The translations under genes and the position numbers were made by a program. 64,000 bases of DNA from Porphyromonas bennonis DSM 23058 = JCM 16335 (lineage in GTDB: Bacteria > Bacteroidota > Bacteroidia > Bacteroidales > Porphyromonadaceae). Position 1 is the first letter of the stretch; each line of letters begins with the position of its first letter. The DNA lies in NCBI RefSeq assembly GCF_000375645.1, contig NZ_AQWR01000004.1, positions 1 through 64,000 of the forward strand, written 5' to 3'. Below are positions 1 to 64,000 of the stretch, one piece after another. The notes below the pieces were generated by a model that was not told the DNA's origin, did not search any database, and was given only the letters and a program-made list of their open reading frames with translations.

Positions 1-298
1 TCCGAAGAGAGCTGGTCTCACGAGAGGTAGACCCGGCTAAAAGGAGGCTCATAAAGGGATCTCGGTTTTTACTCCTGGCAAACTCAGAGAACATTGTAAA
101 TCATAACGGAATGTCCAAGCTACAATTAGCTGTAAAGATCAAATGCGTCACCCCTGACGCCAAACCCATTCCGGGTGTGTACACTCTCAGGTCTTAATCC
201 AATGGCCGGTATACAGTCCTAGTAATATTCAATCAACTGTGTACTTTTTCAGGAATCGCATAAGTCATTGCATTTGGACCACTCAGTGACGCCCTCAG
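1..298. other. Intergenic sequence, no gene recognised
   Basis: No open frame with coding character is visible, and the sequence matches no RNA family I can recognise. It precedes the first palindrome cassette. It may hold the 3' end or untranslated region of a gene lying to the left of the window. Confidence 0.4.
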
Positions 299-382
299 AC
301 TAATATCGGTATTAGTGATTACTATAGTCGGTAATAGTCGACACTAATACCGATATTAGATGTTACTCTTACCGGTATTAGA
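299..382. repeat. Palindrome cassette 1 (4 x 18 bp, 22-bp period)
   Basis: Four imperfect palindromes start at 299, 321, 343 and 365. Each is 18 bp and they are separated by the 4-bp spacers GATT, CGAC and TGTT. The first unit reads ACTAATATCGGTATTAGT. The spacers are not conserved, but their length is exact. The cassette ends about 150 bp before the -7 box of trigger factor. No similarity to the other cassettes extends outside the 84 bp. Function unknown. Confidence 0.95.
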
Positions 383-535
383 TGTAGCTAACCTTTACCT
401 GCTGGCTTACAGACCCATATGAAAGAACTCCAAAGAACGCCTTCACATAGACTCTGACGGCTTTTTATACTAGTCTCACGTGCGTCTACCCTGAGAGGGC
501 AGGAGCTGAGGGTTGGGCAATAGAGGCAAAAATGC

Positions 536-543
536 TAACTTTG
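536..543 (+). promoter_or_regulatory. Promoter -7 box for tig
   Basis: TAACTTTG fits the Bacteroidota housekeeping -7 consensus TAnnTTTG. A TTG at 513-515 lies 20 bp upstream as a -33 element. The start codon is about 40 bp downstream. Confidence 0.65.
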
Positions 544-583
544 CACGCTAACAACTGAAACTAAATCACATAAATACATAACA

Positions 584-1999
584 ATGGATATCACTCTCGT
601 AGAGCAGAAAGATAACTTTGCCCGTATAGACGTAACCGTCGAGAAGTCGGACTACGCCGAGGACTACAAGAAGCGTCTCAATAACATTAGCGCCAATGCC
701 TCGATGCGTGGGTTTCGCAAGGGGCACGTGCCCAAGGGGCTCATCCTAAAGATGTATGGCGACAGCATCCACGTCGACGCAGTTAGCGAGGCAGTTACAA
801 CTAAGCTCATGGACTTCATCCGAGAGAAGGAGCTGAAGACCATTGGTCAGCCTATCATGCCTAAGGAGCTCAATCAGGGCGAAAAGCTTCTGCAGGACGA
901 GATGACTCTCACCTTCCACCTGGCACTCATCCCTCCCGTCAGTGAGGACATCCTGGGTAGCGACGACCATCTGACCTACTACCAGCCGATAATCAATGAG
1001 GAGGAGGTCACAAAGCAGCTGGAGCGCCTACAGCAGACCAACTCCAAGTTTGTCGAGGGGGATCATATCGTACCGAATGCATTCATCTCCGGCACCCTTG
1101 CAGAGCTGGACGGTGACACCCCCAAGGAGGACGGCATCCAAGTAGAGCGGACACTGGTCTATCCGGACTTTATGACTGACGATGAGGAGAAGGCAAAGTT
1201 TGACAATGCACCTAAGGATAGCATCGTCGTCTTCAACCCTTACAAGGCCTATGGTGGTAAGAAGTCTGAGCTTAAGGCTCTCTTCCGCCTCGATGATATG
1301 AGTGATGAGGAGGTGGAGAAGTACAAGGAGAGCGACTTCTCCTACGAGATCAAGGAGATCAGCTACTCCAAGCGTGCAGAGCTAGATCAGGAGTTCTTCG
1401 ACACGGTCTTCGGTCCGGACAAGGTACACTCTGAGGAGGAGGCCCGCGAGGAGCTGAAGTCTAGGATGGAGCAAAATATCAAGGCTAACGCCGACTACAA
1501 GTTCACCGAGGATCTCATTGATCTTATCGCCAATCAGAAGACTGATAAGGTAGATCTCGCTGAGGATACGATCAAGGAGTGGTTTAAGGGCTCCGAGATG
1601 GCTAAGGATCAGACAGACGAGGAGGTCGACAGTAATCTCAAGGAGCTGTTGAAGGGCCTGAAGCTGGACATTATCATCAACCACTACACGGAGAAGTACG
1701 GCCTCGAGGTCAGCGAGGAGGATCTTAAGAACTTCACCCGCTCCTATGTGATCAACCAGCTGGCACAGATCGGGCTCTCCTCACCTACTGAGGATATGAT
1801 CGAGGGTCAGGTACAGCGTGCACTCAGCAATGATAACTTCCGTTACAACACCCAGCAGAACATGCTGCGTCAAATGGTCTCTCAGAAGATCCACGAAGAG
1901 GGTCTGCTGACGGTCGAGACCAAGGAGGTGACTCCGGATGAGCTCCAGAAGATCATCACGGCAGGCGACGAGAAGACTGAGGATGAGTCTGCTGAGTAA
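584..1999 (+). CDS. tig: Trigger factor (ribosome-associated chaperone and peptidyl-prolyl isomerase)
   Basis: This is the 471-residue cytosolic chaperone that docks at the ribosome exit tunnel and shields nascent chains. The ribosome-binding signature GFRKGHVP is at residues 43-50 of the N-terminal domain. The middle region corresponds to the PPIase domain, which is divergent as usual in Bacteroidota. The C-terminal half is rich in Glu and Lys helices, as expected for the chaperone arms. The ATG at 584 lies just downstream of a good promoter. A strong terminator follows, so the gene is probably monocistronic. Palindrome cassette 1 lies upstream of its promoter. Confidence 0.95.
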   Translation: MDITLVEQKDNFARIDVTVEKSDYAEDYKKRLNNISANASMRGFRKGHVPKGLILKMYGDSIHVDAVSEAVTTKLMDFIREKELKTIGQPIMPKELNQGEKLLQDEMTLTFHLALIPPVSEDILGSDDHLTYYQPIINEEEVTKQLERLQQTNSKFVEGDHIVPNAFISGTLAELDGDTPKEDGIQVERTLVYPDFMTDDEEKAKFDNAPKDSIVVFNPYKAYGGKKSELKALFRLDDMSDEEVEKYKESDFSYEIKEISYSKRAELDQEFFDTVFGPDKVHSEEEAREELKSRMEQNIKANADYKFTEDLIDLIANQKTDKVDLAEDTIKEWFKGSEMAKDQTDEEVDSNLKELLKGLKLDIIINHYTEKYGLEVSEEDLKNFTRSYVINQLAQIGLSSPTEDMIEGQVQRALSNDNFRYNTQQNMLRQMVSQKIHEEGLLTVETKEVTPDELQKIITAGDEKTEDESAE

Positions 2000-2046
2000 G
2001 GGATTCTTCCGTACTTAGACGCACTCATTACCAACCAAGGTATGTA

Positions 2047-2085
2047 AAGCCTGAGACTACTTTTCCGAGTAGTTTCAGGCTTTTC
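2047..2085 (+). terminator. Rho-independent terminator after tig
   Basis: The stem pairs AAGCCTGA-ACTAC with GTAGT-TCAGGCTT around an 8-base loop and is followed by a T run. Confidence 0.85.
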
Positions 2086-2141
2086 CTATTCTCCTTTCCG
2101 GACATTTGGGTATATTTCCGATCCATCAAGCACTATTCTAT

Positions 2142-2969
2142 ATGATTGTATCCCATTCATCCCCTTTTCCACGAGTATCTCTGACTGCTCGCTCTCTCTT
2201 TCTGGTGGTTTTTCTCGCATCCCTCCTATTCTCTACCCCTCTGCAAGCCAGGGACAAGGAGGGAAACTTTATCGTTGTCATCGATGCCGGGCATGGAGGG
2301 CATGACAGTGGAGCGAAAGGCAAATTCTCTTACGAGAAAGATATTGTACTTGCTATCTCGAAGAAAGTCGGTGCCAAGCTTGGCCAGATCGCTCCTCAAA
2401 TCAAGGTCTACTACAGCAGACCGGACAATAAATTCATCGGTCTCCAGGACAGAGCTCGCTTCGCCATTAGCAAGAATGCTGACCTCTTCGTCTCCATACA
2501 CGCCAACGCAAGCAACAGCCACTCCCCCAGCGGGACAGAGACCTATGTACTGGGACTTCACCGGACTGAGGATAACCTGAGGGTGGCGATGAAGGAGAAT
2601 AGCGCCATACTCCTTGAGGACAATTACTCCAAGAAGTACGAGGACTTCGACCCGACCTCGAGCGAGTCATACATCATATTCCAATTCATGGCCAATAAGC
2701 ACTTAGAGAACAGTCTCAGACTCGCCAAGCTGGTTCAGAGCGGGTTTAAGTCTGCCAATCGATACGACCGAGGTGTGCGCCAAGCAGGATTTCTGGTGCT
2801 TCGAGAGGCAGCCATGCCCAGCGTCCTGATCGAGATAGGGTTTATCTCTAATCGTGAGGAGGAGCGTTACCTTAATTCACAAAAGGGACAGACAACAATA
2901 GCCAATGAGATCGCCACGGCGATCGTAGACTACGAGCGACAGATCAGGAAGAGATCCGGTAAGCAGTAA
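2142..2969 (+). CDS. N-acetylmuramoyl-L-alanine amidase (Amidase_3), exported
   Basis: This zinc amidase cleaves the amide bond between MurNAc and the stem peptide during wall remodelling and cell separation. The zinc ligands fit AGHGGHD (H51), the Glu of YEKDI (near 65) and SIHAN (H120). The catalytic Glu is in LIEIGF near the C terminus. The first 34 or so residues form a signal peptide with a hydrophobic core ending near LQA. I place the start at the ATG at 2142. A TTG at 2106 would also be in frame, but it adds an unlikely extension that overlaps possible promoter sequence. There is no SPOR or AMIN domain, so this is a catalytic domain only. Confidence 0.88.
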   Translation: MIVSHSSPFPRVSLTARSLFLVVFLASLLFSTPLQARDKEGNFIVVIDAGHGGHDSGAKGKFSYEKDIVLAISKKVGAKLGQIAPQIKVYYSRPDNKFIGLQDRARFAISKNADLFVSIHANASNSHSPSGTETYVLGLHRTEDNLRVAMKENSAILLEDNYSKKYEDFDPTSSESYIIFQFMANKHLENSLRLAKLVQSGFKSANRYDRGVRQAGFLVLREAAMPSVLIEIGFISNREEERYLNSQKGQTTIANEIATAIVDYERQIRKRSGKQ

Positions 2970-2985
2970 TCCATTCTGCAAACGG

Positions 2986-3028
2986 AGAGAGGGAGATGTA
3001 CCTGTTTCGGGTACATCTCCCTCTCTTT
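2986..3028. terminator. Bidirectional terminator between amidase and mscS-like gene
   Basis: A 17-bp perfect stem (AGAGAGGGAGATGTACC and its complement) encloses a 7-base loop. It sits in a convergent gap and ends in TTTT on the plus strand. Confidence 0.85.
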
Positions 3029-3045
3029 TGTCCTAAGCTGACTAA

Positions 3046-4362
3046 TTACTCCTGAGTATTGTCAGCAGAGCTATTCTCTTGCTTAGACTTGAGCATCTCC
3101 TTGAGCTCTGGCTCAGTGGAGGACGCAAGGTTATTAGACGAAATCTTCTGGTAGATCTTCAGATCAAAGAGCGAGATCACTGCCATTAGGTGCTCAAACG
3201 TATTGGCGGCAATGGTCTCATGCATATTCCAGTTGGACGTCTTGGTGAAGAAGCGGACAAGCAGCGGCAAGCCCATCTCTGTCATAGGCTTCTGGTAGCA
3301 CATCGCTGCGTAATTGTGATCCACGGCATCAGACTTCTCGAGGAACTTGAGTACGTAGTTACGGAAGAGTCCAAGGTTTGTAACCCTTACCTGAGTCAGA
3401 TCATCGGTCAGGCTCTGCTTACTATTTTCGTCAGCCACCTCGGCGATGAGCTGATCCATTACCTCACTCACCATACCGGAGCGACGCAGCCGCTCGATCA
3501 GCCCGTCATCTACGTAGCGGATAGAGGAAATGTCGATATAGATCGCTCTTGCACATAGTCGGGCATTGGAGCGCTGCATATGCGACCAATTCTGTACCGT
3601 ATTGCTGACAAGCGTATAGGGAGGGATGGTGTACATAGAGTTGTCAAAGCCCTTGACCTTTACCGTTGTCAGGGAGATCTCCATAACGTCCCCGTCGACA
3701 TCCTTACCCGGCACACTGATCCAGTCGCCCACATGGACCATATCACTACCGGTCAGCTGTATACTGGCCACGAATCCGAGGATGGTGTCCTTAAAGATCA
3801 GCATAAGCACTGCCGACAGGGCTGCCAGGCTCCCGAATATTGTGCTCATATTGATGCGGAAGAGCAGCGATATCACAACGAGTACCGCCAGGAAGATAGC
3901 TAGCACCTTAAAGGCCTGCAGAAGTGCCACCGTGGGATTATCCCTATATCGGGGTTGCTTCAGCATCCAGGCTCTACCTGTGTCGATCACGCTGATAAGG
4001 AATGAAAAGAAGAAGTACGTCTGGCAAAGTCTAGCAATCAGCAAAAGACCTCCATATACGGCTCCTCCATCGGGGAATGGAAGCGTCAGCAGACCGATAA
4101 AGATAGAGGTAATGATCAGGCTGACTAACTTGCTCAGGACTTTCTTACTGCGGGCATCCGCTGTGGAGCTGCTAAACCAAGGGATCTTTCCCAGGAGTCC
4201 CCTCAGTCCTTTGATGAAAATCAGTCGGAGTATGAAGTCCAGTAGCGCCAGGAATACAACGACAATCCCCAGCACCAGCATCTCGTAAGCAAACGATCCG
4301 TGCTCTATGCCAAGGTCAAAGCTTGTAATAAACTTTAAAAGTAAGGCTCTGATATCATCCAT
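3046..4362 (-). CDS. MscS-family mechanosensitive channel, YbdG-like
   Basis: This 438-residue inner-membrane protein opens under membrane tension to release solutes on osmotic downshock. About five hydrophobic segments fill the N-terminal 200 residues. The conserved MscS beta domain follows, with GDWISVPG and a segment reading NWSHMQRSNAR. The wording around IDISSIRYVDDG, and the extra length of this domain, resemble E. coli YbdG (miniconductance channel) more than small MscS. The C-terminal tail is Ser/Glu-rich. The gene begins 21 bp after the stop of the preceding leftward gene, so it is probably the last gene of the topA-tsaB-unknown-mscS unit. Confidence 0.87.
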   Translation of the reverse strand: MDDIRALLLKFITSFDLGIEHGSFAYEMLVLGIVVVFLALLDFILRLIFIKGLRGLLGKIPWFSSSTADARSKKVLSKLVSLIITSIFIGLLTLPFPDGGAVYGGLLLIARLCQTYFFFSFLISVIDTGRAWMLKQPRYRDNPTVALLQAFKVLAIFLAVLVVISLLFRINMSTIFGSLAALSAVLMLIFKDTILGFVASIQLTGSDMVHVGDWISVPGKDVDGDVMEISLTTVKVKGFDNSMYTIPPYTLVSNTVQNWSHMQRSNARLCARAIYIDISSIRYVDDGLIERLRRSGMVSEVMDQLIAEVADENSKQSLTDDLTQVRVTNLGLFRNYVLKFLEKSDAVDHNYAAMCYQKPMTEMGLPLLVRFFTKTSNWNMHETIAANTFEHLMAVISLFDLKIYQKISSNNLASSTEPELKEMLKSKQENSSADNTQE

Positions 4363-4383
4363 TGATTAACTTCTTTAATACGG

Positions 4384-5223
4384 TCATAGATACTTGATGT
4401 CATAACGACGGGTGAACTCCTTCGCTTCCCCATCCTTGATCTCCTTGATCTCGTGTCTTACCTGAAGGGGCTGATCGAAGCGATCGCAGAGGTAGGAGGC
4501 GAGCAGGTGATAGTGGTAGTCCGGACGACGGATCACCATAGAGGAGATCAGATTAGTAGACCGGGAGCCGAGGATAAAGCTGGAGAGGAAGTTGATCGAG
4601 TTATCATCGCAAAGATAATTGAGGTCAGGAAAGACCCGATTGCCTACATTACTGTAGTAAGTCATTTCCTGGCGATACTCCCCTCCACGCCCTGTGATGG
4701 AAGTAATGTTTCCCTCCAGGTCCCAGGTCACATCCATCTCATCCTCCTGGCTGAGTATGCTGTCGAGCTGACCTCCGTAGAGCTTAAGGTCCCAGTGCTC
4801 CTCCTTACCACTCTTCCGTCTGAAAGATAGCGACGTCCCCATCCCGAAGGGATCCAGATCTATGGTGGTGATCTCAGGAGTATTGCACTCCTCCATACAG
4901 TCTGTCTCTACGACCAATAGTTTCCTGTCGTACACCTCGGCCTCGATCAGAGACTCCCTGGAACGACAGCCCTGCTCGTCGAGAGCGATCCTCCGTGCCC
5001 AAGAAAACTTCTCGTCCTCATCCCATCCAAAGGTGAGTACAGAGGAAGGACGACTGCCCTCATAGCACGTGATGGAGTCAATGAGCGTAGTAGGAGTCTC
5101 TACTCTATGATGACGACTCTTGATGAGGTTATAGATGTATATACCGGTGGCAGCTCCTACTGACATGGTCGCCAGGTCTCTCAGTATATCGCGAGCTGCA
5201 GCGTTTATAGAGGTTTGGCTCAT
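4384..5223 (-). CDS. Hypothetical protein with N-terminal hydrophobic segment and beta-rich body
   Basis: I do not recognise this 279-residue protein with confidence. A moderately hydrophobic stretch near residues 18-36 (LATMSVGAATGIYIYNLI) could be a membrane anchor. The rest is rich in Tyr, Asp and short beta-like repeats (for example WDLEGNITSITGRGGEYRQ), reminiscent of the DUF4595/YD-repeat style of Bacteroidota surface proteins. An ATG at 5265 is in frame, but it lies directly after the -7 box TAGATTTG at 5274-5267, before any transcript could start, so I use the ATG at 5223. It may be transcribed both from this promoter and from topA. Confidence 0.55.
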   Translation of the reverse strand: MSQTSINAAARDILRDLATMSVGAATGIYIYNLIKSRHHRVETPTTLIDSITCYEGSRPSSVLTFGWDEDEKFSWARRIALDEQGCRSRESLIEAEVYDRKLLVVETDCMEECNTPEITTIDLDPFGMGTSLSFRRKSGKEEHWDLKLYGGQLDSILSQEDEMDVTWDLEGNITSITGRGGEYRQEMTYYSNVGNRVFPDLNYLCDDNSINFLSSFILGSRSTNLISSMVIRRPDYHYHLLASYLCDRFDQPLQVRHEIKEIKDGEAKEFTRRYDIKYL

Positions 5224-5266
5224 ATTTGAAGAGGTTCTAGTGTTATTTACTGATTTGATCCACATA

Positions 5267-5274
5267 CAAATCTA
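5267..5274 (-). promoter_or_regulatory. Promoter -7 box upstream of the unknown gene at 4384-5223
   Basis: The minus strand reads TAGATTTG, matching TAnnTTTG. Its position decides the start codon of the gene. No clear -33 element is seen. Confidence 0.5.
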
Positions 5275-5375
5275 CCATATTTATCTACAATGGAAGCCCC
5301 CTGCACTCAAAACTTAGTGCAGAGATCCATAATAAAAGAGTAGTTGTATGGTAATTCGGCGGGATCTGTAGCCCT

Positions 5376-6140
5376 TTAGCTCTTACCCAAGGTGCGAGAG
5401 AGGACCTTATTGACACTCTTCTTCGCCTCGTACTCCTTGAGGTAATATGGCTCCCAGTAAGCCACATCCTCAGTCTGCCCGAGGGAGATGCGCTTCACCA
5501 CAGAGCTGAGCATCGCGTCAGCACGCGGGTGAAGGTCGTATATCAGATGGGATCCCGGTAAGATAGTATCAAAGATCTCCTTAGCCTTCTCGGCACCATT
5601 ACCGAAGTAGTAAAGGAGCTTGTCTCCGACGATCTCCTGCAACCTTGCCTGACTCTGCTCGTCCGTAAGGACCACAGCAGCGATGTCTGTCAAGGGCTCC
5701 ACTACGCCGAAGTAATGATCATCATAGCTACCTGTATATATCGCCGTATAGACCTCCATCCTACGAGCGTCTATCATAGGCATAAGGAGGGCATTAGGAT
5801 AGTCGAGCTCATCCTCCATATCAAAGATCGTCATCGCCAGTAGCTCTGTCGTCATAACCGATACCAGCGGGATACCGAGAGTCCAGCAGAGCCCCTTGGC
5901 GTAAGAGGCTCCGATACGAAGTCCGGTATAGCTCCCCGGGCCATTGGAGACGCCGACCCCCTTCAGATCACGCTTATAGTCGATCTTACTCAGCATGCGT
6001 GCGGCAATATCGGCAAGTTGCTCGGCATGCTTATTAGATCCCTTAGTCTCCTCGTAGTCAACGATCTCATCCCTATTCCCCAGTGCTACAGAGCAGACCT
6101 CGGTAGAGGTGTCTAGGAGCAGAAAATACTCATCTTTCAT
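5376..6140 (-). CDS. tsaB: tRNA threonylcarbamoyladenosine biosynthesis protein TsaB
   Basis: TsaB is the scaffold and pseudo-kinase partner of TsaD in t6A37 modification of ANN-decoding tRNAs. The ASKHA-fold start LLLDTSTEVCSVALG and the diagnostic segment GVSNGPGSYTGLRIGASYAKG near residue 70 identify the family. The length of about 254 residues is slightly long, with a C-terminal extension rich in Tyr and Lys. Two ATGs (6146, 6140) are possible. I prefer 6140 because it gives the usual MKxxYxLLLDTS beginning. It follows topA by 47 bp in the same direction and is probably co-transcribed. Confidence 0.93.
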   Translation of the reverse strand: MKDEYFLLLDTSTEVCSVALGNRDEIVDYEETKGSNKHAEQLADIAARMLSKIDYKRDLKGVGVSNGPGSYTGLRIGASYAKGLCWTLGIPLVSVMTTELLAMTIFDMEDELDYPNALLMPMIDARRMEVYTAIYTGSYDDHYFGVVEPLTDIAAVVLTDEQSQARLQEIVGDKLLYYFGNGAEKAKEIFDTILPGSHLIYDLHPRADAMLSSVVKRISLGQTEDVAYWEPYYLKEYEAKKSVNKVLSRTLGKS

Positions 6141-6187
6141 ATACATCTAATATCTCTATCAGTCTCGCGATCCGGAGCTGCTTGGTT

Positions 6188-8584
6188 TTACTTCTTCGCC
6201 TTTGTGCCTGAAGCTTTTTTCTTAGGCGATGCGGTCTTTTTGGTCTTAGAGGCGGAGCTGCGCTTCTTAGTCGTTCCGCCATTCTTATCACTCTCAGTTA
6301 CGATAGCGCGCGCCTGCTCCTCAGTTAGCGACTTTGCTTCGACAGTCTTTGGGATCTTATAGTTCTTCCTCTTATACTTGATGTAGGGACCATAGCGACC
6401 ATTGAGGATCTCCAGCTTGTCAGACCCCTCCCCATACTCTGCGATGTACTTATTCCGATCTCGCTCCTCCTTCTCCTTGATCAGAGGAGTAGCCTCATCC
6501 ATCTCGATCTCATAAGGACTGATCTCCTTAGGTATGCTCACGAAGAAGGACTTCCCGACCCTCACGTAAGGGCCGAAGCGCCCGATATCCACAGTGACGG
6601 CATCCCCATTGTACTGACCGATCTCACGAGGAAGCTGCAGGAGCTTTAGAGCCTGCTCAAGGGTGATGGTCGCTATCGAGAGATCCTTAGGGAGTGAGGC
6701 AAACTTAGGCTTCTCGCCATCCACGTCAGCCTTCCCCATCTGTACCATAGGGCCATAGCGTCCAATCTTTGAGTAAATAGGCAAGCCTGTCTTAGGGTCA
6801 TCGCCCAAGTATCGCTCTCCTACCTTGTGATCCTCCTTCTCATTCATCACATCCTCCACGTTGCTGTGGAAGAAGCGGTAGAAGTTATCGATCACCTCAG
6901 TCCACTCCTTTTCCCCGTCTGCTATGGCATCAAACTCCTCCTCAACCTCGGCAGTGAAGTGGTAGTCCATCACTCTGGGGAAGTGCTCGATCAGGTAGTC
7001 CGTCACGACGAGACCGGTGTCAGTCGGACATAGCTTCCCCTTAGAGGCGCCCACCCGCTCCTTACGGGTCGTCCGGGAGATCTTACCGGACTTTAGTGTC
7101 AGTACAGTGTACCTCTGCTCCTCTCCCTCGAGGTTCCGCTTCTCGACATAGCCTCTCTTCTGGATCGTCTGTATCGTGGGAGCGTACGTGGACGGACGAC
7201 CTATGCCGAGGTCCTCCAACTTCTTGACCAGCGATGCCTCTGTGTACCTGGCGGGCTGCTTGGTGAAGCGTTCCCGGGCCTCTATTTGCTCAGCAGAGAC
7301 TACGTCTCCGACAGCCATCCTGGGCAGTAGTCCGGATCCCTCCTCTGACTCCTCTGCGTCATCCTCATCATCCCGTCCCTCGAGGTAGACCTTGAGGAAT
7401 CCATCAAAGGTGATCACCTCACCCTTTGCCTGAAACGAAGAACCACTCGATGCATCAATAGTGACCGTAGTACGCTCCAGCTGAGCGTCTGCCATCTGCG
7501 TCGCGAGTGTACGCTTCCGGATCATATCATACAGCCGACGCTCCTGGGCAGTCGCACCGGCGGATACAGCCTCCGGATGTACCGGGCGGATAGCCTCGTG
7601 AGCCTCCTGTGCTCCCTTGGTCTTGGTGGCAAAGTTCCTGACCTTGACATACTCCTTGCCATACTCTCGCTCTATCACAGATGCAGAGGCACCGATGGCA
7701 AAGGAGGAGAGATGGACCGAGTCCGTACGCATGTAGGTGATATGTCCTGCCTCGTAAAGCTTCTGAGCCAGACTCATCGTCAGGCCGACTGGATAGCCCA
7801 GCCGCCTCGACGCCTCCTGCTGCAGTGTGGAGGTGGTAAATGGAGGCGCAGGCTGACGTGTCGCCGGAGTGACGGTCACCTGTCCCACGGAGTATGTCGC
7901 AGAGAGAAGATCCTCTAGGATCCTCATCGCCTCATCGACCGACTGAGGTCGTGAGGTCAGGTCAGCGCTAAGCGACTCGCCACCCTCTGTCGTAAAGAGT
8001 CCCCGCACCCGGAATGAACTCTCAGGCTCGAAGCTATGGATCTCCTTCTCCCGCTCCACAATAATCCTGACAGCAACCGACTGGACACGTCCTGCCGAGA
8101 GACTCGGACGGACTTTCCGCCAGAGGATCGGAGAGAGCTCGAAGCCCACCAGACGGTCGAGTACGCGCCGTGCCTGCTGCGCATCGACCATCTTCAGGTC
8201 TATCGAGCGCGGATTCTCCAGAGCATTTTGGATGGCAGACTCGGTAATCTCGTGGAATACTATCCTATTCTTCTCCTTCTCGCTCAGCCCAAGCACCTCC
8301 GCCAGGTGCCAAGCGATAGCCTCTCCCTCGCGGTCCTCATCGGATGCGAGCCATATGTGATCCGCCTTCTTAGCAGCAGCTCTCAGAGTGGATACGACGC
8401 TCTTCTTGTCGTCCGAGATCTCGTACTGAGGATCGTAGTTATTATTCACATCGACCCCCATACCCTTGGTCTTGAGATCACGTATGTGTCCATAACTGGG
8501 GAGCACGGTAAAGTCTTTGCCCAAAAACTTGCCGATCGTTTTCGACTTTGCGGGAGACTCGACGATAAGGAGATGATTAGCCAT
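6188..8584 (-). CDS. topA: DNA topoisomerase I
   Basis: This type IA enzyme relaxes negative supercoils through a 5'-phosphotyrosine intermediate. The TOPRIM domain is at the N terminus (LIVESPAKSKTIGKFLG, DEDREGEAIAWHL). The active-site segment ITYMRTDS lies near residue 300. The C-terminal part carries repeated GRFGPYVRVG / GRYGPYIKYK motifs in place of the four-Cys zinc ribbons of E. coli, then a Lys-rich tail. The start at 8584 (MANHLLIVESPAK) is chosen because an in-frame ATG at 8635 lies upstream of the -7 box TACTTTTG (8631-8624). It is the first gene of a leftward unit with tsaB. Palindrome cassette 2 lies 156 bp upstream of its promoter. Confidence 0.97.
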   Translation of the reverse strand: MANHLLIVESPAKSKTIGKFLGKDFTVLPSYGHIRDLKTKGMGVDVNNNYDPQYEISDDKKSVVSTLRAAAKKADHIWLASDEDREGEAIAWHLAEVLGLSEKEKNRIVFHEITESAIQNALENPRSIDLKMVDAQQARRVLDRLVGFELSPILWRKVRPSLSAGRVQSVAVRIIVEREKEIHSFEPESSFRVRGLFTTEGGESLSADLTSRPQSVDEAMRILEDLLSATYSVGQVTVTPATRQPAPPFTTSTLQQEASRRLGYPVGLTMSLAQKLYEAGHITYMRTDSVHLSSFAIGASASVIEREYGKEYVKVRNFATKTKGAQEAHEAIRPVHPEAVSAGATAQERRLYDMIRKRTLATQMADAQLERTTVTIDASSGSSFQAKGEVITFDGFLKVYLEGRDDEDDAEESEEGSGLLPRMAVGDVVSAEQIEARERFTKQPARYTEASLVKKLEDLGIGRPSTYAPTIQTIQKRGYVEKRNLEGEEQRYTVLTLKSGKISRTTRKERVGASKGKLCPTDTGLVVTDYLIEHFPRVMDYHFTAEVEEEFDAIADGEKEWTEVIDNFYRFFHSNVEDVMNEKEDHKVGERYLGDDPKTGLPIYSKIGRYGPMVQMGKADVDGEKPKFASLPKDLSIATITLEQALKLLQLPREIGQYNGDAVTVDIGRFGPYVRVGKSFFVSIPKEISPYEIEMDEATPLIKEKEERDRNKYIAEYGEGSDKLEILNGRYGPYIKYKRKNYKIPKTVEAKSLTEEQARAIVTESDKNGGTTKKRSSASKTKKTASPKKKASGTKAKK

Positions 8585-8623
8585 GATTTTATGCTGCGAG
8601 ATTACTTCTACTTGAATGTGGTG

Positions 8624-8631
8624 CAAAAGTA
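8624..8631 (-). promoter_or_regulatory. Promoter -7 box for topA
   Basis: The minus strand reads TACTTTTG about 40 bp before the chosen ATG, matching TAnnTTTG. Confidence 0.6.
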
Positions 8632-8786
8632 GCAATTAATAGTTTAATGTGTGGTGGAGTCCCTAAAATTCACTCATAGACGCATCAGGATCTACCGACG
8701 GAGCTATCGGACCTGTGACCCCGGTATGGACACCGAACGAGTAGCTACACATCAGCCTGATAATCAATAGAATGCATTACGTCACT

Positions 8787-8870
8787 TCTAATATCGGTAT
8801 TAGATTTCACTATTACCGGTATTAGTGATGACTAATACCGACTATAGATCTCACTAATATCGGTATTAGT
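8787..8870. repeat. Palindrome cassette 2 (4 x 18 bp, 22-bp period)
   Basis: Units start at 8787, 8809, 8831 and 8853, with spacers TTTC, GATG and TCTC. The fourth unit is ACTAATATCGGTATTAGT. The third has the alternative half-site GACTATAG on its right arm. It sits in the divergent gap between topA and fabH, 156 bp from the topA -7 box and about 98 bp from the fabH -7 box. Confidence 0.95.
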
Positions 8871-8967
8871 TTGACGGCAACTTCGCACAGTCCTCTTCGT
8901 CTACTCCAAAATGTATTTGTGTAGCCAGATATAAAATGCACACTTATAAGATAAGGTGAGAAAATCG

Positions 8968-8975
8968 TACCTTTG
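8968..8975 (+). promoter_or_regulatory. Promoter -7 box for the fabH unit
   Basis: TACCTTTG matches TAnnTTTG. The leader of about 90 bases before the ATG can form two short hairpins: GAAAGAG (8982-8988) with CTCTTTC (9024-9030), and TACCA (9044-9048) with TGGTA (9055-9059). Confidence 0.65.
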
Positions 8976-9075
8976 GCACTGGAAAGAGAGAGGTGCTGCA
9001 GTATGCGGATACACTTGTTCTCCCTCTTTCTTCCACATTTGTATACCATCCCGGTGGTACCGGAGAGAATAATAT

Positions 9076-10095
9076 ATGACACAGCACCTAAGAGCTGCCA
9101 TCACCGCCATAGGACACTACCTGCCCAGTGAGGTCCTCACCAATGACGACATCGCCAAGATGGTCGACACCTCGGACGAGTGGATCACAACACGGGTCGG
9201 CATCCATCAGCGTCACATACTGAGAGATCGGACCGAGGGTGCCTCGGTGCTTGGCGTGGAGGCAATCCGTGACCTGGTGAGACGCCACCCGGTCGATCTA
9301 TCAACGATAGATATGGTGATCTGCTCGACCAACTCCCCGGACTATATCTTCCCCTCTACGGCGTCGATCATAGCTGCTGAGGTGGGCATCCCGGACGGGG
9401 CGCCATGCTACGACTTTCAGGCGGCATGCAGTGGGTTTATCTTCGGACTGCAGATCGCTCGAGGATTCGTGGAGAGCGGGTTGTATAGGAGGATCCTCCT
9501 GGTGACGGCAGAGAAGAACAGTTACTTTGCCAATCCCTCTGATCGATCGACCCTTCCGCTCTTCGGTGACGGCGGAGCGGCGACACTGATCGAGCCGACG
9601 GAGGACGAGGTGGGGGTGATGGACCTCCTGATAGGGAATAAGAATATCGGTCACCGTGATGACCTGATCATCCCCGCCGGAGGCTCCGCCCGACCCGCTT
9701 CGCACGAGACGATAGAGAATGGAGAGCACTTCGTTAAGATGAATGGGCGGGTGATCTTCAAGTGCGCCGTCACTACCATGGGCGAGACCTCGGAGGAGAT
9801 GCTTGTGAGAAACGGACTAACCAAGGATCAGGTGACCTGGGTGGTTCCTCATCAGGCAAATCTCAGGATCATGAGTGCTGTGGCGGATCGGCTCGAGCTG
9901 CCGATGGATCGACTACTGGTCAATATTGGTCACTGTGGAAATACCTCCTCCTCATCCATTCCCATCGTACTGAGTGAGTGCGAGAGCCGGATACGAAGAG
10001 GAGACAATATAGTACTGACCGCCTTTGGCGCCGGTCTCACATACGGTACAGCCTTACTTAAGTGGGCTTACGACACACCCGGAGAGCAAGAGTAA
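9076..10095 (+). CDS. fabH: Beta-ketoacyl-ACP synthase III
   Basis: FabH condenses an acyl-CoA primer with malonyl-ACP to start fatty acid synthesis in the cytosol. The Cys-His-Asn triad is visible: C118 in DFQAACSGF, H259 in WVVPHQANLRIM, and N289 in GHCGNTSSSSIPI. The length of 339 residues is normal. It heads a rightward run with era, der, tetR, fabG and an rluA-type gene. The gap to era is only 5 bp, so these are likely co-transcribed. In Bacteroidota, FabH primes with branched substrates; that specificity is inferred, not visible here. Confidence 0.96.
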   Translation: MTQHLRAAITAIGHYLPSEVLTNDDIAKMVDTSDEWITTRVGIHQRHILRDRTEGASVLGVEAIRDLVRRHPVDLSTIDMVICSTNSPDYIFPSTASIIAAEVGIPDGAPCYDFQAACSGFIFGLQIARGFVESGLYRRILLVTAEKNSYFANPSDRSTLPLFGDGGAATLIEPTEDEVGVMDLLIGNKNIGHRDDLIIPAGGSARPASHETIENGEHFVKMNGRVIFKCAVTTMGETSEEMLVRNGLTKDQVTWVVPHQANLRIMSAVADRLELPMDRLLVNIGHCGNTSSSSIPIVLSECESRIRRGDNIVLTAFGAGLTYGTALLKWAYDTPGEQE

Positions 10096-10100
10096 CAGAG

Positions 10101-11003
10101 ATGGATAAGATAGAGAACTTCAAGAGCGGCTTCGTCAACATCGTCGGCAACCCAAATGTGGGTAAGTCTACCCTGATGAATCAGCTGGTGGGCGACCGAC
10201 TCAGCATAATCACCAATAAGTCGCAGACGACGAGACACCGTATCATCGGCATCGTCAATAGCGAACGCATGCAGATCGTCTACAGCGACACTCCGGGGGT
10301 GCTTAAGCCCAAGTACCGCATGCAGGAGGATATGCTCTCCTTCTCTCGCAGTGCCCTCGAGGACGCAGATATTTTACTTTATGTCACAGACACTATAGAG
10401 AAGGCAGATAAGAATGCGGACTTCGTCGCTCAAGTGGCTAAGCTCGACATTCCCGTGCTTGTCCTGATCAATAAGGCAGACCTCATGAGTCAGGAGGAGC
10501 TGGCAGCACTAATAGAGAGCTGGAGAGACCGGCTTCCTAATGCCACAGAGATCCTCCCTCTCGCCGCCTTGCATGGGGCGGGGATCCCCTATCTCAAGGA
10601 GCGGATCCCGGATCTGCTCCCGGTGTCGCCTCCTTACTTTGACGAGGATGCGCTGACCGACAGACCGGCACGCTTCTTTGTCTCTGAGATCATCCGCGAG
10701 AAGATCTTCCTCTACTATCAGGAGGAGATCCCCTACTCTTGCGAGGTGGCAATAGACTCCTTCAAGGAGTCTGACGATCTGATCCGAATCACAGGGAGGA
10801 TTTACGTAGAGCGGGAGTCTCAGAAAGGGATCATCATCGGCAAGGGTGGCATAGCGCTTAAGAAAGTCTCCACCCTCGCTCGTCGTGACCTGGAGAAGTT
10901 CTTCGGTAAAAAGATCTTCCTCCGCCTCGAGGTGGAGGTCTCCGATGACTGGCGCAACAGCGACCGAGCGCTTCGCTCCTTTGGTTACGAGTCCAAGAGC
11001 TGA
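10101..11003 (+). CDS. era: GTPase Era
   Basis: Era is a 16S rRNA-binding GTPase needed for 30S maturation. G1 is GNPNVGKST (residues 16-24), followed by DTPG and NKAD. The C-terminal KH domain contains [13 protein letters not shown]. The ATG at 10101 gives 300 residues and starts directly at the conserved N terminus. An upstream in-frame start would overlap fabH and has no support. It lies 5 bp after fabH and 43 bp before der. Confidence 0.96.
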
Positions 11004-11046
11004 GTACCTATTTCAATACAGACAACACATTAGACAGATACATACT

Positions 11047-12369
11047 ATGGCCAATAGCAAACTGGTAGCCCTTGTCGGCCGACCCAATGTCGGCAAGTCC
11101 ACCCTCTTCAATCGCCTCACAGAGTCCCGTACGGCGATCGTCTCCGACACTCCGGGCACCACACGAGACCGGCAGTATGGACGCTGCGAGTGGCAGGGTC
11201 GCTCCTTCAGCATCGTCGACACCGGTGGCTGGGTCGGTCAGAGCGATGAGACCTTTGAGTCCGCCATCAATAAGCAGGTCGAGATGGGACTTGCCGAGGC
11301 AGACCTTATCGTCTTCCTTGTGGATGTGAAGGAGGGACTCACTCCGCTGGATATGGAGATCGCCAATATGCTCCGCCGTACGGACAAGCCGCTGATGGTG
11401 GTGGCGAATAAGGCGGATAACTTCACGATGGATGCCTATGCCGCCGAGTTTTACGCTCTATCACTTGGTGACCCCTACCCCATCTCGGCAACCAATGGTG
11501 CCGGTACGGGCGACTTCCTCGATGCGCTGGTTGCGCTACTACCTGAGGAGAGCGTAGAGGAGGAGAAGGTGCCGGATATGCTTCGTCTCGCCATCGTCGG
11601 CCGTCCCAATGCCGGTAAGTCCACTCTCGTCAATACCCTCCTCGGAGAGGATCGACACATCGTCACCGACATCTCCGGTACCACGCGGGACTCCATTTAC
11701 ACCCATTACGACCGTTTTGGACACAATCTCCTCCTCGTGGATACCGCCGGCGTGAGGGAGAAGAGGAAGGTGAGTGAGGACATCGAGTACTACTCTGTCC
11801 TCCGTAGCATCACGGCAATAGAGAACTCCGACGTCTGCGTCCTGATGCTTGACGCCACGCAGGGGATCGAGGCGGTGGATGTGAACGTCTACTCCATTGT
11901 CCGGAAAAATAATAAGGGGCTCATCGTCTGTATCAATAAGTGGGACCTGATCGAGGAGAAGGGCAAGGAGGTGATGGAGACCTACAAGGCAGCTATCCGC
12001 TCCAGACTGGCTCCCTTCACCGACTTCCCGATCCTCTTCATCTCCGCCTTGACGAAGCAGAGGGTGCTTAAGATCCTCGACCTCGCTGAGGAGATCTATG
12101 CCAAGCGTAAGACCCGCATCTCCACCGGTCAGCTCAATAAGGTGCTGCTCCCCATCATCGGCGCCACCCCGCCTCCGATGATCAAGGGGAAGATGATCAA
12201 GATCAAGTATATCACCATGCTGCCCGGTGTTACCGTTCCGAGCTTTGTCTTCTTCTGCAACCTCCCACAGTGGATCAGGGAGCCTTACAAGCGCTTCCTT
12301 GAGAATAAGATACGAGCCAACTGGGACTTTAGCGGCACCCCGATCAACCTCTTCTTCCGAGAGAAGTAA
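11047..12369 (+). CDS. der: GTPase Der (EngA), tandem G domains
   Basis: Der is an essential 50S assembly GTPase. Two G domains are present: [12 protein letters not shown] at residues 9-20 and [12 protein letters not shown] near 184. Each has DT(G/A)G and NKxD motifs, and a KH-like C-terminal domain follows. The ATG at 11047 gives 440 residues, the usual family length. It ends 6 bp before the TetR gene, which suggests one transcript. Confidence 0.97.
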
Positions 12370-12375
12370 TCCACC

Positions 12376-13008
12376 ATGGCTGAGGTAAGGAAACGGAAGC
12401 GTCGCACAGCAACGGCGGAGCGGACCCGACAGCACTTCATCAAAGTAGCTCGAGACCTCTTCGCCTCGCTGGGCTTCCGTGACACGACGATGAATGGCAT
12501 CGCGAAGAGTGCCGGCAAGAGCCGTCGCACCCTTTACACTTACTTCAGCACCAAGGAGGACATTTACTTAGAGGTTATCAAGGAGGAGTTTGACTTCCTC
12601 TACAGCGAACTGGAGAAGTTTGTCAATCAGCCGCTCCCCACACCGGAGAAACTCATGCGCTACATTGGGCGTCGTGAGGAGATGATCAATAACGTAGTGA
12701 TGTGGAATGGGACACTGGAGGCAGAGTTCTTCAATGACATTGCTACGCTTGAGCGCGCTCGAGTGCGCTTCGATGTGCTCGAGCGGCGTCTGATCCGTCA
12801 GATGCTTCAGGAGGGGATTGCCGGGGGGTACTTCCGCTCCTCCCTTGACCCGACCCGTACCACGATGCTCCTACACGCCTGTCTCAAGGGGCTTGAGGTG
12901 CCCTATATACGGGGTCAGCTGGGACGCTCACGGGAGTCGCTCGTGCGCACCTACTTTATCGTCTACGACCTTATCTTGAAGGGGATAGGCAATAATACGG
13001 AAGAATAA
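12376..13008 (+). CDS. TetR/AcrR-family transcriptional regulator
   Basis: The N-terminal helix-turn-helix is typical of TetR: IAKSAGKSRRTLYTYFSTKEDIYLEVI at about residues 47-73. The C-terminal ligand and dimer region is helical and unassigned. The gene lies inside the fabH-era-der-tetR-fabG run, 6 bp after der and 19 bp before fabG. An inference is that it senses an acyl-CoA or lipid signal and regulates fatty acid genes. TetR dimers bind 15-20 bp palindromes, so it is one candidate, among many elsewhere in the genome, for reading the 18-bp palindromes in this window. Confidence 0.87.
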   Translation: MAEVRKRKRRTATAERTRQHFIKVARDLFASLGFRDTTMNGIAKSAGKSRRTLYTYFSTKEDIYLEVIKEEFDFLYSELEKFVNQPLPTPEKLMRYIGRREEMINNVVMWNGTLEAEFFNDIATLERARVRFDVLERRLIRQMLQEGIAGGYFRSSLDPTRTTMLLHACLKGLEVPYIRGQLGRSRESLVRTYFIVYDLILKGIGNNTEE

Positions 13009-13027
13009 TAATAAACCAATACCGGAT

Positions 13028-13777
13028 ATGACTATTACTCAGACTCACAAGACCGCCATCGTCACCGGTGGAAGCCGTGGCATCGGTCGCGCCATCTGTC
13101 TCGAGCTTGCCTCGAGAGGCATCCAAATAGCCTTCTGTGGTAGATCACTCAATGCCAATACCTTCTCCCTTGAGGAGGAGCTCCGTAGAATGGGTGTGGA
13201 GGCCAAGGCTTACGCTCTCGATGCTGCAGATCACGAGGCAGCAAAGGCCTTTGTCGCCGACGTGCTCAGAGACTTCGGCACGATTGATTACTTAGTCAAT
13301 AATGCCGGCATCACTCGTGATGGACTCCTGATGCGGATGGACGAGGAACAGTGGGACAGCGTCATCGGTGCGAATCTAAAGAGCGTCTTCAATGTCACCT
13401 CTGCCGTCATTCCGACCATGATTCGCGCTCGCAGCGGAGCCATCGTCAGCCTCTCCTCGGTCGTCGGACTCCACGGTAATGCCGGTCAGACCAATTACTC
13501 CGCCTCCAAGGCCGGAATCATTGGCTTCACGAAGTCGCTAGCTAAGGAGGTGGGCAGTCGCGGCATACGCGTGAATGCAGTAGCCCCGGGATTCATACAG
13601 ACAGACATGACCTCTCAACTGAGCGAGGAGCAGACCAAGGCGTGGACGGCAGAGATCCCGCTCCGTCGGGCAGGTACTCCTGAGGACGTCGCCCAAGCAG
13701 TCGCCTTCCTTCTCTCTGATGATGCCTCCTACATCACCGGACAGGCGCTGCAGGTCTGTGGCGGCATGGCGCTCTGA
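13028..13777 (+). CDS. fabG: 3-oxoacyl-ACP reductase
   Basis: FabG is an NADPH-dependent short-chain dehydrogenase that performs the first reduction of each fatty acid elongation cycle. The Rossmann motif TGGSRGIGRAI, the NNAGITRDGLLMRM segment, the catalytic Ser in SLSSVVG and the YSASK motif are all present. The C terminus GQALQVCGGMAL is also typical. Its 249 residues are normal. It follows tetR by 19 bp and precedes the pseudouridine synthase gene by 3 bp. A TetR gene and fabH in the same run support a lipid synthesis role. Confidence 0.94.
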   Translation: MTITQTHKTAIVTGGSRGIGRAICLELASRGIQIAFCGRSLNANTFSLEEELRRMGVEAKAYALDAADHEAAKAFVADVLRDFGTIDYLVNNAGITRDGLLMRMDEEQWDSVIGANLKSVFNVTSAVIPTMIRARSGAIVSLSSVVGLHGNAGQTNYSASKAGIIGFTKSLAKEVGSRGIRVNAVAPGFIQTDMTSQLSEEQTKAWTAEIPLRRAGTPEDVAQAVAFLLSDDASYITGQALQVCGGMAL

Positions 13778-13780
13778 TCC

Positions 13781-14458
13781 ATGGAGGTACTCTACGAGGA
13801 CAACCATCTGCTCGCTGTCTCCAAGGCTCCCGGTGAGATCGTCCAGGGGGATCGCACCGGTGATGAACCACTTGTGGAGACCTGCAAAGCCTATATAAAG
13901 GAGAAGTACAACAAGCCCGGCGCCGTCTTCCTCGGAGTGGTACACCGGCTCGATCGACCGGTGAGCGGGGTTGTACTCTTTGCCCGCACAAGCAAGGCAC
14001 TCACCCGGCTTAATGACGCATTCCGCCGGAGAGACGACCTTGAGAAGATCTACCTCGCCCTCGTCGAAGGTCACCCGGAGCGCCCTACTGCGACCCTTAC
14101 ACACACTCTCCTTCGCAATAGAGATCAGAATAAGAGCTACCCGGTCTCTAAGGGGACAAAGGAGGCAAAGGAGGCGGTACTCGAATATCAGACGGTGGCT
14201 CAGCCTTCCGAGGGGCAGACGTTTCTGGAGATCCACCTCCATACCGGACGGCACCACCAGATCCGCGCCCAGCTGGCGGCGATAGGCTGCCCGATCGTCG
14301 GGGACGTAAAGTATGGCGCCTCACACCCACTCCCGGACGCTTCGATAGCACTCCACGCCCGCTCCCTCTCTCTGACTCATCCGGTCCGACGGGAGCCGAT
14401 CACCTTCATCGCCCCCCTCCCCTCCACTCGCGTCTGGGATCCTATCCGAGATCTATAA
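13781..14458 (+). CDS. RluA-family pseudouridine synthase
   Basis: This enzyme isomerises uridine to pseudouridine in rRNA or tRNA. The catalytic motif HRLDRPVSG, with its Asp nucleophile, is near residue 57. The segments KIYLALVEG and LHTGRHHQIRAQL are also family hallmarks. At 225 residues it lacks the N-terminal S4 domain of RluC and RluD and is closer in size to TruC-like proteins, so the target site is unknown. It is the last gene before a terminator. Confidence 0.9.
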   Translation: MEVLYEDNHLLAVSKAPGEIVQGDRTGDEPLVETCKAYIKEKYNKPGAVFLGVVHRLDRPVSGVVLFARTSKALTRLNDAFRRRDDLEKIYLALVEGHPERPTATLTHTLLRNRDQNKSYPVSKGTKEAKEAVLEYQTVAQPSEGQTFLEIHLHTGRHHQIRAQLAAIGCPIVGDVKYGASHPLPDASIALHARSLSLTHPVRREPITFIAPLPSTRVWDPIRDL

Positions 14459-14460
14459 TG

Positions 14461-14499
14461 CAAGAGAGGCTGTCCGAGATAATCGGGCAGCCTCTCTTG
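14461..14499. terminator. Terminator hairpin in a convergent gap
   Basis: The 17-bp stem CAAGAGAGGCTGTCCGA / TCGGGCAGCCTCTCTTG has one wobble and a 5-base loop. It lies between the convergent rluA-type and DPP5 genes and may serve both directions. Confidence 0.75.
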
Positions 14500-14517
14500 T
14501 GCTATATAGGGCTCACG

Positions 14518-16602
14518 TTACTTCTGATTGAGCCACTTATTCATCCAGTCGATCCAGGTGCGATAGAAGAGGACACTATTCTGAGGCTTCAGGATCCAGT
14601 GGCTCTCGTCGGGGAAGTAGAGCATACGAGAGGGGATGCCTCGCAGCTGAGCTGCGTTGAAGGCCTGCATACCCTGTGAGAAGAGGATACGGAAGTCATA
14701 CCCGCCTGCGATGCAGAGGATCGGGGTGTCCCACTTGTCTACGAAATGGTGGGGAGAGAAAGAGTACGAGTTGCGTACCCGCTCCTTGTCCGTCTCCCAG
14801 AAGGGACCACCAAGGTCCCAATTGGTAAACCATAGCTCCTCTGTCTCCAGGTACTGGGCATCGAGATTAAACATCCCAGCGTGAGCAGCAAAGGCCTTGA
14901 AGCGACCCTCATGGTGACCGGCGAGATAGTATACGGAGAAACCTCCGTAGCTGGCACCGGTGGCACCGAGGCGATCCTTATCCACATAAGGCAGCGTGGC
15001 AGCGTAGTCGATCGCGGAGAGGTAGTCCTTGATATTCTGGCCACCATAGTCTCCGGAGATCTGCTCGGTCCACTCCTTACCATTACCGATGGTACCGCGA
15101 CGATTAGGCGCAACCATGATGAAGCCGGCGGAGGCAAAGGTGCGGAAGTTCCAGCGGTAGCTCCAGAATTGTGTCATCGGACTCTGCGGACCACCCTCGC
15201 AGAAGAGGACGGTGGGGTACTTCTTATTGGGGTCAAAGTTGGGCGGGAGGATAAACCAAGTGATCATATCCTTACCGTCTGTAGTCTTGACAATATGGCG
15301 CTGTACGGTCACATTGGGATAGTCAGCGAGGAAGGCATCATTGTCAGGGGTCAGCTTCGTTGCCTTACCCTTAGCCACGTCGTAAGCAAAGGCGGAGGTA
15401 GGCTCAGCCATCGACTGAATGGTGAGGAGCATATCCTTACCCTCGCCCGCGAAGCCGGTCACGTCAGTAAGGTTGTACTTCGTCATCTGCTCAGCCTTCC
15501 CGGTCTCGATATTGATACTAAAGAGATTAGACGTGCCGTTATCCGGGGTAACGAAACGGAGTTTCTTGCCACAGGAACACCAGCCCAGCTGCTGAGGGTA
15601 GTACTCGTAGTCCTTTGAGACAAAGGTCTTCTTCCCGCTCTTCATATCCATCACGAAGATCCTCGGGAGGTCCGACTCACAGCCGTCATGCTCCATGCTT
15701 AGCCAGGCGAGCTTAGTCCCGTCGGGAGAGAACGTAGGGTTGGTATCGTAGCCCATCATCCCCTCTGTCAGATTGGTCGTCTTGCCACTCTGGAGGTCAA
15801 AGAGATAGATATCTGTATTGGTCGAGACGGCGTATTCCTTACCCACCTTCTTACGGCAAGAGTAGGCAATCTGCTGGCTATCCTTGGTCCAGCTCAGCTG
15901 CTCAGTCCCTCCGAAGGGCTTGGTCGGCAACTCAAAGAGCTCGCCCTCATTAAGGATGGAGCGAAGCTCCTTGGAGACCTTACCATCGGTGCTTACCGTG
16001 GCGATAAAAGACTGAGGTACAGAGACATTCCACTCATCCCAGTGCTTGTACATCAGGTCATCATAGATATGCCCGGTCTGCTTCCCGAGGTCAGGGTTTT
16101 CCTCCTTGGAGATCTCCGGGAGCATTACCTCGCGGATGACAACCACCTTCTTACGATCGGGAGAGTAAAGGAAGTCGATCACATCGAAGTCGTAGTCCGA
16201 CACCACGCGGAGGTTGCTGCCGTCTAAGTTACAGAGCGCGATCTGAGCTTTATCGCCTTTGGTGGAGACAAAAGCAATCGTCTGATCATCGAGGAAGACC
16301 GGCGAGTGACCGGCATTCTTACCGAGAATGGCTCGCCCGCTGCCGGACTTGGCAGTCTCGCCGACCATAATCTCTGAGGAGAAGTTATTCTCCTCGAGCT
16401 GAGCCATGGAGCGGGTGTAGATGAAGTGCTTACCGTCCGGAGAGAGCTGGATGCCCCCGATGCGATAGAGCTTGTGCATCGCCTCAGCGGTGAAGACTTT
16501 GCCCTCGCCGGCGGTCTCTGTGACCGTCGTTGCGCTCACCGGAGAGCAGAGCATAAGCGCTCCGGTCGCCGCAAGGGTCATAAGGGATAAGAATCTTGAC
16601 AT
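14518..16602 (-). CDS. Dipeptidyl-peptidase 5-like S9 serine peptidase, exported
   Basis: This prolyl-oligopeptidase-family enzyme is predicted to act in the periplasm and release dipeptides from peptides, a main nutrient route in asaccharolytic Porphyromonas. A signal peptide covers roughly residues 1-24 (ending near PVSA). The N-terminal beta-propeller is followed by an alpha/beta hydrolase. The nucleophile is in GASYGGF, the Asp in GGYDFRI and the His in PDESHWILKPQ. Segments such as DLMYKHWDEW, ISGDYGGQN and GPFWE closely match P. gingivalis DPP5 as I recall it. The length of 694 residues fits. It is monocistronic, with palindrome cassette 3 upstream. Confidence 0.9.
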   Translation of the reverse strand: MSRFLSLMTLAATGALMLCSPVSATTVTETAGEGKVFTAEAMHKLYRIGGIQLSPDGKHFIYTRSMAQLEENNFSSEIMVGETAKSGSGRAILGKNAGHSPVFLDDQTIAFVSTKGDKAQIALCNLDGSNLRVVSDYDFDVIDFLYSPDRKKVVVIREVMLPEISKEENPDLGKQTGHIYDDLMYKHWDEWNVSVPQSFIATVSTDGKVSKELRSILNEGELFELPTKPFGGTEQLSWTKDSQQIAYSCRKKVGKEYAVSTNTDIYLFDLQSGKTTNLTEGMMGYDTNPTFSPDGTKLAWLSMEHDGCESDLPRIFVMDMKSGKKTFVSKDYEYYPQQLGWCSCGKKLRFVTPDNGTSNLFSINIETGKAEQMTKYNLTDVTGFAGEGKDMLLTIQSMAEPTSAFAYDVAKGKATKLTPDNDAFLADYPNVTVQRHIVKTTDGKDMITWFILPPNFDPNKKYPTVLFCEGGPQSPMTQFWSYRWNFRTFASAGFIMVAPNRRGTIGNGKEWTEQISGDYGGQNIKDYLSAIDYAATLPYVDKDRLGATGASYGGFSVYYLAGHHEGRFKAFAAHAGMFNLDAQYLETEELWFTNWDLGGPFWETDKERVRNSYSFSPHHFVDKWDTPILCIAGGYDFRILFSQGMQAFNAAQLRGIPSRMLYFPDESHWILKPQNSVLFYRTWIDWMNKWLNQK

Positions 16603-16652
16603 GTGTAGGTGTTATGATTAAAAAGGTATATGTGCTCGTTACTTCACAATTG

Positions 16653-16660
16653 CGAAAGTA
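16653..16660 (-). promoter_or_regulatory. Possible -7 box for the DPP5 gene
   Basis: The minus strand reads TACTTTCG, one mismatch from TAnnTTTG, about 50 bp before the ATG. Confidence 0.35.
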
Positions 16661-16800
16661 CACAAATATTACGACACCCTCCGACTTGCCGGCACACAAA
16701 GCACAGTATGAACGACACATCAGCATGACACCCAGACAAGTACACAATGATAGCGACTTCAATCCGAGACGCTCTGTCACCCAACCCGGTAAGGCTACAA

Positions 16801-16862
16801 ACTAATACCGGTAATAGTGACGACTAATACCGGTATTAGTGATCACTATTATCGGTAAAAGA
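16801..16862. repeat. Palindrome cassette 3 (3 clear units plus one decayed)
   Basis: Clear units start at 16801, 16823 and 16845, with spacers GACG and GATC. The middle unit is the perfect palindrome ACTAATACCGGTATTAGT. At 16779-16796, exactly one period to the left, a degenerate copy retains the central CCGGTA and both end bases (10 of 18 positions match). The cassette was therefore probably once four units. It lies in the divergent gap between DPP5 and rubredoxin. Confidence 0.93.
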
Positions 16863-16970
16863 ATTATCGCTGATGGAGCCTACTCGCCACTGAGCAATAC
16901 TCGGTTATTTCTCGGCTGCTTCTGCCGGGAAATTGTTCCGCCAGGGAGGATCTATTTATCAGGAAAAGAG

Positions 16971-16978
16971 TATATTTG
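16971..16978 (+). promoter_or_regulatory. Promoter -7 box for rubredoxin
   Basis: TATATTTG matches TAnnTTTG, 54 bp before the ATG and about 108 bp after cassette 3. Confidence 0.6.
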
Positions 16979-17031
16979 TACCAGTCCAATAGGACTACAA
17001 CTAAACTTTAACGACAAATAGAGATTTCATT

Positions 17032-17196
17032 ATGAAGAAGTACGAGTGCACAGTCTGTGGCTGGGTCTACGACCCTGAGGTGGGCGATCCTGATGGCGGC
17101 ATCGAGCCGGGTACAGCTTTTGAGGACATCCCGGAGGATTGGGTTTGCCCCCTCTGCGGAGCCACAAAGGATGACTTTGAGCTTGTCGAGGAGTAA
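17032..17196 (+). CDS. Rubredoxin
   Basis: This 54-residue one-iron electron carrier has the four Fe ligands in two loops: C6 and C9 (CTVCGW) and C39 and C42 (CPLCGA). The conserved [12 protein letters not shown] and PEDWVCP segments are present. In anaerobes it usually passes electrons to rubrerythrin or peroxide and superoxide reductases. No such partner lies in this window. It stands alone between its own promoter and a terminator. Confidence 0.97.
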
Positions 17197-17275
17197 TTCC
17201 CACCACCAGACCTATCTTAATTAGGATCAAGCTAATCTAAATAACTAGGACCTCATCTGAGGTTTCCATAACGAC

Positions 17276-17316
17276 AGAAGGGACCGATGCGGATGATACC
17301 ACATCGGTCCCTTCTT
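17276..17316. terminator. Terminator between rubredoxin and holB
   Basis: The stem AGAAGGGACCGATG pairs perfectly with CATCGGTCCCTTCT. It lies in a convergent gap and can serve both directions. Confidence 0.8.
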
Positions 17317-17339
17317 ACAGCTAATATACGAAGCTATCT

Positions 17340-18476
17340 CTATTTCTTGGGGATGAGCATCGCCATCGTCACCAACAGATCGAAGAAGACGATCTTGATG
17401 GATGCATTTTGCATAAGCTCCATACGCGCCGCCGAGAGATCATCCATCAGACCAGGATAGGAGCTGAGAGGGACTGCTTCAGAGACACGTCTGATCCTGT
17501 CACGGATAGAGAGCCGTGTGTAGATGATATCGTCAGTCCCATAGGATAGTGCAAGCATCTCGCGAAGCATCCGATCGGTCGCATCGATGAGCGAGATCAC
17601 CTCCGGACGGCTCAGAGTGGCTGCTTGATTGGCAAACTCGCGGTAGGCCTTTGGCGTCCGCTGCATCGCCGTCTCCATGAGACTCAGTGCGAGATCGGTC
17701 GCATGCTCCTGCGCCTTTCCCTCGAGGAGTCTCATGGCACGCAGGAGATTACCTCGAGCGAGGTGACCTGCCTCGTACGCCTGGTCAGGAGTGGCGCTTG
17801 AGTTGCTAACAAGGTAGTCAATTAGTCGATCCTCCTCGATGGGCGGCACATCTACTCGCTGGAAGCGGCTCAGGATCGTCTCCAGTAATCGCGAGGGGTC
17901 GTGAGACACGGCAAGAAAGATAACTCCCTTAGGTGGCTCCTCGAGGAGCTTGAGGAGCTTATTGGCCGTATCCTCCCTCATCGTCTCCGGCTGCCAGATA
18001 AGCACCACCTGGTGTCGGCTCTTGAAGGAGCTTAGAGAGGTGATGTGTATCAGACGATCAGCCTCAGCGACAAAGATGTGGGGCTGCTTATTGCCACCCT
18101 TGAGTACCGCTCTCCAGTCCTCCGTACTGAAGCGCACCTGAGACTCAAGTAGTGAAGAGAAGTCCTCATGGAGATCCTCGGAGGTCACCTCCCTGGAGTC
18201 CGCCTTGATGACCGGATAGCAGAGGTAGAAGTCAGGATTGTCCCACAAGTCCATCTGCCTGCAGGACTCACAGTGTCCACAAGCATCCTCCCCGGGATCC
18301 TCACATAGGATATGACGAGCAAACGCAAGGGCTAAAGGAAGAGCCTCTCCACCATCATCTCCACAGAAGAGCAGAGCATGTGGGATCGCTTCTCTCAGCC
18401 GAATAGACGAGAGCTGAGCAATCAGTCCACGATCGGCGAGCGTCCCAGCATAGTCCGGTAGGAGACGATTAGCCAT
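17340..18476 (-). CDS. holB: DNA polymerase III subunit delta'
   Basis: This is a clamp-loader subunit of the replisome. The AAA+ N terminus carries a four-Cys zinc module (residues near 58-72, CEDPGEDACGHCESCR) and the segment LLKLLEEPP typical of delta'/DnaX proteins. The P-loop position reads GDDGGEAL without GKT, as expected because delta' does not bind ATP. Its 378 residues are normal. It begins 7 bp after the stop of the DHOD-like gene, in a three-gene leftward unit with the M48 peptidase. Confidence 0.88.
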   Translation of the reverse strand: MANRLLPDYAGTLADRGLIAQLSSIRLREAIPHALLFCGDDGGEALPLALAFARHILCEDPGEDACGHCESCRQMDLWDNPDFYLCYPVIKADSREVTSEDLHEDFSSLLESQVRFSTEDWRAVLKGGNKQPHIFVAEADRLIHITSLSSFKSRHQVVLIWQPETMREDTANKLLKLLEEPPKGVIFLAVSHDPSRLLETILSRFQRVDVPPIEEDRLIDYLVSNSSATPDQAYEAGHLARGNLLRAMRLLEGKAQEHATDLALSLMETAMQRTPKAYREFANQAATLSRPEVISLIDATDRMLREMLALSYGTDDIIYTRLSIRDRIRRVSEAVPLSSYPGLMDDLSAARMELMQNASIKIVFFDLLVTMAMLIPKK

Positions 18477-18483
18477 TATGAGA

Positions 18484-19518
18484 TTAGCCTCTCGGACGTT
18501 CTACCGCTCCACTAAAGGTGTTTGTAGGATGTCCTGCCTCGGGAGAGTCGAAGTACTTCATAAATTGCGAGCGGGCGAGGAAGTTGGCCTTATCGACCTG
18601 CTTAGCTGCCAGACGACCGGTCATCTCGGTAATGCTCTCGTACTTGTGCTCCTCCATCCAGCTCTTCACCTCGTCCAGCGACTCGGTAATAGCCTTCTCC
18701 TTCTTTCCATACAGGATCGAAGCCATCTGGATGGCGTTGGCCCCGGCGAGTACTCCCTTGAGGACGTCCTTGCCATTGCGAGCACCAGAAGAGATGGAGA
18801 CAGAGAGACCGGGGACAGCACCACGGACAAGGGCAGTAAAGCGAAGACCGTCGTAGAAGTCGCTGGGGCTGCTGAAGACCGGTCCGGCAGAGAGACGCTC
18901 AGCGGAGAGATCAACGTCCGGCATGTAGGATCTATTGAAGAGAACCACACCGTCTGCACCGACCATATGGAGATCTGCGCAGAGGCGGATCAGATTGCTG
19001 TAGTACTTAGAGATCTTCACCACAAGCGGCTTGTCGAATCCCGACTCCCTCAGCTCAGTGACTATCTTGATGATGGCGCGCTCCGGCTCGCCATAGTCTT
19101 GCGTCCGATCGGTCTCGATGCGCATAACATTAAGCTCCAGTCCATCCGCACCGGCGTCTGAGAGGCTCTTAGCGTAGTCCACCCAGCCCTCCGAGCTGGA
19201 GCAATTGATGCTCGCAAAGACAGGGATATCTACTGCCTCCTTTACCTCACGTACCAGCTGCACATGCTGACGGATCGAGTGCTCCTCGGAGTACTCCTTG
19301 ATGTAATTGTAGGCCTCAGGGAAGTCGTGTGACTGATCGTAGGTATCTGCAGCCTCATTCTGGATCTGCTCCTCAAAGATGGACTTAAGTATCACTGCAC
19401 CTGCGCCAGCCTCGGCGAAGGTCTTGATCTTTGCGGGCGAAGCAGTAAGGCTTGAGCTTGCGGCGATGATCGGACTCTTGAGCTTCAGTCCGGCATAAGT
19501 GGTGGTTAGATCAACCAT
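18484..19518 (-). CDS. Dihydroorotate dehydrogenase-like flavoprotein
   Basis: This TIM-barrel FMN protein resembles PyrD (344 residues). Family features include the N terminus VDLTTTYAGLKLKSPIIAASSSL, the Lys-containing strand LVVKIS, and the C-terminal phosphate-binding stretch GVLAGANAIQMAS. Proteins of this kind are common in Bacteroidota beside a true pyrD and are usually annotated DHOD-like, so a role in pyrimidine synthesis is not certain. It may instead act on another dihydro-substrate. It lies 53 bp after the M48 gene and 7 bp before holB. Confidence 0.85.
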   Translation of the reverse strand: MVDLTTTYAGLKLKSPIIAASSSLTASPAKIKTFAEAGAGAVILKSIFEEQIQNEAADTYDQSHDFPEAYNYIKEYSEEHSIRQHVQLVREVKEAVDIPVFASINCSSSEGWVDYAKSLSDAGADGLELNVMRIETDRTQDYGEPERAIIKIVTELRESGFDKPLVVKISKYYSNLIRLCADLHMVGADGVVLFNRSYMPDVDLSAERLSAGPVFSSPSDFYDGLRFTALVRGAVPGLSVSISSGARNGKDVLKGVLAGANAIQMASILYGKKEKAITESLDEVKSWMEEHKYESITEMTGRLAAKQVDKANFLARSQFMKYFDSPEAGHPTNTFSGAVERPRG

Positions 19519-19571
19519 GGTATTACTTGATTATCTTGATGAATTAGTGACTAATATAAATGGGGGATAAC

Positions 19572-20480
19572 TCAATAGTGAGTAATGAGAGGTTCCTTGC
19601 CCTTACTCTTAGACTTAGTAGACTTAGTCTTGGATGCGGCAGGGACAGCGGAGGGTGGCACTTTCCCGCCTCCTCTCATGAAGGCCTCTACGCGGGGGAT
19701 CTCTTCACGGATAGCCTTGATACGATTTTGGTCGTTGGGGTGAGAGCTCATCACTTCACTCTGATTACCGCCGCCGCTACGGCTAGCCATCCTGACCCAG
19801 AGATTAGGCGCATTGTGGTAGTCATATCCTGCGAGTGCCATCAGATAGAGACCGATCTGGTCTGCCTCGTACTCCTGCTTACGTGAGTAGGGTAGCTCAA
19901 AGATGAGCTTACCTCCCACATTGTAGAGCACGCTGCCGATCACCTGCGCTCCGGCAGAGCTTCCTGATAGGATCTGTCCTAGAGCTTGTCCTCCATATTG
20001 GCGTAGGATCGCCTGAGAGAGTCTCTCATTAGAGTGCTTAGCGACAGCGTGTGCCACCTCATGAGCAATAACTGTAGCGAGCTCATCGTCAGTCCGAGCG
20101 ACGGGGAGTATCCCCTCATAGACCACGATCTTGCCGCCCGGCATACAGAAGGCATTGACTTGATTAGAGGCAATGAGATTAAACTCCCACCGGAAGTATT
20201 TAATATCCTCAGTGTGTCCGATAGACTTGAGGTAGCGCTCCGTAGCAGCCGCGATCCGCTTACCCATCTCGCGAGTCCTAACAGTTTGCTCCATATCGCG
20301 ACTCTTAGGGGCACTGGAGATGAAGGATCGGTACTGCTGCTCACTGATAGCTACCACCTGAGCATCGGAGACCAGATTGATCTGCCGGCGTCCGGTAAGC
20401 GGGACAAGGGAGCAACCTGTCGTCAGGAGAGCGACTACCAGGGTGCTGAGAAATGATATATGATAGTGACGTAGATTCAT
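19572..20480 (-). CDS. M48-family metallopeptidase lipoprotein
   Basis: This 302-residue zinc peptidase resembles the periplasmic quality-control proteases LoiP/BepA. The signal peptide ends in a lipobox LTTGC near residue 23. The catalytic motif HEVAHAVAKH contains HExxH, and the third ligand Glu is in KQEYEADQIGLYLMALAGYD. The C-terminal tail is Lys-rich. It is the first gene of a leftward unit with the DHOD-like gene and holB, and a -7 box stands at 20520-20513. Substrates are unknown; outer-membrane protein turnover is inferred from the family. Confidence 0.92.
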   Translation of the reverse strand: MNLRHYHISFLSTLVVALLTTGCSLVPLTGRRQINLVSDAQVVAISEQQYRSFISSAPKSRDMEQTVRTREMGKRIAAATERYLKSIGHTEDIKYFRWEFNLIASNQVNAFCMPGGKIVVYEGILPVARTDDELATVIAHEVAHAVAKHSNERLSQAILRQYGGQALGQILSGSSAGAQVIGSVLYNVGGKLIFELPYSRKQEYEADQIGLYLMALAGYDYHNAPNLWVRMASRSGGGNQSEVMSSHPNDQNRIKAIREEIPRVEAFMRGGGKVPPSAVPAASKTKSTKSKSKGKEPLITHY

Positions 20481-20512
20481 TACTGTAGTGAACTATTGAT
20501 TGTTTCGCACCC

Positions 20513-20520
20513 CAAAGATA
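20513..20520 (-). promoter_or_regulatory. Promoter -7 box for the M48 peptidase unit
   Basis: The minus strand reads TATCTTTG about 33 bp before the ATG, matching TAnnTTTG. Confidence 0.6.
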
Positions 20521-20541
20521 CACATTTATCACCTTGTACTG

Positions 20542-21453
20542 TCAGACGCTCCGATCCACGAGTACAGCCTTCGCACCGACCTGAGGCTGATACATAGCTC
20601 TAGGTAGAAGCCTCATACTACGCTGAATAAGGTAGGCGCCGTAGCTCTTGAGGTCAGTCAGGTGTGCCGTCTCATCGGGCATAATGGGAGCCCCTACGTA
20701 GACATCTATGATCTCACCCTTCTTATTGAGGCTCTCCGATGGTAGCATAAGGTCGCTGACGACAGAGATGTGATTCTTCATGTAATAGAATAGCCACGAA
20801 TTGTGCCCATCAAACATAATGGGGAAGATCGGACGATCTGCCCGCCGAAGGATACGGAGACTCGAGTTCTTCCACGGGTTCTCCACCGGCAGACCTCGTC
20901 TGAGCGAGAAGTGCCCCACCCCGCCTGCGGGGAAGAGACCAAAGGGATAGCCGGCCTGAAACTCTCTCGCCAGGGCTCTCAGGCTCTTGACATTAACCGA
21001 GGGGTCATGGACATACCTTCTGCTACTCTGTCTATTGGGGACGACAGGCACCCACATCTCCTCGAGGGAGGATATGTGCGAGAGGACCGAATTGACCAAC
21101 ACCTTGTAGTCGGGACGAATGTGACCAACTATATCTACCAGTATCAGACCATCGATGCCGCCAAATGGGTGATTGGACACTGTGAGGAACTGACCCTCTC
21201 TCATAAGTTCTAGATTCTCCTTCCCATGGATCCTATACTCCACATCGACCAGGGGATGACGAAGTGCTGCACTGGCATAGTCCGGTCCCTGCAGGTGGCA
21301 GAGATCACTATTAATCTGGTTAATCGAGTTAACCCCAAGAATCCGCATCAACCACCGGCCTAGACCTTTGCCGACCCCGGTCTTAAAAAAAGGAACCATC
21401 TCCCCCAAGTCCTCGAGGGAGAGGATCTCATTACGTATCTCGTCCTTACTCAT
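20542..21453 (-). CDS. PlsC-like lipid acyltransferase
   Basis: This 303-residue, probably membrane-associated acyltransferase has SNHPFGGIDGLIL near residue 93, a variant of the NHxxxxD motif with five residues between His and Asp. It also has LFPAGGVGHFS near 173, equivalent to the FPEG substrate motif. This version is seen in Bacteroidota enzymes of the hemolysin/GlsA type that O-acylate aminolipids, so glycine- or ornithine-type lipid synthesis is a possible role (inference). No GNAT-type partner gene is adjacent. It is monocistronic with its own -7 box. Confidence 0.8.
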   Translation of the reverse strand: MSKDEIRNEILSLEDLGEMVPFFKTGVGKGLGRWLMRILGVNSINQINSDLCHLQGPDYASAALRHPLVDVEYRIHGKENLELMREGQFLTVSNHPFGGIDGLILVDIVGHIRPDYKVLVNSVLSHISSLEEMWVPVVPNRQSSRRYVHDPSVNVKSLRALAREFQAGYPFGLFPAGGVGHFSLRRGLPVENPWKNSSLRILRRADRPIFPIMFDGHNSWLFYYMKNHISVVSDLMLPSESLNKKGEIIDVYVGAPIMPDETAHLTDLKSYGAYLIQRSMRLLPRAMYQPQVGAKAVLVDRSV

Positions 21454-21481
21454 TATGTCTGTAGCAATAGTTATGACTGTA

Positions 21482-21489
21482 CAAACCTA
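21482..21489 (-). promoter_or_regulatory. Promoter -7 box for the acyltransferase
   Basis: The minus strand reads TAGGTTTG about 28 bp before the ATG, matching TAnnTTTG. Confidence 0.55.
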
Positions 21490-21594
21490 ACAGAATAATA
21501 TTATAACTCGATAGCGTCTGACAACAACAGGGCAAAAGCGCTGTCAAAGAAATAGAAATAAAGATAAAAACTAACGTGGTACCGGTCCTTTGAG

Positions 21595-21602
21595 TAGATT
21601 TG
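21595..21602 (+). promoter_or_regulatory. Promoter -7 box for the phosphatase-like lipoprotein
   Basis: TAGATTTG matches TAnnTTTG. It overlaps the in-frame TTG at 21590 and so argues for the ATG at 21632 as the start. Confidence 0.55.
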
Positions 21603-21631
21603 TCCGTGGAAGAATAACCAGCCCAGACCAG

Positions 21632-22705
21632 ATGCTTTACAAGAAAGTCTTATCTCTTGTCATTCCCCTACTTGCCTGCCTGAGTCTCTCCTCATGTGCC
21701 AGGAAGGCGTACTATGACATCAGCACCGGTGCTGATGTCGCCGACAGCGGCAACTATGTGGTACGATGGCAGGTCCGTCCGGGGATGAGTGGTGAGGTCG
21801 CCATCTACGCTTCTGATGACGCCGGTAGCTATCCGGTCCAGCCGACCAAGGTAGAGCCTATCGGTAAGGAGTGGGCCACGTTTGCGACCGAGGGCAGCTA
21901 CTTTACCAGGCACTATTTCCTCCTTGTATTTGACGATCGAGAGGTACGGGTCACCGGGACGAGGGTCATACCTACAGAAGGGTTTTCCAATCTTAGGGAC
22001 GCCGGTGGATACATGACTGATCAGGGATACCAGGTGAGATGGGGTCAGCTCTATCGCGGGGGAAGGTCTCGCCAGCTTACACCGAGGGACAGCCTCATCA
22101 TCTCCTCCATAGGACTGAAGCATAATCTAGTGCTGAGCGACTCCTACTCATTTGTCTACCTCACAAATGGCATCGGGAATGTCCTCCAGAAGGACTTCGC
22201 CGCCAACACCCCGGTCGACTACAAGTCTGTCCTGGAGAGGATCGGTAACGGATCCTTGACCCAGGAGGGAGTGATCCTCTTCGTCCACGATATGTTCAAT
22301 AGTCTGGCGTATGAAAATCCTGAGCAGCTCTCCGCCGCCCTCCACTACCTCCTCGACCCGGACCACTACCCGGTGATGATCAGCGATGAGTGGGGGAAGG
22401 ATCGGACCGCCTTCCTCATCATGCTGATCCAGTACAGTCTGGGCGTCTCCAGGTCAGATATCCTCTCGGACTATCTGCTGAGCAACGCCCTGCTCCCTGT
22501 GGAGCAGCTGGCGCCTCAGGGATTTCGCTTTGCGCCAGGCAGACAAGAGGCTCTGACGGAGTTCTTCCGCTGCCGACCCAGCGACCTCCTCTCCATCATG
22601 ACCGACATTGAGAATAAGTACGGCAACATAGAGAACTATATGGACAAGGTGCTGGACTTCGACGAGTCAGACAGGATCCGACTGAGGGAGCTGCTACTCT
22701 ACTGA
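21632..22705 (+). CDS. Tyrosine-phosphatase-fold lipoprotein with Cys replaced by Asp (probable pseudophosphatase)
   Basis: A lipoprotein signal peptide (lipobox LSSC near residue 21) leads to an N-terminal Ig-like beta domain. A Y_phosphatase3-type domain follows, with FSNLRDAGGY and WGQLYRGGRSRQLT. In this family the catalytic loop reads HCxxGKDRT. Here it reads SDEWGKDRT: the His is Ser and the nucleophilic Cys is Asp, while the phosphate-binding GKDR is kept. Classical phosphatase chemistry should be lost. The protein may bind phosphorylated ligands or act by another mechanism. The domain is otherwise complete (357 residues) with no frameshift. It is monocistronic, followed by a strong terminator. 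Confidence 0.82.
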   Translation: MLYKKVLSLVIPLLACLSLSSCARKAYYDISTGADVADSGNYVVRWQVRPGMSGEVAIYASDDAGSYPVQPTKVEPIGKEWATFATEGSYFTRHYFLLVFDDREVRVTGTRVIPTEGFSNLRDAGGYMTDQGYQVRWGQLYRGGRSRQLTPRDSLIISSIGLKHNLVLSDSYSFVYLTNGIGNVLQKDFAANTPVDYKSVLERIGNGSLTQEGVILFVHDMFNSLAYENPEQLSAALHYLLDPDHYPVMISDEWGKDRTAFLIMLIQYSLGVSRSDILSDYLLSNALLPVEQLAPQGFRFAPGRQEALTEFFRCRPSDLLSIMTDIENKYGNIENYMDKVLDFDESDRIRLRELLLY

Positions 22706-22718
22706 TCATAAACCGAGA

Positions 22719-22772
22719 CAAGCAGCCACCCTGGCGAGACAACCTTTGTCCGTCAGGGTGGCTGCTTTATTA
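22719..22772 (+). terminator. Terminator after the phosphatase-like gene
   Basis: The stem AAGCAGCCACCCTG pairs with CAGGGTGGCTGCTT and is followed by TATTA. Confidence 0.75.
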
Positions 22773-22871
22773 CAAAAAGAAGATACTCGGACTCCATAAC
22801 AACAATGTTCGAGAGCATCAGAAGGATTACTAAACTGCCAGGAGAGTATTTTTTACTCCAAGTCACCCCTG

Positions 22872-22955
22872 ACTAATATCGGTATTAGTCAAATCTATAG
22901 TCGGTATTAGTAAACACTAATATCGGTAATAGTGTCAACTAATACCGGTAATAGA
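22872..22955. repeat. Palindrome cassette 4 (4 x 18 bp, 22-bp period)
   Basis: Units start at 22872, 22894, 22916 and 22938, with spacers CAAA, AAAC and GTCA. The first is ACTAATATCGGTATTAGT. The second has the CTATAGTC left half-site. It lies about 100 bp after a terminator and 158 bp before the ileS -7 box. The rest of this 499-bp gap holds no gene I can see. Confidence 0.95.
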
Positions 22956-23112
22956 AATGCCGAGTCACCACCTGCTGATAACCAATCTGGTACGATACTC
23001 TCGCTACAGCACAAATATTGGGGTTGTGAGACCGACGACCGGTTAGGGAAGTTTCGGATGCGCTTACCCGGGTCTGTGGACTCAGGAAAACAGGCTAGTG
23101 GACAAAAAAGCG

Positions 23113-23120
23113 TATCTTTG
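23113..23120 (+). promoter_or_regulatory. Promoter -7 box for ileS
   Basis: TATCTTTG matches TAnnTTTG, about 85 bp before the ATG. The leader can form a hairpin (CAGTGTCC at 23159-23166 with GGACGCTG at 23183-23190) close to the start codon. Confidence 0.6.
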
Positions 23121-23204
23121 CGTGACAAAAATGCAGAGGTACCCAATCGTACTTCGCTCAGTGTCCGCTCGGAGGGAAGAGGGGACGCTGTAGAATGAGC
23201 AGAT

Positions 23205-26200
23205 ATGAGCATGACGAAGAAGAATTATAAGACTTACGATCAGCTAAGCCTCTCGAGTATTGATCGGGAGGTACTGGAGTTGTGGAAGAGAGAAGATCCC
23301 TTCGAGGCCTCACTCAAGTGGCGCGAGGGGGCACAGAGGTTTATCTTCTACGAGGGTCCTCCCTCAGCCAATGGTATGCCGGGGATCCACCACGTCATGG
23401 CTCGCACGATCAAGGATATTATCTGCCGCTACAAGACGATGGAGGGCTTCCTCGTCGACCGTAAGGCTGGGTGGGACACCCACGGACTGCCGGTAGAGAT
23501 TGGCGTGGAGAAGAAGCTCGGTATCACCAAGGCCGACATCGGTACCAAGATCTCTGTCGATGAGTACAATGAGGCGTGCCGCAAGGAGGTGATGAAATAT
23601 ACCGCCGAGTGGCGCAAGCTCACCTCGGAGATGGGTTACTGGGTGGATCTGGATCACCCCTACATCACCTACGACAATCGCTACATAGAGACACTGTGGT
23701 ATCTCCTGAAGCAGCTCTTCGAGAAGGATCTGCTCTACAAGGGATACACCATACAGCCCTACTCTCCAGCCGCTGGCACCGGACTTAGCTCCCATGAGCT
23801 GAGTCAGCCCGGCGCCTATAGGGACGTGAAGGACACCTCCTGCACTGCTCTCATGGAGATCATCGATCCCGCTGAGGAACTTCAGGGACACGGGACCGCC
23901 TACTTCGCCGCCTGGACCACCACGCCGTGGACCCTTCCCTCCAATATGGCTCTCGCCGTTGGCAGCGGGATCGACTATGTGGCTGTGCAGACATTTAACC
24001 CCTACTCCCTCGAGCCGATCACCGTCATGCTGGCGGAGCCGCGCCTCTCTGCCTATCTCAGCCCTGAGGGCGAGGAACTGCCGATGGAGGCCCCCAAGAA
24101 GGGGAGCAAGGTGATGCCCTACCGCATCGTTGCCCGATATAAGGGGTCTGACCTCGTAGGGCTGAGATACAAGCAGCTCTTTACCTGGGTCAAGCCCGAT
24201 GAGGGGGCTCTGAGGGTGGTGGCAGCTGACTTTGTCACCACCGAGGATGGTACCGGCATCGTCCACATAGCACCCACTTTCGGTGCCGATGATAATGCGC
24301 TCGGCAAGAAGGAGCAGATCCCCGGCATGATGCTCATTGACAAGGGGGGCAAGGAGGTGCCAATGGTTGATCCCGAGGGAAAGTTTTACGCCCTCGAGGA
24401 TTTGGACCCACGCTTTGTGGAGGAGCGGGTGGACGTCGCTCAGTACGGAGTCTACGCCGGTCGCTATGTCAAGAACGCCTACCTCGACAAGCCGTCCGAC
24501 GCCGACTCTCTCGACATTGACCTCTGTATGGCACTCAAGGAGAGAGGCCAGGTATACAGGATCGAGAAATTTACCCACAGCTACCCCCACTGCTGGAGGA
24601 CCGACAAGCCGATCCTTTACTACCCGCTGGACAGCTGGTTTATCCGCACCACGGCAGTCAAGGAGCGACTCATTGAGCTCAATAAGACGATCACTTGGAA
24701 GCCTGAGTCTACCGGCACGGGACGCTTCGGACAGTGGCTGGAAAACCTCCAGGACTGGAACCTATCCCGCTCACGCTACTGGGGTACTCCTCTGCCGATC
24801 TGGCACAATGAAGACTACAGTGAGCTGAAGTGTATCGGATCCGTCGAGGAGCTCTCCCGCGAGATCGACCTCTCGGTGGAGAAGGGGCTGATGAAGAGCA
24901 ATCCCCTTGCCGATCGAGGCTTTGTCGTAGGTGAGTATACGGACGATAATTACGAGCGGATCGATCTCCACCGCCCCTATGTTGACGACATGATCCTCTG
25001 CGACAGCAAGGGGCGGCCAATGGTCAGGGAGACAGACCTCATCGATGTGTGGTTTGACTCCGGGGCAATGCCCTACGCTCAGCTGCACTACCCCTTTGAG
25101 CACCGCGAGATGGTGGATGAGAGGAGCTACTTCCCGGCCGACTTCATTGCCGAGGGAGTGGACCAGACGAGGGGGTGGTTCTTTACCCTCCATGCCATTG
25201 CGACGATGCTCTTTGACAGTGTCGCCTACAAGCACGTGATCTCCAATGGTCTCGTCTTGGATAAGAATGGAAATAAGATGTCGAAGCGCCTCGGCAATAG
25301 CGTAGACCCCTTCATGATCATGGAGCAGAAGGGGGCAGACGCTCTGAGGTGGTATATGATCACCAATTCCTCACCGTGGGACAACCTGAAGTTTGACCCC
25401 TCGGGCGTCGACGAGGTGACGCGCAAGCTCTTTGGCACACTGCACAACACCTACTCTTTCTTCGCTCTTTACGCAAATATCGACAACTTCGACCCCGCGA
25501 CTGCTCGTAGGATCCCTCTTGAGGAGCGACCTGAGCTGGATCGATGGATCCTCTCGCGGCTCCACTCACTGATCACCGAGGTGAAGTCCGACCTCGAGGA
25601 CTACGAGCCGACAAAGGCCGGTCGCGAGATAGCTGCTATGGTGACAGACCAGCTGAGCAACTGGTATGTCCGCCTTGCCCGCAAGCGTTTCTGGGGCGGC
25701 GGCATGACCGATGACAAGCTCTCCGCCTACGAGACCCTCTACGAGTGTCTCGTCACGGTGGCTAAGCTGATGGCACCTTTCGCTCCCTTCTATGCTGATC
25801 GACTATACCGCGATCTCACTCAGGATGAGACGCAGTCCGTCCACCTCACGGACTATCCCAAGGCTGATCCCTCAGTGATCAATGTCTCACTGGAAGAGGC
25901 TATGGACTATGCTCAGAGGATCTCCGGTATGGTGCTCTCACTCCGTCGTAAGATGGACACGAAGGTGCGTCAGCCGCTGCAGAAGGTGGTGGTACTTACC
26001 TCCGATCCTCAGATGATCGAGTCGGTGAAGCACGTGGAGGAGCTGATCCTCTCCGAGGTGAATGTGAAGGAGCTTGTCTTCGACTCCGGATCCTCCGACC
26101 TTGTGGTGAAGAGAGTGAAGCCAAACTTCCGTCTCCTCGGACCAATCTTTGGCAAGGATATGAAGAGAGCGGCTGCTTACCTCACCGGTATGTCGCGAGA

Positions 26201-26624
26201 GGAGATTGAGATCTTTGAGAAGGCCGGGAAGACCGAGTACGAGGGCAAGGAGATCACACTCGACAGTGTGGAGATAATCTCTGAGGACGTGCCGGGGTGG
26301 CTGGTACTCAACGAGGGCTCCATCACCATCGCTCTCGATGAGGAGATCACCGAGGAGCTGCGCATCGAGGGTCTTGCCCGCGAGATGGTCAACCGGATCC
26401 AGAATCTCCGCAAGAGCTCCGGCTTTGACGTGGAGGATAAGATCGACATTCGCCTCGAGAAGACCCCGATGACGGAGCAGATCCTCGCGGCTCACAAGGA
26501 CTACATCTCCACTCAGGTACAGGCTCGATCGATCGAGTCCGTCGAAGGACTCTCCACCGGGGAGCTTCTTGACCTGGATGAGAAGGTAACCCTACATGCA
26601 GAACTAACCATTGTAAACAAGTAA
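23205..26624 (+). CDS. ileS: Isoleucyl-tRNA synthetase, type 2
   Basis: This class I synthetase charges tRNA-Ile. Its HIGH-equivalent sequence is GIHHVMART inside YEGPPSANGMPGIHH. The KMSKR loop is NGNKMSKRLGN near residue 690. The CP1 editing domain lies between them, with TTPWTLPSN near residue 245. The 1139-residue length and GIHH variant place it in the type 2 IleRS group found in Bacteroidota. Some members of that group tolerate mupirocin; nothing here measures that. ATGs at 23205 and 23211 are both possible. It leads a rightward run with the dksA-like gene, lspA and others. Confidence 0.97.
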   Translation: MSMTKKNYKTYDQLSLSSIDREVLELWKREDPFEASLKWREGAQRFIFYEGPPSANGMPGIHHVMARTIKDIICRYKTMEGFLVDRKAGWDTHGLPVEIGVEKKLGITKADIGTKISVDEYNEACRKEVMKYTAEWRKLTSEMGYWVDLDHPYITYDNRYIETLWYLLKQLFEKDLLYKGYTIQPYSPAAGTGLSSHELSQPGAYRDVKDTSCTALMEIIDPAEELQGHGTAYFAAWTTTPWTLPSNMALAVGSGIDYVAVQTFNPYSLEPITVMLAEPRLSAYLSPEGEELPMEAPKKGSKVMPYRIVARYKGSDLVGLRYKQLFTWVKPDEGALRVVAADFVTTEDGTGIVHIAPTFGADDNALGKKEQIPGMMLIDKGGKEVPMVDPEGKFYALEDLDPRFVEERVDVAQYGVYAGRYVKNAYLDKPSDADSLDIDLCMALKERGQVYRIEKFTHSYPHCWRTDKPILYYPLDSWFIRTTAVKERLIELNKTITWKPESTGTGRFGQWLENLQDWNLSRSRYWGTPLPIWHNEDYSELKCIGSVEELSREIDLSVEKGLMKSNPLADRGFVVGEYTDDNYERIDLHRPYVDDMILCDSKGRPMVRETDLIDVWFDSGAMPYAQLHYPFEHREMVDERSYFPADFIAEGVDQTRGWFFTLHAIATMLFDSVAYKHVISNGLVLDKNGNKMSKRLGNSVDPFMIMEQKGADALRWYMITNSSPWDNLKFDPSGVDEVTRKLFGTLHNTYSFFALYANIDNFDPATARRIPLEERPELDRWILSRLHSLITEVKSDLEDYEPTKAGREIAAMVTDQLSNWYVRLARKRFWGGGMTDDKLSAYETLYECLVTVAKLMAPFAPFYADRLYRDLTQDETQSVHLTDYPKADPSVINVSLEEAMDYAQRISGMVLSLRRKMDTKVRQPLQKVVVLTSDPQMIESVKHVEELILSEVNVKELVFDSGSSDLVVKRVKPNFRLLGPIFGKDMKRAAAYLTGMSREEIEIFEKAGKTEYEGKEITLDSVEIISEDVPGWLVLNEGSITIALDEEITEELRIEGLAREMVNRIQNLRKSSGFDVEDKIDIRLEKTPMTEQILAAHKDYISTQVQARSIESVEGLSTGELLDLDEKVTLHAELTIVNK

Positions 26625-26635
26625 AAGAGACAACC

Positions 26636-27013
26636 ATGGCTACTGTAAGATACTCTGATGAGGAGCTGGAGGAGTTTCGCCAGATCATCAATGAGAAGCT
26701 CGACAAGGCTCGCAAGGACTACGACTCGCTCATCGAGTCGATGAATGGGAGCGAGAATAGCGATATCAACGACACCTCGCCCTCGTACAAGAATCTCTCC
26801 GAGTCGGCGACCCTCGCCTCTCGCCAGGAGACAGCCTCCCTCGCAGCGCGTCAGAAGAAATTTATCCAAAATCTGGAGGCTGCCCTGATACGCATCGAGA
26901 ATAAGACCTACGGCGTCTGCCGTATCACCGGCAAGCTCATCCCTAAGGAACGGCTCCGTGCCGTCCCACACGCTACGCTTAGCGTCGAAGCAAAGAACGC
27001 CGGATACAAGTAA
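26636..27013 (+). CDS. DksA/TraR-family protein lacking the zinc Cys set
   Basis: The 125-residue protein has an N-terminal coiled-coil region and a C-terminal zinc-finger-like end reading YGVCRITGKLIPKERLRAVPHAT. DksA uses four Cys to hold zinc. Here only one Cys remains in the entire protein, a known pattern in Bacteroidota. DksA-type proteins bind the RNA polymerase secondary channel and modulate transcription with ppGpp. Whether this version does so is not established by the sequence. It starts 11 bp after ileS and is probably co-transcribed with it and lspA. Confidence 0.88.
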   Translation: MATVRYSDEELEEFRQIINEKLDKARKDYDSLIESMNGSENSDINDTSPSYKNLSESATLASRQETASLAARQKKFIQNLEAALIRIENKTYGVCRITGKLIPKERLRAVPHATLSVEAKNAGYK

Positions 27014-27037
27014 TCACAGGTAAGTCTATCGTCTACA

Positions 27038-27787
27038 GTGAGCGTCAACGACATACCCTCCACAGCAGATCAACCTGTCACTGATCCGAGAGAGATGCCT
27101 GCAGATCGTCCCCGACGTCGACTTACTGTCGCTGTGGGACTGGCTCTCCTGCTCTTAGTTATTGACCAAGCTATCAAGATATGGGTCAAGACCCATATGC
27201 AGCTCGGCGAAAGCATCGTGGTGGCAGATTGGTTTCAGATCTACTTTACGGAGAATCCCGGGATGGCATTTGGCTGGGAGCTTTTTGACAAGCTCTTCCT
27301 GACTCTCTTCCGCATAGTCGCCAGCGTGCTGCTGGGGTGGCTGGTGGTCTACGTCTCGAGGAGGCGATATGGTCGCGGCGTGCTGACCTGTCTGGTCGCT
27401 ATCTTTGCCGGTGCAGTGGGTAATATCATCGACTCTATTTTTTACGGGAAGATTTTCACCCACAGCTACGGACAGGTAGCGACGATCTTCCCCACCACAC
27501 CGGAGACAGGCTATGGAGACTGGTTTCAGGGAAAGGTGGTGGATATGTTTTACTTCCCCATCATCCGCAGTCAGTGGCCCGACTGGGTGCCCGGCTGGGG
27601 AGGAGAGGAGCTGATCTTCTTCCGCCCGATATTCAACTTTGCCGATGCATGCATTTCGGTTGGTGTGATTGCGCTACTGCTATTCTACAGTGGCTCTTTT
27701 GCTCACCTGATGGGTCATATCGGTAGTAAGAAACCTAAGGACAGAGCACCGGAGGACTCCGTCATACGTGATGAGGAAGCATCGTAG
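27038..27787 (+). CDS. lspA: Lipoprotein signal peptidase (signal peptidase II)
   Basis: This inner-membrane aspartyl protease removes lipoprotein signal peptides after diacylglyceryl transfer. Four hydrophobic segments are present, with ENPGMAFGWELF and the two catalytic Asp motifs GNIIDSIFYG and FNFADACISVGV. At 249 residues it is longer than E. coli LspA, with an insert before the second Asp and a charged C-terminal tail. The start is a GTG at 27038; an ATG at 27095 (MPADRPRRRL) is an alternative. The last 20 bp overlap the DUF4296 gene. Many lipoproteins encoded in this window would be its substrates. Confidence 0.94.
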   Translation: MSVNDIPSTADQPVTDPREMPADRPRRRLTVAVGLALLLLVIDQAIKIWVKTHMQLGESIVVADWFQIYFTENPGMAFGWELFDKLFLTLFRIVASVLLGWLVVYVSRRRYGRGVLTCLVAIFAGAVGNIIDSIFYGKIFTHSYGQVATIFPTTPETGYGDWFQGKVVDMFYFPIIRSQWPDWVPGWGGEELIFFRPIFNFADACISVGVIALLLFYSGSFAHLMGHIGSKKPKDRAPEDSVIRDEEAS

Positions 27788-28595
27788 TCTCTGCAGCCTG
27801 ATCCTGCTCTCCATCGCACTGATAGTGCTCCTCTCGCAGTGTCGCCGCCGACCGGATTCGATCCTGACGAGAGACGAGATGAAGGCAGTCACCAAGGATA
27901 TGGTCCTGGCCCAGTCTTACATCGACAGCAAGTATGGGATGCCGGACTCGGTCCGCGAAGCATACTATAGGAGTGTGCTGGAGAAGCATGGGATCTCGCA
28001 GGCAAAGTACGATACCTCTCTCGTCTGGTACGGAGAAAATCTCCCGATGCTCACGAAGATCTACAATCAGATCATCGAGGAGCTTCAGCAGGAGGCTGTA
28101 GTTTTAGACACCTTATACCAAGACTCCATACGCCGCGCCGGGCTGTCCTATAAGCCGCTGGAGTCGCTCTGGAGTGAGCCCTCAAGGGTCTGTCTCTCGG
28201 AGGGAAACCAAGGCTACCGCTTTATGATGTGTGAGCTTAGGAGCGGCAGTGTGGCAGGAGGGGACACGCTTGACTTTGGCTTTAATATACTGCCGGGGCT
28301 GCTTAGCTCCGGGGAGAGGATCGAGGTCTCTTTCGTCACCCTCACCCGAGACAGCAGCATCGTCTACTCCACCCAGACCACACTGGATGGCAAGGGCGAC
28401 CGACGGATAGCACTCGAGTATGTCACGCCTCAAGACACCACAAGCGAGCAGAGCCAGTGGCACCGGCTCTTCCTCTCCTACTATCGTGATAAGGACTGCC
28501 TAAGGAAGATCCCGTTAGTCCTTGATAGTATTTACCTCTCCAAGCGTGAGCCTCTGGTGGTGGAGGAACAGGCAGAGGAGGAGACTGAAGAGTAA
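27768..28595 (+). CDS. DUF4296 domain lipoprotein
   Basis: A signal peptide ending in LSQC near residue 25 suggests a lipoprotein. The DUF4296 domain follows directly: SILTRDEMKAVTKDMVLAQ, then IDSKYGMPDSVREAYYRSVLEKHGIS near residue 52. Function is unknown, but the family commonly sits next to lspA in Bacteroidota, as here with a 20-bp overlap. The C-terminal half is beta-rich and unassigned, ending in an acidic tail. Two adjacent ATGs exist (27768 and 27771). Confidence 0.82.
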   Translation: MMRKHRSLCSLILLSIALIVLLSQCRRRPDSILTRDEMKAVTKDMVLAQSYIDSKYGMPDSVREAYYRSVLEKHGISQAKYDTSLVWYGENLPMLTKIYNQIIEELQQEAVVLDTLYQDSIRRAGLSYKPLESLWSEPSRVCLSEGNQGYRFMMCELRSGSVAGGDTLDFGFNILPGLLSSGERIEVSFVTLTRDSSIVYSTQTTLDGKGDRRIALEYVTPQDTTSEQSQWHRLFLSYYRDKDCLRKIPLVLDSIYLSKREPLVVEEQAEEETEE

Positions 28596-28602
28596 AATTA
28601 AC

Positions 28603-28610
28603 TAACTTTG
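28603..28610 (+). promoter_or_regulatory. Internal promoter -7 box before the DUF5063 gene
   Basis: TAACTTTG matches TAnnTTTG and lies between the DUF4296 and DUF5063 genes, so the latter may have an independent start. Confidence 0.45.
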
Positions 28611-28632
28611 TAACTAAGATCGGCACAGACCT

Positions 28633-29217
28633 ATGGGACAGACGGGAGATATGACACTCATCTACAGTCCGGAGACTCTGGACTTTATCCAGCAGAGCAT
28701 GAATTACCTCGCCCTGCTCGATCCCGAGGTCACCCCTCGATGGACGAAGGAGACGGTGCGGGAGTGCCGAGACACACTGGCAGCAGTGTATGCCGCAGCA
28801 ACGAGACTTCCGGATCTGGATCCATCGCTTTTCTTTGGCGAGCTGGAGCATTTAGTCGAGGAAGAGGATTACGAACGGGTGAGACGACGCTACGAGCGAT
28901 TCTTTGCCGACCGAGACCTATTCCCCGATGCACTCAATGAGCAGATGCAATACTCGGAGCGTCCGATCAACGTCAGTCTCAGTGAGCTGCTTGCCGACCT
29001 CTTCCAGGCTCTCGCCGATATCGTCTGGGTCTATAGGCAGCAAAATGAGGAGACAATGGTCCAGTCCATTGCCGAGGCGAGGTACGCCTTTGACCACGAG
29101 TGGGGAGAGAAGCTTGCAGCCGTGCTCAGACGACTCCACCTCCTACTCAGCGATCCGGACTTTATGCCCCTGGAGATGCCGGACGATGAGGATGACCTAT
29201 TGAGCCATGACGAGTAA
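28633..29217 (+). CDS. DUF5063 family protein
   Basis: This 194-residue, acidic, mostly helical cytosolic protein of unknown function matches the Bacteroidota DUF5063 pattern (YSPETLDFIQQSMNYLALLD at the start, VSLSELLADLFQALADIVWVYRQQN in the middle). No catalytic motif stands out. An ATG at 28651 (MTLIYSPE) is an alternative start and fits the family N terminus. Its end overlaps the exonuclease gene by 11 bp. Tight coupling to a 3'-5' exonuclease is common for this family, hinting at a nucleic-acid role (inference). Confidence 0.75.
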   Translation: MGQTGDMTLIYSPETLDFIQQSMNYLALLDPEVTPRWTKETVRECRDTLAAVYAAATRLPDLDPSLFFGELEHLVEEEDYERVRRRYERFFADRDLFPDALNEQMQYSERPINVSLSELLADLFQALADIVWVYRQQNEETMVQSIAEARYAFDHEWGEKLAAVLRRLHLLLSDPDFMPLEMPDDEDDLLSHDE

Positions 29218-29974
29218 TATGCCTTTAGATCGGACCACCATCACCAAGGAAGAGCTCGGGGAGCTGGAGGCGGAGGAGCTTCCGGTGCCGGTCACAATCC
29301 TTGACGCCTCGTGCTCGGACGAAGAGATAGAGAGCGTCATGGATGCGCTCTCGAGAGCTGCCGTCCTCGGTCTGGACACAGAGACTAAGCCTTCATTTCA
29401 TAAGGGCGAGGGGAACAAGGTCTCCATACTTCAGCTCTCCGATCACGAGCGATCAGTAATCATCAAGCTCCTGACTTTTGACGGCAAGGAGGACAAGGCA
29501 TCACGCCTTGCCCCCGTAGCACGCGTGCTTGCAGACGACAAGACGCTCCTCGTGGGCGTGTCTATCCACGATGACGCCCTCGGCCTGAGGAAAGACCATG
29601 GCCTAGAGTGCCATCAGGTCCTTGAGCTGCAGCTGACAGCCAAGGCCGCTGGGCTTAAGGTCTTCTCGCTCTCCAAACTCTATGCCCTACTCTACGACAA
29701 GCGCATCTCCAAGAGCCAGCGACTCAGTAATTGGGAGAGCGAGAAACTGTCGGAAGCGCAGACAAACTATGCCGCACTTGATGCCTATGCCGGACTGCTG
29801 ATCTACGACGGGCTCAAGGACTACGTCAAGCCATCTATGATCGAAAAGAAAGTGGGGCCAACTGTGAGAATGCCAAAATCTAAGAGGAAAGAACCTTCTG
29901 CCAGAGTGCGAAAGCGGAGGGTGAAAGCCAAGCCCCGAAGCACAAAAGCCAGAAACAAAACCACCGACAAATAA
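29207..29974 (+). CDS. DEDDy-type 3'-5' exonuclease domain protein
   Basis: The RNase D/WRN-like exonuclease fold carries its acidic metal ligands: DTE in VLGLDTETKPSFHKG (near 57), Asp in GVSIHDDALGL, and the YxxxD motif in NYAALDAYAGL. There is no HRDC domain, so RNase D itself is unlikely. A basic tail (about residues 220-255, many Lys and Arg) could bind nucleic acid. It overlaps the DUF5063 gene by 11 bp and precedes the methyltransferase gene by 8 bp. Whether it acts on RNA or DNA is unknown. Confidence 0.86.
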   Translation: MTSNMPLDRTTITKEELGELEAEELPVPVTILDASCSDEEIESVMDALSRAAVLGLDTETKPSFHKGEGNKVSILQLSDHERSVIIKLLTFDGKEDKASRLAPVARVLADDKTLLVGVSIHDDALGLRKDHGLECHQVLELQLTAKAAGLKVFSLSKLYALLYDKRISKSQRLSNWESEKLSEAQTNYAALDAYAGLLIYDGLKDYVKPSMIEKKVGPTVRMPKSKRKEPSARVRKRRVKAKPRSTKARNKTTDK

Positions 29975-29982
29975 CTCTCCTC

Positions 29983-31197
29983 ATGACTACCAACAACACC
30001 ATACCGATACTCCACTTACGCCCCGGAAAGGATGAGCCGATGGAGCGCCGCCATCCCTGGGTCTTCTCGGGAGCTCTGGATCGGAGAGATACCGATGGAC
30101 TGATGGAAGGAGACGTGGTTGAGCTCAGGAGCTCCAAGGATGACTTTGTCGCCCGCGGCTACTGGTCTCCTGAGAATATTGCGATACGGATCCTCACTTT
30201 CGATGTATCCGAGCAGATTGATCAAGCGTTCTGGATCCGGCGACTGAGGGAGGCTCTCGAAGTGAGGGAGGCTGTCGGACTAGCGATGGAGCATGCCGCC
30301 TTCCGCTGGGTTTATGGAGAGGGTGATGGACTCCCAGGACTGATCATCGACCTGTACGACTCTATCGCTGTTATGCAGGCTCACACACTCGGCATCCACA
30401 GACAGCGACACCTGATCTCAGAGGCGATGTCCGCTGTACTCGGCAGTCGCCTGCAGGTGGTTTACTACAAGAGCGCTGAGACGCTGACGGCAAGCTCTCC
30501 GATAGAGGGAGAGATTGATGAGCTGCTTATGGGATCTCTACCGAAGGAGCAGGAGGTGGTGATCGACGAGCGGGGGATGAAGTTTTACCTCGACGTCGTC
30601 AAGGGACAGAAGACCGGCTTCTTCTTAGATCAGAGAGACAACCGCTCCCTCTTGAGACAGTATGCTAAGGGGCGGAAGGTGCTCAATATGTTTTGCTACA
30701 CGGGGGGCTTTTCCCTCGCTGCCATGCTGGGAGAGGCTAAGCATGTGGTGTCCGTGGACAGCTCAGAGCGCGCCATAGACCTGACGGCAAGGAATATGGA
30801 GCTCAACTTCCCCAGCAGGGACGATACCCACGAGGAGATCGCCACCGATGCATTTGGCTACTTAGAGGGACTACAGGGGGGAGAGTACGACCTGATGGTG
30901 CTGGATCCACCCGCCTTTGCAAAGAATAGACGCGTCCTCTCACGCGCACTAAATGGCTACCGTCGGCTCAATCGCATAGCTCTCCAGAAGATTGCCCCCT
31001 CGAGCCTGCTCTTCACCTTCAGTTGCTCACAGGTGGTTAGTCCTGAGAAATTTCAAGAAGCAGTATTTACCGCTGCTCTGCAAGCCGGGCGTGAGGTGAG
31101 GATCCTCCATCGACTTACTCAGGCAGCGGATCATCCCGTGAATATCTATCACCCCGAGGGAGAGTATCTCAAGGGTCTAGTACTCTACGTCAAGTGA
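29983..31197 (+). CDS. Class I SAM-dependent rRNA methyltransferase, RlmI-like
   Basis: The N-terminal PUA-like domain (HPWVFSGALDRR near residue 25) precedes a linker and a Rossmann methyltransferase domain. Motif I is NMFCYTGGFSLAAM, motif IV is LDPPAFAKNRR, and a Cys sits in FTFSCSQVV. This layout matches RlmI, the 23S rRNA m5C1962 methyltransferase. Length is 404 residues (RlmI about 396). The stop overlaps the start of the next gene by one base (TGATG), indicating translational coupling with the mltF-like gene. Confidence 0.9.
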   Translation: MTTNNTIPILHLRPGKDEPMERRHPWVFSGALDRRDTDGLMEGDVVELRSSKDDFVARGYWSPENIAIRILTFDVSEQIDQAFWIRRLREALEVREAVGLAMEHAAFRWVYGEGDGLPGLIIDLYDSIAVMQAHTLGIHRQRHLISEAMSAVLGSRLQVVYYKSAETLTASSPIEGEIDELLMGSLPKEQEVVIDERGMKFYLDVVKGQKTGFFLDQRDNRSLLRQYAKGRKVLNMFCYTGGFSLAAMLGEAKHVVSVDSSERAIDLTARNMELNFPSRDDTHEEIATDAFGYLEGLQGGEYDLMVLDPPAFAKNRRVLSRALNGYRRLNRIALQKIAPSSLLFTFSCSQVVSPEKFQEAVFTAALQAGREVRILHRLTQAADHPVNIYHPEGEYLKGLVLYVK

Positions 31198-32615
31198 TGT
31201 CCCAGCACTTCTCTCGACTCGCTCCACTGCTCCTTCTCATCGGGATGCTGTCCTCCTGTTTCGAGACGAGGAAGGAGAGAGAGTCGGAGGAGGTCAACTA
31301 CCGAAAGTGGAGCGAAATCATCGCCAGTGACACGCTCCGAGTGGGGACGGTCACTTCTCCTACCGACTTCTACTTCTACAGAGGCGAGCCCTTCGGTCTC
31401 GAGTATCAGAAGGTATCTCGCTTTGCCGAGACGAACAAGCTCAAGCTCGACATCAGGGTCACTGGTAGCAGGGACAGTCTCATGTCATGGATCTCATCCG
31501 GAGCAATAGACCTATCCATCACGCCATTTGCCATGACTTCCGAGCTCGGCAAGTCGTATGACTTTGCCGGCACTGTAGACACGATCGCCTTAGTAGTGGT
31601 GCAAAATAGGTCCATCACACCACTACTCCGCCAGGTTGTGGACCTCGATGGCAAGTCGATCTACGTCTCCTCCAGTAGCCCGGCAGAGATACGGCTAAAG
31701 CAGATCGTTGCTGAGGCAGCGCTGGACTCCCTCCATATCCTGCCGGTCGACTCACTGGGTGATGTGGACCTGATCAAGTCGGTCGCTGACCAGGAGGACT
31801 TTATCCGCTACGCAGCAGTAGACACCCGGCTCGCCGGATTATTTCAGCGTCACCACCCCACCCTCGACACTGAGCTTCGCATCAGCGTACCACTACGGTA
31901 CAGTTGGATGCTGCACAAGGGGAATCAGAGCCTCGCCGAGCAGATCAGCACCTTTTTCAACACCTCACCGGAAGAGGAAGTGAATGATCCCGATCGCCTA
32001 CTAACGATAGAGAGTGGCAATTACTTCAGGGACCTCAGATCCCCCCTTCCTACTCCTACCATCCGACCGGGTGCGATCTCTCCTTACGATGAGATATTCA
32101 TGCAAGAGGCAAAGCGTCTGGGCTGGCACTGGAGCTATCTCGCTGCTATCGCCTTCACAGAGTCCCGCTTCATCCCGGACGTTGTAGCCCGATCAGGGGC
32201 GAGGGGACTCATGGGTGTGATGCCCGCCACCGGTCGAGCGTACGGGGTGAGCAGTGATCAGTTGCTAGACCCTCTGACAGCAGTGCGCGTGGCGGTCGAT
32301 TGCCTTAGGGACAATGAGAAGTCCTTCAGCAACATCAGGGACACCCACGAGCGAGAGTGCTTTACCCTCGCCGCATACAACGCCGGTTACGGTCACGTCC
32401 TGGATGCGATGCGGCTGGCACGCAAGTACAGCGCCCCCGACAGCGTCTGGGAGGGTGGCGTAAGGGAGTACCTCCTCCTTAAGAGCACACCGAAGTACTT
32501 CAATGACCCCGTAGTCAAGTTTGGCTACGTCCGAGGCTCGGAGACAGTCAAGTATGTAGACAATATCATGCACCTCTCTGCCCTCTATCAGGGAGCAAAG
32601 AGTAAGGAAAAATAG
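31197..32615 (+). CDS. MltF-like lytic transglycosylase lipoprotein
   Basis: The signal peptide ends in lipobox LSSC (near residue 21). A periplasmic solute-binding-like domain (residues about 40-270) is followed by an SLT domain with the catalytic Glu in AIAFTESRF and the motifs GARGLMGVMPATGRAYG and LAAYNAGYGH. This two-domain order is that of MltF, which cleaves peptidoglycan glycan strands to form 1,6-anhydroMurNAc ends. I use the ATG at 31197; a GTG at 31194 is one codon earlier. It is coupled to the methyltransferase gene and followed by upp after 12 bp. Confidence 0.9.
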   Translation: MSQHFSRLAPLLLLIGMLSSCFETRKERESEEVNYRKWSEIIASDTLRVGTVTSPTDFYFYRGEPFGLEYQKVSRFAETNKLKLDIRVTGSRDSLMSWISSGAIDLSITPFAMTSELGKSYDFAGTVDTIALVVVQNRSITPLLRQVVDLDGKSIYVSSSSPAEIRLKQIVAEAALDSLHILPVDSLGDVDLIKSVADQEDFIRYAAVDTRLAGLFQRHHPTLDTELRISVPLRYSWMLHKGNQSLAEQISTFFNTSPEEEVNDPDRLLTIESGNYFRDLRSPLPTPTIRPGAISPYDEIFMQEAKRLGWHWSYLAAIAFTESRFIPDVVARSGARGLMGVMPATGRAYGVSSDQLLDPLTAVRVAVDCLRDNEKSFSNIRDTHERECFTLAAYNAGYGHVLDAMRLARKYSAPDSVWEGGVREYLLLKSTPKYFNDPVVKFGYVRGSETVKYVDNIMHLSALYQGAKSKEK

Positions 32616-32627
32616 TTAGCTAAGAGT

Positions 32628-33287
32628 ATGAAAATAGTAAACTTATCAGAGCAAAACAGCCTCATCAATCGCTTCATAGCAGAGATGAGAGATGTCGATA
32701 TCCATGGGGACTCGATGCGCTTCCGGAGCAATGCCAGGCGCCTCGGTGAGATCATGGCTTACGAGATCAGTAAGACTCTCGACTACACCGAGAAGAGGGT
32801 GACCACCCCCCTTGGGACCAAGGATATGTACCTGCCTACTGAGGAGGTAGTCGTCGCCACCATCCTCCGTGCCGGGCTCCCCATGCAGATCGGACTGACC
32901 AACTACTTCGACAAGGCTGACAACGCTTTCGTCTCCGCTTACCGCAAGGAGGGTGGCGATAGTGAACTGGGATTTGACGTGCATATAGAGTACTTGGCCT
33001 CGCCATCGCTTGAGGGACGGACACTGATCCTCGCCGACCCTATGCTGGCGACAGGGAGCTCGATGATGCTTGCCTACAATGCACTCCTCACTAAGGGGCA
33101 GCCCGCCACCACCCACTTCGCTGCCATCATCGCCAGCCAGCAGGGAGTAGACATGCTCTCTAAGCACGCCCCTGAGGACTCCACCCTCTGGATCACCGCC
33201 CTCGATGATAAGCTCAATGAGCACGCCTACATCGTCCCTGGACTGGGTGATGCCGGCGACCTCTCATTTGGGACCAAGATGGACTAA
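32628..33287 (+). CDS. upp: Uracil phosphoribosyltransferase
   Basis: Upp converts uracil and PRPP to UMP in pyrimidine salvage. The PRPP-binding motif is LADPMLATGSSM near residue 137. ILRAGLPM near 84 and the C-terminal GLGDAGDLSFGT uracil-binding segment are typical. Length 219 is close to the usual 208-210. It is last in the run and is followed by a hairpin terminator. Confidence 0.95.
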   Translation: MKIVNLSEQNSLINRFIAEMRDVDIHGDSMRFRSNARRLGEIMAYEISKTLDYTEKRVTTPLGTKDMYLPTEEVVVATILRAGLPMQIGLTNYFDKADNAFVSAYRKEGGDSELGFDVHIEYLASPSLEGRTLILADPMLATGSSMMLAYNALLTKGQPATTHFAAIIASQQGVDMLSKHAPEDSTLWITALDDKLNEHAYIVPGLGDAGDLSFGTKMD

Positions 33288-33301
33288 TAGCATTTCACCA
33301 A

Positions 33302-33347
33302 GAGCAGAGCCTCCGATGGGACATGTGTCTCGTTGGAGGCTCTGCTC
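33302..33347. terminator. Terminator between upp and coaA
   Basis: The stem GAGCAGAGCCTCC pairs with GGAGGCTCTGCTC around a loop of about 18 bases. It lies in a convergent gap. Confidence 0.7.
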
Positions 33348-33364
33348 GTTATGGTCCTTCTGCC

Positions 33365-34315
33365 CTATACCTTCCTCAGCCAGATGCTCCGCACGCTGTG
33401 ATCATCGCTCTTCTCGATGATGAGATTGGAGCGAAAGCGCGTCGGCTCGATATTCTGGACGAGATTGATCAGATTGATATCGTCCCACACTTTATTTGCC
33501 AGACCGATCGTCTCTTCTCTGGTGAGATCGGCGTAGCGATAGAAGTAGGAGTCCTTATTCCGAAACGCTGTCTGCTGCAGCTTGATGAAGCGGTCCACAT
33601 ACCAACGGCGGATCGCAGACTTATCCGCATCGACATAGATGGAGAAGTCAAAGAAGTCTGACACGAAGACCGACCGACGCGCCCTGGAGGCATCCACACT
33701 CGCCTGCAGGACATTGATCCCTTCGATGATCAGCACATCCGGCTGATCTACATCGTCATACTCATCAGGGATGACATCATAGAAGAGGTGAGAGTACTTA
33801 GGAGACGGCAAGTGACGACGACCACTCTTGACCGCCGCAAGGAAGTTGAGCAGGCGCAGCACATCGTAGCTCTCGGGGAAGCCCTTTCGGTCACTCAGAC
33901 CACGTCGCTCCAGCTCGGCATTGGGGTACAGGAAGCCATCAGTCGTCACGAGCGAGACCTTTGGCGTCTCTTCATTCATCGACAGAAGCTTCTGCAGGAC
34001 CCTCGCGGTCGTACTCTTACCTACAGCGACACTGCCGGCGATCCCTATGACGTAGGGAACGGTCTGAAATTGTCGGTGAAAAAACTCCCCGTAGTCGCTC
34101 TGCAGATTCTTGTGGTGCATAATGTTTATCTCCAGGAAGCGACACATAGGGAGATAAATATCGCTGATCTCCTCCACGGTCAGCGGCTCATTCATCGCGT
34201 GGAGCTTGCTCACGTCTATCTCAGAGAAGGGGAAGTCAGGATGGCTGTCCAGACTGCTCCACTGATCTCTCGTAAACGACTGATAGGGCGAAAATGTAGC
34301 GGTGTAAGGTTTCAT
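33365..34315 (-). CDS. coaA: Pantothenate kinase, type I
   Basis: CoaA phosphorylates pantothenate, the first step of coenzyme A synthesis. The P-loop GIAGSVAVGKSTTARVL is near residue 92. The segments VTTDGFLYPN, RKGFPESYD and ILIIEGINVLQ-like LIIEGINVLQ are family hallmarks. Length 316 is normal. It is monocistronic, leftward, with a -7 box TACCTTTG at 34358-34351. Palindrome cassette 5 lies 137 bp upstream of that box. Confidence 0.96.
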   Translation of the reverse strand: MKPYTATFSPYQSFTRDQWSSLDSHPDFPFSEIDVSKLHAMNEPLTVEEISDIYLPMCRFLEINIMHHKNLQSDYGEFFHRQFQTVPYVIGIAGSVAVGKSTTARVLQKLLSMNEETPKVSLVTTDGFLYPNAELERRGLSDRKGFPESYDVLRLLNFLAAVKSGRRHLPSPKYSHLFYDVIPDEYDDVDQPDVLIIEGINVLQASVDASRARRSVFVSDFFDFSIYVDADKSAIRRWYVDRFIKLQQTAFRNKDSYFYRYADLTREETIGLANKVWDDINLINLVQNIEPTRFRSNLIIEKSDDHSVRSIWLRKV

Positions 34316-34350
34316 TTGACGGTCGATAAGTCCTTCGTACTATATCACGA

Positions 34351-34358
34351 CAAAGGTA
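34351..34358 (-). promoter_or_regulatory. Promoter -7 box for coaA
   Basis: The minus strand reads TACCTTTG. A TTG (minus strand) at 34383-34381, about 22 bp upstream, may be the -33 element. Confidence 0.6.
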
Positions 34359-34494
34359 TCTATTTTACCCCACCCCAGCTCAAGCGCAGGGAGTGTCGTT
34401 ACAGGGGAAAAGCAGCACAGAAAACCTCACAACTCAATACAAAGAATGAACAAAAATCAGATCGCTGGCTCTCAGCATATTGCGAATCGTCACA

Positions 34495-34578
34495 TCTAAT
34501 ACCGATAAAAGACTTCACTATAGTCGGTATTAGTGTTGACTAATACCGACTATAGTGATCACTAATACCGGTATTAGT
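34495..34578. repeat. Palindrome cassette 5 (4 x 18 bp, 22-bp period)
   Basis: Units start at 34495, 34517, 34539 and 34561, with spacers CTTC, GTTG and GATC. The last is the perfect palindrome ACTAATACCGGTATTAGT. Units two and three carry the CTATAGTC half-site on opposite arms, mirroring each other. It lies in the divergent coaA/dnaG gap, 137 bp from the coaA -7 box and about 80 bp from that of dnaG. Confidence 0.95.
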
Positions 34579-34658
34579 CTAGGTCAATCATCATTTGGTC
34601 CTGATGCGATTGGTCAAAAGGTAAGGCATATGAATGGATATGGATGTCAGTAAATGTG

Positions 34659-34666
34659 TAACTTTA
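34659..34666 (+). promoter_or_regulatory. Possible -7 box for dnaG
   Basis: TAACTTTA differs by one base from TAnnTTTG and lies 17 bp before the ATG, giving a very short leader. Confidence 0.4.
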
Positions 34667-34682
34667 CGCCCGAGATTTCCGT

Positions 34683-36716
34683 ATGATAGACCGTAATACC
34701 ATTGACCGCATCATGGAGCGCGCCGACATCGTCGACGTGGTGGGAGACTTCGTGGCACTGAAGAAGCATGGCAAGGATTACATCGGCTTGTGTCCTTTCC
34801 ATGACGACTCGAGACCATCATTCAATGTCTCCACAACTAAGAACATCTGCAAGTGCTTCGCCTGTGGCGTGGGAGGTACGCCGGTCTCATTCTTAGAGAA
34901 ATACCTGCACCTCACCTTCCCCGACGCCATCAAGTACCTCGGAAAGAAGTATGGTATACCGGTCGTAGAGACGCAGCTCTCGGCCGAGGAGCAGGAGGCG
35001 CGCACAGAGCGAGACAAGCTTCTGTCTGCCAATGCATTTGCGAGAGACGCATTCACCAACGAACTGCATAACGGCAACGAGGGGCGCCTCATCGGTCTGA
35101 AGTACTTTCGCGACCGCGACCTAAGCGATGAGACGATCAAGCGATTTGAGCTCGGATACTCGCCGAGGGATCGTCACTTCCTCTACTCATTAGCAAAGGA
35201 GAAGGGCGTCTCCGCCGATGCCCTCGAGCAGGTTGGGCTCCTCTTCCGGACCGATGACGGGCAATATATCGACCGATACCGGGACCGCGTCATCTACCCC
35301 ATTCACTCGATCAGCGGTTCGATCGTAGGCTTCGGAGGCAGGATCTTAGTCAAGAAGGAGAATACGGGGAAGTACATCAATTCGCCCGCTTCCTCGATCT
35401 ACGATAAGAGCCGGGAGCTCTACGGACTCTACTTCGCTAAGCAAGCGATCGCAAAGAAGGACAAGTGCATCGTGGTGGAGGGATATATGGATGTGCTGTC
35501 CATGCATCAGCGAGGGATTACCAATGTGGTGGCCAGCTCAGGGACCGCCCTCACGACGCAGCAGGTGCAGAAGATCAAGCGCTTTACGTCTAATCTCACC
35601 TTTATCTTCGATTCCGATGCCGCCGGCATCAAGGCGGCCATGAGGGGACTGGACGTAGGGCTGGAGCGCGGGATGAGTCTCCATACAGTGCTGCTGCCGG
35701 AGGGCGAGGATCCCGACTCCTTTGCCAAGGGCCACACTGCAGAGGAGATCGAGCAGTACATCAGCGAGCATGAGGAGGATAGCCTACGCTTCAATGCCCG
35801 GATCCTCTCTGAGCAAAACGGGACTGATACACCTCAGGGCATAGCAGATACCGTGGCGGTCATAGCGGAGTCGATGGCGCACATCCAGGATAAGCTGATC
35901 CTGGATATCTACGTCAAGGATATGGCTCCCCGACTGGGTGTCGAGCCGGAGCACCTGCTGGAGCGGATCCAGAAGCTGCAGCAGCAACAGAGGAATACCA
36001 TCCGACGGGAGTGGCAAAACACACAGCGCCGCCAGGAGCAACAGAAGCGAGAGGAAGAGGCGACTACTCCCAACCCAACGGTACCTAAGGAGCAGACCAG
36101 CCAGCCTGACGAAAGACTCAATCCTTTCGAGATCACGCTGCTGGGCGAAATCATGAAGAACGGACTCATGGAGATACCCGACTACGAGATAGAGCCGGGA
36201 AGGCATGGCTGTAGCCTGATCCAGGTAGTGCAGAAGGAGACGAGGGACCTGAGGGAGAATGGTACCCTGACCACACACTTCTGCACCATACTCGATGAGG
36301 TGGAGCGCCTCTATGAGGAGGAACCCAATCCAGACATTGCCAAGTACCTCTCCTGGCACGAGGATCCGGTGATCCTGCACACGGTGGCAGATCTGCTGAT
36401 GAATGAGGAGGAGCTGAGCGAGATGCACTCTGTCTACATCAGCGAGGCCTCCACACCGATAGAGGTGGTCAGTCGGGTCATGAGGACAATCCTGAGCTAC
36501 AAGTACGACTTTGTCCTCAGGCAGATCTCGGACCTGCTGCAGCAACTGCAGACCATACCGATGGATCATCAGGAGGGTGACGAAGCTCTGGATGAGCGGT
36601 CAAGAGAATTACTCGCCGAGCTGGCGAACCTAAACCAGATGAAGGTAGATATGAGTCGAATGCTGGGGGATCGCATCCTCACACCGACCCTTAAGCTTCA
36701 GCCAAGACAACATTAG
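34683..36716 (+). CDS. dnaG: DNA primase
   Basis: DnaG makes RNA primers at the replication fork. The N-terminal CHC2 zinc module is visible (CPFHDD, then CKCFACG about 25 residues on). The catalytic TOPRIM domain has VVEGYMDVLSMHQRG near residue 265 and the FDSDAAGIKA acidic motif. A Gln/Arg-rich linker around residues 430-455 leads to the C-terminal helicase-interacting region. The 677-residue length is slightly long. The ABC transporter genes follow after 17 bp. Confidence 0.97.
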   Translation: MIDRNTIDRIMERADIVDVVGDFVALKKHGKDYIGLCPFHDDSRPSFNVSTTKNICKCFACGVGGTPVSFLEKYLHLTFPDAIKYLGKKYGIPVVETQLSAEEQEARTERDKLLSANAFARDAFTNELHNGNEGRLIGLKYFRDRDLSDETIKRFELGYSPRDRHFLYSLAKEKGVSADALEQVGLLFRTDDGQYIDRYRDRVIYPIHSISGSIVGFGGRILVKKENTGKYINSPASSIYDKSRELYGLYFAKQAIAKKDKCIVVEGYMDVLSMHQRGITNVVASSGTALTTQQVQKIKRFTSNLTFIFDSDAAGIKAAMRGLDVGLERGMSLHTVLLPEGEDPDSFAKGHTAEEIEQYISEHEEDSLRFNARILSEQNGTDTPQGIADTVAVIAESMAHIQDKLILDIYVKDMAPRLGVEPEHLLERIQKLQQQQRNTIRREWQNTQRRQEQQKREEEATTPNPTVPKEQTSQPDERLNPFEITLLGEIMKNGLMEIPDYEIEPGRHGCSLIQVVQKETRDLRENGTLTTHFCTILDEVERLYEEEPNPDIAKYLSWHEDPVILHTVADLLMNEEELSEMHSVYISEASTPIEVVSRVMRTILSYKYDFVLRQISDLLQQLQTIPMDHQEGDEALDERSRELLAELANLNQMKVDMSRMLGDRILTPTLKLQPRQH

Positions 36717-36733
36717 AAATAACGCATATATAG

Positions 36734-37717
36734 ATGGAAAACTACTTACTTGAGGCGAGAGACATCGTCAAGGATTTCTCCGCACATCGAGCTCTGGATC
36801 ACGCCAGTCTGAGAGTTGAGCGTGGTAAGATCCATGGTCTTCTTGGACCCAATGGTGCCGGGAAGACTACCCTCATCCGCGTCTTGACCCGCCTGACCGT
36901 GCCGGACGAGGGGGAGATCACCTTTGCAGGACATCCCTTCACCAGCAAGGACCTGAAGCACATCGGCTACCTCCCTGAGGAGCGAGGTCTTTACCCTAAG
37001 ATGAAGGTTGGCAAGCAGGCTCTCTACTTTGCTCAGCTCAAGGGGCTGGAGCGCAAGGAGGCTGAGAAGAGACTGCGCATGTGGTTCGAGCGACTGGACA
37101 TCATCGACTGGTGGGACAAGAAGGTGGGAGAACTGAGCAAAGGAATGGCTCAGAAGGTCCAATTCGTCTGCACCATTATCCACCAGCCGGATCTGCTGAT
37201 CTTCGACGAGCCCTTTAGCGGCTTCGACCCGATCAATGCGGAGATCCTGAAGCGAGAGATGCTTCGCTTGAGAGATGAGGGACACTCGATCATCTTCTCC
37301 ACCCACGACATGTACAGCGTGGAGGAGCTGTGCGACAACATCACGCTCATCAACCACTCTCACGTGGTCCTCGATGGGGACATCCACGAGGTGCGTAACG
37401 ACTATAGAGGTAATCTCTACCGGATCGTCTACGACTCTGAGATAGAGCTCCCGGAGGCAGTGAGGGAGAAATTTGTCTTCCGCACCGATGAGACCAACCT
37501 GTACGGTCAGCACACTCTGGTGATCGAGAATACCCCGGGAATGAGTTCACGCGAGCTGCTGGCGGCCTTTGGACCCATCGGGGAGGTGGTGAGCTACGAG
37601 GAGATCATCCCGAGTATGAATGATATATTCATCGATGTAGTCAAGAAGAGCGGTGCCCCGACAGAGCTACAGAGTATTACGGATAAGCAAAGAGAGATCG
37701 AAGAGAGCCATGAATAA
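36734..37717 (+). CDS. ABC transporter ATP-binding protein, NatA-like
   Basis: This is the ATPase of a two-gene exporter. Walker A is GPNGAGKTT (residues about 39-47), the signature is ELSKGMAQKVQF, and Walker B is LLIFDEPFSGFDP. The C-terminal 90 residues form the DUF4162-type extension common in Na+/drug exporter ATPases. It overlaps the permease gene by 8 bp, so they form a unit. The substrate is unknown; sodium or a toxic compound is suggested only by family resemblance to NatAB. Confidence 0.9.
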   Translation: MENYLLEARDIVKDFSAHRALDHASLRVERGKIHGLLGPNGAGKTTLIRVLTRLTVPDEGEITFAGHPFTSKDLKHIGYLPEERGLYPKMKVGKQALYFAQLKGLERKEAEKRLRMWFERLDIIDWWDKKVGELSKGMAQKVQFVCTIIHQPDLLIFDEPFSGFDPINAEILKREMLRLRDEGHSIIFSTHDMYSVEELCDNITLINHSHVVLDGDIHEVRNDYRGNLYRIVYDSEIELPEAVREKFVFRTDETNLYGQHTLVIENTPGMSSRELLAAFGPIGEVVSYEEIIPSMNDIFIDVVKKSGAPTELQSITDKQREIEESHE

Positions 37718-39032
37718 TTTCCTCATCGTACTCCGAAAGGAGTATATGACCATCGTAGGGAAGAAGTCATTCATCATCATGACCTTCCTCACCCCCGTCC
37801 TGATGATACTCCTGGGAGCTGTGCCGGCTCTGCTCGGAGTCTTTGCGAAGGATACCAGTGACAAGGAGGTGATCATCGTGGACCAGACCGGCAAGTACTA
37901 CGATGCCATCAAGGCAGGAGAGGCAGAGGGCTTCCACTTTATGAATGGCGCAAACAACATATCGGAGTACAAGAGTGAAGCGCTCTCCTCTGACAGCCTC
38001 TACGCAGTCGTGGTCATCACAAAGGATCTCCTCAAGGACCCACGAGCCATAACGATCTACTCCACCGCTACGATCCCTCCGGCGCTGGAAAAAAACCTCT
38101 CCGAGACACTCTCAAAGGAGCTGCAGCAGGAGAAGATCGCATCCTACGAGATCCCGGAGCTGGACAAGATCATCGCTGACTCCAAGGTGTCAGTGGATAT
38201 CTCCACCGTACAGTGGAGTTCTGACGGGGAGGAGGTAGCAGCCTCAGCTACGGTGGGAATGATCACGGGGCAGATATTCAATTTTGCCCTCTACTTCTTC
38301 GTCATCATGTATGGATCGATGGTGATGGAGAGTGTGCGAGTGGAGAAGAAGAATAGGATCATGGAGATCCTCGCCACGAGCGTCAAGCCCACCACCCTAC
38401 TCTGGGCAAAGATCGTGGGCATCGGTCTCGTCGGAATCACTCAGCTGCTGATGTGGGGACTCTTCTTCGTCATCGTCTTCGTGGCACTGCAGTCACTACT
38501 GCTGAGCTCGGTGACCTTTGATATGAACCAATTCAAGGACGCTGTGATGGCAGCACAGGAGGGAGGCTACGATGCTGAGCTGGCAGGCAGCCTGGAGGCA
38601 CTGGCGAATATCAATTACGGACAGATCATCCTCTGCTTCCTCTGTTACTTCATCACCTCCTACGTCTCTTTCGCCGCACTTTACGCAGCTTCCGGCGCGG
38701 TTACAGACGCCGAGGAGGGAGTCAATCAGATCACTCTGCCGATCACCATCCTGCTGCTTTTTGGATTCATCTTCGGCTTCTACTCGGCAGAGAATCCCAA
38801 TACCAATATCTCCCTTGTCACCTCCTTCATCCCCTTCATGGCACCCAATGTCATGATGGTGAGACTACCCTTCAATCCTCCCGCCTGGCAGGTCTGGCTG
38901 TCGATGTTTATCATGATTGCCTTCACCTGCTTCTTCGTCTGGTTTGCAGCCAAGATCTTCCGCGTCGGTATGCTGATGTACGGCAAAAAGCCGAGTATGA
39001 AAGAGCTCTGGCGCTGGATCAAGTACGAGTGA
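37710..39032 (+). CDS. ABC transporter permease, ABC-2/NatB-like
   Basis: This 440-residue membrane subunit starts with MNNFLIVLRKEYMTIVGKKSF, then one hydrophobic segment, a large extracytoplasmic domain (about residues 45-190) and five or six further membrane segments in the C-terminal half. This is the ABC-2_3 layout of NatB-like exporters. The start ATG at 37710 overlaps the stop of the ATPase gene. The motif RVEKKNRIMEILATSVKP just before the second membrane bundle is typical of the family. Confidence 0.88.
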   Translation: MNNFLIVLRKEYMTIVGKKSFIIMTFLTPVLMILLGAVPALLGVFAKDTSDKEVIIVDQTGKYYDAIKAGEAEGFHFMNGANNISEYKSEALSSDSLYAVVVITKDLLKDPRAITIYSTATIPPALEKNLSETLSKELQQEKIASYEIPELDKIIADSKVSVDISTVQWSSDGEEVAASATVGMITGQIFNFALYFFVIMYGSMVMESVRVEKKNRIMEILATSVKPTTLLWAKIVGIGLVGITQLLMWGLFFVIVFVALQSLLLSSVTFDMNQFKDAVMAAQEGGYDAELAGSLEALANINYGQIILCFLCYFITSYVSFAALYAASGAVTDAEEGVNQITLPITILLLFGFIFGFYSAENPNTNISLVTSFIPFMAPNVMMVRLPFNPPAWQVWLSMFIMIAFTCFFVWFAAKIFRVGMLMYGKKPSMKELWRWIKYE

Positions 39033-39199
39033 CCCCTTGCTCGTTAACCTGCATTAACTATTTATTGTTTAGATCTTTAGGTAGCTAACAACCAAACCCT
39101 TACCGATGTAATGGGAATGTAACACCCTACAGTATAGAGCACTACGCCTAAGGGGTTGAGACCTACAGGGATCGGAAAAAGCAAGAGAATCGGACTTTT

Positions 39200-39226
39200 T
39201 TTGTTTCGATAGGTTTCATAACCTTT
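39200..39226 (+). promoter_or_regulatory. Possible promoter for dnaA
   Basis: TTTG at 39200-39203 and TAACCTTTG at 39218-39226 resemble -33 and -7 elements. The -7 has one extra base and the spacing is short, so the call is tentative. The rest of the 323-bp gap before dnaA holds the stem-loop listed next and no gene. No TTATnCACA DnaA box was seen. Confidence 0.35.
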
Positions 39227-39244
39227 GCACTGCAAGGCATCCAG

Positions 39245-39290
39245 ATAAGGCCTTCTCTCCATTGGTTCCAATGGGAGGAGTCCTTATTTT
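39245..39290 (+). promoter_or_regulatory. Attenuator-like stem-loop in the dnaA leader
   Basis: ATAAGG (39245-39250) pairs with CCTTAT (39282-39287), and CCATTGG with CCAATGG near the loop. Mostly wobble-tolerant pairing joins them. The hairpin is followed by TTTT, so the RNA would look like an intrinsic terminator placed about 65 bp before the dnaA start codon. Confidence 0.45.
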
Positions 39291-39355
39291 AGCCCCGGAT
39301 CTATCTGATCTCCCCGGACAGAGTTGCATCAAGGTCGGAGAAATTTTAGAGCATT

Positions 39356-40768
39356 ATGATTAGCAGTACACTTATCAATGCTTGGGATAACTTCCTAAGC
39401 AACGTCAGGACCAGTCTTCACTCACCTCAGGACTACCATATGTGGTTTGAGCCCATCAAGCCGATCAAGTGGGAGGACGGGGTGCTGACGGTACGTGTAC
39501 CCTCTCGTGACTACTACTCGCGGATCGAGTCTCAGTACCTGGAGGTGCTCAAGGAGTCCCTCGGGATCGCCTTTGGGGACAATGTGAAGCTCAACTATCA
39601 GATCCCTGACGAGACCCTTCGTCGGACACTGGAGAGTATGCCTCGACAGAGCTTAAGAGGGACAGACATCACTACGATCCAAGACATCGAGCCATCTACC
39701 GATCTGTCTCAGTCCGCTCCCGAGGCTCAGAGTGCGCCCTTCCGGACGCACCTGGATAACAGGATGAAGTTTGACAACTTCTACGAGAGTATCTGCAATA
39801 GGCTCGCCTACACTGCCGCACGGTCGATCATCAAGAAGCCGGGGAATAATGCATTCAACCCTCTCTTCATCCACGGTGCATCCGGGGTGGGCAAGACGCA
39901 CATCATGCACGCCATCGGTAATCAGCTGGTAGCCGACAATCCCTCCATGAGAGTGATCTACATACCTGCCCAGACTTTCATGCGTCAGTATGTCTATGCA
40001 ACGATAAAGGCAAAGCAGCCGGAGCTCTTCTTCGACTACTACCACAATATCGACGTGCTGCTGATGGACGATATCCAGGAGATAGCCAGTGCCACAAGTA
40101 CGCAGAATGCCTTCTTTCAGATCTTCAATAACCTGAAGCTTCTCGGCAAGCAGATCATCATCACCTGCGATCGTGCACCTGTGGAGCTGAAGGGTTTCGA
40201 GGACCGACTCTACACCCGACTGAAGTGGGGTCTTACTGTGGAGATCGAGCGTCCAGACGTACGACTGAGAAGGATGATCCTGCAGTCTAAGGTCAAGGAA
40301 GCCAGTGTCACTCTATCCAATGACGTCTTTGACTTCATCGTGGAGCATGCCAAGGACAACGTGAGAGACATCGAGGGATCCCTGACGTCACTAATGGCCT
40401 ACTCGCTCTACAATGATGTGCCTCTGGACATTCACTTAGCCCATCGCGTCATGTCCCAGACAGTGGGCATTCAGGAGCATAAGGCAGACCTCAGCGAGAT
40501 TATCGACACCACCTGCCAATTCTATGGAGTCTCTCAGGAGGACATCGAGAGCAAGCGACGTAAGCGAGTAATCGCACTTGCCAGGCAGACCGTGATGTAC
40601 CTCTGCAAGGAGTACACCGACACTCCACTTAAGGTGATTGGTCAGACCTTAGGCAATAGGCACCACTCCACCGTGATCTACGGCTACAATACCATTCGCG
40701 ACCTGATGCAGAGTGATCAAAAGGTAGCTAAGGATGTTAAGGAGCTCGCCGCGATGCTTGGCTTCTGA
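39356..40768 (+). CDS. dnaA: Chromosomal replication initiator protein DnaA
   Basis: DnaA opens oriC and reads DnaA boxes. The AAA+ domain has Walker A GASGVGKTH (near residue 177) and Walker B LLMDDIQ. Domain IV ends with the box-binding helix segment TLGNRHHSTVIYGYN. Domain I (WDNFLSNVRTSL...YHMWFEPI) is intact. Length 470 is normal. dnaN does not follow; the next features are palindrome cassette 6 and tRNA-Gly. The gene has a leader of over 100 bases with a strong stem-loop. Confidence 0.97.
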   Translation: MISSTLINAWDNFLSNVRTSLHSPQDYHMWFEPIKPIKWEDGVLTVRVPSRDYYSRIESQYLEVLKESLGIAFGDNVKLNYQIPDETLRRTLESMPRQSLRGTDITTIQDIEPSTDLSQSAPEAQSAPFRTHLDNRMKFDNFYESICNRLAYTAARSIIKKPGNNAFNPLFIHGASGVGKTHIMHAIGNQLVADNPSMRVIYIPAQTFMRQYVYATIKAKQPELFFDYYHNIDVLLMDDIQEIASATSTQNAFFQIFNNLKLLGKQIIITCDRAPVELKGFEDRLYTRLKWGLTVEIERPDVRLRRMILQSKVKEASVTLSNDVFDFIVEHAKDNVRDIEGSLTSLMAYSLYNDVPLDIHLAHRVMSQTVGIQEHKADLSEIIDTTCQFYGVSQEDIESKRRKRVIALARQTVMYLCKEYTDTPLKVIGQTLGNRHHSTVIYGYNTIRDLMQSDQKVAKDVKELAAMLGF

Positions 40769-40898
40769 GTTCCATTGGAAGGGCGCTAATTAAGTAGTCC
40801 AAAAAGCACCGGTAGTCAATCGCAGCAGTGGTCTGACCTTACAGTCGCAAGAGGCAATCCACACTTAATTGATTATCAGCAGGTCAGAATCTACCACT

Positions 40899-40982
40899 TC
40901 TAATACCGGTATTAGTCTCGACTAATACCGATATTAGTTTTGTCTATTACCGGTAATAGGTTTGACTGAGACCGATATTAGT
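40899..40982. repeat. Palindrome cassette 6 (4 x 18 bp, 22-bp period)
   Basis: Units start at 40899, 40921, 40943 and 40965, with spacers CTCG, TTTG and TTTG. The third unit has the symmetric variant core CTATTACCGGTAATAG, in which both arms carry the same change. It lies in the 458-bp gap between dnaA and tRNA-Gly, which contains no gene I can see. Confidence 0.95.
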
Positions 40983-41185
40983 TTGAGCGCTTCGCTTATT
41001 GATCCGGGCAGAGGTGTGGAGTGAAGTCTCAAGCTGCGCGTACACTACAGACAACCATTGCCTTGTACTTGAGACCACACATCCGGTGCGTAAAACTGAG
41101 GAGCCGATGACCCAATAGGTAAGTTTCTCACGCGGTTTACCTGCTAAACCAGCGGGAAGCCCTTGCAGATATCACATAATTGTCC

Positions 41186-41193
41186 TACCTTTG
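41186..41193 (+). promoter_or_regulatory. Promoter -7 box for tRNA-Gly
   Basis: TACCTTTG, with a TTG at 41163-41165 20 bp upstream, fits the Bacteroidota -33/-7 pattern well. Confidence 0.7.
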
Positions 41194-41226
41194 CAGAGCA
41201 ATGAACCTAAGAGGGGATTGTAAAAT

Positions 41227-41299
41227 GCGGAAATAGCTCAGTTGGTAGAGCGCAACCTTGCCAAGGTTGAGGTCGCGAGTTCGAGCCTCGTTTTCCGCT
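41227..41299 (+). tRNA. tRNA-Gly (anticodon GCC)
   Basis: The acceptor GCGGAAA pairs with TTTCCGC. The D-arm AGCTCAGTTGGTAGAGC, the anticodon loop TTGCCAA and the T-arm GTTCGAGCC are canonical. It is 73 bases long and CCA is not encoded. A terminator follows. Confidence 0.96.
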
Positions 41300-41307
41300 C
41301 AGGTTTT

Positions 41308-41344
41308 GAGGAGAGTAAGAGCATATCTTACCCTCCTCTTTTCT
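41308..41344 (+). terminator. Terminator after tRNA-Gly
   Basis: GAGGAG-a-GTAAGA pairs with TCTTAC-c-CTCCTC around a 5-base loop and is followed by TTTTCTT. Confidence 0.85.
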
Positions 41345-41352
41345 TGTCCTCC

Positions 41353-42597
41353 TCAGACCCCTCGACACAGCAGGTGAGCCAGGTACCCGGCACCGGCTAC
41401 AGGGGTAAGCCGGAAGGGTTGGGTACCTCTGTGCCGACATAGCACCAGCTGCACCCGATCGGATCGATCAACCAGCACCGGGCAGAGCGGACGATAGGAA
41501 GAGGGGATCCCACACTCCTTGAGAAACTGAAAGACCGACTTATGCCCCCTACTCATCCCGTGGAGCACGAAGGTGTCAGATGAGCGAGCCGCTCGAATAT
41601 ATGCCCCCTCACAGGGCGACTGGAGAAGCGAGATGGTGAGCAGCTGCGACCAGACCATTTCGGTATCTGCCGGCTGAGCGAAGACAGTGGGGAGGGCTAT
41701 CCGATAGAGCTTTTTCCTAAAGAGCTCATATTGGGTACCTGCCGCAGTCTTAAATAGAGCCCCACCCTCAGTAGACGGAGAGAGGATATCATCGATCTGG
41801 GTCGCCGTAAGATCCATCTCACTCATTATCCGATAGAGTGCAAAGGGATCTCCGTCCAGACATAGGCATCCACAGTCATTATCCCAGAGTGCCACCTTAG
41901 CTTGTGCCACTTGCCGATCCAGGTAGTCCTGCTCCTCACGGAGATGGGACATGGTATTGATCGTGCTGGAGGTGAAGGAGGGATTTATCTCCCGAAACAG
42001 CGGTATCAGCTTATGGCGAATGAGATTTCGAGTAATGGAGGGATCCTCATTGGTGGAGTCCTCCACATGGGGCAATTTCTGATCAGAGAGATAGTGCAGT
42101 ATCTCATCACGTGTGACAGATAGGAGAGGACGCCAGACGGAGGTTCGCTCGTCGTAGGATCGCATGCCACAGAGGCCTCTTCCGCCGGTACCCCTGGCGA
42201 GATTGAGGAGAAGTGTCTCCACCTGATCACCGGCATGGTGAGCTACCGCAATAGCTGCAGCCTCGTACTCGACCATAAGCTCAGCAAACCAGTCGTACCT
42301 CAGTACTCGAGCCGCCATCTCTACAGACAGGCCTTGCTCCCGCGCGTATCCAATGGTGTCGAAAGATCGAACGACGAGCCGAGCATCGGGATAGCGGTCA
42401 CAGCAGATCCGGCGCACAAAGGTCTCGTCCCTGTCGCTCTCGTCTCCCCGGAGATGAAAATTGACATGCGCAGCGATGACCTCGTAGCCGGACCTGTAGA
42501 GCAAGTCCATGAGACAGACTGAGTCCGCCCCTCCACTGAGCCCGACAATGATCGTCGAGCCCTCAGTCATCGTATGGTCGGATAGAGTTAGTGACAT
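41353..42597 (-). CDS. tilS: tRNA(Ile)-lysidine synthetase
   Basis: TilS makes lysidine at C34 of tRNA-Ile(CAU), changing its decoding to AUA. The PP-loop SGGADS is near residue 21. AAHVNFHLRGDESDRDE and HHAGDQVETLLLNLARGTG identify the family. The C-terminal substrate-recognition domain is present (about 414 residues in all). The first ATG after the upstream terminator is 42597; MTEGSTIIVGLSGG at 42570 is an equally reasonable start. It lies in the leftward run after the zinc-ribbon gene, separated from it by a terminator. Confidence 0.94.
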   Translation of the reverse strand: MSLTLSDHTMTEGSTIIVGLSGGADSVCLMDLLYRSGYEVIAAHVNFHLRGDESDRDETFVRRICCDRYPDARLVVRSFDTIGYAREQGLSVEMAARVLRYDWFAELMVEYEAAAIAVAHHAGDQVETLLLNLARGTGGRGLCGMRSYDERTSVWRPLLSVTRDEILHYLSDQKLPHVEDSTNEDPSITRNLIRHKLIPLFREINPSFTSSTINTMSHLREEQDYLDRQVAQAKVALWDNDCGCLCLDGDPFALYRIMSEMDLTATQIDDILSPSTEGGALFKTAAGTQYELFRKKLYRIALPTVFAQPADTEMVWSQLLTISLLQSPCEGAYIRAARSSDTFVLHGMSRGHKSVFQFLKECGIPSSYRPLCPVLVDRSDRVQLVLCRHRGTQPFRLTPVAGAGYLAHLLCRGV

Positions 42598-42608
42598 AAA
42601 TGATAGCA

Positions 42609-42645
42609 AAGAGTGCCTCAGGGCACATTAGCTCTGAGGCACTCC
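42609..42645 (-). terminator. Terminator downstream of the zinc-ribbon gene
   Basis: The stem GAGTGCCTCAG pairs with CTGAGGCACTC. On the minus strand it is followed by TTTGC. Confidence 0.7.
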
Positions 42646-42672
42646 TATGTCGTCGATAGTTACTCTCTTCTA

Positions 42673-43455
42673 TCACTGGAGATCGACCTCACGTGCAGAC
42701 TCCTCTGCAAGCTCGGGATCGACCAGGACACGTCCGCAATACTCACATGCGGTGATCTTCTTACGAGACTGGATGTCAATGATCCTCTGAGGGGGGATCT
42801 TATTGAAGCATCCCTTGCAGGCGCCACGATCGATCGTCACGACAGCGAGACCATTTCGGTACGAGTCACGTGTCCTGTGGAAAGCTCTCAGCAGGCGCTC
42901 ATCGATCTTGGTCTCGAGCTCCTTAGTCTGATCGTGCAGTCTATCCTCCTGATCCTTTGTCTCAGAGATAATGGTGTCGAGCTCTGTCTTCTTGACCTCA
43001 AGGTCTTTTTCTCTCTCCTCAGTCTCGTGACTCAGCTCCTCCATGGCCTCCTCCAGTCGAGCAATACGCTCCTTAGCGAGACGAGTATCCTTCTCAAAGC
43101 CCTGTATCTCCAGCTCCTGATACTCTATCTCCTTCACTAAGAGGTCATACTCTCTATTGTTGCTGATATTATGGAGTTGCTCATTGTACTTCTTGATCAG
43201 CTCATTAGAGTTGATCGTGCTCTCCTTGTACTCGCCGATCAGGCGATTAAGCTCCTCGATCTCTTCCTGGTCCTTCTGATACCGAGTGTGGCGTCCCTCG
43301 ATCTCATCCTCCAGGTCACGCACCTCCTCCGGCAGCTCGCCGCGGATGATACGTATACGATCGATCTCACTGGTGACCAGCTGAAGCTTATACAGAGCCT
43401 TGAGCTTCTCCTGCACGGAGAGCTCCTCTTGATCTATAGATTTATTACTTGCCAT
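42673..43455 (-). CDS. Coiled-coil protein with C-terminal zinc ribbon
   Basis: The first 200 of 260 residues are a long coiled coil rich in Glu, Lys and Leu. A C4 zinc ribbon ends the protein, with CKGCF near residue 213 and CEYCGR near 237. This is the zf-RING_7/CT398-type family found next to Nif3-like genes in many bacteria. Its role is unknown. The start overlaps the end of the Nif3-like gene by 11 bp, so the pair is translated together. Confidence 0.88.
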   Translation of the reverse strand: MASNKSIDQEELSVQEKLKALYKLQLVTSEIDRIRIIRGELPEEVRDLEDEIEGRHTRYQKDQEEIEELNRLIGEYKESTINSNELIKKYNEQLHNISNNREYDLLVKEIEYQELEIQGFEKDTRLAKERIARLEEAMEELSHETEEREKDLEVKKTELDTIISETKDQEDRLHDQTKELETKIDERLLRAFHRTRDSYRNGLAVVTIDRGACKGCFNKIPPQRIIDIQSRKKITACEYCGRVLVDPELAEESAREVDLQ

Positions 43456-44557
43456 TACTTCTCTCGAGATAATTTACCGGATTTGCACTATTTACAGAGT
43501 AGTGGAGTGCAAATGTACCCATTTTCTCTGATAAGATATCCCCTAAGATATTCTGAGTCATCAGCTCGGACTCATAGTGTCCGTAAGTTGCCAGTACCGT
43601 GTAGTCAGTAGCGTCGTAAAAGTCGTTGTACTTCGCCTCACCAGTGATGAATAGCTCCGCACCCCTCCTCCCTGCTCGCTTATAGAGGGAGGCACCGGAT
43701 CCGCTGCAGAAGGCCACCCTACTGACCTTATGTCCGTCGTAGCGACTGTGACAGACCCTCTCGACAGGCTGGAAGGCAGACATACTGTCCACAATCTCCT
43801 TAAGCGTCATCGGACGGGGTAAGTCACCGATCACTCCGCCTCCCACCTCGGGAGACTGATAACTAATCGGGAGGACGTCGATAGCAGGCTCCTCGTAGGG
43901 ATGAGCACTCCGTAGCGCAGACAGGACCGTGCTCAGCCTCCCCCTGTCGACCAATACCGCAATGCAGGTCTCCGGCTCTACATGAGCCTCACCCGGTGCG
44001 CCGCAGTGAGGATGAGCGTCTGATGACGGCGTAAATCGTCCCTCTCCATCGACCGAGAAGCTGCATCCACTATACTCCCCCTGCATACCTGCTCCGGCAT
44101 CTGCCAGAGCTGTTCTGATCGCATCTGCATCCTGAAGAGGGGCATATGTGACCACCTTAAAGTAATAGTCTGACTTTGGTTCGAGGACCTGTACATTCCG
44201 CAGGCCCATCATCCTCGCCCAGTAAAAGTTAGGACCCAAAGAACTATTATCCAGACTGGTGTGTGCGCTGTAGATGACCAGATCGTGCTTTAGCGCAAAG
44301 GCCACGCATCTCTCAATGTAGGTCTCAGAGGTGATCCGTCTTAAGCTGTGGAATAGCAGCGGATGGTGCGTAAATATCGCATTGCAGCCTAAGTCGACAG
44401 CCTCCTGAAGCACCGCCTCAGTGATATCAATTGCCAGAAGTACACCCCTACACTCCTGGTCCGTATTACCCAGCTGCAGACCGGAGTTGTCGTACGACTC
44501 CTGCAGAGAGACCGGGACTTGCGTCTCGAGGAAAGAGATAAGCTCTGATATTTTCAT
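43445..44557 (-). CDS. Nif3-like dinuclear metal-centre protein (YqfO type)
   Basis: This 370-residue protein belongs to the GTP cyclohydrolase I type 2/NIF3 family of hexameric metal-binding proteins. The metal ligands are in FTHHPLLFHSLRRI (near residue 62) and in the C-terminal TYGHYESE segment. The central insertion (about residues 120-240), with CHPYEEPA-like SAHPYEEPAIDV, is the PII-like domain of YqfO. Function is uncertain. The ATG at 44557 is chosen over a TTG at 44572. It lies immediately after mltG in the same direction and overlaps the zinc-ribbon gene. Confidence 0.9.
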   Translation of the reverse strand: MKISELISFLETQVPVSLQESYDNSGLQLGNTDQECRGVLLAIDITEAVLQEAVDLGCNAIFTHHPLLFHSLRRITSETYIERCVAFALKHDLVIYSAHTSLDNSSLGPNFYWARMMGLRNVQVLEPKSDYYFKVVTYAPLQDADAIRTALADAGAGMQGEYSGCSFSVDGEGRFTPSSDAHPHCGAPGEAHVEPETCIAVLVDRGRLSTVLSALRSAHPYEEPAIDVLPISYQSPEVGGGVIGDLPRPMTLKEIVDSMSAFQPVERVCHSRYDGHKVSRVAFCSGSGASLYKRAGRRGAELFITGEAKYNDFYDATDYTVLATYGHYESELMTQNILGDILSEKMGTFALHYSVNSANPVNYLERSNGK

Positions 44558-44568
44558 ATGTAAATCAC

Positions 44569-45606
44569 TCAATGAATATTACGCTCATTTAGTGCTGAGG
44601 CGTAGGCCCTTGCATTACGCATATGCTCCGAGTAAGAGGCAGCGAAGTTATGACGACCGCTGAAGTCCTCCTTAGCACACATATATATGTAGTCATGCTG
44701 CTCGGCGGAGAGTACCGCATCGATGGCGGATGCGGACGGGATCCGTATGGGGCCGGGCGGGAGTCCGAGATGGAGGTAGGTATTATAGGGAGAGTCGACC
44801 TCCAGATGCTTATGCATGACCCGCCTTATCGACCGATCTCCTAGGGCGAAGAGGACAGTGGGGTCAGACTGCAGTGCCATCCCACGATGAAGCCGATTGA
44901 GATAGAGCCCGGCTATGGTCCTATACTCGTCACTCTTGGCGCTCTCCTCATTGATAATGGATGCCAGTGTGATCACCTCCCGGGGTGTCATACCAAGCTC
45001 TGCAGCCTGTGAGCGGCGCTTCTCGTTCCAGAAGGTCTTACTCTCTCTCGCCAATCTCGCTGTGATCGCCCTTGCGGACTCAGTCCAGTAGACCTCATAC
45101 GTATCGGGGATCAAGTAATAGGCAAGAGTAGAGTCCTCCACTCCCAGGCTATCAAGTAAGGTCCGATCAGTCATCGCCTCAGCTATCGCCGCGCTATCGC
45201 AGAGGAGCTGATCCGACAGACGTCTCCACAGCTGCCCCACGTCTCGGGTCGTGGTAAAGGTAATCCTAACCGGTGCCTGAAGTCCTCGGGACAGTTGGCG
45301 ATAGAGTCCCAGAGTTGTCTCGTCAGGTCTAATCAGATAATGACCGGCACGGGGCTCACCGCCCAGAAGGCCCACCGTCGACAGGTCTCTGCCATTTCTG
45401 ACAGAGACTCCCTCCGGGATCCTGCCAGAGACCGCACTCCAGTCGTCGCCAGGATAGATATAGATACTGACCGGAGCCGAGCCTCCACAATTGTAGGATG
45501 GCATCTTTGTCACTCGGTAGCCGGTCCATAGCGCAGCGACTAAGAGACAGACCACCAAAGCTATAGCCCAAGTCCATGGTCGCTTGAACACCTTGCTGAA
45601 ATTCAT
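44569..45606 (-). CDS. mltG: Endolytic murein transglycosylase MltG
   Basis: MltG is an inner-membrane enzyme that cleaves nascent glycan strands and sets their length. A single membrane segment (about residues 13-30) is followed by a LysM-like part and the YceG domain. The catalytic Glu is in ASIINEESAK. DPTVLFALG, SPYNTYLHLGLPPGPI and FSGRHNFAASYSEH are diagnostic. Its 345 residues are normal. It heads a leftward unit with the Nif3-like and zinc-ribbon genes. Its predicted promoter overlaps that of tRNA-Arg. Confidence 0.94.
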   Translation of the reverse strand: MNFSKVFKRPWTWAIALVVCLLVAALWTGYRVTKMPSYNCGGSAPVSIYIYPGDDWSAVSGRIPEGVSVRNGRDLSTVGLLGGEPRAGHYLIRPDETTLGLYRQLSRGLQAPVRITFTTTRDVGQLWRRLSDQLLCDSAAIAEAMTDRTLLDSLGVEDSTLAYYLIPDTYEVYWTESARAITARLARESKTFWNEKRRSQAAELGMTPREVITLASIINEESAKSDEYRTIAGLYLNRLHRGMALQSDPTVLFALGDRSIRRVMHKHLEVDSPYNTYLHLGLPPGPIRIPSASAIDAVLSAEQHDYIYMCAKEDFSGRHNFAASYSEHMRNARAYASALNERNIH

Positions 45607-45645
45607 TTCTGTGAGGAATGCTATAGGGAATACCCCTTTTTATCG

Positions 45646-45653
45646 TACCTTTG
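45646..45653 (+). promoter_or_regulatory. Promoter -7 box for tRNA-Arg
   Basis: TACCTTTG matches TAnnTTTG and lies 22 bp before the tRNA. It is only 4 bp from the oppositely oriented mltG -7 box. Confidence 0.6.
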
Positions 45654-45657
45654 CGGG

Positions 45658-45665
45658 CAAAGATA
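45658..45665 (-). promoter_or_regulatory. Promoter -7 box for mltG
   Basis: The minus strand reads TATCTTTG. Its -33 TTG (minus strand 45689-45687, spacing 21) lies inside the D-arm of the tRNA-Arg gene. Confidence 0.55.
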
Positions 45666-45674
45666 CTCAAAATA

Positions 45675-45746
45675 GGCCCTGTAGTTCAACGGATAGAACG
45701 GAAGTTTCCTAAACTTTAAATGGGAGTTCGATTCTCCCCGGGGTCA
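45675..45746 (+). tRNA. tRNA-Arg (anticodon CCT)
   Basis: The acceptor GGCCCTG pairs with CGGGGTC, including two G-T wobbles. The anticodon stem GAAGT/ACTTT encloses TTCCTAA, giving CCT. The T-arm is GGGAG-TTCGATT-CTCCC. Length is 72 bases and CCA is not encoded. Confidence 0.94.
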
Positions 45747-45754
45747 CTCCAGCC

Positions 45755-45797
45755 AGCAGGTGTACCGTCTCAGCGACAGGCGCACCTGCTTTTTATT
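45755..45797 (+). terminator. Terminator after tRNA-Arg
   Basis: AGCAGGTG pairs with CACCTGCT and is followed by TTTTTATTTT. Confidence 0.8.
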
Positions 45798-45809
45798 TTG
45801 TAGAAGCAG

Positions 45810-45853
45810 AAGAAAGACCACCCTCAGGAGTTCAGTACTCCTGAAGGTGGTCT
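45810..45853 (-). terminator. Terminator for the leftward thioredoxin-like gene
   Basis: AGACCACC-TCAGGAGT pairs with ACTCCTGA-GGTGGTCT. On the minus strand it is followed by TTCTTCT. Confidence 0.7.
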
Positions 45854-45976
45854 CTATTAAATACAAATAAATTGATTGCTCAAAAACATGAGTCCAGCGA
45901 CCGGGCAGACGTTGCCGTCACCCTATCTGCTGACATGGAGGGAGAAACTGCTCATCCGGCAGCGAGATAAAGGGAG

Positions 45977-46471
45977 TCACACCACTGACACCCCATCCAG
46001 CCAGATGCGGTCCAGGCTATAGACCTCACTCACCAGTCCGGAAGAGAGCTTAAAAACCTGCGGACCGCGCCGCATAAGTTGCTGTCTCATACCTCGGCTA
46101 AGCTGTGAGGCTGCCAGGATCCGTGTCCCCATGGCCACATTATCTGCCTTAGCAAAGAGTCGGGCATCGTCATCGCTGTCATCCAGACAGATCGAGTAGA
46201 CCGTTACTCCACATGTAAGTGATCGGTGCGAGAGCATCGCGTTGATCGCTCTCGAGAGGCCATCATCCGTCCGCCAGGTCACGACGAGTGCTGTCTCAGG
46301 ACCACGTCCAAGGGCACTGAGTGTGTCATGGAAACCCTCCATTTCTCTTCCTGGAAAGCGCTCTCCCGGATTGAGTCCGTAGTCGGGCTCTACGGGAGCC
46401 ACTCTGGCAGACAGACACGACAGTGTCAGTATCAGAGCGAGCCCTCCAAGTACGAAATTTCTGAATCTCAT
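45977..46471 (-). CDS. Thioredoxin-fold-like exported protein without CXXC
   Basis: A signal peptide or lipoprotein leader (MRFRNFVLGGLALILTLSC) starts this 164-residue protein. The pattern that follows resembles TlpA-type redoxins: PGERFPG, then a strand ALVVTWRTDD where the active CXXC should follow, and later SICLDDSDDD. The CXXC position reads TDDG, so no disulfide chemistry is expected. Family assignment is therefore tentative. I choose the ATG at 46471. It stands alone with its own terminator. A promoter-like box at 46618-46611 would give it a leader of about 130 bases. Confidence 0.55.
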   Translation of the reverse strand: MRFRNFVLGGLALILTLSCLSARVAPVEPDYGLNPGERFPGREMEGFHDTLSALGRGPETALVVTWRTDDGLSRAINAMLSHRSLTCGVTVYSICLDDSDDDARLFAKADNVAMGTRILAASQLSRGMRQQLMRRGPQVFKLSSGLVSEVYSLDRIWLDGVSVV

Positions 46472-46610
46472 ATCAAATTGTCTAGTGAATAGATATCCTG
46501 AGTCGCCACATACCCTCACGGGCCGGCATTGCGATCAGGCGTCCGTGTCTCGGAACCTTTTTGTGAGGACAACCGCTGTTGTCCATCGCACTAAGCGGCG
46601 CAAAGGTACG

Positions 46611-46618
46611 TGATTTAT
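46611..46618 (-). promoter_or_regulatory. Promoter -7 box with a long leader
   Basis: The minus strand reads TACCTTTG. The predicted RNA would start near 46604 and soon contain the hairpin GGACAAC-agcg-GTTGTCC (46584-46567) before reaching the gene at 46471. Confidence 0.5.
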
Positions 46619-46869
46619 GCCTTGCGACAAAATACTCACCTCTAAGACTCAGGGCTTTCCCACTCCCAGAGAGAGATTGGCGACACCCTACCTACCCTGT
46701 CCGTCCTATGCGTCTTCGGCTATTGTCCCTCGGATGAATCGTGACAGAGAAGGCAGCAAAGGAGCGCCATTTTGTCACCGGTAGACTTGTCAGGTCGGAC
46801 TTGGCACACTTTTCCCTAAGTCAATAATGCAAGTAACGACTATTTCAATCAATATTTAGTAGCTCAATT
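46619..46869. promoter_or_regulatory. groESL upstream region
   Basis: There is no gene and no CIRCE element (TTAGCACTC-N9-GAGTGCTAA). A direct repeat GACTTG at 46784-46789 and 46798-46803, and TTGGCAC at 46801-46807, stand about 60-85 bp before the groES ATG. They could be promoter or activator elements. No good TAnnTTTG box is seen. Confidence 0.3.
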
Positions 46870-47142
46870 ATGAATATCAAACCGTTAGCAGACAGAGTCC
46901 TCATCCAGCCCGCAGAGGCAGAGAAGACCACTGCATCAGGCATCGTCATCCCTGACTCATCTGAGAAGAAGCCGGTCCGCGGCAAGGTCATCGCCGTCGG
47001 TGAGGGTACCAAGGATGAGAAAATGGTGCTTAAGGAGGGAGACAACGTCCTCTATGGCAAGTACGCAGGTACTGAGGTCGAGGACGGAGACACGAAGTAC
47101 CTCATCATGCGCCAGAGCGATGTGCTCGGCATCATTGAGTAA
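46870..47142 (+). CDS. groES: Co-chaperonin GroES
   Basis: GroES is the 90-residue heptameric lid of the GroEL chamber. It has the N-terminal MNIKPLADRVLIQPAEAEKTTASGI pattern (shown here in part as PLADRVLIQPAE) and the mobile loop around residues 17-30. GKVIAVGEGT and YGKYAGTEVE follow. groEL begins 45 bp downstream, so this is the standard bicistronic unit. Confidence 0.98.
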   Translation: MNIKPLADRVLIQPAEAEKTTASGIVIPDSSEKKPVRGKVIAVGEGTKDEKMVLKEGDNVLYGKYAGTEVEDGDTKYLIMRQSDVLGIIE

Positions 47143-47154
47143 ACTACCCTATAA

Positions 47155-48813
<1,659 letters not shown>

Positions 48814-48859
48814 TCCTGCCTCGCTGAGCCAGAGTTTGCTCAGCACAGGTTAGTCAGAC

Positions 48860-48896
48860 AAGGCTGCCGACCCCGAGTGGTTGGCAGCCTTTTTTA
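48860..48896 (+). terminator. Terminator after groEL
   Basis: AAGGCTGCC pairs with GGCAGCCTT and is followed by six T. Confidence 0.88.
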
Positions 48897-48961
48897 TATT
48901 GTCAGCAAGTGAGTTATAGTGCCGTATCAGAGCCGAGCCGCTCTTTAGAGTGTGGCGTCAT

Positions 48962-49045
48962 TCTAATACCGATATTAGTCGCAACTAATACCGGTAATAG
49001 TGAATGCTAATACCGGTATTAGTGATCACTATTATCGGTATAAGT
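48962..49045. repeat. Palindrome cassette 7 (4 x 18 bp, 22-bp period)
   Basis: Units start at 48962, 48984, 49006 and 49028, with spacers CGCA, GAAT and GATC. The third unit has the perfect core CTAATACCGGTATTAG. It lies 66 bp after the groEL terminator and just before the promoter-like region of the truncated permease gene. That distance is the shortest among the cassettes. Confidence 0.95.
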
Positions 49046-49137
49046 TTGGAGCCGAGGACCAGCACCCCAGGAGCGTCTTTTTAGTTGTATTTGTACAAAA
49101 CGATAACAAGGCATCATCTCATAACACTCTACTTACG

Positions 49138-49482
49138 ATGGTACAGGACCTTGTTGTCCTGGTAATTACTGCAGGGCTGCTGATGTGGGGGCGCATCCGC
49201 TCGGATGTAGTCGCCCTCTGCTCGATGCTGGCACTGGTACTCATGGGGATCATCACCCCTCAAAAGGGGCTGGCAGGCTTCTCCAATCCTGTTGTGGTCA
49301 TGATCGGAGTGACCGTATCGGCGAGCATGTGCTTCATGAGCCCCATCTCCACCACACCCAATGCGATGGTGATGAGCGTCGGTCGATACAGCTTTATGGA
49401 CTACGTGAGAGTCGGTCTGCCACTGCAGGTGATCATCCTGGTGGCAATGGTATGGCTGATCCCCATGATCTACCCGCTATGA
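49138..49482 (+). pseudogene. SLC13-family permease remnant with internal in-frame deletion
   Basis: The 114-residue product joins the first 45 or so residues of an SLC13/DASS-type permease (LMWGRIRSDVVALCSML...GIITPQKGLAGFSNPVVVMIG) to its last 60 or so. The latter keep the hallmark SPISTTPNAMVMSVGRYSF and the end GLPLQVIILVAMVWLIPMIYPL (given here in part). Full-length members with these two ends are about 450-600 residues and have TrkA-C domains in the middle, all absent here. The frame is open, so a small membrane protein could be made, but transport is impossible. The ATG follows a TGTATTTG promoter-like box at 49086-49093. Confidence 0.75.
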
Positions 49483-49562
49483 GAACCAGTGCAGTCAGCA
49501 CGCTTGCACTCAGGTCAATAGGGATCCTATCCACACCACTCTCTACGAAGAGGTAAAAATGG

Positions 49563-49570
49563 TACCTTTG
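49563..49570 (+). promoter_or_regulatory. Promoter -7 box for rnpB
   Basis: TACCTTTG matches TAnnTTTG and would start RNA near 49577, about 28 bases before helix P1. Confidence 0.6.
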
Positions 49571-49604
49571 CTAATGAAATAAGGGAGTAACCTATCCTCA
49601 TCAT

Positions 49605-49954
49605 GAGAGGGTGACCCTGTCGCTCGGGACCTCGGTCTCGAGAGGAAAGTCCGGGCCACAAAGAGCATCACGCTTCCTAACGGGAAGGCGTCGCGAGGCG
49701 CTCCATGCGTAACAGAGAATAACCGCCTGCATGCAGGTAAGGGTGAAAAGGTGAGGTAAGAGCTCACCGAGCCGTCGGTGACGAGGGCTGCCGTACGCAG
49801 ACGTGAGGGGAAAAATCATGTATACCGGCGACTGAGGGCTGCTCGTCCGATGCCGGGGGGTAGATCGATAGAGGAGTCGGGTGACCGGCTTCCTAGATTA
49901 ATGACAGGGAGGATGGCTTTGCCATCTCGACAGAACCCGGCTTATCACCCTCTC
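49605..49954 (+). ncRNA. rnpB: RNase P RNA (class A)
   Basis: This is the catalytic RNA that trims tRNA 5' leaders. Helix P1 pairs GAGAGGGTGA (49605-49614) with TCACCCTCTC (49945-49954). The universally conserved GAGGAAAGTCCGGGC (49651-49665) and the 3' core ACAGAACCCGGCTTAT are present. The length of about 350 bases fits bacterial type A. Exact ends are estimated from P1 pairing. Confidence 0.95.
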
Positions 49955-50017
49955 CCGAGGGGGATAGATTGCTTCTCTTTTTGTATATATTACCGATCAC
50001 ACCGGACTCGATCAGAC

Positions 50018-51457
50018 ATGCCCAACGACCAGAGGGACATCCAGCAGAGTAACGACCTCCCCAGCTACGAGGAGCGCCTACAGACTATCCGGTCCAGAAG
50101 GGAGAAAGAGCAACGGAAGAGCTTCTTCTCTCGAGTGACACGCCGGGGCAGGAAAGCAAAGCGCTTCTTCTCCGACGAGATTTGGCGTCTTCGTGAGGAC
50201 GATCTCAGGGGTGGGCAGAAGTGGATGGTGAGAGTCCTACAGGTGATCGTGATTACGATACGCGAGTACACCGACGGCAACCTCGGTCGCAAGGCCTCTG
50301 CCCTCACCTACACCACCCTCCTAGCGATCATTCCTATGCTGGCTGTGGTACTCAGTATTGCGGCAGGCTTCGGAATGCAGAGCTCGGTCCAGCGACAGCT
50401 GTACGATTACTTCCCCGGTCACTACACAGAGCTGACACAGGCCTTTGACTTCGTCGAGAGCTACATGAATGTGGTCCACAGCAATACCTTCATCATCATC
50501 GGAGTGGGTACCTTGCTCTACACCGTAGTGCGACTGATGCTCAATATCGAGGATGTAATGAATGAGGTGTGGCACATCAAGGAGCCCCGTCCTTATAGCC
50601 GACGGATCCTGGGATCTATGGCCTACTTCCTAATCCTCCCTTTCCTGATCACCTTGACCAGCGGTCTCAATGTATTTATCCGCTCATTCTCGAGCTTCAA
50701 GCTCTTCGGCGAGCTCTCTCTCTCTCCGCTCTTTTCCTTCCTGAGCGGCTTCGGTCTCTACCTGATCTGGATTCTGATTTTTACGGCACTGTATAAGCTT
50801 ATGCCCAATACCCGAGTCCGCACGGGAGCGGCGTTGATGGCGGGGACGCTGTCCGGTGTGGTCTTCCAGCTCTTCCAGATGATCTACATTACCGGACAGC
50901 TGTGGGTAAGTAAGTACAATGCGATCTACGGAAGCTTTGCGGCAGTACCATTGCTCCTCCTATTTGTCCAGATGTCATGGGTGATCGCACTCTTCGGTGC
51001 GCAGCTCGCCTACTCGATCCAGAATGTGGAGTACTATTATTTCCGCTCCGAGAGCGAGCATATCTCGAGACGCTTCAGGGACTTCATTGCCGTGGTGCTG
51101 ATGAAGAAGATCTGTCTCGCCTTCAAGCACGAGGGGGAGGTGTACAATGGTGAGGAGCTGGCTAAGGAGTGTCACCTGCCGATCATTGTTGTCAATGATA
51201 CGCTCGACAAACTGGTGCTCTGCCGACTGCTGATCCGTCAGCCCAATCCGAAGCAGACCTCACGTCCTACTTACCTACCTGCCCTTGATGTCAGCACGAT
51301 CACTGTGCGTAAGGTGACCACCGCCATGGACCGGCTTGGGGCGGAGAACTTCCGGATCGACCTCTACAATACCTACGCAAAGGAGTGGCTCATTGTGCGA
51401 GATGCTCGCTTCTCGGAGGATCCGGACAAGATGGATCAGCCTGTGATCAGCCTCTGA
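50018..51457 (+). CDS. YihY/BrkB-family inner-membrane protein
   Basis: This 479-residue protein has a charged cytosolic N terminus of about 80 residues. Six hydrophobic segments characteristic of YihY/UPF0761 follow, with GRKASALTYTTLLAIIPMLAVV near residue 90, WHIKEPRPYSRRI, LMPNTRVRTGAALMAG and YGSFAAVPLLLLFVQMSW. The C-terminal 110 residues resemble the winged-helix-like tail common in Bacteroidota homologs. Function is unsettled; the name RNase BN for this family was an error in older literature. The ATG at 50018 lies 64 bp after rnpB, and rnpB read-through may contribute. Confidence 0.9.
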   Translation: MPNDQRDIQQSNDLPSYEERLQTIRSRREKEQRKSFFSRVTRRGRKAKRFFSDEIWRLREDDLRGGQKWMVRVLQVIVITIREYTDGNLGRKASALTYTTLLAIIPMLAVVLSIAAGFGMQSSVQRQLYDYFPGHYTELTQAFDFVESYMNVVHSNTFIIIGVGTLLYTVVRLMLNIEDVMNEVWHIKEPRPYSRRILGSMAYFLILPFLITLTSGLNVFIRSFSSFKLFGELSLSPLFSFLSGFGLYLIWILIFTALYKLMPNTRVRTGAALMAGTLSGVVFQLFQMIYITGQLWVSKYNAIYGSFAAVPLLLLFVQMSWVIALFGAQLAYSIQNVEYYYFRSESEHISRRFRDFIAVVLMKKICLAFKHEGEVYNGEELAKECHLPIIVVNDTLDKLVLCRLLIRQPNPKQTSRPTYLPALDVSTITVRKVTTAMDRLGAENFRIDLYNTYAKEWLIVRDARFSEDPDKMDQPVISL

Positions 51458-51517
51458 CAGGCTATTCTCCTCATTCTCTATCACCTACCTCTCAGGGAGC
51501 GAGAGAGGTCGAAAAGA

Positions 51518-51542
51518 GGGCACATTAGGTGTCCTTTTTTTC
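51518..51542 (+). terminator. Terminator after the YihY-family gene
   Basis: GGGCAC pairs with GTGTCC (one wobble) and is followed by eight T. Confidence 0.65.
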
Positions 51543-51543
51543 G

Positions 51544-51551
51544 TAGTTTTG
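51544..51551 (+). promoter_or_regulatory. Promoter -7 box for the SIMPL gene unit
   Basis: TAGTTTTG matches TAnnTTTG. The in-frame ATG at 51553 would lie before the transcript start, so the gene start is placed at 51589. Confidence 0.55.
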
Positions 51552-51588
51552 TATGCAACAGATAAAACCTCAATCACCACATAGCACC

Positions 51589-52329
51589 ATGAATAGCAAA
51601 AGAAACATCCTCGGTACACTGATCATCGCTGTAGCTGTCGTCCTCTCGGTATGGATCGGTGGCTCAGCTCTGCGGCACCGCAACGACGGACCTCGCACGA
51701 TCACCGTAAAGGGCAGGGCTGAGCGGTCCTTCCGGAGCAACCTCGCCACGTGGAGTCTCACGATCACTAATCATAGCAGCTCCCCTAAGGCGGGATTTGA
51801 CGAGGTAGAGCGCCAGAGAGGCGTCGTGGTTGACTTCCTCCGCTCACACGAATTTACCGACGAGGAGATGGAGACGCTCGGTGTATCGTACAATGAGCGG
51901 GTCAATGGCTACTACAATAAGGATCAAGACCGCTACGTCGAGGAGCACGACGGCTACGATGTGAGCCAGACGATTGTCCTCACCTCAGAGGATGTGGACA
52001 AGATCGACAAGACCGCCAAGGCAGTCGGTGAGCTCATCAATCTTGACGTCACCGTAATGGTGGGCGAGCCCAACTACTACTACACCAAGATGGCGGACCT
52101 GAAGCTGGAGATGCTCGATGCTGCAGCCGCTGATGCACGAGACCGCGCTGCATCAATCGCCAAAGCGAGCCACGGCAGCCTCGGCGCCTTGCAGAAATCT
52201 CAGATGGGCGTCTTCCAGATCCTGGGACGCTACGCCAATGAGAGCTACTCCTGGGGTGGCACACTTAATACTTCAGACATAGATAAGACCGCAAGTATCA
52301 CCGTCTCATCGACCTTTCTCCTGAAGTAA
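51589..52329 (+). CDS. SIMPL-domain (DUF541) membrane-anchored protein
   Basis: This 246-residue protein has one N-terminal membrane anchor (residues about 7-25). A SIMPL domain follows, starting at PRTITVKGRAERSFRSNLATWSLTI and containing the internal GVSYNERVNGYY stretch. The domain is periplasmic in other bacteria and its role is unclear (oxidative or outer-membrane stress has been suggested for relatives). The stop overlaps the start of ligA by one base (TAATG), which indicates coupled translation. Confidence 0.88.
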   Translation: MNSKRNILGTLIIAVAVVLSVWIGGSALRHRNDGPRTITVKGRAERSFRSNLATWSLTITNHSSSPKAGFDEVERQRGVVVDFLRSHEFTDEEMETLGVSYNERVNGYYNKDQDRYVEEHDGYDVSQTIVLTSEDVDKIDKTAKAVGELINLDVTVMVGEPNYYYTKMADLKLEMLDAAAADARDRAASIAKASHGSLGALQKSQMGVFQILGRYANESYSWGGTLNTSDIDKTASITVSSTFLLK

Positions 52330-54368
52330 TGACTCTCGACGAAGCCCGCCGACGGGTAGAGCAGCTGAGACAAGAGCTGGAGGAGCACGAGTATCGGTAC
52401 TACGTCCTATCAGCTCCGACCATCAGCGATAGGGACTTCGATCTCCTGATGAAGGAGCTGGAGTCTCTTGAGGAAGCCCATCCGGAGCTAATCTCCCCCT
52501 ACTCTCCTACACAGCGAGTGGGGAGCGAATTCGTCGGTGGGGTTACTACCGGCACTGCTGTCGCCCACAGAGTGCCAATGCTCTCCCTTGCCAATACCTA
52601 CAGCATAGGCGAGGTGGAGGACTTCTACCGCAGGCTCACTGAAGCGGTTGGCGAGACCCCGGAACTGGTAGCGGAGCTGAAGTTTGACGGTGTCTCTATT
52701 TCCGTAATTTACGAGGAGGGACTGCTCCACCAAGCACTCACCCGCGGTGATGGGCAATATGGCGAGGATGTGACGCAGGCGATCCGGGCGATCCGGGCGA
52801 TTCCGCTCCGACTCAAGGGCGATAATCTCCCGGATCGAGTGGAGGTGCGGGGAGAGATCCTGCTGCCGTGGCGAGAGTTTCAGCGACTCAATGCGGCTCG
52901 GGAGGAGGCGGGCGAACCTCCCTTTGCCAACCCTCGCAACGCAGTCTCCGGCACGATTAAGACTAAAGATAATATCGCTGCTGTGGTGAGCCATCGCCGT
53001 CCGACGGCTCGCTTTTACTACCTCCTCAGCGATGACGAGGATTGGCTGCCGGAGTATCACTCCGATCGACTGGAGCGGATGCGGGAGATGGGGCTACCAG
53101 TAAGCACGCACAGTGCACTCAGTCACTCGGTAGAGGAGGTAGACAAGTATCTCGATTACTGGGACCTCCACCGGCATGAGCTGGAGGTGGCGACGGATGG
53201 GGTGGTACTGAAAGTCAATGACTACTCTCTCCATGAGCTGATCGGCATGACAGCGAAGAGCCCCAAGTGGGCAATCGCCTACAAGTTTGATGCAGAAAAA
53301 GCGATCACACGACTCCTGGAAGTTCGCTTCCAGACCGGGCGGAGCGGCATCGTCACGCCGGTTGCTCATCTAGAGCCTGTAGAGCTCTCCGGGACCACCG
53401 TCTCCCGAGCGACGCTCAATAACGAAGACTTCATCCGTAACCTAGATCTCCACGAAAGGGATCTGGTATCGGTGGAGAAAGGGGGCGAGATCATCCCTAA
53501 GATTACCCTTGTGCGCAAGGACTTGAGAGACGAGCGCGTGGGCGGTCCAGTGACCATGCCACAGAACTGTCCGTCGTGTGGCTCTGCACTCGTACGACAT
53601 GAGGGCGAGGCTGGACTCTTTTGCCCCAATAGGTTGGACTGTCCGGCTCAAGTGGAGGGGCGGATCGAGCACTTCTGCAGCCGGAAGGCAATGGACATCT
53701 TTATCGGTCCGAGCAGCATCCACGCACTCACTACCATCCTCGGTCTACGATCGGTGGATCAGCTCTATACACTCACTGAGAGGGATCTGCTCCGACTGCC
53801 ACTCTTCAAGGAGGCGAAGGCGGAAAACCTCCTGAAGAGCATCGACGAGAGCAAGGAGAAGCCCTTCGAGCGGGTACTCTTCGCCCTCGGCATCCCCCTT
53901 GTGGGGAGCAAGGTGGCGGAGACTCTGGCAACCCATGCCAAGTCAATCGACCGACTTCTGGAAGCATCCGAAGAGGAGCTCCAGAGCATCCCGGAGGTGG
54001 GTCCGATGATCGCCCGAAGCGTGAGAGACTTTGCAGAAGAGCCACGATCCATGGAGTTGGTTGCTAATCTTAAGGCTGCCGGGCTTCACTTTGAGATCAC
54101 TGAGGAAGAGCCGAGCGGCCCAACCTCTAAGACCTTCGCCGGACAGACGATCGTGATCAGCGGCGTCTTCCACACCATCTCACGAGACGAGCTTAAGGAG
54201 TTACTCGCCCGCCATGGAGCGCGGGTCGGCAGCAGCATATCTGGTAAGACTTCGCTCCTCATCCATGGGGAAAACATGGGACCGGCTAAGCTCGCCAAGG
54301 CGGAGCAACTTGGTATAAAAATGATGACCGAGGAGCAGTTTTTTGACACCTACAGAGACCTAAGATAA
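52329..54368 (+). CDS. ligA: NAD-dependent DNA ligase
   Basis: LigA seals nicks during replication and repair. The adenylated Lys is K118 in VAELKFDGVSIS. The OB fold, a four-Cys zinc finger (CPSCGSAL...CPNRLDCPAQ near residue 415), helix-hairpin-helix repeats and a C-terminal BRCT domain (FAGQTIVISGVF...GKTSLLIHGENMG) follow in the standard order. Its 679 residues are normal. Its start overlaps the SIMPL gene by one base. dnaE begins 9 bp after the stop, so SIMPL-ligA-dnaE may be one transcript. Confidence 0.97.
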   Translation: MTLDEARRRVEQLRQELEEHEYRYYVLSAPTISDRDFDLLMKELESLEEAHPELISPYSPTQRVGSEFVGGVTTGTAVAHRVPMLSLANTYSIGEVEDFYRRLTEAVGETPELVAELKFDGVSISVIYEEGLLHQALTRGDGQYGEDVTQAIRAIRAIPLRLKGDNLPDRVEVRGEILLPWREFQRLNAAREEAGEPPFANPRNAVSGTIKTKDNIAAVVSHRRPTARFYYLLSDDEDWLPEYHSDRLERMREMGLPVSTHSALSHSVEEVDKYLDYWDLHRHELEVATDGVVLKVNDYSLHELIGMTAKSPKWAIAYKFDAEKAITRLLEVRFQTGRSGIVTPVAHLEPVELSGTTVSRATLNNEDFIRNLDLHERDLVSVEKGGEIIPKITLVRKDLRDERVGGPVTMPQNCPSCGSALVRHEGEAGLFCPNRLDCPAQVEGRIEHFCSRKAMDIFIGPSSIHALTTILGLRSVDQLYTLTERDLLRLPLFKEAKAENLLKSIDESKEKPFERVLFALGIPLVGSKVAETLATHAKSIDRLLEASEEELQSIPEVGPMIARSVRDFAEEPRSMELVANLKAAGLHFEITEEEPSGPTSKTFAGQTIVISGVFHTISRDELKELLARHGARVGSSISGKTSLLIHGENMGPAKLAKAEQLGIKMMTEEQFFDTYRDLR

Positions 54369-54377
54369 GAGAGCAAA

Positions 54378-57300
54378 ATGGCTGACTTGAGACCCTTCGT
54401 ACACCTCCACGTCCACTCCTACTTCTCTGTCCTCGACGGAGCATCTCCAGTCGAGGACCTAGTACAGGCGGCTCGGAAGCACGGTCAGCGTGGCATGGCT
54501 CTGACCGACCACGGCGTGATGTATGGTATCAAGACTCTGCATGATCACTGCAACAAGATCAATAAGCCGATCCAGACGGAGATCAAGGAGCTCTCTGCAA
54601 AGCTGTCTGAGGAGTCAGATCCATCGACTCAGGAGGATATCCGACAACAGATCGAGGAGAAGCGGAGGGAAATATTCAAGCCGATCTTCGGCTGCGAGTG
54701 CTACTGTGCCCGGAATGGTCGGGAGAATAAGAGCACCGTCGAGGACCGCAGCGGTTACCACCTCATCGTACTGGCAAAGAATAAGCAGGGGTACCACAAC
54801 CTGATCAAGATGGCATCAGAGGCCTTCACGACCGGATTTTACTACAAGCCCAGGATCGACAAGGGGTTGCTCGAAAAGTACCACGAGGGACTGATCGTCT
54901 CCAGCGCCTGTCTTGGCGGAGAGGTGCCGCAGCATATCCTTCATGGAGACATTGAGGGAGCCCGGAGCGCTATCCGATGGTTCAAGGGACTCTTCGGAGA
55001 AGACTATTACTTAGAGCTGCAGCGGCACAAGACAGACAAGGAACGCGGCAATCGAGAGACCTACGAGAAGCAGCAGCAGGTAAATAAGGTGCTCATCCAG
55101 CTTGCTGCCGAGGAGGGCGTGAAGCTGATCGCCACGAATGACTCTCACTTCGCCAACGAGGAAGACGGCGAGGCGCACGAGCGACTTATCTGCCTCAGCA
55201 CGGGCAAGACTTTTGACGACCCCAATAGGCTTACTTACACCAAGCAAGAGTGGCTCAAGAGTACCGAGGAGATGAATGAAATCTTCGCCGATGTCCCGGA
55301 GGCACTCAGCAACACCGCCGAGATCCTCGACAAGGTGGAGATCTACTCCATTGACAGCGACCCGCTGATGCCGGACTTCCCGATCCCTGAGGGCTTTGCC
55401 GATGCCGACGACTACCTCAGGCATCTCTCCTACGAGGGAGCAAGGAAGCGATATGGCGAGGAGCTCTCTGACGAGGTGAAGGAGCGGCTGGACTACGAGC
55501 TGGGTGTGATCAAGACGATGGGCTTCCCCGGCTACTTCCTGATCGTGCAGGACTACATCGTCAATGCACGAAAGCTCGGGATCATCGTCGGTCCGGGTCG
55601 AGGCTCTGCTGCAGGCTCGATCGTCGCCTACTCCCTCACCATCACCGACCTTGATCCACTGAGATACAATCTCCTCTTTGAGCGGTTCCTCAATCCCGAC
55701 CGCATCTCTCTCCCGGATATTGATGTCGACTTCGATAACGAAGGACGACAGCAGATCCTTGAGTGGGTGACCGATAAGTATGGAGCTGACCATGTCGCCC
55801 ACATCGTCACCTACGGCACGATGGCGGCAAAGAGCTCGATCAAGGACATGGGTCGCGTGCTCCAGCTCTCACTACCGGAGACCAATGCGCTCGCCAAGAT
55901 GATCCCCGACCGCATAGGGGACAAGAAAGATCCCTCTGTCGCGCTCTCTGTGCAGAATGTCCCGGAGCTCAGCGATATCATGTATGGCCCGGAATCTCTC
56001 CAGAAGGAGGTGCTGAAGTACGCCATGCAGCTGGAGGGCACGGTGCGCAACGTCGGTGTCCATGCCTGTGGTATCATCATCAGCAAGATGCCGATCTCGG
56101 ACGTCGTGCCCTCATGGGTCACACTGGATAGTCTGACGAATAAGGATATCCTGGTCACCCAATATGACGGTAGCGTCATCGAGTCCACCGGTCTGATCAA
56201 GATGGACTTCCTCGGGCTGAAGACGCTGTCGATCATCCGTGCTGCGCTCGACAACGTCAAGCTCAATCATAAGGTCGATATCGACATCAATAAGATCCCC
56301 CTGGACGATGAGCTGACCTACAAGCTCTTCAGTGACGGGGACACCATGGCGATCTTCCAGTTTGAGTCCCCCGGTATGCAGCGCTCTCTCAAGGATCTGC
56401 AGCCATCCGTCTTCGAGGATCTCATCGCCATGGTAGCCCTTTACCGTCCGGGACCGATGGACAACATCCCCTCCTTTATTGCCCGTAAGCACGGTCAGGA
56501 GGAGATCACCTACGAGCTACCGGTGATGAAGGAGGATCTCGCAGAGACCTATGGCATCACCGTCTATCAGGAGCAGGTGATGCTCCTGTCTCGCAAGATC
56601 GCCAACTTTACGCGCGGGCAGTCGGACAACCTCCGTAAGGCGATGGGGAAGAAGAAGATCAAGATGATGCAGGCACTCAAGGTGAAGTACCTCGAGGGTG
56701 GTCGGGCGAATGGTTACCCCGACGATACACTGGAGCACATCTGGTCCGAGTGGGAGAAATTTGCCTCCTACGCGTTCAATAAGAGCCATGCCGCCTGCTA
56801 CGCCTGGGTCTCCTATCAGACCGCTTACCTCAAGGCGCACTACCCGAGCGAGTACATGGCTGGCGTGCTGAGCATCAACCTCAGTGACATTGCCAAGATC
56901 ACTAAGTACATAGGTACCTGTCAGCAAATGGGGATCAAGGTCCTCTGCCCGGACGTCAATGAGTCCGAGTGCGCCTTTGCCGCCAATAAGAATGGAGACA
57001 TCCGCTTCGGTCTCGGTGCGATCAAGGGATTTAGCAACGCTGCTGCCCAGGACATAGTCAGCGAGCGGAAGGCAAATGGTCCCTACACCGACATCTACGA
57101 TTTCTTCAAGCGTATCCCCGCAAGCGTAGCGACCAAGAAGACGTGCGAGTCGCTGGTGCTGAGTGGTGCCTTCGACTCCTTTGGCACTTTCACCCGCGAG
57201 GATTTCCTCGATCCTGATGATACGCCTAAGAAGGAGACATTCCTCGACAAGCTACTCCGTTATAGCGACGAGAGCCGAGCCTCCCGGATGTCCAGTCAGA

Positions 57301-58028
57301 CGTCTCTCTTCGGGGACGCTAACTTCCAGGAAATGTCCCGCCCTGCACCCGACCACCGCGCACAGCCCTGGAGCGACATCGAGAAGCTCAATAGGGAGAA
57401 GGCGCTGCTCGGGATCTACATCACCGCCTCCCCTCTCGACAAGTATGCTCTGGTCCTGAGGGAACTCTGCAACATCCCCTGCAGCGAGGTGACCGACGGA
57501 CTGGACAACTATGCCGGCAAGGGAGCACTTCGCTTCGGCGGTGTAGTGACCGACTATGCGGAGAGGACCTCCAAGAGCGGCAACCCCTACGGGATCATGA
57601 CGATACAGGACTATGATGGAGAGGGAAGGCTATTCCTCTTCGGAGACCAATTCACCACTTACCGTAACTTCGGTAAGGAGGGACTTTATATCCTTGTGAC
57701 CGTAAAGGTCAATCCTCCCAAGTGGGAGGGTGGTCGCCCCTTCCGCGAGGTACAGTCGATCCAGCTGCTGGACCAGGTGGTGGACACTGCCTTCTCCACA
57801 CTGGATATTGCTATCCCCGAGGACGCCATCACAGAGGAGCTGTACGACACCATAGTGAGTGGCGCCGGCGAGCTAAAGCCCGGCGGTGTCACACTCAATC
57901 TGTATATCACCGACCGTCAGAAGCAGGTGACGCTAAAGATGTGCAATCACACCAGACGGCTGACTATCACAAGTGACTTCATCGACTCGCTGAAGTCCTT
58001 CGAGGATGTCAGGTATCAGCTCAGCTGA
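54378..58028 (+). CDS. dnaE: DNA polymerase III subunit alpha
   Basis: This is the replicative polymerase. The PHP domain opens the protein (HLHVHSYFSVLDGASPVEDL and MALTDHGVMYG). The polymerase active site has the paired Asp in PDIDVDFD near residue 455 and GRGSAAGSIVAY before it. The Pol palm/fingers segment EQVMLLSRKIANFTRGQSD, HhH motifs, an OB domain (LRFGGVVTDYAERTSKSG) and a C-terminal region follow. The 1216-residue length is typical of Bacteroidota DnaE (DnaE1 group). It lies 9 bp downstream of ligA. Confidence 0.97.
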   Translation: MADLRPFVHLHVHSYFSVLDGASPVEDLVQAARKHGQRGMALTDHGVMYGIKTLHDHCNKINKPIQTEIKELSAKLSEESDPSTQEDIRQQIEEKRREIFKPIFGCECYCARNGRENKSTVEDRSGYHLIVLAKNKQGYHNLIKMASEAFTTGFYYKPRIDKGLLEKYHEGLIVSSACLGGEVPQHILHGDIEGARSAIRWFKGLFGEDYYLELQRHKTDKERGNRETYEKQQQVNKVLIQLAAEEGVKLIATNDSHFANEEDGEAHERLICLSTGKTFDDPNRLTYTKQEWLKSTEEMNEIFADVPEALSNTAEILDKVEIYSIDSDPLMPDFPIPEGFADADDYLRHLSYEGARKRYGEELSDEVKERLDYELGVIKTMGFPGYFLIVQDYIVNARKLGIIVGPGRGSAAGSIVAYSLTITDLDPLRYNLLFERFLNPDRISLPDIDVDFDNEGRQQILEWVTDKYGADHVAHIVTYGTMAAKSSIKDMGRVLQLSLPETNALAKMIPDRIGDKKDPSVALSVQNVPELSDIMYGPESLQKEVLKYAMQLEGTVRNVGVHACGIIISKMPISDVVPSWVTLDSLTNKDILVTQYDGSVIESTGLIKMDFLGLKTLSIIRAALDNVKLNHKVDIDINKIPLDDELTYKLFSDGDTMAIFQFESPGMQRSLKDLQPSVFEDLIAMVALYRPGPMDNIPSFIARKHGQEEITYELPVMKEDLAETYGITVYQEQVMLLSRKIANFTRGQSDNLRKAMGKKKIKMMQALKVKYLEGGRANGYPDDTLEHIWSEWEKFASYAFNKSHAACYAWVSYQTAYLKAHYPSEYMAGVLSINLSDIAKITKYIGTCQQMGIKVLCPDVNESECAFAANKNGDIRFGLGAIKGFSNAAAQDIVSERKANGPYTDIYDFFKRIPASVATKKTCESLVLSGAFDSFGTFTREDFLDPDDTPKKETFLDKLLRYSDESRASRMSSQTSLFGDANFQEMSRPAPDHRAQPWSDIEKLNREKALLGIYITASPLDKYALVLRELCNIPCSEVTDGLDNYAGKGALRFGGVVTDYAERTSKSGNPYGIMTIQDYDGEGRLFLFGDQFTTYRNFGKEGLYILVTVKVNPPKWEGGRPFREVQSIQLLDQVVDTAFSTLDIAIPEDAITEELYDTIVSGAGELKPGGVTLNLYITDRQKQVTLKMCNHTRRLTITSDFIDSLKSFEDVRYQLS

Positions 58029-58066
58029 CCGGAATGGCACGATAATAGATAGATCATTAATAGTAT

Positions 58067-58074
58067 TACATTTC
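58067..58074 (+). promoter_or_regulatory. Possible -7 box for trxA
   Basis: TACATTTC differs by one base from TAnnTTTG and lies 17 bp before the ATG. Confidence 0.35.
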
Positions 58075-58090
58075 ATAAAACAATCAGATT

Positions 58091-58414
58091 ATGGCATTTG
58101 AATTTACAGACGCTAACTTTGACGAGCACCTGAAGTCAGGTAAGGCAATGGTCGTAGACCTCTGGGCACAGTGGTGTGGTCCCTGCCGTATGGTATCTCC
58201 GATGATCGACGAATTTGCTGAGCAGTACGACGCTGAGCAGGTCCTCATCGGCAAGATGGACGTGGACGCCAATACCGAGATCCCCACACGCTACGGCGTG
58301 ATCAGCATCCCCACCATCCTCTTCATCAAGGACGGTGAGGTGGTGGAGCGCAAGGTAGGCGCCCAGCCTAAGGACAAGCTCAAGGAGGCTATCGACGCTC
58401 TCATCAGCAAGTAA
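58091..58414 (+). CDS. trxA: Thioredoxin
   Basis: This 107-residue cytosolic dithiol-disulfide carrier has the redox motif WCGPC at residues 28-32 (C29, C32). The cis-Pro lies in SIPTILFIKDG, and GAQPKDKLKEAI sits near the end. There is no signal peptide. It stands alone between dnaE and a terminator. Confidence 0.96.
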   Translation: MAFEFTDANFDEHLKSGKAMVVDLWAQWCGPCRMVSPMIDEFAEQYDAEQVLIGKMDVDANTEIPTRYGVISIPTILFIKDGEVVERKVGAQPKDKLKEAIDALISK

Positions 58415-58463
58415 GCCACCGTGCGCAGACCTCTCCCACCTGGAGGGGCTTCATAACCTCATA

Positions 58464-58499
58464 GGGTCATCGGGAATAAGGTCTCGGTGACCCTTTTTT
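58464..58499 (+). terminator. Terminator after trxA
   Basis: GGGTCATCG pairs with CGGTGACCC (one wobble) and is followed by six T. Confidence 0.75.
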
Positions 58500-58630
58500 A
58501 TTTAGAGCGATCACACGACAGACCAGCTCCTCCGGATGGGGTGGTCAGCAAGGGACTCGACCCTACGAGAAGAGGGGCCACAAAGATCTTGCGTAACAGA
58601 AAGATAATCAGGAGGTAGCAGAGCCCCATA

Positions 58631-58714
58631 TTTATTACCGATATTAGTCTCATCTATTACCGGTATTAGTGACGACTAAAGTCGGTATTGGATTTCACTA
58701 ATACCGACTTTAGT
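58631..58714. repeat. Palindrome cassette 8 (4 x 18 bp, 22-bp period)
   Basis: Units start at 58631, 58653, 58675 and 58697, with spacers CTCA, GACG and TTTC. The third and fourth carry CTAAAGTC and its complement GACTTTAG on outer-facing arms. It lies about 130 bp after the trxA terminator and 163 bp before the -7 box of the rseC-rnf unit. No gene is seen in this 566-bp gap. Confidence 0.94.
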
Positions 58715-58876
58715 TTTGGCTCTCTGGATGGGGAACGTCCATAAGCCCCACAAGTTTGTCAGGACTGTAGTTTCTGGAGCCCATTCTAGTCCCCTCCCAC
58801 AGACCTTTTGCAAGAATTTTGCAAACTACAGGTGACAATCAAGTGGAAAAAAGCCTAAAAGTCGAGATTATTTCGC

Positions 58877-58884
58877 TACATTTG
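58877..58884 (+). promoter_or_regulatory. Promoter -7 box for rseC-rnf
   Basis: TACATTTG matches TAnnTTTG, about 97 bp before the rseC ATG. Confidence 0.6.
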
Positions 58885-58897
58885 CCGACAAGTAAGT

Positions 58898-58932
58898 CTA
58901 AGCCGACTCCGTACTCCACGGATGAGGCTTAG
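58898..58932 (+). promoter_or_regulatory. Stem-loop in the rseC-rnf leader
   Basis: CTAAGCC (58898-58904) pairs with GGCTTAG (58926-58932). Inside it CCGT pairs with ACGG around ACTCC, with a symmetric 4-base internal loop. It would lie within about 10 bases of the predicted transcript start. Confidence 0.45.
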
Positions 58933-58980
58933 CGGAAGACAAGGAACGACCACCAAAGGACTCACAGACAACAGCTTTAT

Positions 58981-59406
58981 ATGGAGTGTAGAATCGGAAG
59001 AGTGACCGCCATCCGCCCGACAGAGGTGGAGGTAGAGGTACTACAGATGTCTGCCTGCTCATCGTGTCACGCACGGGGAGCCTGCACCGCATCGGATATG
59101 CGCATGCGGACGGTCACCATCACACGGGATCTCCCGGTGGGGCTCTCCGTGGGTGATCCTGTGCAGATAATCGCCGATGACCCCAAGGTCCTCCAGGCAT
59201 CTGCCTATGCCTACATCATCCCCCTAGTACTGATCATCCTTGAGGCGGTACTGCTCCCCAAGTACTTCGGCATCGGAGAGATGGCGCTGATCGGGATCAC
59301 ACTCGCGACTGTGGCGCTCTATGCCGTAGTCCTGTGGGCACTTAGGGATCACTTCAAGCGCGTCTTCACCTTCCGCATCCGTCCACTGAGAGAGACGCAC
59401 GACTGA
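58981..59406 (+). CDS. rseC: RseC/MucC-family positive regulator or Rnf-associated protein
   Basis: This 141-residue membrane protein has a conserved Cys cluster near the N terminus (C3, C26, C29, C35 in SACSSCHARGAC). Two membrane segments follow (about residues 73-92 and 99-118). RseC relatives act in SoxR reduction together with Rnf/Rsx complexes in E. coli. In Bacteroidota the gene often precedes rnfB, as here with a 45-bp gap. A redox or iron-sulfur role at the Rnf complex is inferred from this context. Confidence 0.88.
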   Translation: MECRIGRVTAIRPTEVEVEVLQMSACSSCHARGACTASDMRMRTVTITRDLPVGLSVGDPVQIIADDPKVLQASAYAYIIPLVLIILEAVLLPKYFGIGEMALIGITLATVALYAVVLWALRDHFKRVFTFRIRPLRETHD

Positions 59407-59451
59407 GTTCATTCTTCACGAGACAGTTTTGTCCGGTAATCATATTCATCC

Positions 59452-60333
59452 ATGATTTTCACTATTCTATTTCTAGCCCTGGCAGCAGCGATCATCGCCC
59501 TGCTGATCTATTGGGTAATGACATCCTTCAGAGTCGAGGAGGATCCTCGCATCGGGGAGGTGCAAGAGGCGCTCCCGGGCGCCAATTGTGGTAACTGTGG
59601 CTATCCCGGCTGCGCCTCCTTTGCCAAGGCCTGCGTGGAGCATGAGACCCTCGATGGTCTCTTCTGCACCGTCGGAGGAAATGCGGTGATGCAGGACGTC
59701 GCCGACATACTCGGTCGCACAGTCGAGGAGCAGGATCCACTCATCGCTGTCGTCCGCTGCAACGGCACCTGCGAAGCACGCCCCAGAGTCAATATCTTTG
59801 ACGGTGTCAAGAGCTGTGCCGTAGCTCACTCACTCTATGGTGGAGAGACGCTCTGCACCTACGGCTGTCTCGGATGTGGCGACTGCGTGAGCGTCTGCGA
59901 CTTCGATGCCATCCACATGAACCCCGCCACCGGTCTCCCGGAGGTGGATGAGGACAAGTGCACCTCCTGCGGTCAGTGCGTCAAGGCCTGCCCCCGCAAC
60001 ATCATCGAGCTGAGAAAGAAAGGAAAGAAAAATCGACGCATCTTCGTCTCCTGCGTCAATAAGGACAAGGGAGCGATCAATAAGAAGATCTGCGCCAACG
60101 CCTGCATCGGCTGTGGCAAGTGCTTCAAGGAGTGCAAGTTTGACGCCATCACGATCAGCGATAACCTCTCATACATCGACCACACCAAGTGCCGTCTCTG
60201 TCGCAAGTGCGTAGAGGTATGCCCCACGGGTGCGATCCATGAGGTTAATTTCCCCGTGCGTAAGCCCAAGGTGGAGAAGCCTGTCGAGGAGAAGGTGGTA
60301 GCCACCCCGGAGGAGACCCCTGCCGAGGCCTAA
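59452..60333 (+). CDS. rnfB: Rnf complex subunit B, iron-sulfur protein
   Basis: RnfB receives electrons from ferredoxin for the membrane-bound Rnf (ferredoxin:NAD+ oxidoreductase, Na+ or H+ pump). One N-terminal membrane anchor (residues 1-22) is followed by the 4Fe-4S domain NCGNCGYPGC. Several ferredoxin-type CxxCxxC motifs come after it: CLGCGDCVSVC, CTSCGQCVKACP, CIGCGKCFKEC and CRLCRKCVEVCP. A Pro/Glu/Lys tail ends the 293 residues. It belongs to a rseC-rnfB-C-D-G-E unit. Confidence 0.96.
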   Translation: MIFTILFLALAAAIIALLIYWVMTSFRVEEDPRIGEVQEALPGANCGNCGYPGCASFAKACVEHETLDGLFCTVGGNAVMQDVADILGRTVEEQDPLIAVVRCNGTCEARPRVNIFDGVKSCAVAHSLYGGETLCTYGCLGCGDCVSVCDFDAIHMNPATGLPEVDEDKCTSCGQCVKACPRNIIELRKKGKKNRRIFVSCVNKDKGAINKKICANACIGCGKCFKECKFDAITISDNLSYIDHTKCRLCRKCVEVCPTGAIHEVNFPVRKPKVEKPVEEKVVATPEETPAEA

Positions 60334-60380
60334 TCTCCCCTTTTCCCACAAACCTCAGAAGAAAGTACAGACTACATAAT

Positions 60381-61715
60381 ATGTTCCTGAAGACATTTTC
60401 AAAGGGCGGCGTACACCCGGAGGAGAATAAGATCTCTCACGACTCCCCCATCCAGGTACAGCCTATCCCTAAGACCGTATCCATCCTGCTCGGTCAGCAC
60501 ATCGGCAAGCCCGCCTCTCCGGTGGTGAGCCGTGGCGACGAGGTCAAGGTGGGTACCCTGATTGCCCAGGCGGACGGCTTCGTCTCCGCCAATATCCACT
60601 CATCCGTCTCCGGTAAGGTCAAGAAGATCGAGACCATCCTCGACGCCTCAGGCTACCAGAAGCCCTGCATCACTATCCAGTGCGATGGCGAGGACACCTG
60701 GGAGGAGACCATCGACCGCACCCCTGAGATCGTCCGCGACATCAAGCTGTCGAGCGAGGAGATCATCCAGCGCATTGCTGAGTGCGGTATCGTCGGTATG
60801 GGTGGTGCCACCTTCCCCACAAATGTGAAGCTCATGCCGCCCAAGGACGCTACCCCCGAGTGCGTGATCATCAATGGCGCCGAGTGTGAGCCTTACCTCA
60901 CCGCCGACCACCGGACCCTGCTGGAACGGGGCGAGGAGGTGCTGATCGGACTGCAGATCCTGATGAAGTCTGTCGGCGTCACCAAGGGCTACGTGGCGAT
61001 AGAGAATAATAAGCGCGATGCGATCGAGAAGCTCACCCAGCTCGCCTCCACCATGCCCGGTATCGAGATCGTACCTATGAAGGTGAAGTACCCCCAGGGC
61101 GGCGAGAAGCAGCTGATCGACACGGTACTCAAGCGTCGCGTCGCTTCAGGTAAGCTCCCCGTCACCGAGGGTGCCATCGTACAGAATGTCGGTACTGCCC
61201 TCGCCGTCTACGAGGCGGTACAGAAGCATAAGCCTCTCGTGGAGCGCGTCGTGACCGTGACTGGTAAGGCTGTAAAGAATCCCTGCAACCTGCTTGTCCG
61301 CATCGGTACTCCTCTGAGCGAGCTCATCGAGACAGCCGGAGGTATGCCCCGCTCCACAGCCAAGCTGGTGAGCGGAGGTCCGATGATGGGTAAGGCGGTC
61401 TACTCCGATGAGATCCCTGTTGCTAAGGGGACCAGCGGCGTGCTGATGCTGCTCGAGGAGGACACCAAGCGTCGCCCGATGCGCAATTGCATCCGCTGCG
61501 CCAAGTGCGTCGGAGCCTGCCCCATGGGACTCAATCCCGCCTTCCTTATGCGCGACACCGCATATAAGGACTGGGAGGCTCTGGAGTCAAACCATGTCTA
61601 CGACTGTATCGAGTGCGGCAGCTGCAGCTTCATCTGCCCCGCCAATCGTCCCCTCCTCGACCATATCCGTATAGGCAAGGGGCGCGTCATGGCTATCCGT
61701 CGCGCACGTAAGTAA
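60381..61715 (+). CDS. rnfC: Rnf complex subunit C
   Basis: RnfC is the peripheral NADH-side subunit carrying FMN and two 4Fe-4S clusters. The Nqo1-like FMN domain contains GMGGATFPTNVKL (near residue 140). Clusters are bound by CIRCAKCVGACP and CIECGSCSFICP near the C terminus. Length 444 is normal and there is no long C-terminal repeat as in E. coli RsxC. It follows rnfB by 47 bp and precedes rnfD by 34 bp. Confidence 0.96.
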   Translation: MFLKTFSKGGVHPEENKISHDSPIQVQPIPKTVSILLGQHIGKPASPVVSRGDEVKVGTLIAQADGFVSANIHSSVSGKVKKIETILDASGYQKPCITIQCDGEDTWEETIDRTPEIVRDIKLSSEEIIQRIAECGIVGMGGATFPTNVKLMPPKDATPECVIINGAECEPYLTADHRTLLERGEEVLIGLQILMKSVGVTKGYVAIENNKRDAIEKLTQLASTMPGIEIVPMKVKYPQGGEKQLIDTVLKRRVASGKLPVTEGAIVQNVGTALAVYEAVQKHKPLVERVVTVTGKAVKNPCNLLVRIGTPLSELIETAGGMPRSTAKLVSGGPMMGKAVYSDEIPVAKGTSGVLMLLEEDTKRRPMRNCIRCAKCVGACPMGLNPAFLMRDTAYKDWEALESNHVYDCIECGSCSFICPANRPLLDHIRIGKGRVMAIRRARK

Positions 61716-61749
61716 GAGTCATCACTTGATTTTGAGATAACAGCATCCC

Positions 61750-62742
61750 ATGTCTGATACTACAGCTAAGTTACTCGTCTCTCCGTCGCCCCACGTCCAT
61801 ATTCACGACTCCATCGAGCGTAATATGTATGACGTGATCATCGCGCTGATCCCGGCGCTGATCGCCTCGGTCATCTTCTTCGGCTGGGCGCCTCTCGGTC
61901 TGACGGTGACGTCGATCGCCTCAGCAATGTTCTTCGAGTGGATCATTACTCGCTTCGTGATGGGGAAGAAGGAGCTCACCATCACCGACGGGTCCGCCAT
62001 CATCACCGGATTCCTCCTAGCGCTCAATGTCCCTGCTAATCTCCCGATCTGGATCCTCCTCATCGGAAACTTCGCAGCCATTGCTCTTGCCAAGATGCCA
62101 TTCGGTGGTCTGGGGAATAATATCTTCAACCCCGCTATCCTCGGCCGTGTCTTCCTGCTTGTCTCTTTCCCCAAGCAGATGACCATCTACCCGCCGGCAC
62201 ATCAGATCCTCGCCGCCGGCACTGATGCCACCACTGGAGCGACGCCGCTCGCAATTGCCAAGGGGGTACTCGCCGGCTCGCCCGACTACAGCCTTGATAT
62301 GCTCCCCTCTGCCACGGAGATGTTCCTCGGACAGCTCTCCGGATCCTTCGGAGAGGTGTCTGCCATCGCCCTACTGATCGGCTTTGTCTACCTCCTGCTC
62401 CGCAAGGTAATCACCTGGCACATTCCTGTCTCTATTCTCGGAACCGCCTTTGTCTTCTCCGGAATCATGTGGCTTATCGATCCGACGATGTATATGAGTC
62501 CGGTCCTCCAGCTGATGACCGGTGGTATGCTGATCGGAGCGATCTTTATGGCGACCGACTACGTCACCTCACCTATGAGTACCGGCGGTCAGATCCTCTA
62601 CGGAGTGATGATCGGACTGATCACGATGGTGATCCGCTTCTGGGGATCCTACCCCGAGGGTATGTCCTTTGCCATCCTCTTTATGAATGGCTTCACCCCG
62701 ATGATCAATCAGTACATCAAGCCTCGCTTATTCCGCAAGTGA
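61750..62742 (+). CDS. rnfD: Rnf complex subunit D
   Basis: This 330-residue integral membrane subunit has about nine membrane segments. The covalent FMN attachment site is the Thr in DATTGATPLAIAKG near residue 160. NIFNPAILGRVF and FMATDYVTSPMSTGGQILYG are conserved in RnfD/NqrB. With RnfG it carries electrons across the membrane in the ion-pumping complex. Confidence 0.95.
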   Translation: MSDTTAKLLVSPSPHVHIHDSIERNMYDVIIALIPALIASVIFFGWAPLGLTVTSIASAMFFEWIITRFVMGKKELTITDGSAIITGFLLALNVPANLPIWILLIGNFAAIALAKMPFGGLGNNIFNPAILGRVFLLVSFPKQMTIYPPAHQILAAGTDATTGATPLAIAKGVLAGSPDYSLDMLPSATEMFLGQLSGSFGEVSAIALLIGFVYLLLRKVITWHIPVSILGTAFVFSGIMWLIDPTMYMSPVLQLMTGGMLIGAIFMATDYVTSPMSTGGQILYGVMIGLITMVIRFWGSYPEGMSFAILFMNGFTPMINQYIKPRLFRK

Positions 62743-62764
62743 ACAGCTTATCACACAGAGTATC

Positions 62765-63883
62765 ATGAAGAAGCTATCATCCACCCTACCTCATATGCTG
62801 ATCTGCCTCGTGCTCGTATGCTCGGTGGCAGGAGGTCTCCTCGCTTTCATCAACAGCCAGACCTCAGAGGTGATCGCCCAGCAGATCATCAATACCACCC
62901 TCGACGGAATCAAGGCAGTTGCCCCGGAGTACGACAATGATCCGTACAAGGAGCAATTTAAGGTCGCCGTCGATGGCGACAGCCTCACCGTCTATCCTGC
63001 AACTAAGGCAGGTGAGACTATGGGCTATGCCGTCGAGTCGACGTCGCACAATGGATTTAGCGGCGACGTCCGTATCCTCGTAGGCATCGACACCGACAAT
63101 AACCTCATCGACTACACCGTCCTGGAGCAAAACGAGACCCCGGGACTGGGTGCTCACGTGACTCACTGGTTCCACAGTGAGGCTCACCCCACCAGCGATG
63201 TACGTGGCAAGTCCCTCACTGAGCCGCTCAAGGTGACCAAGGACAATGGCTCCATCGATGCCATCACCGCTGCCACCATCACCAGCCGTGCCTTCCTCGA
63301 TGCGGTAAATAAGGCGATGCGCGGTGTACAGACCATCGATGGGGTGCCTGGTCAGTCCGGTGAGACTACCAGTGAGACAGTCGGCACGACAGCCGAGCCG
63401 ACGAAGGTAGACAACGACCTGCTCCTGTCTCTCCTCCCTGAGCATGACAATGATCCCGTCGCCGAGCAGAGTGTCATCACCGATGCCACCGGCTACAATT
63501 ACACTGTATATCCCGCCACGCGGGGAGGCATCTGGCAGGGCGCGGCAATCACTGCTCCCACGGAGAGTGGGTACAATGGTCCCATGCTCTTTATCGCCGC
63601 ACTGGACGCAGGCAACCACCTCCTCGACTACGCTGTCCTCCAAGAGTCGGAGAGCGAACAGCTCGGAGGTCAGGTGGCACAGTGGTTTAGGGACAATGGT
63701 CACCCCACGTCCGACATCCGCGGTCGCTCACTCGAGACTCCGCTCAAGGTTACTCAGGACGGAGGAGACATCGATGCAATCAGTGGTGCGACGGTGACGA
63801 GCCGTGCATTCCTCGATGCTATTAGCCGCACAGCCGCCATCGCCACCCAGGCACGCACCGCTTACGAGAACGCTGAAAATTGA
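62765..63883 (+). CDS. rnfG: Rnf complex subunit G with duplicated FMN-binding domain
   Basis: RnfG normally has one membrane anchor and one periplasmic FMN_bind domain in about 200 residues. This one has 372. After the anchor (residues about 9-30), domain one ends with DAITAATITSRAF (candidate FMN Thr171). Domain two ends with DAISGATVTSRAF (S340-G-A-T343, canonical). The two share a matching run of HPTSDxRGxSLxxPLKVTxD before the site. Linker residues 190-215 are Thr/Glu-rich. The frame is intact and it is followed directly by rnfE. Confidence 0.93.
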   Translation: MKKLSSTLPHMLICLVLVCSVAGGLLAFINSQTSEVIAQQIINTTLDGIKAVAPEYDNDPYKEQFKVAVDGDSLTVYPATKAGETMGYAVESTSHNGFSGDVRILVGIDTDNNLIDYTVLEQNETPGLGAHVTHWFHSEAHPTSDVRGKSLTEPLKVTKDNGSIDAITAATITSRAFLDAVNKAMRGVQTIDGVPGQSGETTSETVGTTAEPTKVDNDLLLSLLPEHDNDPVAEQSVITDATGYNYTVYPATRGGIWQGAAITAPTESGYNGPMLFIAALDAGNHLLDYAVLQESESEQLGGQVAQWFRDNGHPTSDIRGRSLETPLKVTQDGGDIDAISGATVTSRAFLDAISRTAAIATQARTAYENAEN

Positions 63884-63890
63884 TTTCGAC

Positions 63891-64000
63891 ATGAATAAAG
63901 GTAAAGTATTCCTCAACGGATTCATCACAGAGAACCCTATCCTCGTCTCCCTACTCGGTATGTGTGCCACCCTTGGCACCTCCTCGAGTGCTGAGACTGG
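63891..64000 (+). CDS. rnfE: Rnf complex subunit E (partial, runs off window)
   Basis: The ATG at 63891, 7 bp after rnfG, opens a frame reading LNGFITENPILVSLLGMCATLG. This matches the N terminus of RnfE/NqrD membrane subunits (xxxNGxxxENPxxVxxLGxCxTL). Only 36 codons are inside the window. rnfA is expected next. Confidence 0.88.
   Translation, partial: MNKGKVFLNGFITENPILVSLLGMCATLGTSSSAET

Follow-up and report, generated by a model that had tools for sequence, protein, structure and literature searches.

Flavinylated Proteins Related to the Double RnfG

The Rnf complex has been described as a U-shaped electron route from ferredoxin to NAD that carries one flavin on RnfG. The preliminary description of this DNA took one covalent FMN per RnfG as the standard, which agrees with the solved complexes (PMC11889175, PMC12174285). 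From solved or modelled complexes, these reports propose that the soluble domain of RnfG swings back and forth between two sites, the iron-sulfur cluster of RnfA/E and the flavin of RnfD. Multi-flavinylated RnfGs, encoded in an RNF cluster and containing more than one FMN-binding domain, have been described by Meheust et al. (2021), who proposed a second electron path for them (PMC8238504); the same idea, that a second flavin would change the electron path, had been put forward for the protein studied here and thus has a published counterpart. The main text of that paper contains no mention of Bacteroid- or Porphyromonas.

Tandem FMN_bind domains are also found in SaFMN3 and CbFMN4, on which covalent FMN was shown, two multi-FMN proteins having been flavinylated when made with ApbE (PMC10339131). 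Unlike the RnfG described below, they have three and four domains, respectively, and are not Rnf subunits. Where proteins have more than two FMN-bind domains, a beads-on-a-string arrangement with few interdomain contacts is predicted in many cases (PMC11334425). The same study describes FMN_red proteins with an unstructured C-terminal extension containing one or two flavinylation-motif-like sequences, similar to the RnfG tails reported in the last section, but these proteins belong to another family and occur mainly in Firmicutes. NqrC of the Na+-NQR shares the FMN_bind fold, the flavinylated Thr and the ETPGLG stretch, which lines the isoalloxazine pocket (PMC4348036), but it has a single domain and its partner complex is NQR; the host genome analyzed here encodes a separate nqrC. 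Finally, the minimal ApbE substrate is the heptad D-x-x-[ST]-G-A-[ST] (PMC12052999).

The Double rnfG Gene and Its Operon

The window, i.e., the whole stretch of 64,000 nucleotides analyzed, contains an rnfG gene of 372 codons (62765–63883; all features given here are on the + strand). A profile search of the genome showed that this single stop-free frame spans two FMN_bind domains. The 372-aa protein scores 215.3 bits against the rnfG profile TIGR01947 (cut-off 102) and matches PF04205 (FMN_bind) in two stretches, with 111 bits for the whole protein (cut-off 22), and in the genome search with FMN_bind both domain 1 (E-value 9.2e-19) and domain 2 (E-value 6.3e-12) are above the cut-off. The two tandem FMN-binding domains noted earlier are therefore borne out, and the protein departs from the standard RnfG with its one FMN domain. 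Its halves share 64 identities over 145 aligned residues; their local alignment score is 348, against a mean of 31 (sd 5.3, maximum 64) in 1000 shuffles. Porphyromonas sp. HMSC065F10 (G005; NZ_KV793784.1, L034) carries an equal double rnfG with 94% identity. Because a second genome has it too, we consider the double gene real and not an assembly error.

The gene belongs to an intact rnfBCDGEA operon, with rnfD before it and rnfE after it. It is preceded by rnfB (59452–60333; TIGR01944, 115.7 bits, cut-off 68.7), rnfC (60381–61715; TIGR01945, 551.8 bits, cut-off 245.95) and rnfD (61750–62742; TIGR01946, 363.6 bits, cut-off 207), the latter with its own heptad DATTGAT. The start of rnfE (63891–64000; TIGR01948, 250.2 bits, cut-off 213.4, L035) follows, the gene continuing beyond the window end, and rnfA (TIGR01943, 262.7 bits, cut-off 229.3, L035) comes after rnfE, outside the window. 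The host genome (2.02 Mb, 99.86% complete) has three FMN_bind matches, namely both RnfG domains and NqrC on another contig, and one ApbE gene. Upstream of rnfB (58981–59406) a 141-aa protein is encoded with a Cys-rich N-terminus and two hydrophobic stretches. We take this protein to resemble RseC.

The double RnfG starts with a presumed membrane anchor, a hydrophobic stretch at about residues 8–30 (62786–62854) recognized by eye; a low-confidence model has a helix at residues 8–52. The soluble part of domain 1 (residues 45–190, 62897–63334; the boundaries are ours) contains the first PF04205 stretch at residues 97–185. It is followed by a Thr/Ser/Glu-rich linker (residues 191–214, 63335–63406), which is 4 residues shorter in HMSC065F10. 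Domain 2 (residues 215–372, 63407–63880) has no anchor of its own. Its PF04205 stretch is at 63569–63829, it scores 47 bits against this profile in the genome search (cut-off 22), and it is 42–44% identical to domain 1 of the same protein. The window protein is thus an RnfG that has several FMN-binding domains and is encoded inside an RNF cluster, and each domain has a site for ApbE: DAITAAT, the family norm, in domain 1 and DAISGAT in domain 2. It belongs to the already published multi-flavinylated RnfG kind (PMC8238504), from which it differs in the altered pocket of its second domain. With the single-domain Bacteroidales RnfGs (TIGR01947) it shares the place in the operon, the presumed anchor, ETPGLG and, in domain 1, the motif D-x-[IL]-[ST]-A-[AST]-T; these proteins do not have the second FMN_bind domain after a linker.

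Domain 1 Corresponds to the Ordinary RnfG

The preliminary description placed the motif ends TAATITS and SGATVTS at residues 168–174 and 340–346, respectively, which is correct. It also called the first site non-canonical, since the comparison was made with the textbook SGAT. This does not hold for the family: at the fifth motif position, 131 out of 133 distinct RnfG frames, mostly from one order (Bacteroidales) and including close relatives, have Ala as in DAITAAT (residues 165–171, 63257–63277, predicted acceptor T171). The remaining two have Gly (G291, L059) and an unreadable position in a cut frame (L105). In another ApbE substrate, a Gly-to-Ala change reduces flavinylation to about 50% but does not abolish it (PMC12052999). 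Domain 1 furthermore has the pocket stretch ETPGLG (residues 124–129, 63134–63151), and E-[TS]-P-G-L-G is present in 43/43 aligned single RnfGs. We therefore found no support for the suggestion that the first site may lack flavin, as domain 1 keeps this stretch and Ala is usual at the motif. In a tree of separate domains, domain 1 groups with the single RnfGs. Judged by sequence, domain 1 matches what is usual for RnfG in the order and domain 2 is the divergent one, which reverses the roles originally given to the two sites.

The exceptional RnfG on L059 (G291) has the motif DQFTGAT, in which it differs from all other RnfGs that were read in the order, and lies on a 5.8-kb contig; it is possibly foreign DNA in that assembly. 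Its long frame was rejected as a double, being an RnfG of another type.

Domain 2 Has an Altered Pocket and an Intact ApbE Heptad

At the position of ETPGLG, domain 2 has ESEQLG (residues 296–301, 63650–63667), in which Glu, Ser (for Thr), Leu and Gly are kept and Pro and Gly are lost. Residue 331 is Gln, compared to Lys in 41 and Gln in 2 of the 43 single RnfGs. The replacement of Pro by Glu beside the flavin could shift the flavin potential. The canonical ApbE heptad DAISGAT (residues 337–343, 63773–63793), with T343 as predicted acceptor, is complete in the second domains of both the window and HMSC065F10. More generally, 9 out of 14 second domains (2 + 5 + 2), belonging to three of the four double lineages, have Gly where the first domains have Ala; the fourth lineage has Ser or Ala at this position.

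Nei-Gojobori counts for a single genome pair, the window genome and G005, gave 5 nonsynonymous and 33 synonymous changes in domain 2 (dN/dS 0.039), 7 and 30 in domain 1 (0.062), and 10 and 5 in the linker (0.58). These counts indicate that domain 2 is under purifying selection about as tight as that on domain 1. That domain 2 is held while the linker drifts and changes length is the pattern expected of a tethered working domain. The two domains of the double RnfG are separated by a dS of 1.56. In the sister genus of Porphyromonadaceae, dN/dS is 0.11–0.35 for second domains and 0.01–0.09 for first domains, and more of the pocket stretch has been lost there than in domain 2 of the window. One of these second domains (L007, G013) has DATSGPT where its relatives have DAVSGST, with a dN/dS of 0.35 relative to G026; it evolves faster, as if losing its flavin site.

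AlphaFold2 gave no usable model for the whole double RnfG with a two-sequence alignment (mean pLDDT 39). Domain 2 alone, with a shallow alignment of four rows, reached a pLDDT of 57 and a pTM of 0.59, and the first four PDB matches of this model are RnfG chains, with a best E-value of 0.033 that is not significant.

Distribution and Origin of Second Domains

The preliminary description would have been refuted by a double form that is universal and already described in this family. The kind is indeed described, as mentioned above, but it is not universal: double RnfGs are encoded in 2 out of the 12 genomes that represent the window's genus and in 5 out of 24 sister-genus genomes whose RnfG exceeds the cut-off, the latter count leaving out G035 (match below the cut-off) and G061 (searched with FMN_bind alone). 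The search of the order covered 295 genomes, 241 of them over the cut-off, with doubles counted among the matches listed; among these matches, G075 and G279, both of one family, are further doubles. In one genus of another family, RnfG is present in 22 of 23 genomes, and 5 of the 22 are double by profile. Two more doubles of this same genus (the genus of G498), G507 and G513, were recognized by reading, the second domain of G513 ending with the sequence stretch before its motif. When one RnfG was taken from each of 65 families (first-of-family genomes with coordinates at hand, in which weakly matching RnfGs are under-represented), a single double was found. The search of the phylum returned matches with an E-value of 1e-27 or better in 14 out of 168 genomes, and no double frame among these matches except the window's own gene. 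The long frames of G072, G343 and G418 were rejected as doubles, all being extended upstream.

When the domains were placed in trees separately, first domains clustered with single RnfGs from the group to which they belong. For G075 and G279, the second domains join their own first domains (support 93/90, and 100/94 in a second tree), and those of G498, G500, G503, G507 and G508 are placed inside their own genus (99/96). Topology tests, which are weakened by the fact that the tested groups were named after the sequences had been seen, rejected the hypothesis that the second domains all arose once (p-AU 0.016 for three lineages, 0.0043 for four). They also rejected the clades combining the second domains of the window pair with those of G075/G279 (p 0.0043), those of the window pair with the G498 group (p 0.0054) and those of G075/G279 with the G498 group (p 0.028). 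The separate-domain trees and the rejected clades therefore favor at least three origins of second domains in the order, perhaps four.

The best trees place domain 2 of the window with the second domains of the sister genus, on long branches (94/86; 82/91), and common ancestry of second domains across both Porphyromonadaceae genera was not rejected. Neither was a clade of both domains of the window's pair (p 0.20 and 0.31). Domain 2 is closest to its own domain 1 (42%, next 39%), and the two share HP[ST]SD[VI]RG[KR]SL, which was not seen in the other alignment rows. These likenesses favor an origin of domain 2 by duplication of domain 1 within the gene, whereas the best trees would point to the sister genus.

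Possible Function of the Second Domain

The reading we prefer, to which as a whole we give just under an even chance, is that domain 1 acts as the shuttle and domain 2 as a tethered second covalent flavin that stores or relays electrons. The soluble domain of RnfG would have been duplicated in tandem in an ancestor of the window genome and Porphyromonas sp. HMSC065F10. Domain 1 would have kept the anchor and the normal pocket and would still carry electrons between the iron-sulfur cluster of RnfA/E and the flavin of RnfD. Domain 2, tethered by a flexible linker about 24 residues long, would obtain a covalent flavin at T343 from the single ApbE of the cell, receive electrons from domain 1, and either store them or exchange them with a periplasmic partner in either direction, thereby forming a putative side exit. 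Domain 2 probably does not take over the swing from domain 1, because it has no anchor of its own and its linker is variable.

The loss of Pro and Gly from the pocket, Gln in place of Lys and, in the sister genus, the larger pocket losses, the higher dN/dS and the DATSGPT of one second domain count against this reading, and no partner for a side exit was found. Both ESEQLG in place of ETPGLG and the larger pocket losses in the sister genus speak for a domain 2 that is free of flavin and has a docking or stabilizing role. This role nevertheless seems unlikely to us, as the heptad is complete in the two second domains of the window pair and the pocket stretch still has its Glu, Leu and second Gly, with Ser replacing Thr. 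A flavinylated domain 2 without any outlet, which merely holds one or two electrons while Rnf turns over, would account for the intact heptad and the selection on domain 2. It would also suit the genes downstream of rnfG, among which no gene for a side-exit partner was seen by eye, rnfE and rnfA being followed by genes that seem unrelated to redox partners. Separate partners need not be encoded in the operon, however, and we regard the restriction to storage as a distinctly minor possibility.

Two further explanations are very improbable. The loss of flavin from domain 1, raised as a possibility in the preliminary description, with domain 2 as the working site could draw on the textbook SGAT being in domain 2 and not in domain 1, but Ala variants such as DAITAAT are the rule in single RnfGs of the order, and both the complete pocket stretch and the presumed anchor belong to domain 1. 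A passive recent duplicate without function would suit the sporadic occurrence of the double form, but is hardly compatible with copies that have diverged this far (64/145 identical, dS 1.56) and with a domain 2 nearly unchanged between two species.

Close relatives have the single form, so that the window gene provides a natural pair for testing.

ApbE Heptads in the Tails of Single-Domain RnfGs

Perfect ApbE heptads were also found outside the FMN_bind domains. Out of 64 single-domain RnfGs, one per family (61 parsed rows plus G073, G107 and G121 obtained with a wider rule), 10 have such heptads, 14 in total, in a short polar C-terminal tail, compared to 0.05 expected from shuffled tails (61 rows). 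The true heptad word ranks first among 1260 permuted words, and in 7 out of the 10 rows the heptad starts 18–20 residues after the domain's own motif. The ten RnfGs are those of L086 (G066), L088 (G097), L093 (G124), L097 (G067), L099 (G141), L101 (G059), L127 (G115), L138 (G142), L032 (G040) and L058 (G149). In a larger set of 82 single-domain rows, chosen partly for long frames and containing relatives that are not independent, 16 rows have 26 heptads (0.15 expected).

In one genus (L058/L066, G149; L077, G248; L070, G497; L074, G496; L076, G516; L081, G514), the RnfG tails contain one to five heptads in series, two species having five each. The first tail heptad, W-D-x-S-S-G-A-[ST], is common to six species of this genus. 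In G149, the contig breaks off within the RnfG tail.

A term search of PMC8238504 and PMC11334425 (main texts) gave no mention of heptad tails on RnfG, and there was none among the results listed by our literature searches, with supplements and most subscription journals outside their scope. The tail heptads are probably more novel than the double RnfG, and with them the known kinds of ApbE site would come to include the tail of an Rnf subunit. Tentatively, and with the balance leaning against so broad a claim, we propose that lineages of Bacteroidales have attached extra covalent flavins to the C-terminus of RnfG again and again, either as a second FMN_bind domain, as in the window, or as bare tail heptads, with up to five per protein in one genus. 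Either addition would change Rnf from a closed U-shaped electron loop to a branched complex that gives or takes electrons in the periplasm. If the added flavins are real, some Bacteroidales may tap the Rnf pump from outside.

The genus with heptads in series also includes RnfGs with another type of tail. In L068 (G501), L069 (G502), L071 (G512) and L075 (G505) the tail is rich in Cys and His (CGGC...EC..GPHG.C..NCKH) and perhaps binds metal.
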